From: an uncultured Oscillospiraceae bacterium | GTDB taxonomy: Bacteria; Bacillota; Clostridia; Oscillospirales; Oscillospiraceae | NCBI GenBank assembly: GCA_947624985.1 | Contig: CANQMO010000022.1 | Span: 1 to 42,923 of the forward strand | Reading direction: 5' to 3' | Length of the DNA: 42,923 nucleotides | Part shown: positions 1-42,923 of the stretch, in pieces | Layout: each line of letters begins with the position of its first letter | How positions within the stretch are numbered: the first letter of the stretch is position 1 | Program-made: the position numbers and the translations under genes | Notes under the pieces: generated by a model | What the model saw: the letters and a program-made list of their open reading frames with translations, nothing else | Told to the model about the DNA's origin: nothing | Database searches by the model: none

Positions 1-64
1 TTTGCATTGTTTAATTTACAAGGTACACTCACGCCTCCCAGTCCTCCCCGCGAGGCGCTTTGCT

Positions 65-93
65 AATATATCATTTCCCCCATCCTTTGTCAA
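65..93 (-). promoter_or_regulatory. Strong sigma-A-type promoter firing leftward out of the window
   Basis: Read on the minus strand, TTGACA (88-93) is separated by exactly 17 nt from TATATT (65-70). The DNA just upstream of the -35 (about 94-130) is rich in A and T tracts, like an UP element. The predicted transcript begins near position 58 and first passes a C/G-rich stretch with CGCCTC/GAGGCG arms (about 32-57), then runs off the window. No gene is visible in 1-130. The strength and UP-like region resemble stable-RNA promoters, but the transcribed gene lies outside the window. Confidence 0.7.
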
Positions 94-120
94 GAACAAA
101 TTGATAACTTTTTCAAGAAA

Positions 121-152
121 TTTTTAGAAAGACCCTCCCGGGCGGGAGGGTC
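121..152 (-). terminator. Probable intrinsic terminator of sleB
   Basis: A 9-bp GC-rich inverted repeat, GACCCTCCC (131-139) and GGGAGGGTC (144-152), overlaps the sleB stop codon. On the minus strand it is followed by TTTCTAAAAA. The U tract is short, so termination may be inefficient. It separates sleB from the leftward promoter. Confidence 0.5.
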
Positions 153-819
153 AGGCACAGAAGCGGTGTTTTCCGATCACGGTGAGCAGCGGACGGGACC
201 AGATCCACTTGCTTGTAGCCGTGGCGGGATTGAAATAATAGATGGCGCCGCCGGAGGGGTCCGAGCCGTTGAGGGCCTCCCGGGCCGCCTTATAGGCGCT
301 GTCCGTCACGCTCTTCCAGAACTGTCCGTCCTGTAGGCAGGAGAAGGCGCCGGACTGATAGATCACGCCGGAGATGGTATTGGGGAACGCCGGACTTTTT
401 ACCCGGTTCAAGACTACCGCCCCCACGGCCACCTGGCCGGCATAGGGCTCCCCTCTCGCCTCGGCGGAAATGAGCCGGGCAAGCAGGTCCACGTCGCCGG
501 ACGTGCTCTGATTGGTGGTGGACACGTTGATACCCAGGGCCGCCAGCGTCTTCGGTCCGCATTTTCCGTCCACGGACAGGCCGTTTTTCCTCTGGAAATA
601 CTTGACTGCCTCCACCGTCTTGGACCCGTATACCCCGTCCACCTTGCCGGAATAATAGCCCCAGCGGGACAGCTTCTCCTGTATGGTCGTCACCGTGGAG
701 CCGGTGGAGCCCTTCTGATAGGTGACGGCGTCGGCAAACTGGACGAAGCAGATGATGAATATATTGACGATGAACAGTACCGCCAGCGCCGCGCACAGCT
801 TTTTTTCTGCTTTGCTCAT
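151..819 (-). CDS. sleB: Spore cortex-lytic enzyme, SleB-type
   Basis: The 222-residue protein has an N-terminal hydrophobic signal or anchor (about residues 9-31), a peptidoglycan-binding type 1 domain (about 33-95, with the KVDGVYGSKTVEAVKYFQ pattern) and a C-terminal SleB/CwlJ-type hydrolase domain (about 110-222, with ISAEARGEPYAGQVAVGAV and the YYFNP stretch). This layout is that of germination-specific cortex hydrolases, which act on cortex peptidoglycan containing muramic-delta-lactam. It implies a spore former. The start ATG at 817-819 has a GAGGGGG ribosome binding site 7 nt upstream. That site lies inside a perfect hairpin (827-860), which may limit translation. No ypeB partner is visible beside it. 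The exact cleavage specificity cannot be told from sequence. Confidence 0.9.
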   Translation of the reverse strand: MSKAEKKLCAALAVLFIVNIFIICFVQFADAVTYQKGSTGSTVTTIQEKLSRWGYYSGKVDGVYGSKTVEAVKYFQRKNGLSVDGKCGPKTLAALGINVSTTNQSTSGDVDLLARLISAEARGEPYAGQVAVGAVVLNRVKSPAFPNTISGVIYQSGAFSCLQDGQFWKSVTDSAYKAAREALNGSDPSGGAIYYFNPATATSKWIWSRPLLTVIGKHRFCA

Positions 820-826
820 ATCGAAA

Positions 827-860
827 CCCCCTCGTAAACTGAATCTAGTCTACGAGGGGG
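827..860 (-). promoter_or_regulatory. Hairpin covering the sleB ribosome binding site
   Basis: A perfect 10-bp inverted repeat pairs CCCCCTCGTA (827-836) with TACGAGGGGG (851-860) around a 14-nt loop, between thrS and sleB. On the minus strand its 3' arm contains the only plausible Shine-Dalgarno of sleB, 7 nt before the ATG. After the stem come only three T residues, so it is a poor terminator for thrS and a better candidate for translational control or weak attenuation. Confidence 0.55.
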
Positions 861-879
861 CCTGTCCGATTATGCTAGA

Positions 880-2631
880 TCAAAAAAGCGAAGTTTTGGA
901 CTTGGAAGCGATCTCTTCCTGCAATTTCGCCATAAAATCGGCAAGGGGCATGGCGCCCTTGTCGGCGTCCCGGGTACGGACGGCCACGGTGCCCTCGGCG
1001 GCCTCCTTGTCGCCTACCACCAGCTTGTAGGGCACCTTCTCCATCTGAGCCTCCCGGATCTTGAAGCCCAGCTTCTCGTTGCGTGTATCTACCTCCACCC
1101 GCACGCCGGCGGCCTGTAGCTTCGCGGCAACGTCCCTGGCGTAATCCATGGTCCGGTCCGTGATGGGCAGGATCTTCACCTGCACGGGGCTGAGCCATGT
1201 GGGGAACGCGCCGGCGAAGTGCTCGGTGATCACGCCGATGAACCGCTCGATAGAGCCGAACACCACACGGTGGATCATGACGGGGCAGTGCTTCTCGCCG
1301 TCCGCGCCCACATACTCCAGATCGAACCGCCCGGGCAGCTGGTAATCCAGCTGGATGGTGCCGCACTGCCAGGTCCGGCCCAGGGAGTCCTGGATATGGA
1401 AGTCCAGCTTGGGACCGTAGAAGGCGCCGTCCCCGGGGTTGATCTCATAGGTCTTGCCGATACTGGTGATGGCGTCGGCCAGGGCCGCGGTGGCGATGTC
1501 CCAATCCTCCACGGAGCCGATGTGGTCCTCGGGCATGGTGGAAAGCTCAATGGTATAGGGCAGGCCAAAGAGGTTGTACACCTCATCAAAAAGCTGCGCG
1601 ATACGGATGACCTCGTCCTTGATCTGGTCCTTGGCCAGCAGGATATGGGCGTCGTCCTGGGTAAAGCAGCGGACCCGGAACATGCCGTGGAGCGCGCCGG
1701 ACAGCTCATGCCGGTGGACCAGGCCAAGCTCCCCATAGCGCAGAGGCAGGTCCCGGTAAGAGTGGGGCTCCAGATCGTAGACAAGGATACTGCCGGGGCA
1801 GTTCATGGGCTTGATGGCAAAGTCCTCCTCGTCGATGACGGTGGTGTACATATTGTCCTTATAGTGATCCCAGTGGCCGGAGGTCTCCCACAGGGTGCGC
1901 TTCATGATCTGCGGGGTGCTGATCTCCAGATAATCCCACTTCTTATGCACTTCCCGCCAGTAGTCAACGAGGGTGTTTTTCAGCACCATGCCCTTGGGCA
2001 GGTAGAACGGGAAGCCCGGGGCCTCGTCCCGGAAGGCGAACAGGCCCAGCTCCCGGCCCAGCTTGCGGTGGTCGCGTTTTTTGGCCTCCTCGATCCGGGC
2101 CAGGTACTCGTCCAGCTCCGCCTTGGTGGGGAAACAGGTGCCGTAGATACGCTGGAGCATGGGCCGGCTGGAGTCGCCCCGCCAGTAAGCGCCGTTGACG
2201 CTGGTCAGCTTGATGGCGTTGCCCTTGATCCGGCCGGTGGAGTCCAGATGGGGCCCGGCGCACAGGTCGGTGAAGTCGCCCTGTTTATAGAAGCTGATGA
2301 CCGCGTCCTGGGGCAGGTCCTGGATAAGCTCCACCTTGTAGGGCTCGTTGCGCTCCTGCATGAAAGCGATGGCCTCTTCCCGGGGCAGCTCGAACCGCTC
2401 CAGCTTGATCTTCTCCTTGCATATCTTGCGCATCTCCGCCTCCAGGGCCTCCAGGTCCTCGGGCACGAAGGGGCGATCCACGTCGATGTCGTAATAGAAC
2501 CCGTCCTCGATGGCCGGGCCGATGGCCAGCTTGGCCTCGGGGAACAGGCGCTTGACCGCCTGGGCCAGCACATGGCTGGTGGTGTGCCGGTACATCTTTC
2601 TGTATTCGGCGTCACTGAAATCGTATTCCAT
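880..2631 (-). CDS. thrS: Threonyl-tRNA synthetase lacking the N-terminal TGS domain
   Basis: This class II aminoacyl-tRNA synthetase charges tRNA-Thr. The start at 2629-2631 (MEYDFSDAEYR) is preferred because GGAGGGAGACAAT precedes it and because upstream in-frame codons run into the T-box terminator. The 583-residue product begins directly with the second additional (editing) domain, with HTTSHVLAQ and GPAIEDGFYYD. The catalytic core follows with MNCPGS and FTQDDAHI, and then a C-terminal anticodon-binding domain. Most bacterial ThrRS proteins are near 640 residues and begin with a TGS domain, which is missing here; TGS-less forms are known in Clostridia. Control by uncharged tRNA-Thr through the upstream T-box is expected. 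sleB lies downstream on the same strand. Confidence 0.96.
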   Translation of the reverse strand: MEYDFSDAEYRKMYRHTTSHVLAQAVKRLFPEAKLAIGPAIEDGFYYDIDVDRPFVPEDLEALEAEMRKICKEKIKLERFELPREEAIAFMQERNEPYKVELIQDLPQDAVISFYKQGDFTDLCAGPHLDSTGRIKGNAIKLTSVNGAYWRGDSSRPMLQRIYGTCFPTKAELDEYLARIEEAKKRDHRKLGRELGLFAFRDEAPGFPFYLPKGMVLKNTLVDYWREVHKKWDYLEISTPQIMKRTLWETSGHWDHYKDNMYTTVIDEEDFAIKPMNCPGSILVYDLEPHSYRDLPLRYGELGLVHRHELSGALHGMFRVRCFTQDDAHILLAKDQIKDEVIRIAQLFDEVYNLFGLPYTIELSTMPEDHIGSVEDWDIATAALADAITSIGKTYEINPGDGAFYGPKLDFHIQDSLGRTWQCGTIQLDYQLPGRFDLEYVGADGEKHCPVMIHRVVFGSIERFIGVITEHFAGAFPTWLSPVQVKILPITDRTMDYARDVAAKLQAAGVRVEVDTRNEKLGFKIREAQMEKVPYKLVVGDKEAAEGTVAVRTRDADKGAMPLADFMAKLQEEIASKSKTSLF

Positions 2632-2650
2632 ATTGTCTCCCTCCATAAAA

Positions 2651-2882
2651 ACAAAACACCCCTGACAACTGTCAGGGGTGCGTAAAATACACACGGTCCC
2701 ACCCTAAACTTTCACTCGAAAACGCTTCACGCGCGTCACACGGCGGGATATACTCGTTTCCTTTCGATCCCGCGGCTCGGGGATGGTCAGCGTCCGGTCC
2801 GTTTTCCAAGAGGACTTCCAGCCTGCGGCCCTCTCTCTCTGGGGGGCGTATACCGGCGCAATTCCCGTCATCGCCTTTGAAC
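2651..2882 (-). promoter_or_regulatory. T-box leader of thrS with intrinsic terminator
   Basis: The minus-strand leader carries the hallmark T-box AGGGTGGGACCGTGTG (2690-2705) just before a terminator: a perfect 10-bp stem CACCCCTGAC/GTCAGGGGTG (2657-2666 and 2671-2680) followed by TTTTGTTTTTATGG. Upstream, the GGCGATGACGGGAATT start, the AGAGAGAG stretch and GGCTGGAAG look like Stem I landmarks. A threonine ACC codon followed by A (inside GCTGACCATCC) is a candidate specifier, not proved. Known T-boxes read through when uncharged cognate tRNA binds. An apparent upstream extension of the thrS reading frame (to 2694) is leader RNA, not coding. Confidence 0.9.
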
Positions 2883-2888
2883 AATGGC

Positions 2889-2917
2889 AATATAACACTG
2901 TTGAAAACCGTTGTCAA
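2889..2917 (-). promoter_or_regulatory. thrS promoter
   Basis: TTGACA (2912-2917) and TATATT (2889-2894) are 17 nt apart on the minus strand, a near-consensus sigma-A promoter. It starts transcription near 2882, at the head of the T-box leader. The -35 box overlaps the stop codon of the upstream membrane protein gene, so thrS is its own unit with almost no spare DNA. Confidence 0.85.
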
Positions 2918-3612
2918 GCCGTGATCCTGTAAATCATCCAGCAGACCCCGTACAGCACCGGCTGGTGGAGCAGATAGATAAGTAGCGTCCTCTCCCCCGT
3001 CCAAGTCAGCGCCCGGGGGGCGGAGGCGGTCCGCAGCCGGCTGTCCGGGGCGCTCGCCAGCACCCTGCCGCCGAACCAGGCCCCCAGAAAGAACATGAAG
3101 ATGTTGGGGATAAAGGGCACCCAGTCGAAGGATACAAAGCCATGTGCCCGAAGCCCCAGCCAGTACAGCCAGGGAAAGTCGATAAAAGTGGTATAGCTCA
3201 CGATCCGGGTGAGCAGATACAGGCTCCCCCAGAGCCAAGGCGCGACCCTTTCCGGGACACGCTCAACATACCGGCCCAAAAAATGCCAAAAGAGCATGGC
3301 ACAGCCAAGAAACTGCAGGATGCCGAAGCGGATGGGCGCGCCCACCAGTTCGGCCGCCGCCTGCACCAGACATCCCGCTACCAGCGTGACGAATCCCCGG
3401 CGGAGATTGGATCGGGTAAACCGGGCGCTGACGCCGCTCAGGAAGATGAAGCTCAGGGCGATGAACCGCTGGAGAAAAAACATCGGCCACCGCTGGGTGA
3501 CGCTGTAAGGCAGCCACCCGAACATGGTCAGATCAAACATGAAGTGGTAAAACACCATCAGCCAGCAGGCCAGCCCCCGCCAGCCGTCCAGCCAGCGGAT
3601 ACGCTCAGACAT
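2914..3612 (-). CDS. Membrane acyltransferase-like protein (DUF1624/HGSNAT-like family)
   Basis: The 232-residue integral membrane protein has about six to seven hydrophobic helices and the family start R-x-x-x-L-D-G-W-R-G-L-A, close to the heparan-alpha-glucosaminide N-acetyltransferase catalytic-like (DUF1624) family. Related membrane acyltransferases move acyl groups across the membrane to glycans, but the substrate here is unknown. An N-terminal D-G-x-R-G element and a later LIYLLHQP stretch are visible. The ATG overlaps the 3' end of ychF by 8 bp and no clear ribosome binding site precedes it, so translation is probably coupled to ychF. Its stop codon lies within the thrS -35 box. Confidence 0.75.
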   Translation of the reverse strand: MSERIRWLDGWRGLACWLMVFYHFMFDLTMFGWLPYSVTQRWPMFFLQRFIALSFIFLSGVSARFTRSNLRRGFVTLVAGCLVQAAAELVGAPIRFGILQFLGCAMLFWHFLGRYVERVPERVAPWLWGSLYLLTRIVSYTTFIDFPWLYWLGLRAHGFVSFDWVPFIPNIFMFFLGAWFGGRVLASAPDSRLRTASAPRALTWTGERTLLIYLLHQPVLYGVCWMIYRITA

Positions 3613-4702
3613 TAAAGAGGAAGTGGGTCACATCCCCGTCCTGCATGACATACTCCTTGCCCTCGGCCCGGAGAAGGCCCTTTTCCCGGGCCGCCGCCTC
3701 GCTGCCGCAGGCGCGCAGGTCCTCAAAGGCGATGATGTTGGCCCGGATGAAGCCCCGCTCAAAGTCGGTGTGGATCTTCCCCGCCGCCTGGGGGGCCTTG
3801 GTGCCCTTTGTGATGGTCCAGGCCCGGCACTCATCCGGCCCGCAGGTGAGGAAGCTGATGAGCCCCAGCAGATCGTAGGAGCATTTGATCAGCCGCTCCA
3901 GCCCCGATTCCCGGACGCCCAGTTCCTCCATGAACATCTCCCTGTCCGCCGGGTCCTCCAGTTCGGCGATGTCCTGCTCGAACCGGGCGCACACCGGCAG
4001 CACCATGCTGCCCTCGGCGTCAGCAATGGCCTTGACCTGTTTATAATAGGCGCTCTGCTCCGCCTGGGCGAAGCCGTCCTCGTCCATGTTGGCGGCGTAA
4101 ATGATGGGCTTGAGGCTGAGAAGGTCGGACTGGGCCACTATCTGGGCCTCCTCCCCCTCGCAGGGGAAGCTGCGGGCGGATTTGCCGGCGTTGAGCCACT
4201 CGGCCAGCCGGGCCATCACGTCCGCCTCCCTGGCATATTTCTTCTCACCGGACTTGACGTATTTCTGCGCCTTCTCCAGCCGGCGCTGGACCATCTCCAG
4301 GTCCGCCATGATCAGCTCCAGGTCGATGGTCTCAATGTCCCCCGCCGGGTCCGTGGAACACTCGTGGCGGATGATGTTGGGGTCGTCAAAGCACCGGACC
4401 ACATGGATGATGGCGTCCGTGCCCCGGATGTTGCCCAAAAACTTGTTGCCCAGGCCCTCGCCGCGGCTGGCTCCCTTCACCAGACCCGCTATGTCCACGA
4501 ATTCGATGGTGGCGGGGGTGTATTTCTTCGGGTGGTACATCTCCCCCAGAAAGTCCAGCCGCTCGTCCGGCACCGCCACTACGCCCACGTTGGGGTCGAT
4601 GGTGCAAAACGGGTAGTTGGCCGACTCCGCCCCGGCGTTGGTCAGGGCGTTGAACAGGGTGCTCTTGCCCACGTTGGGCAGACCCACGATTCCCAGTTTC
4701 AT
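3605..4702 (-). CDS. ychF: Ribosome-associated P-loop ATPase/GTPase YchF
   Basis: The 365-residue protein is the normal length for the YchF/OLA1 family. It begins MKLGIVGLPNVGKSTLFN (P-loop GLPNVGKS), followed by NYPFCTIDPNVG (switch region) and the VDIAGLVKGAS G3 element; the C-terminal TGS-like domain ends with GKEYVMQDGDVTHFLFN. YchF proteins hydrolyse ATP rather than GTP and bind ribosomes; they have been linked to translation and oxidative stress. AGGAG lies 7 nt upstream of the ATG. It follows ftsH on the minus strand after a 57-nt spacer with a hairpin. Confidence 0.96.
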   Translation of the reverse strand: MKLGIVGLPNVGKSTLFNALTNAGAESANYPFCTIDPNVGVVAVPDERLDFLGEMYHPKKYTPATIEFVDIAGLVKGASRGEGLGNKFLGNIRGTDAIIHVVRCFDDPNIIRHECSTDPAGDIETIDLELIMADLEMVQRRLEKAQKYVKSGEKKYAREADVMARLAEWLNAGKSARSFPCEGEEAQIVAQSDLLSLKPIIYAANMDEDGFAQAEQSAYYKQVKAIADAEGSMVLPVCARFEQDIAELEDPADREMFMEELGVRESGLERLIKCSYDLLGLISFLTCGPDECRAWTITKGTKAPQAAGKIHTDFERGFIRANIIAFEDLRACGSEAAAREKGLLRAEGKEYVMQDGDVTHFLFNV

Positions 4703-4720
4703 AAGTAGCTCCTATCGGCG

Positions 4721-4743
4721 AAGGCGGGCGCTCAGCCCGCCTT
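4721..4743 (-). other. Hairpin in the ftsH-ychF spacer
   Basis: AAGGCGGGC (4721-4729) and GCCCGCCTT (4735-4743) form a perfect 9-bp stem with a 5-nt loop. No T tract follows on the minus strand, so it is not an obvious terminator. It may shape mRNA stability or processing between the two genes. Confidence 0.45.
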
Positions 4744-4759
4744 GCCCGTTATTGTCGAT

Positions 4760-6886
4760 CTACGCTTGTGTGTCGTCGCCGGTCTGGCCCGCCAGCGGGG
4801 TCGGGTCCGGCTCCGGGACATGATCCGGCTCCTGCGCAGGCGCCTGCGGCTCCTTCTCCCAGACAGGCCCGTTTGCCCCGGCGGCAGCGGTCTGGCCGTT
4901 GGAGGACGGCTGCTTATTATCCGTCCTGGGCGGCATTTGGCCGTGGTCGCAGAAGTAGTCGAAATCCGCCCCGTCCATGGACTCGTGTACCAAAAGATAC
5001 TCCGCCACGGCGATCAGCTGCTCTCTGTGCTCGGTGAGAAGCTCCTCGCACCTGGCACTGGCCTTGTCAAAGATACGCTTGACCTCCTCGTCGATGATGG
5101 CGGCGGTCTCCTCGGAATAGCTCTTGGTGGTGCCGAAGTCACGGCCGATGAACAGGCTGTGGCTGGAATCGTCGAAGCTGATGGGGCCAAGCCTGTCGCT
5201 CATGCCGTACTGCATGACCATGGCCCGGGCCATTTTCGACGCCTGCTGGATGTCTCCGGAGGCACCGGTGGAGATGTCGTCCAGAAACAGCTTTTCCGCA
5301 ATGCGCCCGCCAAGGGCCATGACGATCTGCTCAAACATCTCGCTCCTGGCCTGGAATGATTTGTCCTCGCTGGGACGCATGAGGGTGAAGCCGCCGGCCT
5401 GGCCACGGGGGATGATGGTGATATAGTGCACCGGGTCCACATGCTCCAGATACTTGGCCGCGATGGCGTGGCCGGACTCGTGATAGGCGGTGAGCCGGCG
5501 CTCCTTTTCGGTGATGACCCGGCTTTTCTTCTCCGGACCCATGGCCACCTTCAAAATGGCCTCGTCGATGTCGTCATTGACAATGAACCGGCGATGTCTG
5601 CGCACGGCAAGCAGGGCCGCCTCGTTGAGCAGGTTCTCCAGATCCGCGCCGGAGAAACCGGCGGTGCCCCGGGCGATGGAGTTGAGATCCACATCGTCGC
5701 CCAAGGGCTTATCCTTGGCGTGAACGCGCAGGATCTCCTCCCGGCCCTTCACGTCGGGCAGACCGATGAACACCTGCCGGTCAAAGCGCCCGGGACGGAG
5801 CAGGGCGTTGTCCAGGATATCGGCCCGGTTGGTGGCCGCCATGACGATGACGCCCTCGTTGTTCGTAAAGCCGTCCATCTCCACGAGAAGCTGGTTGAGC
5901 GTCTGCTCGCGCTCGTCGTGGCCGCCGCCCAGACCGGAGCCGCGCTGGCGGCCCACGGCGTCGATCTCATCAATGAAGATGATGGCGGGCGCCACCTTTT
6001 TCGCCTGATCAAACAGGTCCCGGACACGGCTGGCGCCGACGCCCACATAAAGCTCCACGAAGTCGGAGCCGGAGATGGACAAAAACTGCACGCCGGCCTC
6101 GCCGGCCACGGCCTTGGCCATCAGCGTCTTACCGGTGCCCGGAGGGCCCACCAGAAGCACGCCTTTGGGGATACGCGCGCCCATGGCGGTATAGGCGGAG
6201 GGATTTTTGAGAAACTCCACGATCTCCTGCAGTTCCTCTTTCTCCTCGTCGCACCCGGCTACGTCGGCAAAGGTCTTTTTGGTCTGTCCGTCCGCGGCCA
6301 CGCGGGTCCGGGCCTTGGAGAACTTGGCCACGCCGCCGGCGCCGCCGCCGGTCGCACGGCTCATCATCACATACCACAGCACGCCGAACACGCCCACCAC
6401 GATCAGATACGGCAAGAAGCTCAGCCACCAGGGCGCCACAAAGCCCTCGTTGTCGTCATACTCGGTGAGGACGCCCGCGTCCTTCTGCTCCCGGATCAGC
6501 TCGCCCAGGTCGGCATAAAACTGGTCCACGTCCCGCAGGTTGCGGGTGATCTCCGTCTGGCCCTTGAAGGGCTCCCGGAGGTAGAGATAAAGCTCGTTAC
6601 CGGAAATGACGAAGGACTCCACCTGTTTTGCCTCGAAAAGGTCGATGATCTCGGAATAGTTGAGATCCACAGACCGATTGGAGTTGGTGAAGGAAAAGAC
6701 TGTGGCCAGCAAAAGCACCAGCACCAGCGCGTAAAAGCCGATCTCTCTGGCGCGCCGGTTAGGGCCCCCCGGGCCGCGGCTCGGGCGGTTGGGACCGCCG
6801 GGGCCCTGATTCGGGCCGCCGGGACCGCCGGGACCGCCGGGACCGGGATTGGGACTGTTATTGTTGTTGCCAGGCATATTATCCAT
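4760..6886 (-). CDS. ftsH: Membrane-bound ATP-dependent zinc metalloprotease FtsH
   Basis: The 708-residue AAA+ protease degrades membrane and short-lived cytosolic proteins. It has transmembrane helices at about 50-66 and 154-174 flanking an extracytoplasmic domain, a Walker A GPPGTGKT (247-254), Walker [10 protein letters not shown] (302-310), the second region of homology ([20 protein letters not shown]) and the zinc site HESGH (469-473). The first 45 residues are unusual: a low-complexity cytoplasmic tail of Gly, Pro and Asn with GGPGGPGGP repeats. The C-terminus is also Pro/Ala/Gln-rich. GAGGT precedes the ATG. It follows hpt by about 9 nt, a gene order common in Firmicutes (tilS-hpt-ftsH). 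Confidence 0.97.
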
Positions 6887-6895
6887 TTTCTTACC

Positions 6896-7432
6896 TCATG
6901 AATAGATTTCCGGCTTCAATACGCCGATATACGGGAGATTGCGGTATTTTTCCCCATAATCCAGACCGTAGCCCACCACGAACGCGTCAGGGATGGTGAA
7001 GCCCGCGTAATCCGCCTGCACGTCCGCCGTCCGGCGCTCCGGCTTGTCCAGAAGCGTCACGATACGGATGGACGCGGGTTTTCTGGCCAGCATGTATTTG
7101 CGCAGATAGCTGAGGGTATTGCCGCTGTCCAGAATGTCCTCCACGATGATCACGTCCCGGCCCTCGATGTTCTCTGTCAGGTCCTTGATGATCTTCACGG
7201 CGCCGGTGGACGTGGTGCCCTTGCCATAGCTGGATACGACCATGAAGTCCACGGTACAGTCGATGTCGCAGGCCCGGACCAGATCGGCCATAAAGATGAA
7301 GCAGCCCCGCAGCACGCCCACGAAAAGCGGCGTCTTGCCCTTGTAATCGGCGCTGATCTGCGCCGCCAGCCGGGCCACGATACCCTTCAGATCCTCCTCG
7401 GTGGCAAACAGCTTTTCCACATCTGGATGCAT
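6896..7432 (-). CDS. hpt: Hypoxanthine phosphoribosyltransferase
   Basis: The enzyme makes IMP (and usually GMP) from hypoxanthine or guanine and PRPP in purine salvage. I take the start at 7430-7432 (MHPDVEKLFA), which has GGGAGG upstream and gives 178 residues, normal for the family; a longer frame to 7591 would overlap tilS and lacks homology. Visible motifs are VGVLRGCFIFMADL, SSYGKGTTSTG and the PRPP-binding VIIVEDILDSGNT (94-106). It sits between tilS and ftsH in the same transcription direction, the classical tilS-hpt-ftsH arrangement. Confidence 0.95.
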   Translation of the reverse strand: MHPDVEKLFATEEDLKGIVARLAAQISADYKGKTPLFVGVLRGCFIFMADLVRACDIDCTVDFMVVSSYGKGTTSTGAVKIIKDLTENIEGRDVIIVEDILDSGNTLSYLRKYMLARKPASIRIVTLLDKPERRTADVQADYAGFTIPDAFVVGYGLDYGEKYRNLPYIGVLKPEIYS

Positions 7433-7455
7433 GACTTTATCCTCCCTGGTCCGGC

Positions 7456-8751
7456 TCACGGCCGGATAAATTCTATCTTTATGATCTCTCTGTCCCCGGG
7501 CCGGGCCGCGGCTCTCTCCGCCTGCCCCAGTCCCATCACGGCCAGCACACCGGCCCCGTCCCGCAGCACCGGCACGGCGTCCCGCTCCCACGGGGGGATA
7601 CCGGCCTCGGCAAAAAGCTGCTTGAGGGTCTTTGTGCAGCCCCGGCCCGCCGGACGCATGGCGTCCCCCGGCTTTCGGCCAGCGACAGTTATACTACCAC
7701 ATATATTCTCACATTGAAAGAAAAAAATGTTGTACGATTTGTGAACAACTTCGGTACACGCTGTGAACTTCACCGCCCGGACGGTCACGCCCGCCTCCGG
7801 TACGGCCGTCTCACCCGGCACGGTCACCGTCCGTTCCGGCAGGACCGGCGCCCGGCGCACGCCGAACAGGAGCCTGTCCCCCGCTTTCGCGACGCGCATT
7901 CCCGGCACATCCGTCTGGCCGCCGTCTCCGGCGATCTTCAGTATGGCCCCCACATGCTCCGCCGACAGATCCCAGCCCGCCAGCAGACGCACGGCCCGGG
8001 AGGCCACCGGCCAGGGCTGCGCCAAAAGCGCCCCCGCGTCCACACCGCTCTCATCCGCGTGTTCCCGCAGAAAGGTCTCCGCCAGGTCCCGCAAAAAAGC
8101 CTCGTCCGCCCGCAGCAGCGCCGCAGTCCGGCCGGCCGCCAGCACGAAGGCGGGATTGACCGTCTCCAGCGCCGGCACCGCCTCATGACGCACCCGGTTG
8201 CGGGCATAGTCGTCGGAGCGGTTGGAGGAGTCCTCCACATGGGGGATCCCCCGCCGGTCCAGCCAGTCCCGGACCTCCCGGGCCGTCACGCCCAGCATGG
8301 GCCGCACGATCCGGCCCCGTACCGGCGGGATACCGCCCAGGCCCTTCAGCCCGGACCCCCGGGCCAGGTGCAGCAGCATGGTCTCGGCGTTGTCGTCGGC
8401 GGTGTGGGCCGTGGCGATGACCGCCGCGCCCAGGGCGTCCGCCGCCCTCTCCAGAAAGGCGTACCGCAGCGCCCGGGCCGCCTCCTCCCGTCCCAGCTTC
8501 TCCCGGGCCGCGAAAGCGGGCACATCCCCCTTTTCGGAGAGGAACGGGATATCGTTTTCGCCACAGAAGGAGCGCACGAACGCCTCGTCCCGGTCCGATT
8601 CCTCTCCCCGCAGGCCGTGGTTGAAATGGGCGGCCGCCACGGGAAAACCCATCTCCCTAAGACAGCACAAAAGGTACATGGAATCCGCTCCGCCGGACAC
8701 GGCGCACAGAATGAGCCCGTCCTTCGGCAGCAGCTCAGTATCCATCTTCAT
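7456..8751 (-). CDS. tilS: tRNA(Ile)-lysidine synthetase
   Basis: TilS attaches lysine to C34 of the CAU-anticodon tRNA-Ile so that it reads AUA. The N-terminal ATP-pyrophosphatase loop SGGADS is clear, followed by HFNHGLRGEESDRDE, ATAHTADDNAETMLLHLARG and the C-terminal TilS domain with the GRGCTKTLKQLF pattern. Three in-frame ATGs (8764-8766, 8749-8751, 8743-8745) have no strong ribosome binding site, and all overlap the end of dnaB by 11-32 bp, so translation is probably coupled. I chose 8751; the true start is uncertain. A short AT-rich patch near 7690-7750 lies within the C-terminal domain and does not break the frame. Confidence 0.94.
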   Translation of the reverse strand: MKMDTELLPKDGLILCAVSGGADSMYLLCCLREMGFPVAAAHFNHGLRGEESDRDEAFVRSFCGENDIPFLSEKGDVPAFAAREKLGREEAARALRYAFLERAADALGAAVIATAHTADDNAETMLLHLARGSGLKGLGGIPPVRGRIVRPMLGVTAREVRDWLDRRGIPHVEDSSNRSDDYARNRVRHEAVPALETVNPAFVLAAGRTAALLRADEAFLRDLAETFLREHADESGVDAGALLAQPWPVASRAVRLLAGWDLSAEHVGAILKIAGDGGQTDVPGMRVAKAGDRLLFGVRRAPVLPERTVTVPGETAVPEAGVTVRAVKFTACTEVVHKSYNIFFFQCENICGSITVAGRKPGDAMRPAGRGCTKTLKQLFAEAGIPPWERDAVPVLRDGAGVLAVMGLGQAERAAARPGDREIIKIEFIRP

Positions 8752-10084
8752 CGTGATGCCGGTCATCGTTCACATAGGTGGTATACTCCGGCAGCCACCG
8801 CAGATACACGGTCCCCACCCGGCCGTGGCGGTTTTTCAGAATGATGGCCTCGGCGCTGTTGGGGTCCTCGCATTCCTGATTGTAGTACCCCTCCCGGTAA
8901 AGGCCGATGACCGCGTCCGCGTCCTGCTCGATGGAGCCGGACTCACGCAGGTCGGAGAGCATGGGGCGCTTGTTTTGCCGCCCCTCGTTGGCGCGGCTCA
9001 GCTGGCTCATGCACACCAGGGGCACACCCAGCTCCTTCGCGGTGACCTTCATCATGCGGCTGATGTCGCTGACAGCCTGGGTCCGGCTCTCGTTGGCCCA
9101 GGAGTTGCCGCTTCCGGCGGACTGCATCAGTTGCAGGTAGTCCACCACCACAAGTCCCAGATCCTCTATGCGCCGGCACTGGGCGGCCATATCCGCCACC
9201 GTCATGGTGGGGTTGTCGTCCATGCGGATATCCACCTTGCTCAGCACGCCGGCGGCCTCCGCCAGCTTGCCCCATTCCTCGGAATTGAGCCGGCCCTGAT
9301 TGAGCTGGTAAAGGTCGATGTGGCTCTCGGAGGAGAGCATGCGCTGCACCAGCTGCTGACGGCTCATCTCCAGAGAGAAGATGGCCACGGTCTTGCCGGA
9401 GGTCTTGGCGGCGTTCACGGCAATGTTCAGGGCGATACTCGTCTTGCCCATGCCGGGCCGGGAGGCGATCAGTACGAAGTCGCCGTTGCCCAGGCCCTGC
9501 AAGCACTCGTCGATATCCGCAAGGCCGGTGGACAGACCGGGAAGCTGGCTGCCACCGGCGGCGGCCTGGGAGATCTGGCTGAGCACGTCCTGCAACACGT
9601 TGGTCATGGGCACCAGCCCGCCGGTGCTGCTCTGCTTTCGCAGGGCATAGATCTTCCGCTCCGCCAGTTCCAGCACCTGCTGGCCCTGGCCGCTGTCCTG
9701 ATAGACGCTCTCGGCGATCTCCGTGGCGGAGGCGCCCAGCGCCCGCAGCAGCGCCCGGTCCCGGACGATCTCGCAGTACTGCAACGCATTGGCCGCCGTA
9801 GGCGTCACATCCATCAGTTCCAGCAGATACCGCTGGGAGGTCTCCTTCCAGCAGCCTCTGGTGCGCATTTCGTCCAGCACGGTGACGGGGTCAATCTTCG
9901 CGCCCACGCTGAACATGGCGAATATGGTCTCGAAGATATCCCGGTTGACGTCGATGTAGAATTCCGCTCCCCTGACGCTGTTCACCACATCGGGTATGCA
10001 GGCGGGATCGATGAGCATAGCGCCCAGGATCGCCTGTTCCGCCTCCGCCGAATAGGGTACTTTGCGCCCCAAAAGCTCGTCCAT
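8735..10084 (-). CDS. dnaB: Replicative DNA helicase DnaB
   Basis: The 449-residue hexameric helicase unwinds the replication fork. It has the DnaB N-terminal domain (VPYSAEAEQAILGAMLID), a linker, and a RecA-like C-terminal domain with Walker A SRPGMGKTS (about residues 207-215), the FSLEMS motif, Walker B LVVVDYLQLM and the conserved SQLSRANE and DLRESGSIEQDAD stretches. The length is normal and no intein is visible. The start lies 3 nt after the rplI stop, with a GAGGAG site inside the end of rplI. The C-terminal acidic/His tail overlaps tilS. Confidence 0.97.
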   Translation of the reverse strand: MDELLGRKVPYSAEAEQAILGAMLIDPACIPDVVNSVRGAEFYIDVNRDIFETIFAMFSVGAKIDPVTVLDEMRTRGCWKETSQRYLLELMDVTPTAANALQYCEIVRDRALLRALGASATEIAESVYQDSGQGQQVLELAERKIYALRKQSSTGGLVPMTNVLQDVLSQISQAAAGGSQLPGLSTGLADIDECLQGLGNGDFVLIASRPGMGKTSIALNIAVNAAKTSGKTVAIFSLEMSRQQLVQRMLSSESHIDLYQLNQGRLNSEEWGKLAEAAGVLSKVDIRMDDNPTMTVADMAAQCRRIEDLGLVVVDYLQLMQSAGSGNSWANESRTQAVSDISRMMKVTAKELGVPLVCMSQLSRANEGRQNKRPMLSDLRESGSIEQDADAVIGLYREGYYNQECEDPNSAEAIILKNRHGRVGTVYLRWLPEYTTYVNDDRHHDEDGY

Positions 10085-10087
10085 CCG

Positions 10088-10537
10088 TTACTTCTCCTCA
10101 GTGACCATCACATGGATCGTGCCGGTGATCTCGTAACCAAGCTTGCACTTGACCTGGAAGGTGCCGAACTGCCTGATGGGCTCGGCCTGAACGATCTGGT
10201 TCTTCTCGATATGGATGTCGTGCTGGGCGGCCAAGGCCTCGGCGATCTGGCTGGAGGTGACGGAGCCGAACAGCTTCCCGCCGGCGCCCGCCTTGGCCTT
10301 CACATGGACCACCACCGCGCCCAGTTTTTCCGCGTTCTCCTGGGCCTGGGCCCTCTCTCTGGCGATCTGGGCCTGGCGGGCCTTATCCTTCAGGCGCATG
10401 GCGTTCAGGTTGTCCGCCGTGGCCTCCACCGCCAGCCCCCGGGGCAGCAGGTAGTTGCGGCCGTAGCCGTCGGAGACCTCTTTCAGTTCGCCCTTCTTGC
10501 CCTGCCCTCTGATGTCCTGCTGTAAGATGACCTTCAT
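10088..10537 (-). CDS. rplI: 50S ribosomal protein L9
   Basis: The 149-residue protein has the typical L9 N-terminus, with the VKDGYxRNYLLPRGLA-type block seen as VSDGYGRNYLLPRGLAV, a long connecting helix rich in charged residues, and a C-terminal domain. L9 bridges the L1 stalk region and helps frame maintenance. It has a clear AAGGGGGAG ribosome binding site and lies between the gdpP-like gene and dnaB, as in many Firmicutes. Confidence 0.97.
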   Translation of the reverse strand: MKVILQQDIRGQGKKGELKEVSDGYGRNYLLPRGLAVEATADNLNAMRLKDKARQAQIARERAQAQENAEKLGAVVVHVKAKAGAGGKLFGSVTSSQIAEALAAQHDIHIEKNQIVQAEPIRQFGTFQVKCKLGYEITGTIHVMVTEEK

Positions 10538-10555
10538 GTCGTTCTCCCCCTTGTC

Positions 10556-10569
10556 ATAATGATCATTAT
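10556..10569. repeat. Perfect 14-bp palindrome at the end of the gdpP-like gene
   Basis: ATAATGATCATTAT is self-complementary over 14 bp and includes the stop codon of the gdpP-like gene, 19 nt upstream of the rplI start. It could be a protein-binding site or a small RNA stem; chance is also possible in a short spacer. Confidence 0.35.
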
Positions 10570-12563
10570 AGATCCAGATACTCGTCGATGGCGGCCTTGA
10601 GCCTGGCCTCCGCCTCCGCGATCGTGGTGTTCTGTATCTGGGCGCCCGCCGCGGACTGATTGCCGCCGCCGCCCAGCTTTTCCAGCAGCACCTGCACGTT
10701 CAGGCTCCCAATGCTCCGGGCGGAGAGGATCACGCCCCCGTCCGCCGTGGGGTACAACACCACGGACGCCTCCACATCGGAGATGTTCAGCATCTCGTCC
10801 GCCGCCTGGGCGGCCACCACCCGGTCCACCTCGTGGTCCATGACCGCAAGGCAGATATTGCTCCGGTAGATAGTGGAGCGCTCCAGGATCGAATAGCGGC
10901 TGACGGTGTGCTGCATATCGCTTTGCAGCAGCCGTTTGACAGATACGGTGTCGGCCCCTGTCCGGCGCAGGAACGCCGCCGCCTCAAAGGTCCGCTCGCC
11001 GGTACGGATGGTAAAGTTCTTCGTGTCCGTCACGATGCCCGCCAGCAGCGCCTCCGCCTCTACCCGGGCGATACTGTCCTGCTCCACCAGCTCCTGCAAA
11101 AGCTCCACCACCAGTTCCGATGTGGAGGAAGCGTAGGGCTCGTGGAAGGTCAGCGCCGCGTTCTCGATATAGGTGGCGGCCCGCCGGTGGTGGTCGATGA
11201 TCACAAGACGGTTGATACTCTGCAACAGGGCCTCGTCCTCCACCTGCTCCGGGCGGTTGGTGTCCACCACCACCAGAAGGCTCCGGGAATTGGCCTGGAG
11301 CATGGCGTCCCGGGGGGTGACGAAGATGTCATCATACTCCCTGTGGCGCTTCAGCTCCTCGATCATGCTCTCGCAGGCGTTGGGGGCGCTGCCCATGACG
11401 ATACGGGCCCGCTTGCCGAAACTGCGGGCGATACAGCAGATACCCGCCGCCGCGCCCAGCACGTCCATATCCGCGAACCGGTGGCCCATGATATATGTGG
11501 TGGAAGCGTCCTTGATGAACGCCCCCAGGGCGTTGGCCACCACGCGGCTCTTCACCTTGGTGCGGGTCTCCACCTCCGTGGCGCGTCCGCCGTAAAAATC
11601 AAAGCTCATCCTGTTGCGGATGACCGCCTGGTCGCCGCCCCGGCTGAGAGCCATCTCCACGCTCATGGAGGCGAAATTGAAGTCCTCCTCCAGACTGGCA
11701 CCGTCCAGACCCACGCCAATGCTCACCGTGGCGTGGATGCCGGAGGTATTCGTGACCGTCCGCACCGTGTCCAGCACGGCGAATTTGCCCTCCGCCAGCT
11801 TGTCGAAATACCGCCGCTCGCAGATGTAGATATACCGGTCCCGGTCATACCGGCGCAGGAAGCCGCGCATCCCCTCCGTCCACTGGACGAAACGGTCCTC
11901 CAGTTCGTTGCGCAGGTCGTTTTTCGCCCGCTCGGGGACGTTTTTCATCAGCTCGTCATAGTTGTCGATCATGATGAGCATGATCACGGGCCGGGACGCG
12001 GCGTACTCCAGCCTGATGTCGTCATAGTCCGTTACGTCCACCCAGTAGGTGACGCCCATGGAGCCGGAGACCTGTTCCCCCTCCTTGCCCCGGACCAGAT
12101 TGCCGTGGACCTGATAGCGCCGTCCGCCCACCTCCACAAGGCTGGGGCAGCGGCTCTTGCCCTCCAGGATCCACTTGCCCTGAAAAGCGGGGACAAGATC
12201 GGTCACGGACACGTTGACGCTGGGCTCCTTCCGCCCGCAGATCTGGAAAAACTCCTGATTGGCCCAGACCAGTCTGCCGGAGTCGGCAAAAAAAGCCGCC
12301 ATGGGCAGGGGGAAGTTCAGCATAGCGTTGTCTCGGGCCACCTCCGAATCGTAGGTCACGGACTGGATATACTCCATGAGCTCCCGTTTCCGGCGGCGGG
12401 CCAGACCTGTGTGGACGACCAGCAGCACGGCGGCCGTCACGGCCTCGCCGGCGGCCAGGTAGTTCTCATGAAAAAACAGCGCCGTGATCCCGGCGAATAT
12501 GAAAAGGCACAGTATATAGAGCCGGGAAGCCGGCTCGCCCAATCTTTTGGCAAACTTATTCAT
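10566..12563 (-). CDS. gdpP: Cyclic-di-AMP phosphodiesterase, GdpP-like (DHH/DHHA1)
   Basis: The protein resembles GdpP, which hydrolyses cyclic-di-AMP to pApA and so tunes cell-wall and osmotic homeostasis. The order is two N-terminal membrane helices, a PAS-like domain, a degenerate GGDEF domain (no GGDEF motif), a DHH domain (MGHRFADMDVLG, later VVVDTN and IIDHH) and DHHA1 ending in KLGGGGNQSAAGAQ. The usual histidine in the GGGGH element is asparagine here. I place the start at the ATG at 12561-12563, with GGAG upstream; the apparent TTG start further out overlaps that site. It heads the rplI-dnaB-tilS-hpt-ftsH-ychF run and has a TATAAT promoter. Confidence 0.92.
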   Translation of the reverse strand: MNKFAKRLGEPASRLYILCLFIFAGITALFFHENYLAAGEAVTAAVLLVVHTGLARRRKRELMEYIQSVTYDSEVARDNAMLNFPLPMAAFFADSGRLVWANQEFFQICGRKEPSVNVSVTDLVPAFQGKWILEGKSRCPSLVEVGGRRYQVHGNLVRGKEGEQVSGSMGVTYWVDVTDYDDIRLEYAASRPVIMLIMIDNYDELMKNVPERAKNDLRNELEDRFVQWTEGMRGFLRRYDRDRYIYICERRYFDKLAEGKFAVLDTVRTVTNTSGIHATVSIGVGLDGASLEEDFNFASMSVEMALSRGGDQAVIRNRMSFDFYGGRATEVETRTKVKSRVVANALGAFIKDASTTYIMGHRFADMDVLGAAAGICCIARSFGKRARIVMGSAPNACESMIEELKRHREYDDIFVTPRDAMLQANSRSLLVVVDTNRPEQVEDEALLQSINRLVIIDHHRRAATYIENAALTFHEPYASSTSELVVELLQELVEQDSIARVEAEALLAGIVTDTKNFTIRTGERTFEAAAFLRRTGADTVSVKRLLQSDMQHTVSRYSILERSTIYRSNICLAVMDHEVDRVVAAQAADEMLNISDVEASVVLYPTADGGVILSARSIGSLNVQVLLEKLGGGGNQSAAGAQIQNTTIAEAEARLKAAIDEYLDL

Positions 12564-12595
12564 GGCGCACTGCTCCAAGATACATATTCTGCATT

Positions 12596-12624
12596 ATTAT
12601 AGCAGAACTGGCATGATAATACAA
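12596..12624 (-). promoter_or_regulatory. Promoter of the gdpP-rplI-dnaB run
   Basis: TATAAT (12596-12601) has TTGTAT (12619-12624) 17 nt upstream on the minus strand. Transcription would begin near 12589, about 26 nt before the gdpP start. It shares the short 105-bp divergent spacer with the plus-strand nucleotidyltransferase gene. Confidence 0.7.
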
Positions 12625-12671
12625 ATACATTTTTCCTCCGCCCCTCCACATACTATCCGCGAGGTGAAATG

Positions 12672-13634
12672 ATGAAAGCGGTCATACTCACCGGCGGGGC
12701 CGGGACGCGCCTGCAAGGTATCTCCGGCGGGCTTCCCAAGCCCATGATGCCCCTTCTGGGCACGCCTCTGCTGGAGCGGACCGTGGCGCTTTTGCGGGAA
12801 AACGGTTTTGACAGTCTGTGCTTTACCCTGCACTACGAGCCCCAGATCATCCGGGACCATTTCCGGGACGGCGCGGACTTTGGCGTCCATATCGAATACC
12901 GGCAGGAGGACGCGCCGCTGGGCACCGCCGGCGCGGTGCTCAACTGCGCGGACTTCACGGCCGGTGAGAAGTTTCTTGTGATGAGCGGCGACAGCGCCTG
13001 CGATTTCGATCTGGCGTCGCTGACGGCGGACCATCAGGAGGGGGTCACCATCGCTCTGGCGGCCCAGGCGGAGCCTCTGCCCTACGGTCTTGTGATCACG
13101 GACCGGCAGGGGTATGTCACCGGCTTTCTGGAAAAGCCCGACTGGGAGCGGGTGGTGACGGACCAGGTCAGCACGGGTATCTATGTACTGAGCCCGGACG
13201 TCCTGACGCATATCCCGCCTGGGCGGCCCTACGACTTCGCCCGGGATCTGTTCCCAAAGCTGCTGCGGGAGGGCGTGCCCATGCGGGGCAGGGTGATGGA
13301 CGGCTACTGGTGCGATATCGGCACGCCCCAGGCTTACTACCAGTGCAATCTGGACGCGCTGAACGGCCTGTACCACCTGCCCGGCGCCGCCGAGACGCCC
13401 CGGCGTATCGTGCCCTGCCGGGACCGGGCCAGGCTCATGCGGGCCATGGGCGAGGCGCTGGCGGAGTTCGGCGCGGACTTTACGGACGGCCTCACCGTCA
13501 ACGGCGCCCAGGGCCGGGTCCACCTGGCCCCCGTCGCGGATCAGTCCGCGCTGGCCATGGAGGGCGACCGGGCCGCCGTGCGAAAGCTGGAGGCGCTGGC
13601 AAAAAAGCTGGAACGGGATATGGACAGGCAGTAG
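12672..13634 (+). CDS. Sugar-phosphate nucleotidyltransferase with a remnant-like phosphomannomutase tail
   Basis: Residues 1-235 form a nucleotidyltransferase domain (AVILTGGAGTRL, LPKPMMPLLGTP, PLGTAGAV, MSGDSACDFD, GFLEKP, GYWCDIGTP) of the mannose-1-phosphate guanylyltransferase/glucose-1-phosphate thymidylyltransferase type, which makes an NDP-sugar. Residues about 246-315 (VPCRDRARLMRAM, then DGLTV and a charged final helix) resemble domain IV of the phosphomannomutase half of bifunctional enzymes, but domains I-III are absent. GAGGTG suits the second of two adjacent ATGs (12672). It is the only plus-strand gene in the first 27 kb. The sugar is unknown; envelope or spore-surface polysaccharide is a guess. 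Confidence 0.85.
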   Translation: MKAVILTGGAGTRLQGISGGLPKPMMPLLGTPLLERTVALLRENGFDSLCFTLHYEPQIIRDHFRDGADFGVHIEYRQEDAPLGTAGAVLNCADFTAGEKFLVMSGDSACDFDLASLTADHQEGVTIALAAQAEPLPYGLVITDRQGYVTGFLEKPDWERVVTDQVSTGIYVLSPDVLTHIPPGRPYDFARDLFPKLLREGVPMRGRVMDGYWCDIGTPQAYYQCNLDALNGLYHLPGAAETPRRIVPCRDRARLMRAMGEALAEFGADFTDGLTVNGAQGRVHLAPVADQSALAMEGDRAAVRKLEALAKKLERDMDRQ

Positions 13635-13637
13635 CAT

Positions 13638-13671
13638 AAAAATCACCGGCATGACGCACGTCATGCCGGTG
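13638..13671. terminator. Bidirectional terminator between the nucleotidyltransferase gene and ftsZ
   Basis: A perfect 13-bp stem, CACCGGCATGACG (13644-13656) with CGTCATGCCGGTG (13659-13671), lies between convergent genes. On the minus strand, following ftsZ, it is trailed by ATTTTTATG, a good U tract. On the plus strand the tail is TTCGCTTGT, which is weaker. Confidence 0.85.
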
Positions 13672-13687
13672 TTCGCTTGTCCTGTCG

Positions 13688-14830
<1,143 letters not shown>

Positions 14831-14908
14831 CTTCATTTGCCTCCCGTGTATTTCGATATGGGCACACGTCAATAGACAGGCACGCTCCGCCCAAATTACA
14901 TATGTTAC

Positions 14909-14937
14909 ATTTTATTACGGATTTTGGCGCAGGTCAA
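14909..14937 (-). promoter_or_regulatory. ftsZ promoter
   Basis: TTGACC (14932-14937) and TAAAAT (14909-14914) are 17 nt apart on the minus strand, in an AT-rich 120-nt gap between divIB and ftsZ. A second TTGACA lies upstream (14958-14963) without a good -10. ftsZ can therefore be expressed apart from the dcw operon. Confidence 0.75.
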
Positions 14938-14992
14938 TAGTTTATTTAAAAATATTATGTCAAACGACGGAAAAAATTTCTTTTTTTCTCTC

Positions 14993-15751
14993 TCAGCCCG
15001 GCGTAAAGCGCACCGTGACGCCGTCGGACAGGTTTATCGTGCCCGTTTCGTTCGCGTCAAGCTGCGGCACGCCGCTCAAAAGCATGCGCAATTTATAGTC
15101 CGTGTTGTCGTTGGAACCCATGCGCACGGTGAACCGGCCCTGGTACTGGAAGGAGGGGTTGGCGGGGTTGGACATATCCAGCTGATTTACGTCCTGGACC
15201 ATGTTCAGTTCCTCGACGGCCCCCAGCAGCTCCTGTAGGTAGGACAGCTTCAGGCTGTCCTCCTCCGCCACCTTCATAGGCTTGCCCGCCTCCGGCTCCT
15301 CCGGGGAAAGATTCAGCACCTGGATGAGCCCGGTCAGTTCGTCGGGCGTGGCGCTTTTGAGCATTTTGCAGTTGCCGGTGACCACCCAGTAGGTGCCCAT
15401 CCAGTCCACATAGGCCACCGCGCTGCTCTCCCTCACCCGGATGATGAGCTTATTGGGCAGCACCGGCTCCACATTGGCGTCCTCCACCTGGCTCAGGCGG
15501 GAGTAGATACGGCTGGACGCGCTGGCCCGGTCGATGAAAAACAGGTTGTCTCCCACGTCGATACCGGACGCCTCGATGATCTCGTCGGCGGTATAGGTCT
15601 CCAGGCCGGTCACCTCGATGGTCTGCACCCGAAAAAATACGCCCACGCCGAACACAAAAGCGACCAGCACCAGCAAAAATGACAGCGGTGCGAAAAGCGC
15701 GCTCCTCTTTTTCTTCTTTCTTGCGGCGCCGTAGCGATCTCGTGTGGCCAA
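14993..15751 (-). CDS. divIB: Cell division protein DivIB/FtsQ
   Basis: The 252-residue protein has a short basic cytoplasmic tail (RKKKKR), one transmembrane helix (about 21-43), then an extracellular POTRA domain (VQTIEVTGLETYTADEII) and a beta domain (KLIIRVRESSAVAYVD). DivIB/FtsQ forms a subcomplex with FtsL and DivIC/FtsB that activates septal peptidoglycan synthesis. It follows murA by 12 nt and ends the dcw operon. The sequence is diverged, as usual for the family; the assignment rests on topology, the POTRA pattern and position. Confidence 0.85.
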   Translation of the reverse strand: MATRDRYGAARKKKKRSALFAPLSFLLVLVAFVFGVGVFFRVQTIEVTGLETYTADEIIEASGIDVGDNLFFIDRASASSRIYSRLSQVEDANVEPVLPNKLIIRVRESSAVAYVDWMGTYWVVTGNCKMLKSATPDELTGLIQVLNLSPEEPEAGKPMKVAEEDSLKLSYLQELLGAVEELNMVQDVNQLDMSNPANPSFQYQGRFTVRMGSNDNTDYKLRMLLSGVPQLDANETGTINLSDGVTVRFTPG

Positions 15752-15763
15752 TGTCAGTACCTC

Positions 15764-17017
15764 TCAGTCGATTATCTCAATGTTCGCGCCAAGGGCCTCA
15801 AGAGCCCTGTCGAATCCCTCGTAGCCCCGGGCCACATGGCCCGTGTCGGAGACAACGGTCTCCCCTTCCGCGCCGAGGCCCGCGATGATGAGCGACGCGC
15901 CGCCCCGCAGATCCTCCGCCGTCACGGCGGCTCCATGGAGCCGATCCACGCCCGTCACCACGGCCGTCCGGCCCGTCACCCGGATGGACGCGCCCAGCCG
16001 GGAAAGCTCCGCCGCCTGGCGGTAGCGGTCCGAAAAGATGTTCTCCACGAACACCGTCCGCCCCTCGGCCTTCAGACTGGCCGCCATCATCAGCGGCTGG
16101 GCGTCGGTGGGAAAGCCCGGATAGGGCTCCGTGATGACGGTCCGTCCGCCCCGGAGCCGGTCCTCGCAGCGGATACGCAGCCGCCTGATCCCAGTCTCCA
16201 GCCGGGCGCCCATAGCGGCCAGTTCCTCCGCCACGCTGCCGGTATGGGCCGGATCAAGGCCCCGCAGCTCCACATCGCCGCCGGCACAGGCGCAGGCGCA
16301 CAACATGGTGGCCGCCACGATCCGGTCCGGCATGATCCGCCACCCCACATGGGCGTTGGGCGAAAAGCCCCGCACCGTGATCATCGGGGTGCCGGCCCCG
16401 TCGATATCCGCGCCCAGGACCCGTAAAAAACCCTGCAATTCCACGATCTCCGGCTCCCGGGCGGCGTTGGTGATGACCGTCCTGCCTTTGGCGGCGCACG
16501 CCGCGATCATGGCGTTTTCCGTGGCGCCCACGCTGGGCAGTTCCAAATGCACCGGTCCGCCGGTGAGGCCGTCCGCGGTACAGACGATCTGCCCGTCCTC
16601 CACGCGCACATCCGCCCCCAGGGCCTTCATGGCCGCCAAATGCAGATCCACCGGCCTGGGGCCCAGTTCGCAGCCCCCCGGCATGGCGATACGCACCTGG
16701 CCGCACCGGCCCAGGATCGCCCCCAGAAAGACGATGGACGAGCGCATGCGTCCGGTCAGTTCCCGAGGGATACACCACCCGGTAAGGCCCCGGGAATCGA
16801 CGCTCACCACATCGCCGCTGCGGGACCCACCGCAGCCCAGGTGACGCAGTATGTCCAGCGACGCCTCCACGTCCCGCAGCGCGGGCACGTTGGTCAGTTC
16901 CGTCTCACAGCCTGTAAGTATCGCCGCCGCCAGGATCGGCAGCACGGCATTCTTCGCGCCCTGGATCGTCAAGCTCCCATCCAGGGGATATCCGCCCTGC
17001 ACTCGCCAAATGCTCAT
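15764..17017 (-). CDS. murA: UDP-N-acetylglucosamine 1-carboxyvinyltransferase
   Basis: MurA performs the first committed step of peptidoglycan synthesis, moving enolpyruvate from PEP to UDP-GlcNAc. The 417-residue protein starts with the family pattern around GAKNAVLPILAA, has the active-site loop PGGCELGPRPVDLH with the catalytic cysteine at 116 (the fosfomycin target), and the SVGATENAM block. The length is normal. GGAGGG lies 5 nt before the ATG but inside the 3' arm of a long hairpin (17023-17078). It lies between murG and divIB in the same operon direction. Confidence 0.96.
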   Translation of the reverse strand: MSIWRVQGGYPLDGSLTIQGAKNAVLPILAAAILTGCETELTNVPALRDVEASLDILRHLGCGGSRSGDVVSVDSRGLTGWCIPRELTGRMRSSIVFLGAILGRCGQVRIAMPGGCELGPRPVDLHLAAMKALGADVRVEDGQIVCTADGLTGGPVHLELPSVGATENAMIAACAAKGRTVITNAAREPEIVELQGFLRVLGADIDGAGTPMITVRGFSPNAHVGWRIMPDRIVAATMLCACACAGGDVELRGLDPAHTGSVAEELAAMGARLETGIRRLRIRCEDRLRGGRTVITEPYPGFPTDAQPLMMAASLKAEGRTVFVENIFSDRYRQAAELSRLGASIRVTGRTAVVTGVDRLHGAAVTAEDLRGGASLIIAGLGAEGETVVSDTGHVARGYEGFDRALEALGANIEIID

Positions 17018-17022
17018 GATCG

Positions 17023-17078
17023 CCCTCCGGCCAGTATGTCTGGATAAAACATCAAGACATACTATGCGCGCCGGAGGG
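17023..17078 (-). promoter_or_regulatory. Two-part hairpin sequestering the murA ribosome binding site
   Basis: Outer arms CCCTCCGGC (17023-17031) and GCCGGAGGG (17070-17078) pair over 9 bp. Inner arms AGTATGTCT (17033-17041) and AGACATACT (17055-17063) pair over another 9 bp, with a 1-by-6-nt internal loop and a 13-nt apical loop. On the minus strand the GGAGGG of murA lies in the outer 3' arm. Such a fold would hide the site and could control MurA synthesis within the operon. Confidence 0.65.
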
Positions 17079-17103
17079 ATATGTGACGCGCCGCCGGGCG
17101 GCG

Positions 17104-18228
17104 TTACGGCCTGTTCTTCTCCGTCAGGCCCAGCACGATGGACGCGATACGGTCCGTAGCGTCGCTGACGCCCAGCTTCAAAGACGCCGCGTGCATGGCC
17201 TCCAGCGCCGCCGGATCGCCCAGCAGTCCCATGACCGTCTCATAAAGCTGCTCTCCGTCAAACTGTCCTTCCAGCAACATCTTCGCCGCCCCGGCCCTCT
17301 CCATCACCATGGCGTTCTTCTCCTGGTGGTGGTTGACCACATTGGGGCTTGGCACCATAATGGCGGGCTTGCCCAGATAGGTCAGCTCGCTGATGGTGGA
17401 CGCCCCGCTGCGGCATATGATCACATCCGCCGCGGCCATGACCCGGGGCATATCGTAGATATACTCCCGCACGTCCGCGTCGCCGCCGGAGACGCCGGCC
17501 CCGTCAAGGCTCCGGCGCACGTCCTCATAGTAGCGCTTGCCGGTTGCGTAAATCAGATGAAAGTCCGCGCCGGTCCCCATCCGGCGGATGAAGCGCTCCA
17601 TGGCGCCGTTCATATATTCCGCGCCCAGAGAGCCGAACACGGCCAGCACCACGGGCCGGTCCGGGTCCAGACCCAGTTCCCGCCGGGCTTTGGCCCTGTC
17701 CAGTCCCTGAAACGCCACGCGCACCGGAGTGCCGGTGACCTCCACCTTGTCCGGGTCTTTGTAGAAAGAGCGGCTGTCGGCCAGCCCTACCATGATCTTA
17801 TCGACGGTATTTTCGAGCCGCCTGGTCGTGAGCCCCGGCACGGCGTTGGACTCATGCACCGCCGTGGGTATGCCCATTTCCGCCGCCATCTTCAGCACCG
17901 GATAGCACACATATCCGCCGGTGCCGACGGCCACGTCCGGCCGGAACTCCCGTATGTACTTTTTCGCCGCCCGGCAGGAGGAAAACACCCTGCCCACGGC
18001 CCGGACGTTCTCCAAGATCAGCCGGGGCTTCAGGCTCCGCCGGAACCCGGATATGCGCACGGTCCGGATGGGATAGCCCTCCCGGGGCACGAGCTCGGTC
18101 TCCATGTGCCCCTCGGCGCCCACGAACAGGATCTCCGCGTCAGGGACGATCTGCCGGATACGGCCCGCCACGCCCAGGGCGGGGTTGATATGTCCGGCGG
18201 TGCCGCCGCAGGTGAATAAAACTCTCAT
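17104..18228 (-). CDS. murG: UDP-GlcNAc:lipid I N-acetylglucosaminyltransferase
   Basis: MurG converts lipid I to lipid II at the inner membrane face. The 374-residue GT-B enzyme has the N-terminal glycine-rich CGGTAGHINPAL loop, a second GTGGYVCYPV loop, and the C-terminal CRSGASTISELTYLGKPAIMVPSP donor-binding region. It starts 3 nt after ftsW ends and its ribosome binding site is weak (GGAG about 11 nt upstream, within ftsW), suggesting coupling. A small 6-bp GC hairpin (17089-17103) follows its stop. Confidence 0.96.
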   Translation of the reverse strand: MRVLFTCGGTAGHINPALGVAGRIRQIVPDAEILFVGAEGHMETELVPREGYPIRTVRISGFRRSLKPRLILENVRAVGRVFSSCRAAKKYIREFRPDVAVGTGGYVCYPVLKMAAEMGIPTAVHESNAVPGLTTRRLENTVDKIMVGLADSRSFYKDPDKVEVTGTPVRVAFQGLDRAKARRELGLDPDRPVVLAVFGSLGAEYMNGAMERFIRRMGTGADFHLIYATGKRYYEDVRRSLDGAGVSGGDADVREYIYDMPRVMAAADVIICRSGASTISELTYLGKPAIMVPSPNVVNHHQEKNAMVMERAGAAKMLLEGQFDGEQLYETVMGLLGDPAALEAMHAASLKLGVSDATDRIASIVLGLTEKNRP

Positions 18229-18231
18229 AGG

Positions 18232-19419
18232 TCAGCGTTTCTCCGGTATGTCCCGGGACAGGGACAGAATGATGCCAAGCTCCGCCATTTGCAGCAGCAG
18301 CGCTGTGCCTCCGTAGCTGAACAGCGGCAGGGATATCCCGGTGCAGGGGACGGAGTTGGTGCACACGGCCACGTTTAGGATGACCTGCATGGCCAAATGC
18401 GTGGTGATACCGGCGCCCACCAGGGCGCTGTACCGGTCGCGCACATGCATGCTCAGCCAGTAGCCGCGGATGATGAGCATGGCGAACAACGCCAGGATAA
18501 GGATGGCCCCGATGAAGCCCAGCTCCTCGCACACCACGGAAAAGATAAAGTCGTTGTGCTCCTCCGGCAGGTAAAGATACTTCTGCCGGGAGTTGCCAAG
18601 GCCCAGCCCCAGCAGGCCGCCGGAACCGATGGAGTAAAGGCTCTGCACGATCTGATAGCCCGCGTCCGAGGCGTCGGCAAAGGGGTTGAGCCAGGCCGTG
18701 AACCGGTCTCGCACATAGGGGAACAGCGCGTAGCCTATCCCCATCAGCGCCGCGCCGATGGTCCCGCCGCCGATGAACCAGTAAAGCGGCAGCCCGCCCA
18801 GAAACAGCATGACGAGGCCGATGGCCAGGATGATGATGATGGCGGACATATGGGGCTCCAGCACCAGCAAAAGGCACACGACCCCCAGCACCGCCGCGAA
18901 GGGGACGATCCCGTATTTGGGCGTGTTCATCTTGTCCTTGAACCGGCATATGAGCACGGCGAAGAACATGATGACGCCGATCTTGGCGATCTCCGAGGGC
19001 TGGAACGTGGTGAAGCCCAGGTTGATCCACCGGCGGGCGCCGTTGACCTTCTCGCCGATACCGGGGACCAGAACCAGCGTCAGCAGCGCCAGGCTCACCA
19101 GCATCACGATACCGGAGATATGCCGGTAAAAGCTCATGGGGAACCGGGAGCAGACAAACATGACGCCAATGCCGCACAGGGCGAACAGGGCCTGGCGCAC
19201 GAAGTAATAGGTGGCGTTGCCGCCGGTCTCGCTGGACGGGTCGTAATAGGCCCGGGCGAAGCTGGCGGAAAGCACCATGACCACGCCCACCGCCAGCAGC
19301 AGCAGCGTCAGCATGGCAAACGGCACGTCAACGGAGCCCCGCTCGATAGAGTTGTCATATGTATAGTCCGCCAGCCGGGTGTTCTCATAGCTTGTCGCGT
19401 TTTCGACCTTAGCCGCCAC
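18232..19419 (-). CDS. ftsW: FtsW-type peptidoglycan glycosyltransferase (SEDS family)
   Basis: The 395-residue polytopic membrane protein has about ten helices and SEDS landmarks: NGARRWINLGFTTFQPSEIAK, FLGGLPLYWF, a GLLGLGLGNSRQKY segment and a C-terminal SYGGTALLL stretch. SEDS proteins polymerise lipid II together with a class B PBP, here plausibly the PASTA-bearing PBP in the same operon. The start codon is GTG (19417-19419), preceded by GGAGGTG at a good distance. It could be called SpoVE by sporulation role; sequence alone does not separate the two. The usual neighbour murD is missing between mraY and ftsW. Confidence 0.93.
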   Translation of the reverse strand: MAAKVENATSYENTRLADYTYDNSIERGSVDVPFAMLTLLLLAVGVVMVLSASFARAYYDPSSETGGNATYYFVRQALFALCGIGVMFVCSRFPMSFYRHISGIVMLVSLALLTLVLVPGIGEKVNGARRWINLGFTTFQPSEIAKIGVIMFFAVLICRFKDKMNTPKYGIVPFAAVLGVVCLLLVLEPHMSAIIIILAIGLVMLFLGGLPLYWFIGGGTIGAALMGIGYALFPYVRDRFTAWLNPFADASDAGYQIVQSLYSIGSGGLLGLGLGNSRQKYLYLPEEHNDFIFSVVCEELGFIGAILILALFAMLIIRGYWLSMHVRDRYSALVGAGITTHLAMQVILNVAVCTNSVPCTGISLPLFSYGGTALLLQMAELGIILSLSRDIPEKR

Positions 19420-19448
19420 GGGCTTTCACCTCCAAACAGAATCTCCCC

Positions 19449-20465
19449 TCAGGCGTAACGGGTCACGCAGGAGAAAAACGCCACCACCGCGGCCACAGCC
19501 GAGATCGCGGTGAACATGGTGACGATCTGCACCTCCGACCACTTATGGCCCAGCCAGCCCCCCATCTCCAGATGGTGATGGAAGGGGGCCATCCTGAAAA
19601 ACCGTTTGCCGTGGGTGAGCTTGAAATAACACACCTGTATGATGTCGCTGAGGGTCTCAAAGATGAACACGATACAAAGGGGCACCAGGATGAGCGGCAT
19701 ATCCAGCGCGAAGGCCATGCCGCACACGGCGCCGCCCAGAAAGAGGCTTCCCGTGTCGCCCATAAAGCACTTGGCCGGGTGGAAATTATATACCAGAAAA
19801 CCGAAAAGACCCCCGGTCAGGCCCGCGGAGAACACGCCCAGCGAACTGAACTTGTTCCCCCAGGCGAAGGTCAGGGCCGTATAGCACACGAACACCGGCA
19901 CCGAGACGCTGGCGGCCAGGCCGTCCAGCCCGTCCGTGATGTTCACCGCGTTCACGGTCCCCACCACGATGAACGCGCAGAGCACGAAATAGAACCACTC
20001 AGGCACCCGCACTGTCACATGCCAGAACGGCACATACAGCGACGGGGTCAGATACCCCTCCAGCCGCAGCAGGTACAGCAGCGCCACCGCCACCGCCAGC
20101 TGCAATATGAACTTGGCCCGGGCGGACAGTCCCAGATTCTGCTTCTTTTTCAGCTTCTCATAGTCGTCCAGAAAGCCGATGGCGCCGTAAAACAGGGAAA
20201 ACAGCAGTACGAACAGCGCCCCCAGCTCGCCGTCCCGGATGGAGGTGAGCCCGAAGGAGAACACGACCACCGTCACGGCCACGATAAAAATGACGCCGCC
20301 CATGGTGGGCGTGCCCGCCTTGGACTTGTGCCAGTTGGGGCCGATCTCCTTGATCTCCTGCCCGGCCTTGATCCTCCGCAGCCACGGCACATATACCTGT
20401 CCGATCAGCACAGCCGCGATAAAGGCCGTGATAAAGCTCAGGATAAGCCGCATAGTCATGTTCAT
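19449..20465 (-). CDS. mraY: Phospho-N-acetylmuramoyl-pentapeptide transferase
   Basis: MraY makes lipid I by moving phospho-MurNAc-pentapeptide to undecaprenyl phosphate. The 338-residue protein has about ten membrane helices and family motifs: KAGTPTMGGVIF, FLDDYEKLKKKQNLG, NITDGLDGLA (catalytic aspartate region), FMGDTGSLFLGG and APFHHHLEMGGW. The length is normal. Its ATG overlaps the murE stop by 4 bp (ATGA) and AGGAG lies 9 nt upstream. Confidence 0.97.
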   Translation of the reverse strand: MNMTMRLILSFITAFIAAVLIGQVYVPWLRRIKAGQEIKEIGPNWHKSKAGTPTMGGVIFIVAVTVVVFSFGLTSIRDGELGALFVLLFSLFYGAIGFLDDYEKLKKKQNLGLSARAKFILQLAVAVALLYLLRLEGYLTPSLYVPFWHVTVRVPEWFYFVLCAFIVVGTVNAVNITDGLDGLAASVSVPVFVCYTALTFAWGNKFSSLGVFSAGLTGGLFGFLVYNFHPAKCFMGDTGSLFLGGAVCGMAFALDMPLILVPLCIVFIFETLSDIIQVCYFKLTHGKRFFRMAPFHHHLEMGGWLGHKWSEVQIVTMFTAISAVAAVVAFFSCVTRYA

Positions 20466-21916
20466 CGTCTCTCACTCCTACGAAGGTGCTCCGCCACGAT
20501 CTCCCGCTCGTCCATGCGGCGTTTGACGCCGCAGACCTCCTGATAGGTCTCGTGGCCCTTGCCGGCCAGCACGATCACGTCGCCCGGCAGATGGTTGTCG
20601 ATGGCCCAGCGGATGGCCGCCGGGCGGTCGACGATCACTTTCATCGGCGCCTCGCCGGGCATGCCCTGTAAAATATCCGCGATGATGGCCTCCGGGTCCT
20701 CAGAGCGGGGATTGTCGCTGGTGACGACGGAAAAGTCCGCGTATTTGGCGGCGATGGCGCCCATGACGGGCCGTTTGGTCCTGTCTCTGTCCCCGCCGCA
20801 GCCGAAAAGGGCCACCACCCGGCCTTTGGCCGCCTCTTTCATGGTCCTGAGGACCTTCTCCAGCGCGTCGGGGGTATGGGCGTAGTCGATGACGACGGTG
20901 AAGTCGCCGGGGGTGGGCACCACCTCCACCCTGCCCTTCACGCCGGCGGCCCGGCCAAGGGACGCCGCGCACTGGTCGAGGCTCAGCCCCAGCATCCTGC
21001 CGGCGGCAATGGCGGCCAGGGCGTTGGAGACGGAAAAGGCCCCGGGGATCGCAAGATGTACGGCCGCGCGCCCGCCCTTTTCACAGGCGGTGAAGTCCAC
21101 CGCAGCGGCGGACAGCTTCACATCCGCCGCCCACAGGTCCGCGCCCTTCCCAGCTGCGGAGAAGGTCACCGCCGGGCAGGCAGTCCGTTCCAGCATGAAC
21201 GGGGCCCAGGTGTCGTCGGCGTTGAACGCCGCCTGACCGCACCGGGAAAAGAGCAGCGCCTTGGCCTCGGCGTAGTTTTCCATAGTCCCATGGAAATCCA
21301 GATGGTCCTGGGTGAGATTCGTAAAGAGCGCGGCGTCGAAATGCACGCCCGCCACACGATCCAGCGCCAGCGCGTGGGAGGATACCTCCATCACCGCGTG
21401 GGTGCAGCCGGCGTCCGCCATCCGGGCGAACAGCTTTTGCAGATCGTAGGACTCGGGCGTGGTGCGCTCCGTCTCGATCTGCCGGTCGCCGATCCAGTTG
21501 GAGATGGTGCCCACAAGGCCCACCCTGGCGCCCAAAACATCCTCCAGCAGGCGCTTGATAAGGAGGGTGACCGTGGTCTTGCCGTTGGTGCCGGTGACGC
21601 CGATCATTGTCATTTTTTCCGCCGGACGGCCAAAATAGACGCATGAGACCAGCGCCAGAGCCCGGCGGCTGTCGTCGGTCAGCACATAGGGGACGTCCTC
21701 CCCCTCCGGGGGGCGCTGGCACAGCACCGCCGCCGCGCCCTTTTCCAGCGCCATGGGGATGAATCCGTGTCCGTCGCTCCGGAATCCCTCCACCGCCACG
21801 AACAGGTCCCCCGGCTCCACGGCCCGGGAGTCATAGCGGATATCGCGTATCTCCGTGTCCGGGTCCGCCGTCATGGCGAGGACGGACACGTCCGTCAAAA
21901 GTTCTTTCAGCTTCAT
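20462..21916 (-). CDS. murE: UDP-MurNAc-L-Ala-D-Glu:meso-diaminopimelate ligase
   Basis: The 484-residue Mur ligase adds the third stem-peptide residue. It shows the ATP loop GVTGTNGKTTVT, the carbamylated-lysine region and the C-terminal DNPRSEDPEAI signature. DNPR is the meso-DAP-specific version of this motif, so a DAP-type wall is expected. It begins 1 nt after the PBP stop and overlaps mraY by 4 bp. murF, which normally follows, is not present; MurE does not replace it, so it must be elsewhere. Confidence 0.96.
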   Translation of the reverse strand: MKLKELLTDVSVLAMTADPDTEIRDIRYDSRAVEPGDLFVAVEGFRSDGHGFIPMALEKGAAAVLCQRPPEGEDVPYVLTDDSRRALALVSCVYFGRPAEKMTMIGVTGTNGKTTVTLLIKRLLEDVLGARVGLVGTISNWIGDRQIETERTTPESYDLQKLFARMADAGCTHAVMEVSSHALALDRVAGVHFDAALFTNLTQDHLDFHGTMENYAEAKALLFSRCGQAAFNADDTWAPFMLERTACPAVTFSAAGKGADLWAADVKLSAAAVDFTACEKGGRAAVHLAIPGAFSVSNALAAIAAGRMLGLSLDQCAASLGRAAGVKGRVEVVPTPGDFTVVIDYAHTPDALEKVLRTMKEAAKGRVVALFGCGGDRDRTKRPVMGAIAAKYADFSVVTSDNPRSEDPEAIIADILQGMPGEAPMKVIVDRPAAIRWAIDNHLPGDVIVLAGKGHETYQEVCGVKRRMDEREIVAEHLRRSERR

Positions 21917-21917
21917 A

Positions 21918-24215
21918 TCAGAAAATTCCCGTCTTGGTCCAGTCGCTGAGCGTGACGGTGATCACCGTGCCGGGAGCCACCAGCTGGCCCTCCTCTACGC
22001 TCTGATCGACTGTCAGGATGTAATCGCTCTCCATCATGGTGCCCTCGCCCCGGACATAGAGCCCGTACATACCGGCCCGCACCCGGGCCACCTCGTAGCT
22101 GAGGCCCAGCAGATCGGGCACGGTGACCGGCTCCGTATCCGGCTCCTCGCCGCAGTAGAGCACGATCTCGCTGCCGGCGGCCACTCTGGCGTTGGCGGCG
22201 GGCATTTGGGCCGTCACCGCGGCGCCGGAGCCCACGGTGGACTTGAGCGTGAATCCGGCCTCCTTCAGAAGGGCCTCCGCCTCCTGCGGCGTCTTGCCCA
22301 CCAGACGGGGCACCCGCTGATCCACCAGCGCCTCCTCACCCTCGCCATACACCGGATCGACGCCCAGGTACGGCAGCACGTCCCGCAGCACCGCGCCGAC
22401 CGTAGGCGCGGCCATCTGACCGCCGCTGGCGCCGACGATACTGTCCGGGCCGGGGTTTTCCAGCAGCACCAGCACCGCCACCTGGGGATCGTCCGCCGGG
22501 GCGAAGCCAAGGAAGGAGCATATGTATTTCTTCTCGCCGTGGGTGGCCTCATAGACCACGTCCTCGGACGTACCGGTCTTGCCCGCCACCCGGTAGCCGG
22601 GCACATAGGCGTTGACGCCGGTGCCGTCCTTCTCGCCCACGACATGTTCCAGGATGTCGCAGCAGGTCTTGCTGGTCTGCTCGCTGATGACCTGCCGGAT
22701 GACTTTCGGCTCCCGCTGGCTGGCCACCGTGCCGTCGGCGTTGATCACCTCTTTGACGAAATAAGGCTCCAAAAGATACCCGCCGTTCGTCACGGCGCTG
22801 ACCGCCGTGATCAGCTGCATGGGGGTGATGGTGAAGGTCTGGCCGAAGGAGGCCGCCGCCAGCTGGGACAGGTTGCCCTTGTTGAAGAACACGTCCTCCG
22901 ACCACCAGAGACTGCCGGACTCGCCGGTCAGGTCCAGTCCGGTCTTGTCGAACAGGCCGAAGGCCCGGACGAAATCATAAAACCGCTCGGCGCCCACCCA
23001 CAGACCGATGGTCACGAAGGCCACGTTGCAGGAATACATCGCCGCCTCCTGCAGCGTCAGGTTGCCGTGGCCGTATATGTTCGCGCAGTTCAGCGGATCG
23101 GTACGGCCCAGCACGTCGATACTGCCGCCGCAGTAGAACGTGGAGCTGGTGGTGACGGCGCCGCTCTCCAAGCCCGCTGCCAGGGTGATGATCTTGAAGA
23201 CGGAGCCGGGCTCATAGGTGTCGGACAGGGCCTTGTTGCGCCACTGCTCCTGACGCTCCGCCTCCAGAAGGGTGTTGCGCTCCTCCTCGGAATGGACGTC
23301 GGCGGAGTTGACCCGCTGCTGGGCCTCCTCGCTGATGGTCAGATAGTCGTTCAGATCGAACCCGCCCAGAGACGCCATGCCCAGCACGCCGCCGGTATTC
23401 ACGTCCATGACGATCCCCGCCGCGCCGTCCTGTAGATCGTACTGCTCCGCGGCGGTCTCCAGATGGTTTTCAAGATAATACTGCACCGTCTCGTCGATGG
23501 TCAGAACGATGCTCTTGCCGTCCTCGGCGTCATAGTAATCCTCAAAATCCGTGAACAACATGTCCGTTCCGTAGGCATTGGTGGCCCGCACGATCCGCCC
23601 GTCCACGCCGGAGAGCAGATCGTCATAGTAAAACTCCAGCCCCGAAAGGCCGTGGTCGTCGGACCCCACGAAGCCCACGACGTGACAGGCGAGGCTGCCG
23701 TAAGGATAATACCGCTTGCTGGCCTCCTCGATCTTCACGCCCAGAAGGTCGTTTTCCTCCTTGAAGGCGCGGACCCTGTCCGCCACGTCGTCCTCCACCT
23801 TCCGGGCGATGGTGGTATACCAGCTCTCGGTATGGGTGGTCTTTTCAAAGATCTCGGCATAATCCATTTCCAGGATGGAGGACAGCCCGCTGGCGATGAG
23901 GGCCGGGTCCTCGTCGTACATGACGATCTCCGCCGGGCTTATGTATATATTGCTCACCGAGGCGCTCATGGCCAGTATGTTCATGTTCCGGTCGTAGATG
24001 GTGCCCCGCTTGGCCGGCACGTTCGTCTGGCGAAGCTGCTGCTCCACCGCCGCCGACTCATACATGTCGTGGTCCAGGATCTGCAATTGGAACAGCCGCG
24101 CCCCCAGAAGTATAAATGCAACTATGCCGCACACTGTCATAAGGAACAGTGTGCGGCGAAGCATCATGCTGTTTTGTGAATCGGGCGTTGCATTTTCCCG
24201 GCGTTTTCTGAACAT
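21918..24215 (-). CDS. spoVD: Class B penicillin-binding protein with two PASTA domains, SpoVD/FtsI type
   Basis: This bitopic transpeptidase cross-links septal or spore peptidoglycan. With the start at 24213-24215 (AAAGGAG upstream) the 766-residue protein has a transmembrane helix near 20-42, a dimerisation/pedestal region, and a transpeptidase domain with SVFK (338-341), SCN (395-397) and KTG (546-548). Two C-terminal PASTA repeats begin at VPRLVGKT and VPDLLGLS. B. subtilis SpoVD has one PASTA and PBP2B two; as the only such protein in this cluster it may serve vegetative division as well as sporulation. It follows ftsL. Confidence 0.93.
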   Translation of the reverse strand: MFRKRRENATPDSQNSMMLRRTLFLMTVCGIVAFILLGARLFQLQILDHDMYESAAVEQQLRQTNVPAKRGTIYDRNMNILAMSASVSNIYISPAEIVMYDEDPALIASGLSSILEMDYAEIFEKTTHTESWYTTIARKVEDDVADRVRAFKEENDLLGVKIEEASKRYYPYGSLACHVVGFVGSDDHGLSGLEFYYDDLLSGVDGRIVRATNAYGTDMLFTDFEDYYDAEDGKSIVLTIDETVQYYLENHLETAAEQYDLQDGAAGIVMDVNTGGVLGMASLGGFDLNDYLTISEEAQQRVNSADVHSEEERNTLLEAERQEQWRNKALSDTYEPGSVFKIITLAAGLESGAVTTSSTFYCGGSIDVLGRTDPLNCANIYGHGNLTLQEAAMYSCNVAFVTIGLWVGAERFYDFVRAFGLFDKTGLDLTGESGSLWWSEDVFFNKGNLSQLAAASFGQTFTITPMQLITAVSAVTNGGYLLEPYFVKEVINADGTVASQREPKVIRQVISEQTSKTCCDILEHVVGEKDGTGVNAYVPGYRVAGKTGTSEDVVYEATHGEKKYICSFLGFAPADDPQVAVLVLLENPGPDSIVGASGGQMAAPTVGAVLRDVLPYLGVDPVYGEGEEALVDQRVPRLVGKTPQEAEALLKEAGFTLKSTVGSGAAVTAQMPAANARVAAGSEIVLYCGEEPDTEPVTVPDLLGLSYEVARVRAGMYGLYVRGEGTMMESDYILTVDQSVEEGQLVAPGTVITVTLSDWTKTGIF

Positions 24216-24275
24216 ACGGCTTCTCCTTTGGCAGCGACGCAAACTTTTTCCGTCATTACCAGTATAATACCCTTG

Positions 24276-24863
24276 TCAACTGAAATATGCCTTGACGGAA
24301 GAAAGCAGGTCCGCGACCCCAAGAGAGAACATGTCCGTGTCGTCTTTCGTGATGACCACCGCCTTGTCGGCGGAGGCCACGCCGGTCAGGTAGTATATCT
24401 GCTGGCCGTCCGGTTCCTGCATCCCCAGAACGTCCACCGCGTACTCCTCCACATCCTTCAGGTTGAAGATGGTCTCATATTCCACCGTCAGCTTGTCCCG
24501 TTCCAGTTCCAGCGCGGAGATCTGGTCCTCCAGCTTCGCGGCGGTGTCGGAGATGTCCGTTAGCCGAATCTGGGCCAGCAGCATCATGGTCAGCAGGATC
24601 ACCGCCGCCACCGCGCCCAGCATGGACACGACGGACAGCCCCTGGTGGTTCCGGACGGACGCCACGGCGCCCGCTTCGGGCCGAACGTCCTCTTTGATCC
24701 ACTCCTGCTGCCGGTTCTTCTCCCTGCGCCTGGGCTGCTCCCGGGGCAGATCATATAGCTCCTCGTCTTCGTACAGGCCCGGATTTGAGAAATCATAGGC
24801 CATGGTGCCGTCCACGGCGCCGGTGACGAAGTTATAGGATTTGAATGTCCTGACGTCCTGCAT
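24276..24863 (-). CDS. ftsL: FtsL-like cell division protein
   Basis: The 195-residue protein has a long charged cytoplasmic N-terminus (1-75), one transmembrane helix (about 77-98), a coiled-coil segment (about 100-131, LEDQISALELERDKL) and a short extracellular tail with a VEEYAVDVLGM block typical of FtsL/DivIC. FtsL bridges DivIB and DivIC to the septal synthase. Sequence similarity in this family is low; the call rests on topology and on position between rsmH and the PBP gene. The first ATG has AAGGTG upstream; the cytoplasmic tail is longer than in B. subtilis FtsL. Confidence 0.83.
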   Translation of the reverse strand: MQDVRTFKSYNFVTGAVDGTMAYDFSNPGLYEDEELYDLPREQPRRREKNRQQEWIKEDVRPEAGAVASVRNHQGLSVVSMLGAVAAVILLTMMLLAQIRLTDISDTAAKLEDQISALELERDKLTVEYETIFNLKDVEEYAVDVLGMQEPDGQQIYYLTGVASADKAVVITKDDTDMFSLGVADLLSSVKAYFS

Positions 24864-24867
24864 GATC

Positions 24868-25794
24868 TTACACCTTCTCCGCTATACGCAGGCGGGCGCT
24901 TCTGGCCCGCGGATTTCTCGCAAGCTCCTCCCCGTCGGGTACCACCGGCTTGCGGGTGACGCTTCTGAGGGTCTTTACAAAGCCGCAGGTGCACACCGGA
25001 AAGTCCGGCGGGCATGTGCAGCCGTTCTCACGTTTTCGGATGGCCTCCTTTACCAGCCTGTCCTCCAGAGAGTGGAAGCTGATGATACAGAGCCTTCCGC
25101 CGGTCTTCAGCCGGTCCGGCGCCTGGTCCAGCATCCGCTCCAGAGCGCCCAGTTCGTCATTGACGGCAATGCGTACCGCCTGAAAGCAGCGCTTGGCAGG
25201 GTGCTGTTTTTCCCGCAGCGCCGCGGCGGGCATGGTCTTTCGGATGATATCCACGAATTGGCCCGTGGTCTCCAAGGGCGCTTCCTCCCGGGCGGCGGCC
25301 ACCGCCGCGGCGATACGCCCGGCATACCGCTCCTCCCCGTAGCGCCAGAAGATACTGCGCAGCTCCGCCTCCGAGTATGTGTTCAGGATGTCCCGGGCCG
25401 TGACCGGCGCCGTCTCGTCCATCCGCATGTCCAGCGGCGCGTCCTGCATGTAGGAAAAGCCCCGGTCCTTGTCGTCCAGCTGGGGCGATGACACCCCCAG
25501 ATCGAACAGCATCCCGTCCGCCTGGCCGACGCCGAGGCCGTCCAATATCTGGCCCAGGTCGCCAAAATTGCCCTTTACCAGCCTGACACGGCCTCCGAAA
25601 GGGGCCAGCCGCTCGCCCGCGAAGGCCAGGGCCCTGTCGTCCCGATCGATCCCGATCAGCAGTCCGCCGGTCAGCTTCCGGGCCACCGCTTCCGCGTGGC
25701 CGCCCATTCCCAGCGTCCCGTCCACATACACCCCGTCGGGGTCGATATCCAGGTAGCGGACACACTCCTGGAGCAAAACGCTCTCGTGCCGCAT
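24868..25794 (-). CDS. rsmH: 16S rRNA (cytosine1402-N4)-methyltransferase
   Basis: RsmH (MraW) methylates C1402 in the ribosomal P site. The 308-residue protein begins RHESVLLQECV, with the SAM-binding VDGTLGMGGHAE loop, MLFDLGVSSPQLDDKDRGFSY, and the C-terminal ISFHSLEDRLVK block. The length is normal. The start ATG overlaps the mraZ stop (TGATG), showing translational coupling in the usual mraZ-rsmH pair. Confidence 0.97.
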   Translation of the reverse strand: MRHESVLLQECVRYLDIDPDGVYVDGTLGMGGHAEAVARKLTGGLLIGIDRDDRALAFAGERLAPFGGRVRLVKGNFGDLGQILDGLGVGQADGMLFDLGVSSPQLDDKDRGFSYMQDAPLDMRMDETAPVTARDILNTYSEAELRSIFWRYGEERYAGRIAAAVAAAREEAPLETTGQFVDIIRKTMPAAALREKQHPAKRCFQAVRIAVNDELGALERMLDQAPDRLKTGGRLCIISFHSLEDRLVKEAIRKRENGCTCPPDFPVCTCGFVKTLRSVTRKPVVPDGEELARNPRARSARLRIAEKV

Positions 25795-26210
25795 CAGAAA
25801 TCAAATTCCTGCATGACAGCCGCGATGTTCTCCGGCGACGCCTCGGCGTCACGCATGGCGGCCCACTCCTCGCTGTCCCAGAACTCCGCGTGGTTGTTGG
25901 AGCCCAGAACGGTGACGTTCTTTGTCAGCCCGGCCCGCTCCCGAAGGTTCAGCGGCAGCAGGATACGCCCCTGGGCGTCCAGCTCGCACTTGCAGGCAAA
26001 GGCGTAAAGGGGCCGCATGGCCCGCTGCTTCACATAGGGCATGGCGTTTACCTTGTCGGAGAATATCTGCCACTGCTCCGCGCTGTATGCGCACAGGCAG
26101 TGATCCATGGACAGCGTCACGAAAAACTCCGCTCCAAGTTCATCCCGCAGGCGCGCCGGAATGAACAGACGGCCCTTCGCGTCCAGAGAATGCTGGTATT
26201 CCCCTGTCAT
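25794..26210 (-). CDS. mraZ: Transcriptional regulator MraZ
   Basis: MraZ is a ring-forming AbrB-fold DNA-binding protein that represses the dcw operon. With the start at 26208-26210 (GGAGGTG upstream) it has 138 residues and two SpoVT/AbrB-like repeats: HSLDAKGRLFIPARLR near the N-terminus and CELDAQGRILLPLNLR in the middle. A longer frame upstream (to 26309) runs through the operator and is not coding. Candidate MraZ boxes and a promoter lie directly upstream. Confidence 0.96.
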   Translation of the reverse strand: MTGEYQHSLDAKGRLFIPARLRDELGAEFFVTLSMDHCLCAYSAEQWQIFSDKVNAMPYVKQRAMRPLYAFACKCELDAQGRILLPLNLRERAGLTKNVTVLGSNNHAEFWDSEEWAAMRDAEASPENIAAVMQEFDF

Positions 26211-26240
26211 CCGGTTCACCTCCGCCTTTTTTTGTGGGAC

Positions 26241-26280
26241 TATTAAACACTTTACCCCACTTCGCCCCACTTCGCCTCTT
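26241..26280 (-). promoter_or_regulatory. MraZ-binding repeats
   Basis: Read on the minus strand, GTGGGGCGAA (26261-26270), GTGGGGTAAA (26251-26260) and a weaker GTGTTTAATA (26241-26250) recur with an exact 10-bp period, and a fourth unit begins GTCCC. This matches known MraZ boxes (TGGGN or AAAGTG units every 10 bp). The site lies at the start of the transcript, suited to autorepression. Confidence 0.8.
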
Positions 26281-26309
26281 ATTATAGAGACCCTTTTCCG
26301 AAAAAGCAA
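26281..26309 (-). promoter_or_regulatory. dcw operon promoter
   Basis: TATAAT (26281-26286) has TTGCTT (26304-26309) 17 nt upstream on the minus strand. Transcription would start near 26274, within the MraZ repeats. Confidence 0.75.
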
Positions 26310-26449
26310 GGGCTAATTCTCACTTTTTGCAGTTTTCCTCATAACAATTTTTTCCAATAGTATTTTGACGTTTTTGCCGCTACAACATCTAGTTTTGACA
26401 AAATAACCACGATATACGCGCGGGAAAAGATACGTTCCGTCTTCCCTCC
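26310..26449. other. AT-rich spacer without a recognised gene
   Basis: This stretch between the tandem terminators and the dcw promoter is AT-rich compared with its surroundings. It holds isolated TTGACA/TTTTGACG hexamers on the plus strand without a matching -10. A 91-codon minus-strand frame crosses it but also spans the terminators and has no ribosome binding site or known motif. Confidence 0.4.
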
Positions 26450-26479
26450 AAAAAATAAAACGCCGCCCTTCCGGACGGC
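26450..26479 (-). terminator. Second of two tandem terminators after the phosphodiesterase gene
   Basis: GCCGCCC (26462-26468) and GGACGGC (26473-26479) form a 7-bp stem (one G-U pair) with a GGAA loop on the minus strand, followed by GTTTTATTTTTT. It backs up the terminator at 26481-26517 and insulates the dcw promoter. Confidence 0.7.
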
Positions 26480-26480
26480 T

Positions 26481-26517
26481 GAAAAGAAAAAGGCGGGGAG
26501 CGGTCACGCTCCTCGCC
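26481..26517 (-). terminator. First of two tandem terminators after the phosphodiesterase gene
   Basis: An 11-bp stem, GGCGGGGAGCG (26492-26502) with CGCTCCTCGCC (26507-26517), has one wobble pair and a 4-nt loop. On the minus strand it is followed by TTTTTCTTTTC, a strong U tract, 34 nt after the stop codon of the phosphodiesterase gene. Confidence 0.85.
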
Positions 26518-26550
26518 AGGATATCATAGTATCGGGCTCGAAGGCCCTTC

Positions 26551-27081
26551 TCACTCGATACGGTATTGTCGGTATTCTTCTCCGTCAAGGGTCATCCACC
26601 GGAACAGACCGTCCTCCAGCGTCATGTACCCCCGAATGCTCCCGTACAGCGGCACGGCCACAGAGCCGGGGTTGAAGCACAGGTAATGGGAAAAACGCCG
26701 GGTCATAGGCACATGGGTGTGCCCGTGCAGCAGGATGTCTCCCTCGTCCATGGGCGGCAGGCGGGTCTCGTTGTACTCGTGGCCGTGGGTGGCGAACATC
26801 ATGTACCTTCCCACGGGTATCTTCACATACCCCTCCTCCACGGGAAAGGCCAGCCTTGCCACGTCGCCGTCGCTGTCGCAGTTGCCCCGAACGCAGGTGA
26901 TACGCTCCGCCATGGCGTTCAGTTTTTCCGCCACCGCCTGTTTGTCGCCGGCACCCATACTATTAAATAGTATATCCCCCAGCAGCAGGAGCCGGTCCGC
27001 TCCCTCCCGCCGGAACGCCTCCATCAGCTTTTCGCAGCACTCCGCCGACCCGTGCAGATCGGACGCGATCAACCATTTCAT
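26551..27081 (-). CDS. YfcE/MJ0936-family metallophosphoesterase
   Basis: The 176-residue calcineurin-like phosphodiesterase keeps the metal ligands: D8 and H10 (SDLHGS), D36 (GDILFN), N67 (GNCDSD), H99 (THGH), and H121/H123 (GHTHVP), then FNPGS. YfcE-type enzymes hydrolyse phosphodiesters in vitro; the natural substrate is unknown. The start has GGGAGG 8 nt upstream and a TACAAT promoter. It stands alone between the dcw promoter and the divergent ABC importer, with two terminators. Confidence 0.9.
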   Translation of the reverse strand: MKWLIASDLHGSAECCEKLMEAFRREGADRLLLLGDILFNSMGAGDKQAVAEKLNAMAERITCVRGNCDSDGDVARLAFPVEEGYVKIPVGRYMMFATHGHEYNETRLPPMDEGDILLHGHTHVPMTRRFSHYLCFNPGSVAVPLYGSIRGYMTLEDGLFRWMTLDGEEYRQYRIE

Positions 27082-27114
27082 CTCAACGCCTCCCGGAGAT
27101 CGTGATATACTATT

Positions 27115-27143
27115 ATTGTAACACCGCCTGTCTCATACCGCAA
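27115..27143 (-). promoter_or_regulatory. Promoter of the YfcE-like gene
   Basis: TTGCGG (27138-27143) and TACAAT (27115-27120) are 17 nt apart on the minus strand, about 34 nt before the start codon. The rest of this 170-nt divergent spacer must also contain the ABC importer promoter; TATATT at 27215-27220 (plus) is a possible -10 but lacks a good -35 partner. Confidence 0.65.
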
Positions 27144-27251
27144 GATATGTCCATAGAGCATTTTTTTCAAACATTTCAGCATTGAATGCCATTTTCTTTG
27201 CGGAACATTTCCTGTATATTGGAGCAAGCAATTTATAGGAGGTATTTCTGT

Positions 27252-28841
27252 ATGAGAAAGCACCTGGCGTTCGTTCTGGCCTTTGTGATGGTGATGAGCC
27301 TGGCGGCCATCCCCGCCTACGCGGCGGAGGAGGAAAAGGTCCTGAACCTGGCCTCCGAGAGCGACATCCTGACCATGGACGTGGCTCTGACCACGGACGA
27401 CTACTTCATTCCCCACAATGTGTTTGACCGGCTTTTTGAGATAAAGGTCCAGCCGGACGGCTCCACGGACATCGTTCCCTCTCTGGTGGAGGACTACAGC
27501 GTGTCCGACGACGGGCTGACCTATTCCTTCAAGCTGGTGGAGGGCGTGACCTTCTCCAATGGCGAGGCCCTGACCGCTTCCGATGTGAAATACACCTTTG
27601 AACATCTACTGACGGTCCCCGGCGCCTGCAACTACGACATCGCCCAGGAGGTTTCCGGCGCACAGGCCCTGCTGGACGGCGAGGCGGAGGAACTGGAGGG
27701 TATCGTGGTGGAGGACGACTATAACTTCACCCTGACCCTGGAGGCCGTCAACGCCGGCTACATCGCCGAGCTCACCTCCCCCGCCATGAGCATCATCGAC
27801 GAGCAGACCGTGGAGAGCACGGACGGCTTCGGCATGGAGCCCGCGGACACCATCGGCTCCGGTCCGTACGTCGTCAGCGAGTGGGTCCCCAATGACCACT
27901 TCACCCTGACCCGCAACGAGAACTACTGGGGCGAGGCCCCTGACGCGGACGTGGTGGTCATGAACGTGGTGCCTGACGCCAATACCCAGAACCTGATGTT
28001 CCAGAACGGCGAACTGGACATCATCGACCTGGACGCGCTGGACGCCTCCATCATCGACAGCACCTACAAGACCACTTACGCCGACTCCATCGTTCCCGGT
28101 TACCGGGTGGGCGTGACGTTCATGAGCATGAACGAGACGAACGAGTACCTGTCCGACGTGAACGTCCGCAAGGCCATCCAGATGGCCATTGACCGGCAGA
28201 GCCTGCTGGACAACTTCTATGGCGGCGACGGGATCATCGAAAACGGCATGATCGCCACCGGCGTCTGGGGCCACAACGAGGACCTGGAGCCCATCGTCTA
28301 CGACCCCGAGGCCGCAAAAGCCCTGCTGGCCGACGCCGGCTATGAGGAGGGCGAGATCACCTTTGAATTCTCCCTGGATTCCTCCAGCGGCGACACCACC
28401 TCCATGGTGTACCAGCAGATCGCCCAGGATCTGGCGGCTGTGGGTATCAACGCCGAGATCCAGAGCTACGACGAGTCCGCCTGGCTGGACTTCCGTCGCA
28501 CGGAAGAGATGCCCGCCTTCGTGGGCACCTGGACCATGGACTACAACGACCCCGCCAATATCCTGGCCACCTTCTTCTCCAATAGCACCTCCGGGCGCTC
28601 TTTGAACTACGCCGACCAGGATATCAAGGACCGGGTGGACGCCGCCTCCTCCATCCTTGACGACGACGAGCGTATGGCGGAGTATCAGGCCATCGAGGAG
28701 GCCATCGTGGTGGAGGACGCCGCCGTGGTCCCCCTGTACGAGCGGGCACATCTGTTCTGCATTGGCGAGAAGGTGGAGTCCTTCGTGCCCCACTGGGCCG
28801 GCTTCTCCAATTTCTTCGTCCGTGACGTGCAGATGAAGTGA
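27252..28841 (+). CDS. ABC transporter substrate-binding protein, peptide/nickel family (SBP_bac_5)
   Basis: The 529-residue protein binds the cargo of the adjacent importer outside the membrane. It has a clean signal peptide (MRKHLAFVLAFVMVMSLAAIPAYA, cleavage expected after AYA), then SBP_bac_5 hallmarks such as SLVEDYSVSDDGLTYSF, ALTASDVKYTFE, GSGPYVV and NVRKAIQMAIDR. It lacks the lipobox cysteine normal for binding proteins of monoderm bacteria. The start has AGGAGG upstream; a longer frame from 27186 is not supported. The cargo (di- or oligopeptide, or other) is not clear; the ligand loop is acidic elsewhere. It leads a plus-strand set with two permeases and two ATPases. Confidence 0.9.
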   Translation: MRKHLAFVLAFVMVMSLAAIPAYAAEEEKVLNLASESDILTMDVALTTDDYFIPHNVFDRLFEIKVQPDGSTDIVPSLVEDYSVSDDGLTYSFKLVEGVTFSNGEALTASDVKYTFEHLLTVPGACNYDIAQEVSGAQALLDGEAEELEGIVVEDDYNFTLTLEAVNAGYIAELTSPAMSIIDEQTVESTDGFGMEPADTIGSGPYVVSEWVPNDHFTLTRNENYWGEAPDADVVVMNVVPDANTQNLMFQNGELDIIDLDALDASIIDSTYKTTYADSIVPGYRVGVTFMSMNETNEYLSDVNVRKAIQMAIDRQSLLDNFYGGDGIIENGMIATGVWGHNEDLEPIVYDPEAAKALLADAGYEEGEITFEFSLDSSSGDTTSMVYQQIAQDLAAVGINAEIQSYDESAWLDFRRTEEMPAFVGTWTMDYNDPANILATFFSNSTSGRSLNYADQDIKDRVDAASSILDDDERMAEYQAIEEAIVVEDAAVVPLYERAHLFCIGEKVESFVPHWAGFSNFFVRDVQMK

Positions 28842-28843
28842 GG

Positions 28844-28871
28844 TTGACAGGCATTTTTAAAACCGTATAAT
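28844..28871 (+). promoter_or_regulatory. Consensus promoter for the permease-ATPase genes
   Basis: TTGACA (28844-28849) and TATAAT (28866-28871) are both perfect sigma-A hexamers with a 16-nt spacer, starting 2 nt after the stop codon of the binding-protein gene. It would allow the four downstream importer genes to be expressed apart from the binding protein. Confidence 0.75.
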
Positions 28872-28916
28872 ATACCGTGTTGGGCGCAGGAAATGTCCCT
28901 GCGCCCGACCGGTATA
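28871..28916 (+). other. Long hairpin at the start of the permease transcript
   Basis: Arms TATACCG (28871-28877)/CGGTATA (28910-28916) and GGGCGCAGG (28882-28890)/CCTGCGCCC (28898-28906) nest into one 16-bp stem with a small internal loop. No T tract follows. On transcripts arriving from the binding-protein gene it could protect the 3' end, raising binding-protein yield; on transcripts from 28844-28871 it forms the 5' end. Confidence 0.6.
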
Positions 28917-28973
28917 TTCACGCACAGATACAGACCCTGTTTTTCGGGGGCCCATTGAAGGAGTGTCGCCCTT

Positions 28974-29906
28974 TTGTCTACGTTAAAAAGTATCGTTCGG
29001 CGCGTCGTCAGCGCCATCCCGGTCCTGATCGGGGTGGTCCTTGTGATCTATTTGATATTGCGTATCCTGCCGGGCAACGCCATCCTGACCATGATGGGCG
29101 AGCACGCCCGGGAGGAAGTGGTGCAGCAGATCTCTGCGGAACTCGGGCTGGACAAGCCGTGGTATGTGCAGTTTTGGGTATACATCACCGGCCTTTTCAC
29201 CGGCGACATGGGTACCAGTATCAAGTACCACAAGCCGGTGTCGGAGCTGATCGCCACATACTTCCCCGTGACCATCAAGCTGTCCGTGCTGGCGGCGCTG
29301 GTGGCCTGGACCATCGGCATCCTCTGCGGCGTCGTCTCCGCCATGCGCAAGGACAGGCTGGCCGACCGGATAGGCATGGGCTTTTCCCTGCTGGGTATCT
29401 CCGTGCCGGTGTTCATGACAGCCATGGTGCTGCAATACTTTTTCGCTTACAAGCTGAAGTGGTTCCCTATCCAGGGCACGAAAGAGGGGCTCGTCTGCTA
29501 TGTGCTGCCGGCCATAGCCCTGGGCTGGAGCAGCGCCGGGTCCGTGGCGCGGCTGACCCGCTCCACCCTTTTGGAAGTCATGGAGTCCGACTACATAGAC
29601 ACGGCCCGGGCCAAGGGCCGGAGCGTGCCCGGCGCGGTGGTGTTCCATGCGCTGCGAAACGCTCTCATCCCGGTGGTCACGGTCATGGCCATCCAGATCT
29701 CCTCCCTGCTGTCCGGCGCGGTGATAACGGAGACGATCTTCTCCCTGCCCGGCATAGGCAGGCTTTGTATCGACGCCATCTCAGGCCGGGACGTGCCGCT
29801 TTTGCAGGGCTCCGTCATCTTTGCCACGGTGCTGGTGATCGCGGGCAATCTGGTGGCGGACTGCCTGTACAGCGTGTTGGACCCCCGGATCAGGAAGGAG
29901 GTCTGA
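28974..29906 (+). CDS. ABC transporter permease, DppB/OppB type
   Basis: The 310-residue inner-membrane permease has six predicted helices and the binding-protein-dependent transport motif near the C-terminal half (RLTRSTLLEVMESDYIDTARAKG, EAA-loop type with AKGRS). It starts with TTG (28974-28976), with AAGGAG 10 nt upstream. It forms a heterodimeric channel with the next gene. The next gene begins 1 nt after its end. Confidence 0.92.
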   Translation: MSTLKSIVRRVVSAIPVLIGVVLVIYLILRILPGNAILTMMGEHAREEVVQQISAELGLDKPWYVQFWVYITGLFTGDMGTSIKYHKPVSELIATYFPVTIKLSVLAALVAWTIGILCGVVSAMRKDRLADRIGMGFSLLGISVPVFMTAMVLQYFFAYKLKWFPIQGTKEGLVCYVLPAIALGWSSAGSVARLTRSTLLEVMESDYIDTARAKGRSVPGAVVFHALRNALIPVVTVMAIQISSLLSGAVITETIFSLPGIGRLCIDAISGRDVPLLQGSVIFATVLVIAGNLVADCLYSVLDPRIRKEV

Positions 29907-29907
29907 C

Positions 29908-30816
29908 ATGGCGCTGCGCAAACGCAAAACGGACGTCATATCCGCCGACCTCGCCAGCCAGATCGGCGAGAGCGAGAGCATGGCCGTGCAGCTTCGGCGC
30001 ATGGCCCGCAAAAACAAGCTGGCGGTGGCCTCGGCGGTATTTCTGGTCCTTCTGATCTTTGCGGCGGTATTCGTACCCTTTCTGAGCCCCTACGACCCGG
30101 TGAGCGGCGACGCCTCTATCCGGCTACAGGCCCCCTCCGCCGCCCACTGGCTGGGCACGGACGAGATGGGCCGGGACGTGCTGACCCGGCTTCTGTACGG
30201 GGCCCGTATCTCCCTGGCCGTGGGCGTGGTCCCCACGCTGGTGAGCATGATCATCGGGGTGGCCCTGGGCGTGATCGCGGGCTACGCCGGGGGCAAGACG
30301 GACTATATCATCATGCGTCTGGCGGACGTGATGCTGGCGTTCCCCTCTCTGCTGCTGGCCATGGTGATCATGTACACCCTCGGAGACGGGGTCATGAACA
30401 TTTTCCTGGCTCTGGCTCTGGTGGGCTGGGCCAGCGTGGCCCGGGTGGCCCGGAGCGAGACCATCTCCCTGAAGGAGACGGAGTATGTCCAGGCGGCCAG
30501 GAGCATTGGCGTCCGGCCCGCCCGGATCATCCTGCGGCACATCCTGCCCAACTGCCTGCCGGCGCTGATCGTGCTGTTCACGCTGAACATCCCCTCCGCC
30601 ATCCTGTCGGAGAGCTCCCTCAGCTTCCTCGGCGTGGGCGTGAAGCTGCCCAATTCCTCTTGGGGGCTCATGGTGAACATGGGTCGGCAGTTCCTCTACA
30701 ACGCCCCCTGGATCAGTCTGGCGCCCAGCGCGGCCATCATGCTGGTGGTATTGAGCTGCAACTTCCTGGGCGACGGCCTCCGGGACGCCCTGGACCCCCA
30801 TCTGAACAACGAGTGA
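29908..30816 (+). CDS. ABC transporter permease, DppC/OppC type
   Basis: The 302-residue permease has an N-terminal cytoplasmic stretch, the OppC-N type first helix (NKLAVASAVFLVLLIFAAVFVPFL), the DEMGRDVLTRLLYGARISL signature block, and the EAA loop (SLKETEYVQAARSIGVRPARI). It pairs with the preceding permease. AGGAGG precedes the ATG at a normal distance, inside the end of the preceding gene. Confidence 0.93.
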   Translation: MALRKRKTDVISADLASQIGESESMAVQLRRMARKNKLAVASAVFLVLLIFAAVFVPFLSPYDPVSGDASIRLQAPSAAHWLGTDEMGRDVLTRLLYGARISLAVGVVPTLVSMIIGVALGVIAGYAGGKTDYIIMRLADVMLAFPSLLLAMVIMYTLGDGVMNIFLALALVGWASVARVARSETISLKETEYVQAARSIGVRPARIILRHILPNCLPALIVLFTLNIPSAILSESSLSFLGVGVKLPNSSWGLMVNMGRQFLYNAPWISLAPSAAIMLVVLSCNFLGDGLRDALDPHLNNE

Positions 30817-30826
30817 GGCCCGCCAT

Positions 30827-31798
30827 ATGGATGAAATGACGCTGAAAATAGAACACCTCTGCTCCGGCTTTTTCACGGAGCGGGGCTATGTCCCCGCCGT
30901 GGACGACGTGTCGCTCCTCATTCCCCGGGGGCACGTCGTGGGCATAGTAGGCGAGTCCGGCTGCGGCAAGAGCATGATCGCCCGCTCGGTGATGGGCCTG
31001 CTGAAATACCCTGGCCGTATCACCGGCGGCAGTATCCGCCTGGACGGCCGGGAGCTGACCGGCCTGACCGACCGGGAGCTACAGCCCATCCGGGGAAGAG
31101 AGATGGCCATGATCTTTCAGGAGCCCATGACCAGCCTGAATCCGGTGATCCCCGTGGGGAAGCAAATGCGGGAAGCGCTGCTGCTGCATGAAGACATATC
31201 CCGCTCCGCCGCCAAAGCGGAGGTGATCCGCATGCTGTCCCATGTGGGCGTGTCGGAGCCGGAAAAGCGGTATAACGCCTATCCCCACGAGCTGTCCGGC
31301 GGCCTGCGCCAGCGGGTGATGATCGCCATGGCCATGATCTGCAAGCCAAAGCTGCTCATCGCCGACGAGCCCACCACGGCGCTGGATGTGACCATCGAGG
31401 CCCAGATCCTGCGGCTCATCCGCGACCTGAGCCGGGAGACCGGCATGAGCGTGCTGCTCATCAGCCACAATCTGGGCGTCATCGCCCAGATGTGCGACAC
31501 GGTATATGTGATGTACGCGGGCAAGATCGTGGAGCAGGCGGACGCGCTGACGCTCTTTGACAGCTACGCCCACCCCTATACCCGCGGGCTGATGGACTCC
31601 GTCGTCCGGCTGGACGCCACGCCCCGGCGGCTGCCCGCCATCGGCGGCGTCGTGCCGAATCTGCTGCGGCTGCCTGCGGGCTGCGCCTTCGCGCCCCGGT
31701 GTCCCCATGCCGTAGAGCGCTGTCAGGCGGAACGCCCGGCGCTGGAGGAGCTCTCCCCCGGCCATTGGTGCCGCTGTTTTGAAAGGGGGCGTGAATGA
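30827..31798 (+). CDS. ABC transporter ATPase, DppD/OppD type
   Basis: The 323-residue nucleotide-binding subunit has Walker [10 protein letters not shown]-loop [11 protein letters not shown], signature LSGGLRQRV, Walker [13 protein letters not shown], the H-loop ISHNLG, and a C-terminal oligopeptide/dipeptide extension with conserved cysteines ([14 protein letters not shown]) that in some homologues bind an iron-sulphur cluster. It powers the importer with its partner. It starts 10 nt after the permease gene and overlaps the next ATPase gene. Confidence 0.93.
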
Positions 31799-32760
31799 TG
31801 GCGAAGGAGATCTTGCTGGAGGGCAGACATCTTGTCAGGGAATTCCCCGCCAAGGGCCGGAAGAAGGTCCACGCCGTTTCCGATGTGGATCTGACCATCT
31901 ACGCCGGGGAAACCCTGGCGCTGGTGGGCGAGTCCGGCTGCGGCAAGAGCACCCTGGGCCGGACGCTGATCGGCCTCATCCCCCCCACCTCCGGGACCGT
32001 GCTTTTTGAAGGCACGGACCTGACCGGCCTGCGCCCGGGCGCGTTCGCCCCCTACCGGCGGCAAATGCAGCTCATCTTCCAGGACCCCTACGCCTCGCTG
32101 GACCCGCGCATGACGGTGCGGGACATCGTGGCGGAGCCTCTGGTGACCTACGGCCTCTGCCCGGACAAGGCGGCCACCACCCGGCGGGTGCGGGAGCTGC
32201 TGGACGCGGTAGGCATACCGGAGGAATTCCTCTACCGGTATCCCCACCAGTTCTCCGGCGGCCAGCGCCAGCGTATCGGTATCGCCCGGGCCATCGCCCT
32301 GCACCCCAGGCTGATCGTCTGCGACGAGCCGGTCTCAGCCCTGGACGTTTCGGTCCAGAGCCAGATACTGAACCTTCTGAAGGACTTACAGGAGCGCTTC
32401 GGCCTGACCTATCTGTTCATCAGCCACGACCTGTCCGTCGTCCGGTTCATGGCCGACCGGGTGGCGGTGATGTTCCTGGGCAAGCTCTGCGAGGTGGGCG
32501 ACACCGCCTCCCTCTACACAAGGCCCCTGCACCCCTATACACGTTTTTTGCTGGACGCTATCCCCCGGGCGGACCCCCGCCTGCGGGACACGGGCAGGGC
32601 CCTGCTCCAGGGGGAGATACCAAGTCCCATAGACCCGCCCGCCGGCTGCCGTTTCCACACGCGCTGCCCTTACGCCACGGACCGCTGCCGGACCGAGGCG
32701 CCGGCGCTCCGTCCATTGGCCGGGCACGAGGTGGCCTGTCACCGGGCGGGAGAGGTATGA
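31798..32760 (+). CDS. ABC transporter ATPase, DppF/OppF type
   Basis: The 320-residue partner ATPase has Walker [10 protein letters not shown]-loop [14 protein letters not shown], signature [14 protein letters not shown], Walker [14 protein letters not shown]-loop ISHDLS and the C-terminal extension with [14 protein letters not shown]. Two adjacent ATGs (31795 and 31798) follow AAAGGGGG; the second gives better spacing. The first overlaps the preceding stop (ATGA), so translation is coupled. It ends the importer gene set; no terminator is seen before the next promoter at 32769. Confidence 0.93.
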
Positions 32761-32768
32761 CCGGCCGG

Positions 32769-32798
32769 TTGACAGCCCCGCGGCGGACGGTCTATAAT
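32769..32798 (+). promoter_or_regulatory. Promoter of the sugar transferase gene
   Basis: Perfect TTGACA (32769-32774) and TATAAT (32793-32798) hexamers with an 18-nt GC-rich spacer, 8 nt after the last importer gene. The transcript would start about 22 nt before the TTG start codon. Confidence 0.75.
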
Positions 32799-32826
32799 TG
32801 CCCGTGTAAAAAGCGAGGGCTGATCA

Positions 32827-33435
32827 TTGGCGGACAAAGATCGAAAAAAGACATATGAAGGCGTGGGTTCTTACCGCTTCACGCCCCGCCAGCGGCGGTA
32901 CCTGCCCGTGAAGCGGGCGATGGACGTGGCGCTGGCGCTGGTCCTGCTGGCGGTGCTGGCGGCGCCCATGCTCGTCATCGCCGCAGCGGTGAAGCTGTCC
33001 GGTCCCGACGAGCCCATCCTGTTCCGCCAGCGGCGCGTGGGCCGGGGCGAGCGGCTTTTCACGCTGTATAAATTCCGCAGCATGGCCCATGGCCAGCGTA
33101 TTACGGCTGTGGGGCGGTTTTTGCGGGCGGCCAGTCTGGACGAATTGCCCCAGCTTTTTCTGGTCCTCACCGGCAGCATGTCCCTCATCGGCCCCCGGCC
33201 TCTCATCCCGGAGGAGGATGATGTGCGGCGGCTTCGGCGGGCGCTGGACGTGTACCTGCTGCGGCCCGGTATCTCGGGCCTTGCGCAGATCAACGGCAGG
33301 GACCGGCTCACCGCCTCCGAGAAGGCCGCCTATGACCGGATCTACCTTGAAGAGCTCTCCTTCCGCCGGGACATCTCCATTTTCTTCCTGACCGTGGTGA
33401 AGGTCCTCCGCCGGGCGGATATCGAAAAAAAGTAA
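32827..33435 (+). CDS. Initiating sugar transferase (polyprenyl-phosphate phosphoglycosyltransferase, monotopic)
   Basis: The 202-residue protein belongs to the WcaJ/PglC-type bacterial sugar transferase family, which moves a sugar-1-phosphate to undecaprenyl phosphate to start a glycan. It has one re-entrant or membrane helix (about 29-52), then LFRQRRVGRGERLFTLYKFRSM, the catalytic Asp-Glu in SLDELPQL, the SLIGPRPL motif and the C-terminal PGISGLAQINGRD block. The loop between FRSM and the RVGRFLR-type block is shorter than usual. The start is TTG with GAGGG upstream. It is an orphan: no glycosyltransferase, flippase or polymerase genes are nearby, so its glycan is unknown. Confidence 0.9.
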   Translation: MADKDRKKTYEGVGSYRFTPRQRRYLPVKRAMDVALALVLLAVLAAPMLVIAAAVKLSGPDEPILFRQRRVGRGERLFTLYKFRSMAHGQRITAVGRFLRAASLDELPQLFLVLTGSMSLIGPRPLIPEEDDVRRLRRALDVYLLRPGISGLAQINGRDRLTASEKAAYDRIYLEELSFRRDISIFFLTVVKVLRRADIEKK

Positions 33436-33440
33436 ACGCA

Positions 33441-33720
33441 AGTCAGGACCACCCGCATAGCGGGTGGCCTGCTCCACCCCTATAAGGGGTGTTACTGGCT
33501 TGGCCTAAAGGCCTACGATACCTCTTTCTTGCGCACACATGCCCTACAGCCAATTTGATTGGCTGTGGGGTTTTCTTTCTTTGCTCTGCGAGCTCTCATA
33601 ACTTCTACAAATTTTTGGAACCACGTTTTCTATAACGTCTCCCTATTTCCTCTCTTGCTCATTCCCTGTTCCTGTGCATAGGTATAACCTTTTTGGCCCC
33701 ACGGGCATAGCCCGTGGTTC
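33441..33720 (+). repeat. Hairpin-rich element: structured RNA or palindromic mobile-element remnant
   Basis: Several perfect stems are packed here: CCACCCGC-ATA-GCGGGTGG (33449-33467, extended by CAGG/CCTG with one bulged base), CACCCCT-ATA-AGGGGTG (33475-33491), GGCCT-AA-AGGCC (33502-33513), the terminator at 33542-33570, and CCACGGGC-ATA-GCCCGTGG (33699-33717). Three share an ATA loop, and the first and last share CCAC/GTGG outer arms. Bulged subterminal hairpins recall IS200/IS605-type ends; the cluster ending in a terminator also fits a small structured RNA. No transposase frame is present. Confidence 0.5.
33542..33582 (+). terminator. Intrinsic terminator after the sugar transferase gene
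   Basis: A 13-bp stem with one wobble pair, CCCTACAGCCAAT (33542-33554) and ATTGGCTGTGGGG (33558-33570), has a TTG loop and is followed by TTTTCTTTCTTT. It ends the plus-strand transcript 107 nt past the sugar transferase stop codon. Confidence 0.85.
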
Positions 33721-33726
33721 TTTGTA

Positions 33727-33763
33727 ACAAAAGACCAGCGCCCCCGCCCAGGCGGGAGCGCTG
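33727..33763 (-). terminator. Intrinsic terminator of the DUF1508 gene
   Basis: A 13-bp stem with one mismatch, CAGCGCCCCCGCC (33736-33748) and GGCGGGAGCGCTG (33751-33763), is followed on the minus strand by GTCTTTTGTTAC. It lies 25 nt after the stop codon. Confidence 0.75.
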
Positions 33764-33788
33764 ATCGCTAAAATTGCTGAAATACTGT

Positions 33789-34166
33789 TTACTCCGGCTC
33801 GACGACAGGAGCCTCCGGGGCGTTGCGGCCAATGGAGGCAATGCCGTTTTTGGCGCTGCTCTTGGCTTTGTAGCCATCGCTGACGGCAATGATCTCACCG
33901 TTGGAAGCTTTCAGACGGAAACGGAACTGGCCGCTCTTGTCCTTGTACAGCTCATACTTGGGGTGAACCAGGGGCATATATCCCTCCTTGGTCTGATCCT
34001 CCACATGGACAGCGCAGTTTTTACGCACGCTCTCCACTCCGGTCTTTGCCGCTCCCACGCTGGAATAGGTCTCGCCACCCGTGGCAATGATCTGGCCATT
34101 GGTGGCATACAGATCGAACACGAATTCACCATTCTTTGTCGCTTTGATCTCAAACTTTGCTGCCAT
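33789..34166 (-). CDS. YegP-like protein with two DUF1508 repeats
   Basis: With the start at 34164-34166 (AAGGAG 7 nt upstream) the protein has 125 residues and two tandem DUF1508 units: KNGEFVFDLYATNGQIIATGGETY and, about 50 residues later, KSGQFRFRLKASNGEIIAVSDGY, each ending in a lysine/serine-rich turn with a GI/GV-x-S-V/I pattern. The family (E. coli YegP) is small, cytoplasmic and of unknown function. It has its own promoter and terminator, so it is monocistronic. Its codon use and low GC differ from the neighbours, which may mean high expression or transfer. The longer frame to 34277 crosses the promoter and is not coding. Confidence 0.9.
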   Translation of the reverse strand: MAAKFEIKATKNGEFVFDLYATNGQIIATGGETYSSVGAAKTGVESVRKNCAVHVEDQTKEGYMPLVHPKYELYKDKSGQFRFRLKASNGEIIAVSDGYKAKSSAKNGIASIGRNAPEAPVVEPE

Positions 34167-34228
34167 GCGTAACTCCTTCTTTCTTTCAAAATATGGGTAA
34201 CGCTGGAAAACACAGTAGAACTGCGTAA

Positions 34229-34257
34229 ATTCTACACCCTGTTCTGAAAAAATGCAA
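34229..34257 (-). promoter_or_regulatory. Promoter of the DUF1508 gene
   Basis: TTGCAT (34252-34257) and TAGAAT (34229-34234) are 17 nt apart on the minus strand, with a TG dinucleotide just before the -10. The transcript would have a 55-nt leader. Confidence 0.7.
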
Positions 34258-34285
34258 GCAAAAATACGCCGGCCCATACATTTGT

Positions 34286-34315
34286 AAAGAAGTACGCGGC
34301 CGTCCGGCTGCGTAC
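34286..34315 (-). terminator. Intrinsic terminator of the small membrane protein gene
   Basis: An 11-bp stem with one wobble pair, GTACGCGGCCG (34292-34302) and CGGCTGCGTAC (34305-34315), is followed on the minus strand by TTCTTTAC, 22 nt past the stop codon. Confidence 0.6.
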
Positions 34316-34337
34316 AGTCTTGCGTATGCCTCTGTTC

Positions 34338-34619
34338 TCAGGGCGTATCGGCGACGGCCGCCGCCTCCGATCCGCCGGGCCCGGAGGCGGGGCGTGGAGC
34401 GGCCTCCATCAGCCTCCGGACGCGCTCCAGCTCGTCGTTCATCTGACTGATACGCTCCATCCCCTCGGCGATCCAGGACAGCTCCGCGGGGGTACAGGCG
34501 CCGTAATCAGGCTTTTCGGCGGCGCGCCCGCCGCCGGACCGCAGCCCCAGCGCGAAGCCGATCGCCATCATCGCCAGCGCGGCTATGACCGCCGCCGCCC
34601 GCCTCATGCCGCCACGCAT
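34338..34619 (-). CDS. Small single-span membrane protein of unknown function
   Basis: The 93-residue frame starts at 34617-34619, with GGGGGAG about 9 nt upstream. It has a basic start (RGGMRR), one transmembrane or signal helix (about 6-26), then an extracytoplasmic helix-like stretch (LSWIAEGMERISQMNDELERVRRLMEA) and an Ala/Pro/Gly-rich end. I recognise no family. A longer frame reaching 34856 passes through a strong terminator (34701-34730) and overlaps the cupin gene, so it is not used. It could be transcribed by read-through from the cupin operon or by an unseen promoter. Confidence 0.55.
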   Translation of the reverse strand: MRGGMRRAAAVIAALAMMAIGFALGLRSGGGRAAEKPDYGACTPAELSWIAEGMERISQMNDELERVRRLMEAAPRPASGPGGSEAAAVADTP

Positions 34620-34665
34620 CCTATCATCTCCCCCACATCCTATGCTCTGTCCATCCCGACCGTCA

Positions 34666-34693
34666 TTGCGGACCGCGCCGTCCGGGGTATAAT
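34666..34693 (+). promoter_or_regulatory. Candidate plus-strand promoter next to a hairpin
   Basis: TTGCGG (34666-34671) and a perfect TATAAT (34688-34693) are 16 nt apart. The start point would fall at about 34700, where a perfect 12-bp hairpin (34701-34730) begins, followed by CTTTGTTAT. It may be fortuitous, or drive a very short antisense RNA. Confidence 0.35.
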
Positions 34694-34730
34694 GAAAAGA
34701 GTAGGCACATGGCTGTTTCCATGTGCCTAC
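34691..34730 (-). terminator. Intrinsic terminator at the end of the TRAP-LarA-cupin operon
   Basis: A perfect 12-bp stem, GTAGGCACATGG (34701-34712) and CCATGTGCCTAC (34719-34730), has a 6-nt loop and is followed on the minus strand by TCTTTTCATT. It lies 57 nt after the stop codon of the small cupin gene. Confidence 0.75.
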
Positions 34731-34786
34731 CTTTGTTATACACCTGCCGGCCACCAGCGGTCCGGGCGGGGCTTTACCTCGAAGGC

Positions 34787-35104
34787 TCAATTCGCCGCAT
34801 GAAAATAAAAGATCTTCATATCCGGTGAATCCGGATCCTTCCGGAAGGCATGCCAAGTGTGCGCGGGGATAAGAATGGACATATCCGGTCCCACCTTCAC
34901 ATCCTCATCGTTGATGCGAAAGCTTCCGTGGCCTTCCAGCACGAGAAAACCCTCCTGGTCCTCGTGCTGGTTGAGCTTGCCGTATTCCGTCACATCGCAG
35001 AACATCATCCCGCACATAGCCCCGGAGCCGCCAAACAGCAGATCTGTCTCCGGTCTGGGCGGCGGCGTCAGATCGTCGACCGTGAATTGCCTGTACATCT
35101 CCAT
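34787..35104 (-). CDS. Small single-domain cupin protein
   Basis: With the start at 35102-35104 (AAAGGAG 7 nt upstream) the protein has 105 residues forming one cupin barrel. Cupin motif 1 is seen as H47-x-D49-x-E51 with LEGHGSF and motif 2 as IPAHTWHAF (H82/H85). The usual second histidine of HxH is aspartate, so metal binding may differ. Function is unknown; small cupins of sugar-acid operons are often isomerases, epimerases or binding proteins. It is the last gene of the TRAP-NagB-LarA operon. A longer frame to 35260 overlaps the bicupin and is not used. Confidence 0.8.
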   Translation of the reverse strand: MEMYRQFTVDDLTPPPRPETDLLFGGSGAMCGMMFCDVTEYGKLNQHEDQEGFLVLEGHGSFRINDEDVKVGPDMSILIPAHTWHAFRKDPDSPDMKIFYFHAAN

Positions 35105-35120
35105 ATGTTTTCTCCTTTTT

Positions 35121-35879
35121 TTATCGTCTCGTATTTTGCGGGCCATCCATTCTGTGCGCGGTGCGCATATACTCCATGGCCGTCTCATCCAATAGAAAGT
35201 CCATCCAGAGGTAGCGGACCTGCTGCGTTCCCGCCGAGAGTATCCCATGGCTGGAGCCAAGGGGGATATGCAGCAGCATTCCCTCGGGAAAGGGGTATTT
35301 CAGCTCATCGATGACGGCTGTGCAGTCGTTCCCCTTCAGCCCCAAAAATATCTGCTCGAGCATAGGATGTTCATGGGGCGCTACCATGTCGTCGCCGCCG
35401 GTCTCCACACTGCCCATGGCAAAGCGCGGGATCATCCCGGCAGGGATGAGCATGCGGCTCACGGTCTTTTCGCTCTTGCAGTCCTCCGAGTATGTGGGCG
35501 CGCTGTCATAATCGACCGTATACGGCCCTGGCATGCCCTCCCGAAAAGCCGCCATCTCTTCCCCTGTCACCTGCCGCCGCAGCTCCAGCATGCACGCCTC
35601 GGACGGAGCGTACACCTCCACCGGCGCATCCGGCGTTGGCACATAGACCCCCCCCTCTCCCAGTTTCGCCTCCGTTCCGGCAGAGCGGACCGTTACCTCT
35701 CCTTCCACCGTTATGAGCACCCTGGCACACTGTCCGTCTGCCGGGAGCGACAGCGTCCCACCTACCGGCAGCGTCCGCCACAGCAGTCCGACGCCTTCCA
35801 CCTCATCTTCCAGCACGCACCGGACAGGCTCCCCCGGCTGCGGAACAAGGACGGTGGAGCGTATCTCTTCCGATCTCAT
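35121..35879 (-). CDS. Two-domain cupin protein (bicupin)
   Basis: The 252-residue protein has an N-terminal cupin (about 25-100) without metal-ligand histidines and a C-terminal cupin (about 140-235) with a full set: H169-x-H171-x3-E175 (HEHPMLEQIF) and H211 (PLGSSHGI). Bicupins with one active barrel include isomerases, dioxygenases and lyases; I cannot choose. Its ATG overlaps the larA-like stop by 4 bp (ATGA) and GAGGG precedes it, so it is made together with the LarA-like enzyme. The pairing suggests that it acts on the LarA-like product or substrate. Confidence 0.8.
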   Translation of the reverse strand: MRSEEIRSTVLVPQPGEPVRCVLEDEVEGVGLLWRTLPVGGTLSLPADGQCARVLITVEGEVTVRSAGTEAKLGEGGVYVPTPDAPVEVYAPSEACMLELRRQVTGEEMAAFREGMPGPYTVDYDSAPTYSEDCKSEKTVSRMLIPAGMIPRFAMGSVETGGDDMVAPHEHPMLEQIFLGLKGNDCTAVIDELKYPFPEGMLLHIPLGSSHGILSAGTQQVRYLWMDFLLDETAMEYMRTAHRMDGPQNTRR

Positions 35880-37168
35880 CGCTGTTCCCTCACCCTTACC
35901 ATCGTCTCGCCGCAGTAGGGGATGATGCCAATGGTACTGTCACTCCCCTGACGCGCGTCCGCCTTGGCCAGGGCCTCCTCCATACTCCGGCACAGCTCAA
36001 ATCCCAGCGCGTCCGCATCCGCCTTCGTAAAGCCCTTGGATACCAGAAGGGTATTCACGCCGCGCTTTCTCACCTGGTCCAGATGGATGGGGTTGTCAAT
36101 GGCGATGAGATCTTCGATAAGCCCTTTTTTTACATATTCGCGGATGGTCTGCTCACTCAGCGTGCAATAGTGCCGGAGCGCATATTCGTGATGTGGCGCG
36201 TTGCCGCTGAGCCCTTCTTCCCCGGACAGGGCAAAGATAAGCGTACCTCCGTCCTTCAGACCGTACTGAGAAAACACAAAGGGCTTGTCCGCCTGCCAGA
36301 AGTCCACATCGGCGGGATTGGCGGAGGCGATCACGATATCAGTCCGGCACGGTATCTCCGGGCTGAGGACCTGACGGGCCATCTCGATACCGGCCCGGTG
36401 GGCGGCGATAAAGTCGCCGGAAAAGACGCCCAGGACATGCTTGTCCTCATCCATCACCGTATTGATGATGAATTTTAACCCGACCTGCGCGGCGATCATT
36501 TCCATCTCTCGACGGCACTGGTTATCGGCATTTCCGCAGGTCTCCATCACATTCTGGTCTAACGCCGCGATGAGATGGGTCCCCTGGGTAGTGCGCTCAC
36601 CGCAGATACCCGGCTGGACGATCTTAGCGCCGCCGCCCCAGCCGGCAGAGACATGGGGCACGATATTACCGATCCCCATAATAAAATCTGCCTCCAGCGC
36701 CACCCTGTAGACATCGATGGGTATCCCGCTGGGCGTGTCGCCGATGTGAACGATCTCGTCCTGGTCGGTATAGCTCAGATTGAGAAAACGGTAGGTACTC
36801 AGGATCTGGGGGCCGATATGCTGGAGCTTTTCCTCCTCCGTCATCTGCCGGTGGGTCCCCGGTGCTACACAGATGGTCACATGCTCCCTGGGAACGCCCG
36901 CCAGATCCAGCCGCCGCAGGGCGTGGGTGAGAATGAGCTTCTTGGGCGTGGGACGGGTGACGTCATCGATGAGGACCAGGACATTCATCTCAGGGCTAAC
37001 GAGTTCTTCGAGCCGTCCCGTACCGACAGGCGCGTCCAGCGACTGTTCAATGAGCGCGTCTGTATCCGACGGTATCTCCGGCTTCATGGGCGCGGCATAA
37101 TACATCACACGCTCCTCCGGCAGGTCAAAACACAGTGTGTCTGCTCCAAAAGGGAGAAAATAGCGCAT
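35876..37168 (-). CDS. LarA-family nickel-pincer racemase/epimerase
   Basis: The 430-residue protein (DUF2088/LarA family) keeps the residues that in lactate racemase bind the nickel-pincer nucleotide and do catalysis: DDVTRPTP (D69, R72), H106 (APGTHR), H172 and K182 (PHVSAGWGGGAK) and H198 (QGTHL). The spacing of H106, H172, K182 and H198 equals that of H108, H174, K184 and H200 in L. plantarum LarA. Family members racemise or epimerise various 2-hydroxyacids, including sugar acids, so the substrate is open. The maturation genes larB, larC and larE are not in the window. It lies between the NagB-like gene (6-nt gap) and the bicupin gene (4-bp overlap). Confidence 0.88.
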   Translation of the reverse strand: MRYFLPFGADTLCFDLPEERVMYYAAPMKPEIPSDTDALIEQSLDAPVGTGRLEELVSPEMNVLVLIDDVTRPTPKKLILTHALRRLDLAGVPREHVTICVAPGTHRQMTEEEKLQHIGPQILSTYRFLNLSYTDQDEIVHIGDTPSGIPIDVYRVALEADFIMGIGNIVPHVSAGWGGGAKIVQPGICGERTTQGTHLIAALDQNVMETCGNADNQCRREMEMIAAQVGLKFIINTVMDEDKHVLGVFSGDFIAAHRAGIEMARQVLSPEIPCRTDIVIASANPADVDFWQADKPFVFSQYGLKDGGTLIFALSGEEGLSGNAPHHEYALRHYCTLSEQTIREYVKKGLIEDLIAIDNPIHLDQVRKRGVNTLLVSKGFTKADADALGFELCRSMEEALAKADARQGSDSTIGIIPYCGETMVRVREQR

Positions 37169-37174
37169 TGTCTC

Positions 37175-37957
37175 TCACTCCTCTCTCTCCAAAATACACC
37201 GGCCTGCATCCGCGTCCAGATACACTCTCGCTTCGCCATGCTGACGCAGAACTGAAGCGGGACATGCCTCTGACACAGGGCCCTCCAGCATTTGCCTGAC
37301 CGCGTTCGCTTTCGTGGCGGAAGGGACCACGCAGAAGATCCTGTCAGCCGCCAGGATGCCGGGTATGGTCACCGTCAGCGCAGAATGCGGGACCTGCTCC
37401 AGACTTTCAAAGCACCCGTCGTTCACCTGCTGTTGACGGCAGACCTCGTCCAGAGTCACGATCTTCACCAGTTTGCCGTCATGAAAGTCCGCTTCCCCCG
37501 GGTCGTTGAAAGCCAGGTGGCCGTTCTCGCCCACACCGCAAAGACACACGTCCAGCGGATGCTCCCGCAGCAGTCCCGCATACCGCTCCGCTTCCGCCTC
37601 TGGGTCCGCCGCGTTTCCATCCAACAGCCAAACGCTATGGAAACAGACCCTGTCAAAGATAGCCTTGCGGAGAAAGTTTCCAAACCCCGCGGGGTGCTCT
37701 GCCGGCAGTCCAACGTATTCGTCCATATGAAAAGCGTCTACCCGGGACCAGTCTATCTCTTCGTCCGAGCACAGGGCCGCCAGGAGCTCATTTTGAGACG
37801 GCGCCGCGGCGAACAGCACATTTGCGTGTCCTTTCTCTCCGATCGCGTCACGAATGGCTGCCGACGCCTCCCGGGCGGCGTGCTCCCCCATCTCAGCGCG
37901 GGTGGAAAACACCCTCGCGTGCAACTTCTCCACCGTTAATTCTTTTATCACACTCAT
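37175..37957 (-). CDS. NagB-like (glucosamine-6-phosphate deaminase/isomerase family) protein
   Basis: The 260-residue protein has the NagB fold signatures: FHMDEYVGLPAEHPAGFGNFL (D79, equivalent to E. coli D72), GVGENGHLAFNDP, and LTVTIPGILAADRIFCVVPSATKANAV. In E. coli NagB the second motif is GNDGHIAFNEP with D141, H143 and E148; here they read N145, H147 and D152. The histidine stays, but two acids change. I recall this NGHxAFND form as a paralogous group, so a true GlcN6P deaminase role is doubtful. It follows dctM and precedes the LarA-like gene by 6 nt, with GAGGAG upstream of the ATG. No sugar kinase is nearby to make a phosphorylated substrate. Confidence 0.85.
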   Translation of the reverse strand: MSVIKELTVEKLHARVFSTRAEMGEHAAREASAAIRDAIGEKGHANVLFAAAPSQNELLAALCSDEEIDWSRVDAFHMDEYVGLPAEHPAGFGNFLRKAIFDRVCFHSVWLLDGNAADPEAEAERYAGLLREHPLDVCLCGVGENGHLAFNDPGEADFHDGKLVKIVTLDEVCRQQQVNDGCFESLEQVPHSALTVTIPGILAADRIFCVVPSATKANAVRQMLEGPVSEACPASVLRQHGEARVYLDADAGRCILEREE

Positions 37958-37980
37958 TGATGTCTCCTCGTCATTTCTTT

Positions 37981-39276
37981 TCAGTTCACAAACAGCTTCG
38001 CCAGCGCGGGCAGCGCGGTGGTCAACGGTTCAAACAGGATCACCAGCACGCAGCAGATGATATCCGCCGCAAAAAACGGTATCAGCGCCCTGGTAGCTTT
38101 TTCGATCGAACACTTGCCGATCTTGCAGCTCAAAAACAGCACCGCGCCCACGGGCGGCGTATACTGACCGATGGCCAGGCACATCACGCACCAGACGCCG
38201 AACTGAACGGGGTTGACGCCCAGCTGCATGGCGATAGGCAGAAACATCGGAACAAAGATGATGCACGCCGGCGCGTCGTCCATAACCATACCGATCAGGA
38301 GAAATACCAGCATCATCATCCCCAGCACCGCATACTTGGAATGCGTGATCGAGAAGATCGCGTTCACCAGCAGATCGGGCACTTTTGTGTACGCAAGCAG
38401 CCAGGAAAAAATGGAGGACACACCGATGAGCATCATGACCCCCGCGGTCATGAACGCGGTATTGACAAACATCTTGGGGAGATCCTTCCACTTGAGGCTC
38501 TTATACACAAATTTGGACAGGATAAAATTGTAAAACGCCGCGACAATAGCGGACTCTGTCGGCGTAAAAATACCCAGCAGCGTTCCAAAGATGATGATCA
38601 CAAAGGTTATCAGCGGCGGGAAGCCTTTTTTGAGCGCCTCCTTCTTCTGACCCCAATCCATGATCTCACCCCGTGGGTAATCGTGCTTCTTCGCCGCCAG
38701 GAAGCATACGGTCATGAATGTAACGCCAATGAGGATCCCGGGAATGATCCCGCCCAGAAACATATCGGTGATGGATATGGACCCGGCCACCATGGCATAG
38801 ATGATCATCATATTGCTGGGCGGGATGATGACGCCGATGGTCGCGGTCGTCGCCGTCACAGCCACTGTGAAGCCGTCATCATAGCCGGCCTGGTGCATCA
38901 TAGGCATAAGGATCGGCCCCTCCGCGGCTACGTCGGCCGACGAAGAGCCGGACATCCCGCCAAAGAGCATGCTGAACACTACGTTCACATGAGCCAGACC
39001 GCCCGGTATCCTGCCTACAAACACCTCCGACAGTCTGAGCAGCCGCTTGGACAGGTCGCCGCTGGCCATGAACTGACCTGTCAGAATGAAAAACGGGATA
39101 CAGCACAGAGAAAACGTGTCCATGCCGGTAAATGTCCGCTGGACGATGAGCGTCAGCGGAACGCTCACGTCGCCAAGGACCAGCGCCGCGATGCCGGCCG
39201 CGCAGATCGAGAACACGATCGGTACGCCCAAAAACATCAGCGCGAACATGACAACAAAAAGAATGATCGCTACCAT
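37981..39276 (-). CDS. dctM: TRAP transporter large permease, DctM type
   Basis: The 431-residue membrane protein has about 12 helices of the DctM family: a G/A-rich N-terminus, SGSSSADVAAEGPILMPMM, IIPPSNMMIIYAMVAG, and FIGxxxPP-type blocks near the C-terminus (MCLAIGQYTPPVGAVLF). It uses the sodium or proton gradient for solute uptake with DctQ and DctP. The length is normal. It starts 6 nt after dctQ, with AGAGGT upstream. Confidence 0.93.
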   Translation of the reverse strand: MVAIILFVVMFALMFLGVPIVFSICAAGIAALVLGDVSVPLTLIVQRTFTGMDTFSLCCIPFFILTGQFMASGDLSKRLLRLSEVFVGRIPGGLAHVNVVFSMLFGGMSGSSSADVAAEGPILMPMMHQAGYDDGFTVAVTATTATIGVIIPPSNMMIIYAMVAGSISITDMFLGGIIPGILIGVTFMTVCFLAAKKHDYPRGEIMDWGQKKEALKKGFPPLITFVIIIFGTLLGIFTPTESAIVAAFYNFILSKFVYKSLKWKDLPKMFVNTAFMTAGVMMLIGVSSIFSWLLAYTKVPDLLVNAIFSITHSKYAVLGMMMLVFLLIGMVMDDAPACIIFVPMFLPIAMQLGVNPVQFGVWCVMCLAIGQYTPPVGAVLFLSCKIGKCSIEKATRALIPFFAADIICCVLVILFEPLTTALPALAKLFVN

Positions 39277-39282
39277 AGATAC

Positions 39283-39786
39283 CTACCTCTTCGGATCCGC
39301 TTTCGCCCCGTGGATCATGGAAACATCTTCCAGCACGATCCCAAGACAGTTGACCATTACAATGACCCCGCACACGGGGATGACCATGTAGATATATCCC
39401 ATGGGAAACCCGCAGCACATCATCGTGCGGCTCATCCCGCTCATTGCAAAGATGTATCCGTACCGGATGAACACGTATCCCACCGCAGCGCACACTACAT
39501 AGGATAATATATGGACCATGGCCTTCAGCGACCGGTTTTTTATCCTGTCCGTCACCAGGACCAGACCCATATGCGTGCCGTTGCTCAGACCGAGCGAACC
39601 GCCGATCATGGATATCCAGATCAGCATATAGCGGCAGACCTCCTCCGTCCACGAGGACGGATTGTTGAGAACGAACCGCGTAAAGACCTGCCATAGGACC
39701 ACAAGGCATATCGCGCATGTCAGCACGCCTAACACCGCTTTGATCAGCATGTCGGCAAGTGCCTTACCCTTGAAAAACCACTTCAT
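39283..39786 (-). CDS. dctQ: TRAP transporter small permease, DctQ type
   Basis: With the start at 39784-39786 the protein has 167 residues, four predicted helices and the DctQ stretch FTRFVLNNPSSWTEEVCRYMLIW, typical of this small subunit. It stabilises DctM. A longer frame to 39813 includes the probable ribosome binding site. A strong terminator-like hairpin (39839-39871) separates it from dctP. Confidence 0.9.
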   Translation of the reverse strand: MKWFFKGKALADMLIKAVLGVLTCAICLVVLWQVFTRFVLNNPSSWTEEVCRYMLIWISMIGGSLGLSNGTHMGLVLVTDRIKNRSLKAMVHILSYVVCAAVGYVFIRYGYIFAMSGMSRTMMCCGFPMGYIYMVIPVCGVIVMVNCLGIVLEDVSMIHGAKADPKR

Positions 39787-39838
39787 AATACCCTCTCTCC
39801 ATATTACTCCCACGCCCAGTACGGGAGGGCTGTCTCTG

Positions 39839-39871
39839 AAAAAGGGCCGGCCGGAGGTCCCGGCCGGTCCC
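39839..39871 (-). terminator. Internal terminator/attenuator between dctP and dctQ
   Basis: CCGGCCGG (39847-39854) and CCGGCCGG (39860-39867) form an 8-bp self-complementary stem, lengthened to 11 bp by GGG/CCC with one bulged T, and followed on the minus strand by TTTTT. It lies just after dctP. Partial termination here would make the binding protein in excess over the permeases. Confidence 0.75.
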
Positions 39872-39880
39872 TGCGGACGG

Positions 39881-40966
39881 TCACGCGCCCAACTCGTTTA
39901 TGATATCAAGGATCTTCACTGCTTCATCGGTCGTCGCATACTTCTGGTAGACGTCCGAACACTTCTCGGCAAAGGCATTGCGCTGCTCAGCGGTGAGCTC
40001 CGTATAGACGCAGCCCGCCTTGATAAGGTTGTCGAACGCCTCCTTCTCGCCGTCGTCGAATATCTCAGATGCATAGGCCTTCGCCTGAGCGGCAGCGTCC
40101 AGGATCCAGCCCTGTTCTTCCTCGGTCAGGCTGTTCCAGTAATCCAGGCTGCAACACAGAACACTGGGCACACGAAGGTGCTCCGTATTGGAGAAATACT
40201 TTGCCGTCTCAAACCATCTGAGAGTATACACGGAAGAGTAGTTGTTCTCACATGCGTCCAACAGCCCCTGAGACAGAGAGGTGAAAACCTCCCCGGAGTT
40301 CATCGGTGTGGGAGACGCGCCCATGGCCGTAAAGCCGTCCTGGATGCTCTGCGCTCCCATGGTGCGGATCTTCAGGCCCTTCAAGTCATCGGGCGTAGCC
40401 ACAGGACCATTGATAGTGAAGATATTTCTGGTGCCCTCGTCATACAGAGCAATGAGCTTCAGACCGGCGTTCTCAAACAGTTCCTGGTAGATCTCACCCA
40501 CCTCGCCGTCAATGACTGCGTTAAAGTGTTCCTTGTCTTTGAAAAGGAACGGCAGATTGAACAGCGCCAGCTCAGGAACGAACGTGACCATGTTGCCCGC
40601 GCTCACCCGGGTCAGCTCCAGCATGCCCAGTTTGCAGCTCTCCACCGTGTCGGACTCCTCGCCAAGGATACCGTCAAAGAACGTCTGTACCTCAACGGTT
40701 CCGCCGCTCAGTTCGCCCATCTTTTCCTGGAACAGCGTGTCCGCCTTGCAAAGGGGATAATCAGCCGAGTCACTGGCCGCCAGACGGATGACCTTTGCCC
40801 CGGATGCGTCACTGTCCGCGCCTTCCTCCTGCACATCCTCCTGGGCCGTGCCCTCTGCCTTTGGCTCTTCCTTCCCGGAAGCCTGACCGGAACCGGAGCT
40901 GCTGCACCCCGTAAACAGCGCAAGGCACATGACGACCGCCAACAACAGTGCTAAGATTCGTTTCAT
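39881..40966 (-). CDS. dctP: TRAP transporter solute-binding lipoprotein, DctP type
   Basis: The 361-residue protein has a lipoprotein signal (LALFTGC, lipid-modified Cys near 21), an acidic Gly/Glu-rich linker and a DctP fold. Landmarks are LGMLELTRVSAGN, NLPFLFKD, LALYDEGTRNIFT-like LIALYDEGTRNI and LKGLKIRTMG. In DctP proteins the arginine of the GLKIR block usually clamps a substrate carboxylate, so an organic acid or sugar acid is likely. AAGGAGG precedes the ATG. It is the first gene of the operon, under a LacI-type operator. Confidence 0.94.
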   Translation of the reverse strand: MKRILALLLAVVMCLALFTGCSSSGSGQASGKEEPKAEGTAQEDVQEEGADSDASGAKVIRLAASDSADYPLCKADTLFQEKMGELSGGTVEVQTFFDGILGEESDTVESCKLGMLELTRVSAGNMVTFVPELALFNLPFLFKDKEHFNAVIDGEVGEIYQELFENAGLKLIALYDEGTRNIFTINGPVATPDDLKGLKIRTMGAQSIQDGFTAMGASPTPMNSGEVFTSLSQGLLDACENNYSSVYTLRWFETAKYFSNTEHLRVPSVLCCSLDYWNSLTEEEQGWILDAAAQAKAYASEIFDDGEKEAFDNLIKAGCVYTELTAEQRNAFAEKCSDVYQKYATTDEAVKILDIINELGA

Positions 40967-41023
40967 TTTTGTTCCTCCTTCGTATGATTTTCTTTATGAT
41001 CTTGTCCAAATTATCGCCTGACG

Positions 41024-41053
41024 ATCATATTTACTCGTGTAAATGTCTGGCAA
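41024..41053 (-). promoter_or_regulatory. Promoter of the dctP-to-cupin operon
   Basis: TTGCCA (41048-41053) and TATGAT (41024-41029) are 18 nt apart on the minus strand, about 58 nt before the dctP start. A LacI-type palindrome fills the spacer between the two boxes. Confidence 0.65.
41029..41044. promoter_or_regulatory. LacI-type operator in the dctP promoter
   Basis: ATTTACTCGTGTAAAT is a 16-bp near-perfect palindrome (one central mismatched pair) around a CpG, the centre typical of LacI-family sites where the hinge helices insert. It lies between the -35 and -10 boxes, so a bound repressor would block RNA polymerase. The regulator gene is directly upstream. Confidence 0.7.
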
Positions 41054-41088
41054 TAAATGAAGCCCATGGGATTTCGTGAGAGTGGTTC

Positions 41089-42138
41089 TTAAGCGCTGGC
41101 CCGTTTGACAAGGGCCAGTTCAAAATGTTGATCTGCCGTCGCATGACCGGATATCTTCTCCATCAGCGCGTCGATGGCGGTCTCCCCTATCTCCTTACAA
41201 GGCAGCCGCACCGTAGTGAGCTCAGGCACGATAATGGAAGCGGACAGCGTGTCGCCAAACCCCACTACCTCCAGATCGTCCGGTACAAAAACACCTCTCT
41301 GGAAAAAGCCCTTGATCAGTTCCGCCGCCATGATATCGGAATTGACATAGAAAGCAGTGGGGCGCTGACTTTCTTCCATCCTGAAGTAGGCGTCGATGAC
41401 GCCCTCCACGTTCAGATACTTCCTGCTTTCATATTTCAGCGCGTCCAGGAAAAAAATGTACTTTTTCTCTGGCGCCAGACCGTGCTTGCGCAGGGAATCC
41501 TGATAGCCGTTCACTCTCAGCCCCTCTCCATTGTCTTGCTCCAGCGTCTTCTCCGGGTCGCCGTCGCCCAGATAAGCGATACGTCGGTGATGTTTCTCGT
41601 CAAAAAGATAATCTACGGCGCCGCAAACAGCCTGCCGAATGCTGGGAAGGATCTGGGTGATCATCGGGCTGATCTCACTGTCCGTCTCGGCAAACATGAA
41701 CAGTACCACCGGCATCCCGCCTTCGGCGATCTTATTGAGCCGGCGCAGATACTCGTCCTTAAGGGGAATGAGCGCGGAGAAGATGAACGCTCCGCAATAC
41801 TGCCGGCTGTTAAGAGCATTGAGCATGGTAAACGCGTTGGCGCCGGAATAGGAGGACACGGTCAGGGTGTAATTGTGCTCTGCGGCCACATGCTCCATGT
41901 AAAAGTGTATCTCAGAAAAGATCTCACTGCGGATGTCGTCAGTAAGCAATAGGATCTGATTGGACTTACCGGATTTCAGGCTTCTGGCCAAGGCGTTGGG
42001 AAAGTATCCCAGTTCATCGATGACCTTTAACACCGCTTCCCGCTTCTCCTGACTCACATAATTGGAGTTATTGATCACATACGACACAACGGCCGGGGAA
42101 ACATTCGCCCTTTTTGCCACGTCATTTCTTGTTATCAC
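41089..42138 (-). CDS. LacI-family transcriptional regulator
   Basis: The 349-residue protein has an N-terminal LacI helix-turn-helix (RNDVAKRANVSPAVVSYVINNSNYVS), the hinge helix (ALARSLKSG) and a periplasmic-binding-protein-like effector domain (residues about 60-340) with AFYVNSDIMAAELIKG and DDLEVVGFGDT. The start codon is GTG (42136-42138), with GAGAGG upstream. It likely represses the TRAP operon 121 nt downstream and its own gene, with induction by a metabolite of the route. No terminator follows it, so some read-through into dctP is possible. Confidence 0.93.
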   Translation of the reverse strand: MITRNDVAKRANVSPAVVSYVINNSNYVSQEKREAVLKVIDELGYFPNALARSLKSGKSNQILLLTDDIRSEIFSEIHFYMEHVAAEHNYTLTVSSYSGANAFTMLNALNSRQYCGAFIFSALIPLKDEYLRRLNKIAEGGMPVVLFMFAETDSEISPMITQILPSIRQAVCGAVDYLFDEKHHRRIAYLGDGDPEKTLEQDNGEGLRVNGYQDSLRKHGLAPEKKYIFFLDALKYESRKYLNVEGVIDAYFRMEESQRPTAFYVNSDIMAAELIKGFFQRGVFVPDDLEVVGFGDTLSASIIVPELTTVRLPCKEIGETAIDALMEKISGHATADQHFELALVKRASA

Positions 42139-42189
42139 GGTTCTGCCTCTCTGCGGAACAGCCGCCGCTCCCGGACTTTCGATGTTATC

Positions 42190-42218
42190 ACTTTAGCACA
42201 AAAATCCGCCTAAGTAAA
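42190..42218 (-). promoter_or_regulatory. Promoter of the lacI-family gene
   Basis: TTTACT (42213-42218) and TAAAGT (42190-42195) are 17 nt apart on the minus strand. The -35 box overlaps an operator-like sequence (42214-42229). Confidence 0.6.
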
Positions 42219-42229
42219 CACGTGTAGAT
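42214..42229. promoter_or_regulatory. LacI-type operator in the regulator promoter
   Basis: GTAAACACGTGTAGAT has the ACACGTGT palindrome core with a central CpG. Aligned on that CpG it matches the operator at 41029-41044 at 11 of 16 positions, including TGTA-A/G-A-T on one side. It overlaps the -35 box of the regulator gene, so negative autoregulation is likely. Confidence 0.6.
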
Positions 42230-42240
42230 ACAAGAAAATA

Positions 42241-42346
42241 TAAACCGGCTTTTTTACTAGATTTATACGGCCTGTTTTGTGTATGATTTATATTTTATCG
42301 GGGATATCCCTCCCTATTTTTGGGGATATATCCAACCATATGCCCC
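42241..42346. other. AT-rich divergent spacer with short repeats
   Basis: This part of the 288-bp gap between the lacI-family and TetR-family genes holds two GATTTATA copies 25 bp apart (42260 and 42285), a perfect 10-bp palindrome GGGATATCCC (42301-42310) and a second GGGGATAT copy (42322-42329). I see no gene; a minus-strand frame over it lacks a ribosome binding site and overlaps the TetR gene. Confidence 0.35.
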
Positions 42347-42375
42347 TTGACTTTTTGAAAGCAGGAGCGTATATT
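42347..42375 (+). promoter_or_regulatory. Promoter of the TetR-family gene
   Basis: TTGACT (42347-42352) and TATATT (42370-42375) are 17 nt apart on the plus strand, about 50 nt before the start codon. Confidence 0.7.
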
Positions 42376-42409
42376 AAGTAACAGATGTTTCGCAACAACA
42401 GTTGCTTAA
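42374..42409. promoter_or_regulatory. Candidate TetR-type operator
   Basis: TTAAGTAAC (42374-42382) and GTTGCTTAA (42401-42409) form a 9-bp inverted repeat with one mismatch, starting in the -10 box and covering the transcription start. It is placed where a TetR-family protein would repress its own gene. Confidence 0.5.
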
Positions 42410-42426
42410 CGAGAAGGAGGACATCT

Positions 42427-42923
42427 ATGCCGCCAAAATGCAGGTTCACCAGGGATGAGATCACGTACGCCGCTGTGAACGTCACGCGCAAAGCGGGGCC
42501 CGCCGGGCTCACCGCACGGGCACTGGCGGAGGAGCTGGGCTGTTCGGTCAAGCCGATTTTCGGACTATTCAAAAATATGGAGGAAGTTCAGGGCGCCGTT
42601 CTGGCTGCCGCGCAAGACCTGTACCAAAGCTATCTTGCAGAGGATATGGCTGCGGGAAACTATCCCCCCTATAAAGCCAGCGGCATGGGCTATATCCGTT
42701 TTGCCAAAGAAGAAAAAGAACTGTTCAAGCTGCTTTTCATGTGTAACCGCAAAGGGGAGCCGCCGGAACCAGGCAGGGAAATGGATGTGATCATCCCCCT
42801 GATTATAAAAAACACGGGGCTTTCCAGGGAGAAAGCAGAGCTGTTTCATCTGGAGTTGTGGATCTTCGTGCATGGCATTGCGTCCATGATTGCCACATCC
42901 TTTCTGGATTGGGAGATGGAAAC
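42427..42923 (+). CDS. TetR/AcrR-family transcriptional regulator (cut by the window end)
   Basis: The open frame runs from an ATG (42427-42429), with AAGGAGG 6 nt upstream, to the window edge: 165 codons without a stop. The N-terminus (RDEITYAAVNVTRKAGPAGL, then TARALAEELGCSVKPIFGLFKNMEEV) is a TetR-type DNA-binding domain in which the recognition helix reads SVKPIFGLFKNM. The rest is helical, with a WIFVHGIASMIA segment typical of the TetR C-terminal domain with a WHG-type motif. The target and ligand are unknown; it may govern genes beyond the window. Confidence 0.88.
   Translation, partial: MPPKCRFTRDEITYAAVNVTRKAGPAGLTARALAEELGCSVKPIFGLFKNMEEVQGAVLAAAQDLYQSYLAEDMAAGNYPPYKASGMGYIRFAKEEKELFKLLFMCNRKGEPPEPGREMDVIIPLIIKNTGLSREKAELFHLELWIFVHGIASMIATSFLDWEME

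Follow-up and report, generated by a model that had tools for sequence, protein, structure and literature searches.

The window, the whole 42,923-nucleotide stretch of DNA analyzed here, comes from a bacterial genome built from community DNA and carries a seven-gene operon that consists of dctP, dctQ, dctM, a NagB-like gene, a LarA-like gene, a bicupin gene, and a small cupin gene, all on the minus strand. The accompanying LacI/GalR-family regulator gene has a GTG start (41089 to 42138, minus strand; Pfam LacI 60 bits and Peripla_BP_3 102 bits), and its product scored below cut-off with each of the 17 NCBIfam models among the matches listed. Pfam domains across the locus were LacI with Peripla_BP_3, DctP, DctQ, DctM, Glucosamine_iso, Lar_N with LarA_C, and Cupin_2 in each of the two cupin genes. 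Intergenic gaps measured 6 bp (dctQ-dctM), 23 bp (dctM-nagB), and 6 bp (nagB-larA), and larA overlaps the bicupin gene by ATGA. The first-pass annotation had described seven close minus-strand genes with a LacI gene, an operator-like promoter, and an end hairpin, and the Pfam domains, coordinates, and gaps bore this out.

A pattern search of the sequence found a sigma-70-like promoter site (TTGCCA-18-TATGAT) at 41053 to 41024 on the minus strand. The palindrome TTTACACGAGTAAA inside its -35/-10 spacer (41030 to 41043, minus strand) is proposed as a LacI-type operator. Sites of this promoter kind numbered 7 versus a mean of 5.0 in shuffled sequences, and the chance figure for the palindrome is circular because the search pattern was drawn from that same site. 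The hairpin search placed a terminator-like hairpin of 13 pairs with a T run at the operon end (34731 to 34700, minus strand). Such hairpins numbered 9 versus a shuffle mean of 7.6, and because the shuffles were not poorer in them, this one is backed by its position only. A GC-rich hairpin followed by a T run between dctP and dctQ (39867 to 39847, minus strand; hairpin search) is a likely attenuator of the transcript. Of the single transcription unit with a terminal terminator proposed earlier, the end hairpin is retained, and the dctP-dctQ hairpin speaks against an uninterrupted transcript.

The transporter genes encode a TRAP solute-binding lipoprotein (dctP, 39881 to 40966, minus strand; Pfam DctP 238 bits, lipobox FTGC read from the sequence), a small membrane subunit (dctQ, 39283 to 39786 from ATG, or to 39813 from GTG, minus strand; Pfam DctQ 100 bits), and a large membrane subunit (dctM, 37981 to 39276, minus strand; Pfam DctM 396 bits, NCBIfam TIGR00786 404 bits and over cut-off), and the P, Q, and M subunits of a DctPQM system are thus all present. 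The best PDB relatives of DctP were 4n8y (E 4e-59) and 4x8r (E 2e-53), uronate TRAP binding proteins to which it is homologous across about 290 residues and for which an excerpt of PMC11668362 gives galacturonate and glucuronate as the bound ligands. By homology, DctPQM would be a uronate-type TRAP transporter with a uronate as its probable ligand.

The NagB-like gene (37175 to 37957, minus strand; Pfam Glucosamine_iso 77 bits) encodes an aldose-ketose isomerase/deaminase homolog, relatives of which are encoded in at least 586 genome stretches of the genome scan. The protein was under the cut-off of all eight NCBIfam models among the matches listed, including the deaminase model (135.5 bits versus 528) and TIGR00502 (132.2 versus 236.9). 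Its D79, H147, and K216 are kept in 90/90 family members and 39/39 canonical sequences in the alignment; we take them to be the equivalents of Asp72, His143, and Lys208 of NagB in Escherichia coli numbering. The family thus shares with NagB the fold and the active-site Asp, His, and Lys, but it departs from canonical NagB at other positions. The 6-phosphate loop T-G-[SG]-[ST]-P, in which canonical sequences have T in 38/39 and G in 39/39, followed by S/G/N/D, S/T, and P (36/39), is absent from the window protein in the alignment with the 39 canonical sequences; all 90 family members have A-P-S-Q at loop positions 52 to 55, and the window reads A-A-P-S-Q. Where canonical sequences have the Arg of their RFF motif (37/39), 89/90 family members have Gly, and the active-site Glu is Asp in 90/90. 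In Streptococcus mutans NagB the phosphate is held by Ser37, Thr38, and Lys194, according to passages of a simulation study (PMC8369159). Loss of the phosphate loop rules out a glucosamine-6-phosphate deaminase and contradicts this Pfam-derived label.

A NagA-like neighbor, another feature in common with NagB, was present at 67/90 family loci. At the matching loop it has Ser in place of Asn (66/67) and an additional Arg (66/67), giving two near-invariant arginines (66/67 and 67/67), and its NagA label is probably contradicted as well. With the phosphate site gone in both partners, the classical GlcNAc-6P pathway is ruled out. The same two losses and the frequent NagA-like partner would also fit an unphosphorylated amino-sugar pathway, in which the NagA-like protein deacetylates a free N-acetyl sugar, the NagB-like protein deaminates free glucosamine or galactosamine, and nearby uronate genes reflect co-degraded polysaccharides; frequent neighbors include genes whose sequences read as Gfo/Idh-like and as TIM-barrel sugar genes. 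We consider this pathway improbable. The two loop arginines together with Lys216 of the NagB-like protein suggest an anion. NagA is missing from the window operon, which instead includes LarA and a transporter of the acid type, and one family operon (L115) carries the uronate route without NagA.

The LarA-like gene (35876 to 37168, minus strand; Pfam Lar_N 175 bits) encodes a predicted nickel-pincer (NPN) 2-hydroxyacid epimerase that keeps all of D72, R75, H108, H174, K184, H200, and K298 (LarA numbering), the catalytic and NPN-binding residues listed in PMC7583248. These residues are shared with LarAH6 and LarAH18-20, but the window protein was under the cut-off of all six NCBIfam LarA models among the matches listed, with 49.6 bits versus 500 for hexonate epimerase LarAH18 (NF052594), and fits no named LarA family. 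Position 294 is Trp in 22/48 aligned LarAs, including the window protein and the LarAH18 protein of locus L105, and Tyr in the other 26. The specificity loop reads V-S, versus E-V/S reported for hexonate epimerases in the same paper (PMC7583248), and LarA, Mar2, and GntE2 are listed with other specificity residues than the V-S and D of the window protein. Matches to LarC (PF01969) and LarE (TIGR00268), both over cut-off, are adjacent on contig C1 of the host genome.

TRAP transporters often carry C4-dicarboxylates, and the best LarA scores were those of malate racemase LarAH6 (NF052593, 281.9 bits) and lactate racemase (246.1 bits), with malate racemase Mar2 as the best PDB match. These observations would suit a simple hydroxy-acid operon, in which TRAP imports malate- or lactate-like acids, LarA racemizes them, and the NagB-like protein and cupins act on other compounds. 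Such an operon is unlikely in our estimate. By the family models the protein is neither of these racemases, its scores lying below their cut-offs (500 for LarAH6); residue 294 is Trp and not Tyr, DctP is nearest to uronate binders, and NagB-LarA adjacency recurs at other loci. The genomic company of the nearest LarA relatives also speaks against it. The closest (L314, 50% identical) lies beside a GH88 uronyl-hydrolase, a sulfatase, GH78, and a gluconate-5-dehydrogenase-like SDR; L315 and L316 have the order TRAP-LarA-Eda, with DgoK in addition at L316; and L317 to L319 combine LarA with altronate/galactarate-dehydratase-like genes. In the other direction, a Tyr-type LarA at L323 also has a KduI-like neighbor. 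The fetched LarA loci were 12/59 places outside the window's genome in one search and 10 of about 85 places in another.

A hexonate pathway, in which an imported aldonate is epimerized at C2 by LarA and the NagB-like protein is a lactonase, draws on L316 to L319 and on the membership of 6-phosphogluconolactonases in the NagB fold, but it is the least probable of these alternatives, as the NagB-like protein scored 64.1 bits with the lactonase model versus 135.5 with the deaminase model and still has the His and Asp used in ring opening, and the presence of NagA partners favors amino sugars.

The bicupin (35121 to 35879, minus strand; Pfam Cupin_2 36 bits, family alignment) carries a full cupin metal motif in its C-terminal domain, as read from the sequence, and is proposed to be a sugar-acid isomerase. 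It has the two-cupin architecture of the KduI/IolB isomerases, and KduI/IolB proteins (PF04962) accompany NagB-like genes at L277 and L289. Membership in that family was ruled out, as no sequence relation was detected: Pfam gave no PF04962 match to the window bicupin and profile comparison gave 1.1% probability. Most of the bicupin relatives that were fetched come from an unrelated glycyl-radical-enzyme cluster. The small single-domain cupin (34787 to 35104, minus strand; Pfam Cupin_2 47 bits) shares 36% identity across 78 residues with the L282 cupin (TRAP-cupin-SIS-NagB-NagA), the only place near NagB where the search of the fetched NagB loci found its relatives.

Conservation of the gene set was partial, which goes halfway toward the refutation that the first-pass annotation had set for its own proposal. 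The exact seven-gene set was seen nowhere else in the genome scan for relatives and the fetched loci, and parts of it recur. LarA directly adjoins NagB in four other loci, all of the window's NagB clade, as scored with the LarA references of the window and of the L053 cluster; the L105 LarAH18 gene, which lies two genes away from its NagB gene, does not enter this count. Outside the clade, L290 carries a same-strand LarA gene some 4.6 kb downstream from NagB. Other pairings were TRAP with NagB (five loci), TRAP with LarA (three), and TRAP-cupin-NagB (one). Several family members lie in uronate operons, namely L115 (KdgK-Eda-MFS-NagB-mannonate oxidoreductase-UxuA), L289 (UxaA-UxaB-KduI/IolB-SIS-NagA-NagB-AGE), L277 and L286, both with TRAP, and L105 (mannonate oxidoreductase, 6-phosphogluconate dehydrogenase, a LarAH18 hexonate epimerase, NagA, and NagB). 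The initial view that the operon does not match uronate catabolism is not supported, given these NagB-like and LarA-like relatives in uronate or hexonate operons.

Same-strand uronate genes no more than 9 kb away were found at 14/109 family loci versus 1/39 canonical nagB loci (two-sided P = 0.12), and at 14/107 versus 1/39 (P = 0.07) after removal of the duplicates L100/L274 and L284/L286, the latter pair duplicated over the 3987 bases of L284. The first sample alone gave 10/90 versus 2/40 (P = 0.34) with L227 still a control, another first-sample comparison 11/90 versus 1/20 (P = 0.69), and the second sample of 19 loci P values of 0.03 to 0.10. Whole-sample two-sided P values ranged from 0.06 to 1.0 with sample, distance, duplicates, and treatment of L227, a locus counted both ways because its NagA is of the family type and its NagB is broken, and a firm enrichment around the family was rejected. 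L043 to L046 (32 to 35% and 42% NagB relatives) were left out of both groups and L280 as a duplicate of L105; L070, L081, and L085, about 95% alike, were kept in both counts. The second NagB search fetched 20/27 places outside the window's genome, and the G086 hit was not among the fetched loci. Gfo/Idh, most TIM-barrel, MFS, HIT-like, GH20-like, and several regulator genes were named by sequence reading without a model. Polysaccharides holding both uronates and amino sugars could be an alternative cause of uronate genes beside NagA/NagB.

We favor, at a probability of roughly 60%, a reading in which the operon serves to import a sugar acid of the hexuronate class, which may be an amino-hexuronate, and to isomerize it so that it can join the cell's uronate (Ashwell) pathway as an intermediate. 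DctPQM would take up the acid. The LarA-like protein, with its nickel-pincer cofactor, would invert configuration at the carbon adjacent to the carboxyl group, either C5 (open-chain uronate) or C2 (the aldonate or keto form of that uronate). The NagB-like protein would convert the aldose or 2-amino-aldose to a fructuronate- or tagaturonate-like ketose, with release of ammonia from an amino-uronate; loss of its phosphate loop suggests that a C6 carboxylate fits in place of the 6-phosphate. The metal bicupin and the cupin may assist further isomerization or ring opening, the weakest part of the scheme, and the LacI-type protein would keep the promoter repressed in the absence of the sugar acid. 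The window operon is without the named Ashwell enzymes, and Ashwell operons elsewhere (L115, L289, and L286) include the NagB-like gene. In the host genome UxuA and Eda are encoded on contig C33 and KdgK, UxaC, UxaB, and a UxaA-like gene (named by sequence reading) on contig C3, and these enzymes would complete the breakdown. Several findings weigh against this reading: enrichment of uronate genes was not significant, the whole gene set was not seen at other loci scanned, the operon has no NagA, LarA scores best with a malate racemase model and has V-S in its specificity loop, a Tyr-type LarA (L323) also has a KduI-like neighbor, and the bicupin shows no detectable kinship to KduI/IolB while most of its fetched relatives have another genomic setting. 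The operon was first taken as self-contained, which is not supported, as the uronate-route dehydratase, aldolase, and kinase are encoded elsewhere; the suggestion of a sugar-acid pathway, perhaps for an amino-sugar acid, gained support from DctP, LarA, and the NagB family.

A more specific and doubtful proposal is a widespread route for 2-amino-2-deoxy-hexuronates, in which NagA/NagB paralogs reshaped to accept a C6 carboxylate remove the acetyl and amino groups of hexosaminuronates and yield fructuronate or tagaturonate directly, without a kinase, and jointly that the window LarA epimerizes free uronates at C5, from the L- to the D-series. C5-epimerization of free uronates is not among the reactions in the nickel-pincer literature examined, and no title or abstract among the matches listed from the open-access literature concerned the deamination of amino-uronates or the action of LarA on uronates. 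Should an amino-hexuronate be the substrate, the operon would suggest a way for bacteria to use amino-uronic acids found in bacterial capsules and O-antigens, and nickel-pincer enzymes would be extended from hydroxy-acids and hexonates to uronates.

The elements described in the first-pass annotation were all found: seven genes, a LacI-type regulator gene, a promoter-like site and a terminator-like hairpin. A spacing of 6 to 23 bp, with a single ATGA overlap, supports a single unit from dctQ to the bicupin gene. The stretch between dctP and dctQ contains a GC-rich hairpin with a trailing T run (39847-39867; minus strand, 39867-39847), absent from that annotation; it is probably an attenuator that would lower expression of the permease relative to the binding protein. 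The palindrome TTTACACGAGTAAA, located within the promoter spacer, is a putative operator of the LacI-type protein. A DUF1508 gene with two matched stretches was observed just past the terminator-like hairpin (33789-34277), and the region 880-25794 carries genes for housekeeping and for the cell wall or division (a class II tRNA synthetase, YchF, FtsH-like protease, TilS, FtsZ, an EPSP-synthase-fold enzyme, a Mur ligase, and MraW).

The nearest relatives of the window DctP were 4n8y and 4x8r, given as galacturonate- and glucuronate-bound in PMC11668362.

The NagB-like protein was assigned by Pfam to the glucosamine-6-phosphate isomerase family and scored under the cut-off of each of the eight NCBIfam models listed. 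Scanning species genomes gave at least 586 stretches encoding relatives, and the best 80 of these, with 10 loci added from relatives in the genus, family and order of the window, were aligned as 90 family members with 39 canonical NagB-type proteins. D79 (the Asp of HMDEY), H147 and K216 were invariant in both sets. In all 90 members of this best-80-plus-10 family set, A-P-S-Q takes the place of the canonical T-G-[SG]-[ST]-P loop from its second position on (of the 39 canonical proteins, 38 have the T, 39 the G and 36 the P). In the same set the RFF-motif Arg (37/39 canonical) was Gly in 89 and the active-site Glu (39/39 canonical) was Asp in 90. The corresponding Ser37, Thr38, and Lys194 of Streptococcus mutans NagB hold the phosphate in simulations (PMC8369159). 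Judged from these sequences, the family has kept the chemistry and given up the 6-phosphate.

A NagA-like amidohydrolase shared the operon with the NagB-like gene at 67 of these 90 loci (best 80 of at least 586, plus 10). Of 16 control NagA proteins, 15 carry only one Arg and an Asn following H-x-[FY]; the sixteenth (L227; L numbers denote loci in other genomes) is of the other type. Among the 67 family partners from the same best-80-plus-10 loci, Ser replaced that Asn in 66 and an extra Arg was present in 66; after this Arg come about four inserted residues and then the old Arg (67 of 67). By alignment, both enzymes are rebuilt at matching loops, and the group replacing the phosphate there may be a carboxylate. 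L227 (genome G070) carries a family-type NagA and a NagB-like gene with a broken frame, close to matches for UxaB, UxaC, and UxaA.

Several family loci placed the NagB-like gene among uronate genes. L115 has, in a row, KdgK, KDPG aldolase, an MFS-like transporter, the NagB-like gene, D-mannonate oxidoreductase, and UxuA, of which the aldolase, oxidoreductase and dehydratase were over the NCBIfam cut-off and the kinase was not. L289 carries on a single strand UxaA, UxaB, a KduI/IolB protein, an SIS protein, NagA-like, NagB-like, and AGE genes, and TRAP transporters are also present in L277 and L286. In L105, NagA-like and NagB-like genes accompany mannonate oxidoreductase, 6-phosphogluconate dehydrogenase, and the hexonate epimerase LarAH18, the last three all over cut-off. 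Same-strand uronate genes no more than 9 kb away occurred at 14 of 109 family loci (the 90, including the best 80 of at least 586, and a second sample of 19) versus 1 of 39 canonical ones (P = 0.12); with late-found duplicates dropped the count in this family set was 14/107 (P = 0.07), and with L227, first taken as a control, moved into it 15/110 (P = 0.07). Individual loci make the uronate link persuasive; as a rate it is not proven. An SIS-domain protein lay within 6 kb at 11 of the same 109 loci (L277, L282, L289, L065, and L105 included) versus 1 of 39 controls (P = 0.18).

The window LarA keeps every catalytic and cofactor-binding residue listed in PMC7583248, which also places a Trp in helix 11 of hexonate-epimerase groups 18-20. 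At position 294, 22 of 48 aligned LarAs had Trp and 26 had Tyr; Trp-type L320 is without the Gln and catalytic Lys, and Tyr-type L323 has a KduI-like neighbor. The closest relative among 309 class genomes, in L314 (50% identical, support 1.0), adjoins a gluconate-5-dehydrogenase-like SDR (302 bits, cut-off 408), with GH78, GH88, and sulfatase genes further along; the best among 394 order genomes was 36% identical. Related loci combined TRAP and LarA genes (L174), joined by KDPG-aldolase-like genes in L315 and L316 and also DgoK in L316, or LarA and galactarate/altronate-dehydratase-like genes (L317-L319).

In a NagB tree built from the window together with the 90 loci (best 80 of at least 586, plus 10) and four outgroups, the window belonged to a nine-member clade (support 0.997; 0.83 after 20 more sequences were added). 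Five of the nine, including the window, had LarA no more than 1.5 kb from NagB, and none of the 82 others of this set did (Fisher P = 3e-6, uncorrected for shared ancestry). Beyond that distance definition, LarAH18 of L105 is two genes from NagB, and in L290, outside the clade, LarA is about 4.6 kb away. The other four LarA-bearing clade members, L053, L058, L059 (Clostridium citroniae), and L062, share genes for ABC permeases and for a small protein whose HIT-like motif was recognized by eye (no Pfam match in the two tested), along with LarA, NagB-like, and AGE genes, and three of them have NagA-like. Their LarAs branch apart from the window's, so either the pairing has more than one origin or LarA was exchanged. 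The LarA subfamily in L175-L178, L321, L322, and these four loci is 49-69% identical to the L053 type; its companions include, in various subsets, the small HIT-like protein and AGE or Gfo/Idh-like genes, and L177 and L178 have a gene reading like GH20.

Relatives of the bicupin were found in 1 of 393 other genomes of the order (E 1e-10) and in 9 of 390 other genomes of the class (E 1e-8). Of the ten loci, seven (L137, L186, and L196-L200) form one conserved, uncharacterized cluster with various subsets of glycyl radical enzyme, activase, ManA-like protein, TIM barrel, and Gfo/Idh genes; the L200 contig stops before any glycyl radical enzyme. The enzyme is PFL-like (the L197 copy under all NCBIfam cut-offs), the TIM barrel is ketose-3-epimerase-like, the Gfo/Idh proteins are oxidoreductases, and six aligned cluster bicupins were 28-35% identical to the window's. 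At none of the ten does a NagB-family or LarA gene adjoin the bicupin gene; in L137, a NagB-fold gene lies about 9 kb away. KduI/IolB bicupins accompany NagB-like genes in L277 and L289, and comparison with the window bicupin did not show homology. A relative 36% identical to the small cupin lies in L282, within a TRAP-cupin-SIS-NagB-NagA row.

The assembly in which the window is contig C22 comprises 2.28 Mb in 44 contigs. It also contains adjoining LarC- and LarE-type genes and UxuA (mannonate dehydratase) with a KDPG-aldolase-like gene close by. Another region combines a TRAP DctP gene with genes for a KDG-kinase-like protein, the glucuronate isomerase UxaC, and the tagaturonate reductase UxaB (597 bits in NCBIfam, cut-off 359); a further gene there was named UxaA-like by reading its sequence.

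An amino-uronate may be the substrate, the NagB-like protein may deaminate or only isomerize here, and the cupins would have putative roles in the pathway. Three lines, namely, the homology of the binding protein, the pocket and contexts of the NagB-like protein, and the subgroup and contexts of LarA, point to a hexuronate-class sugar acid as the substrate of the operon.
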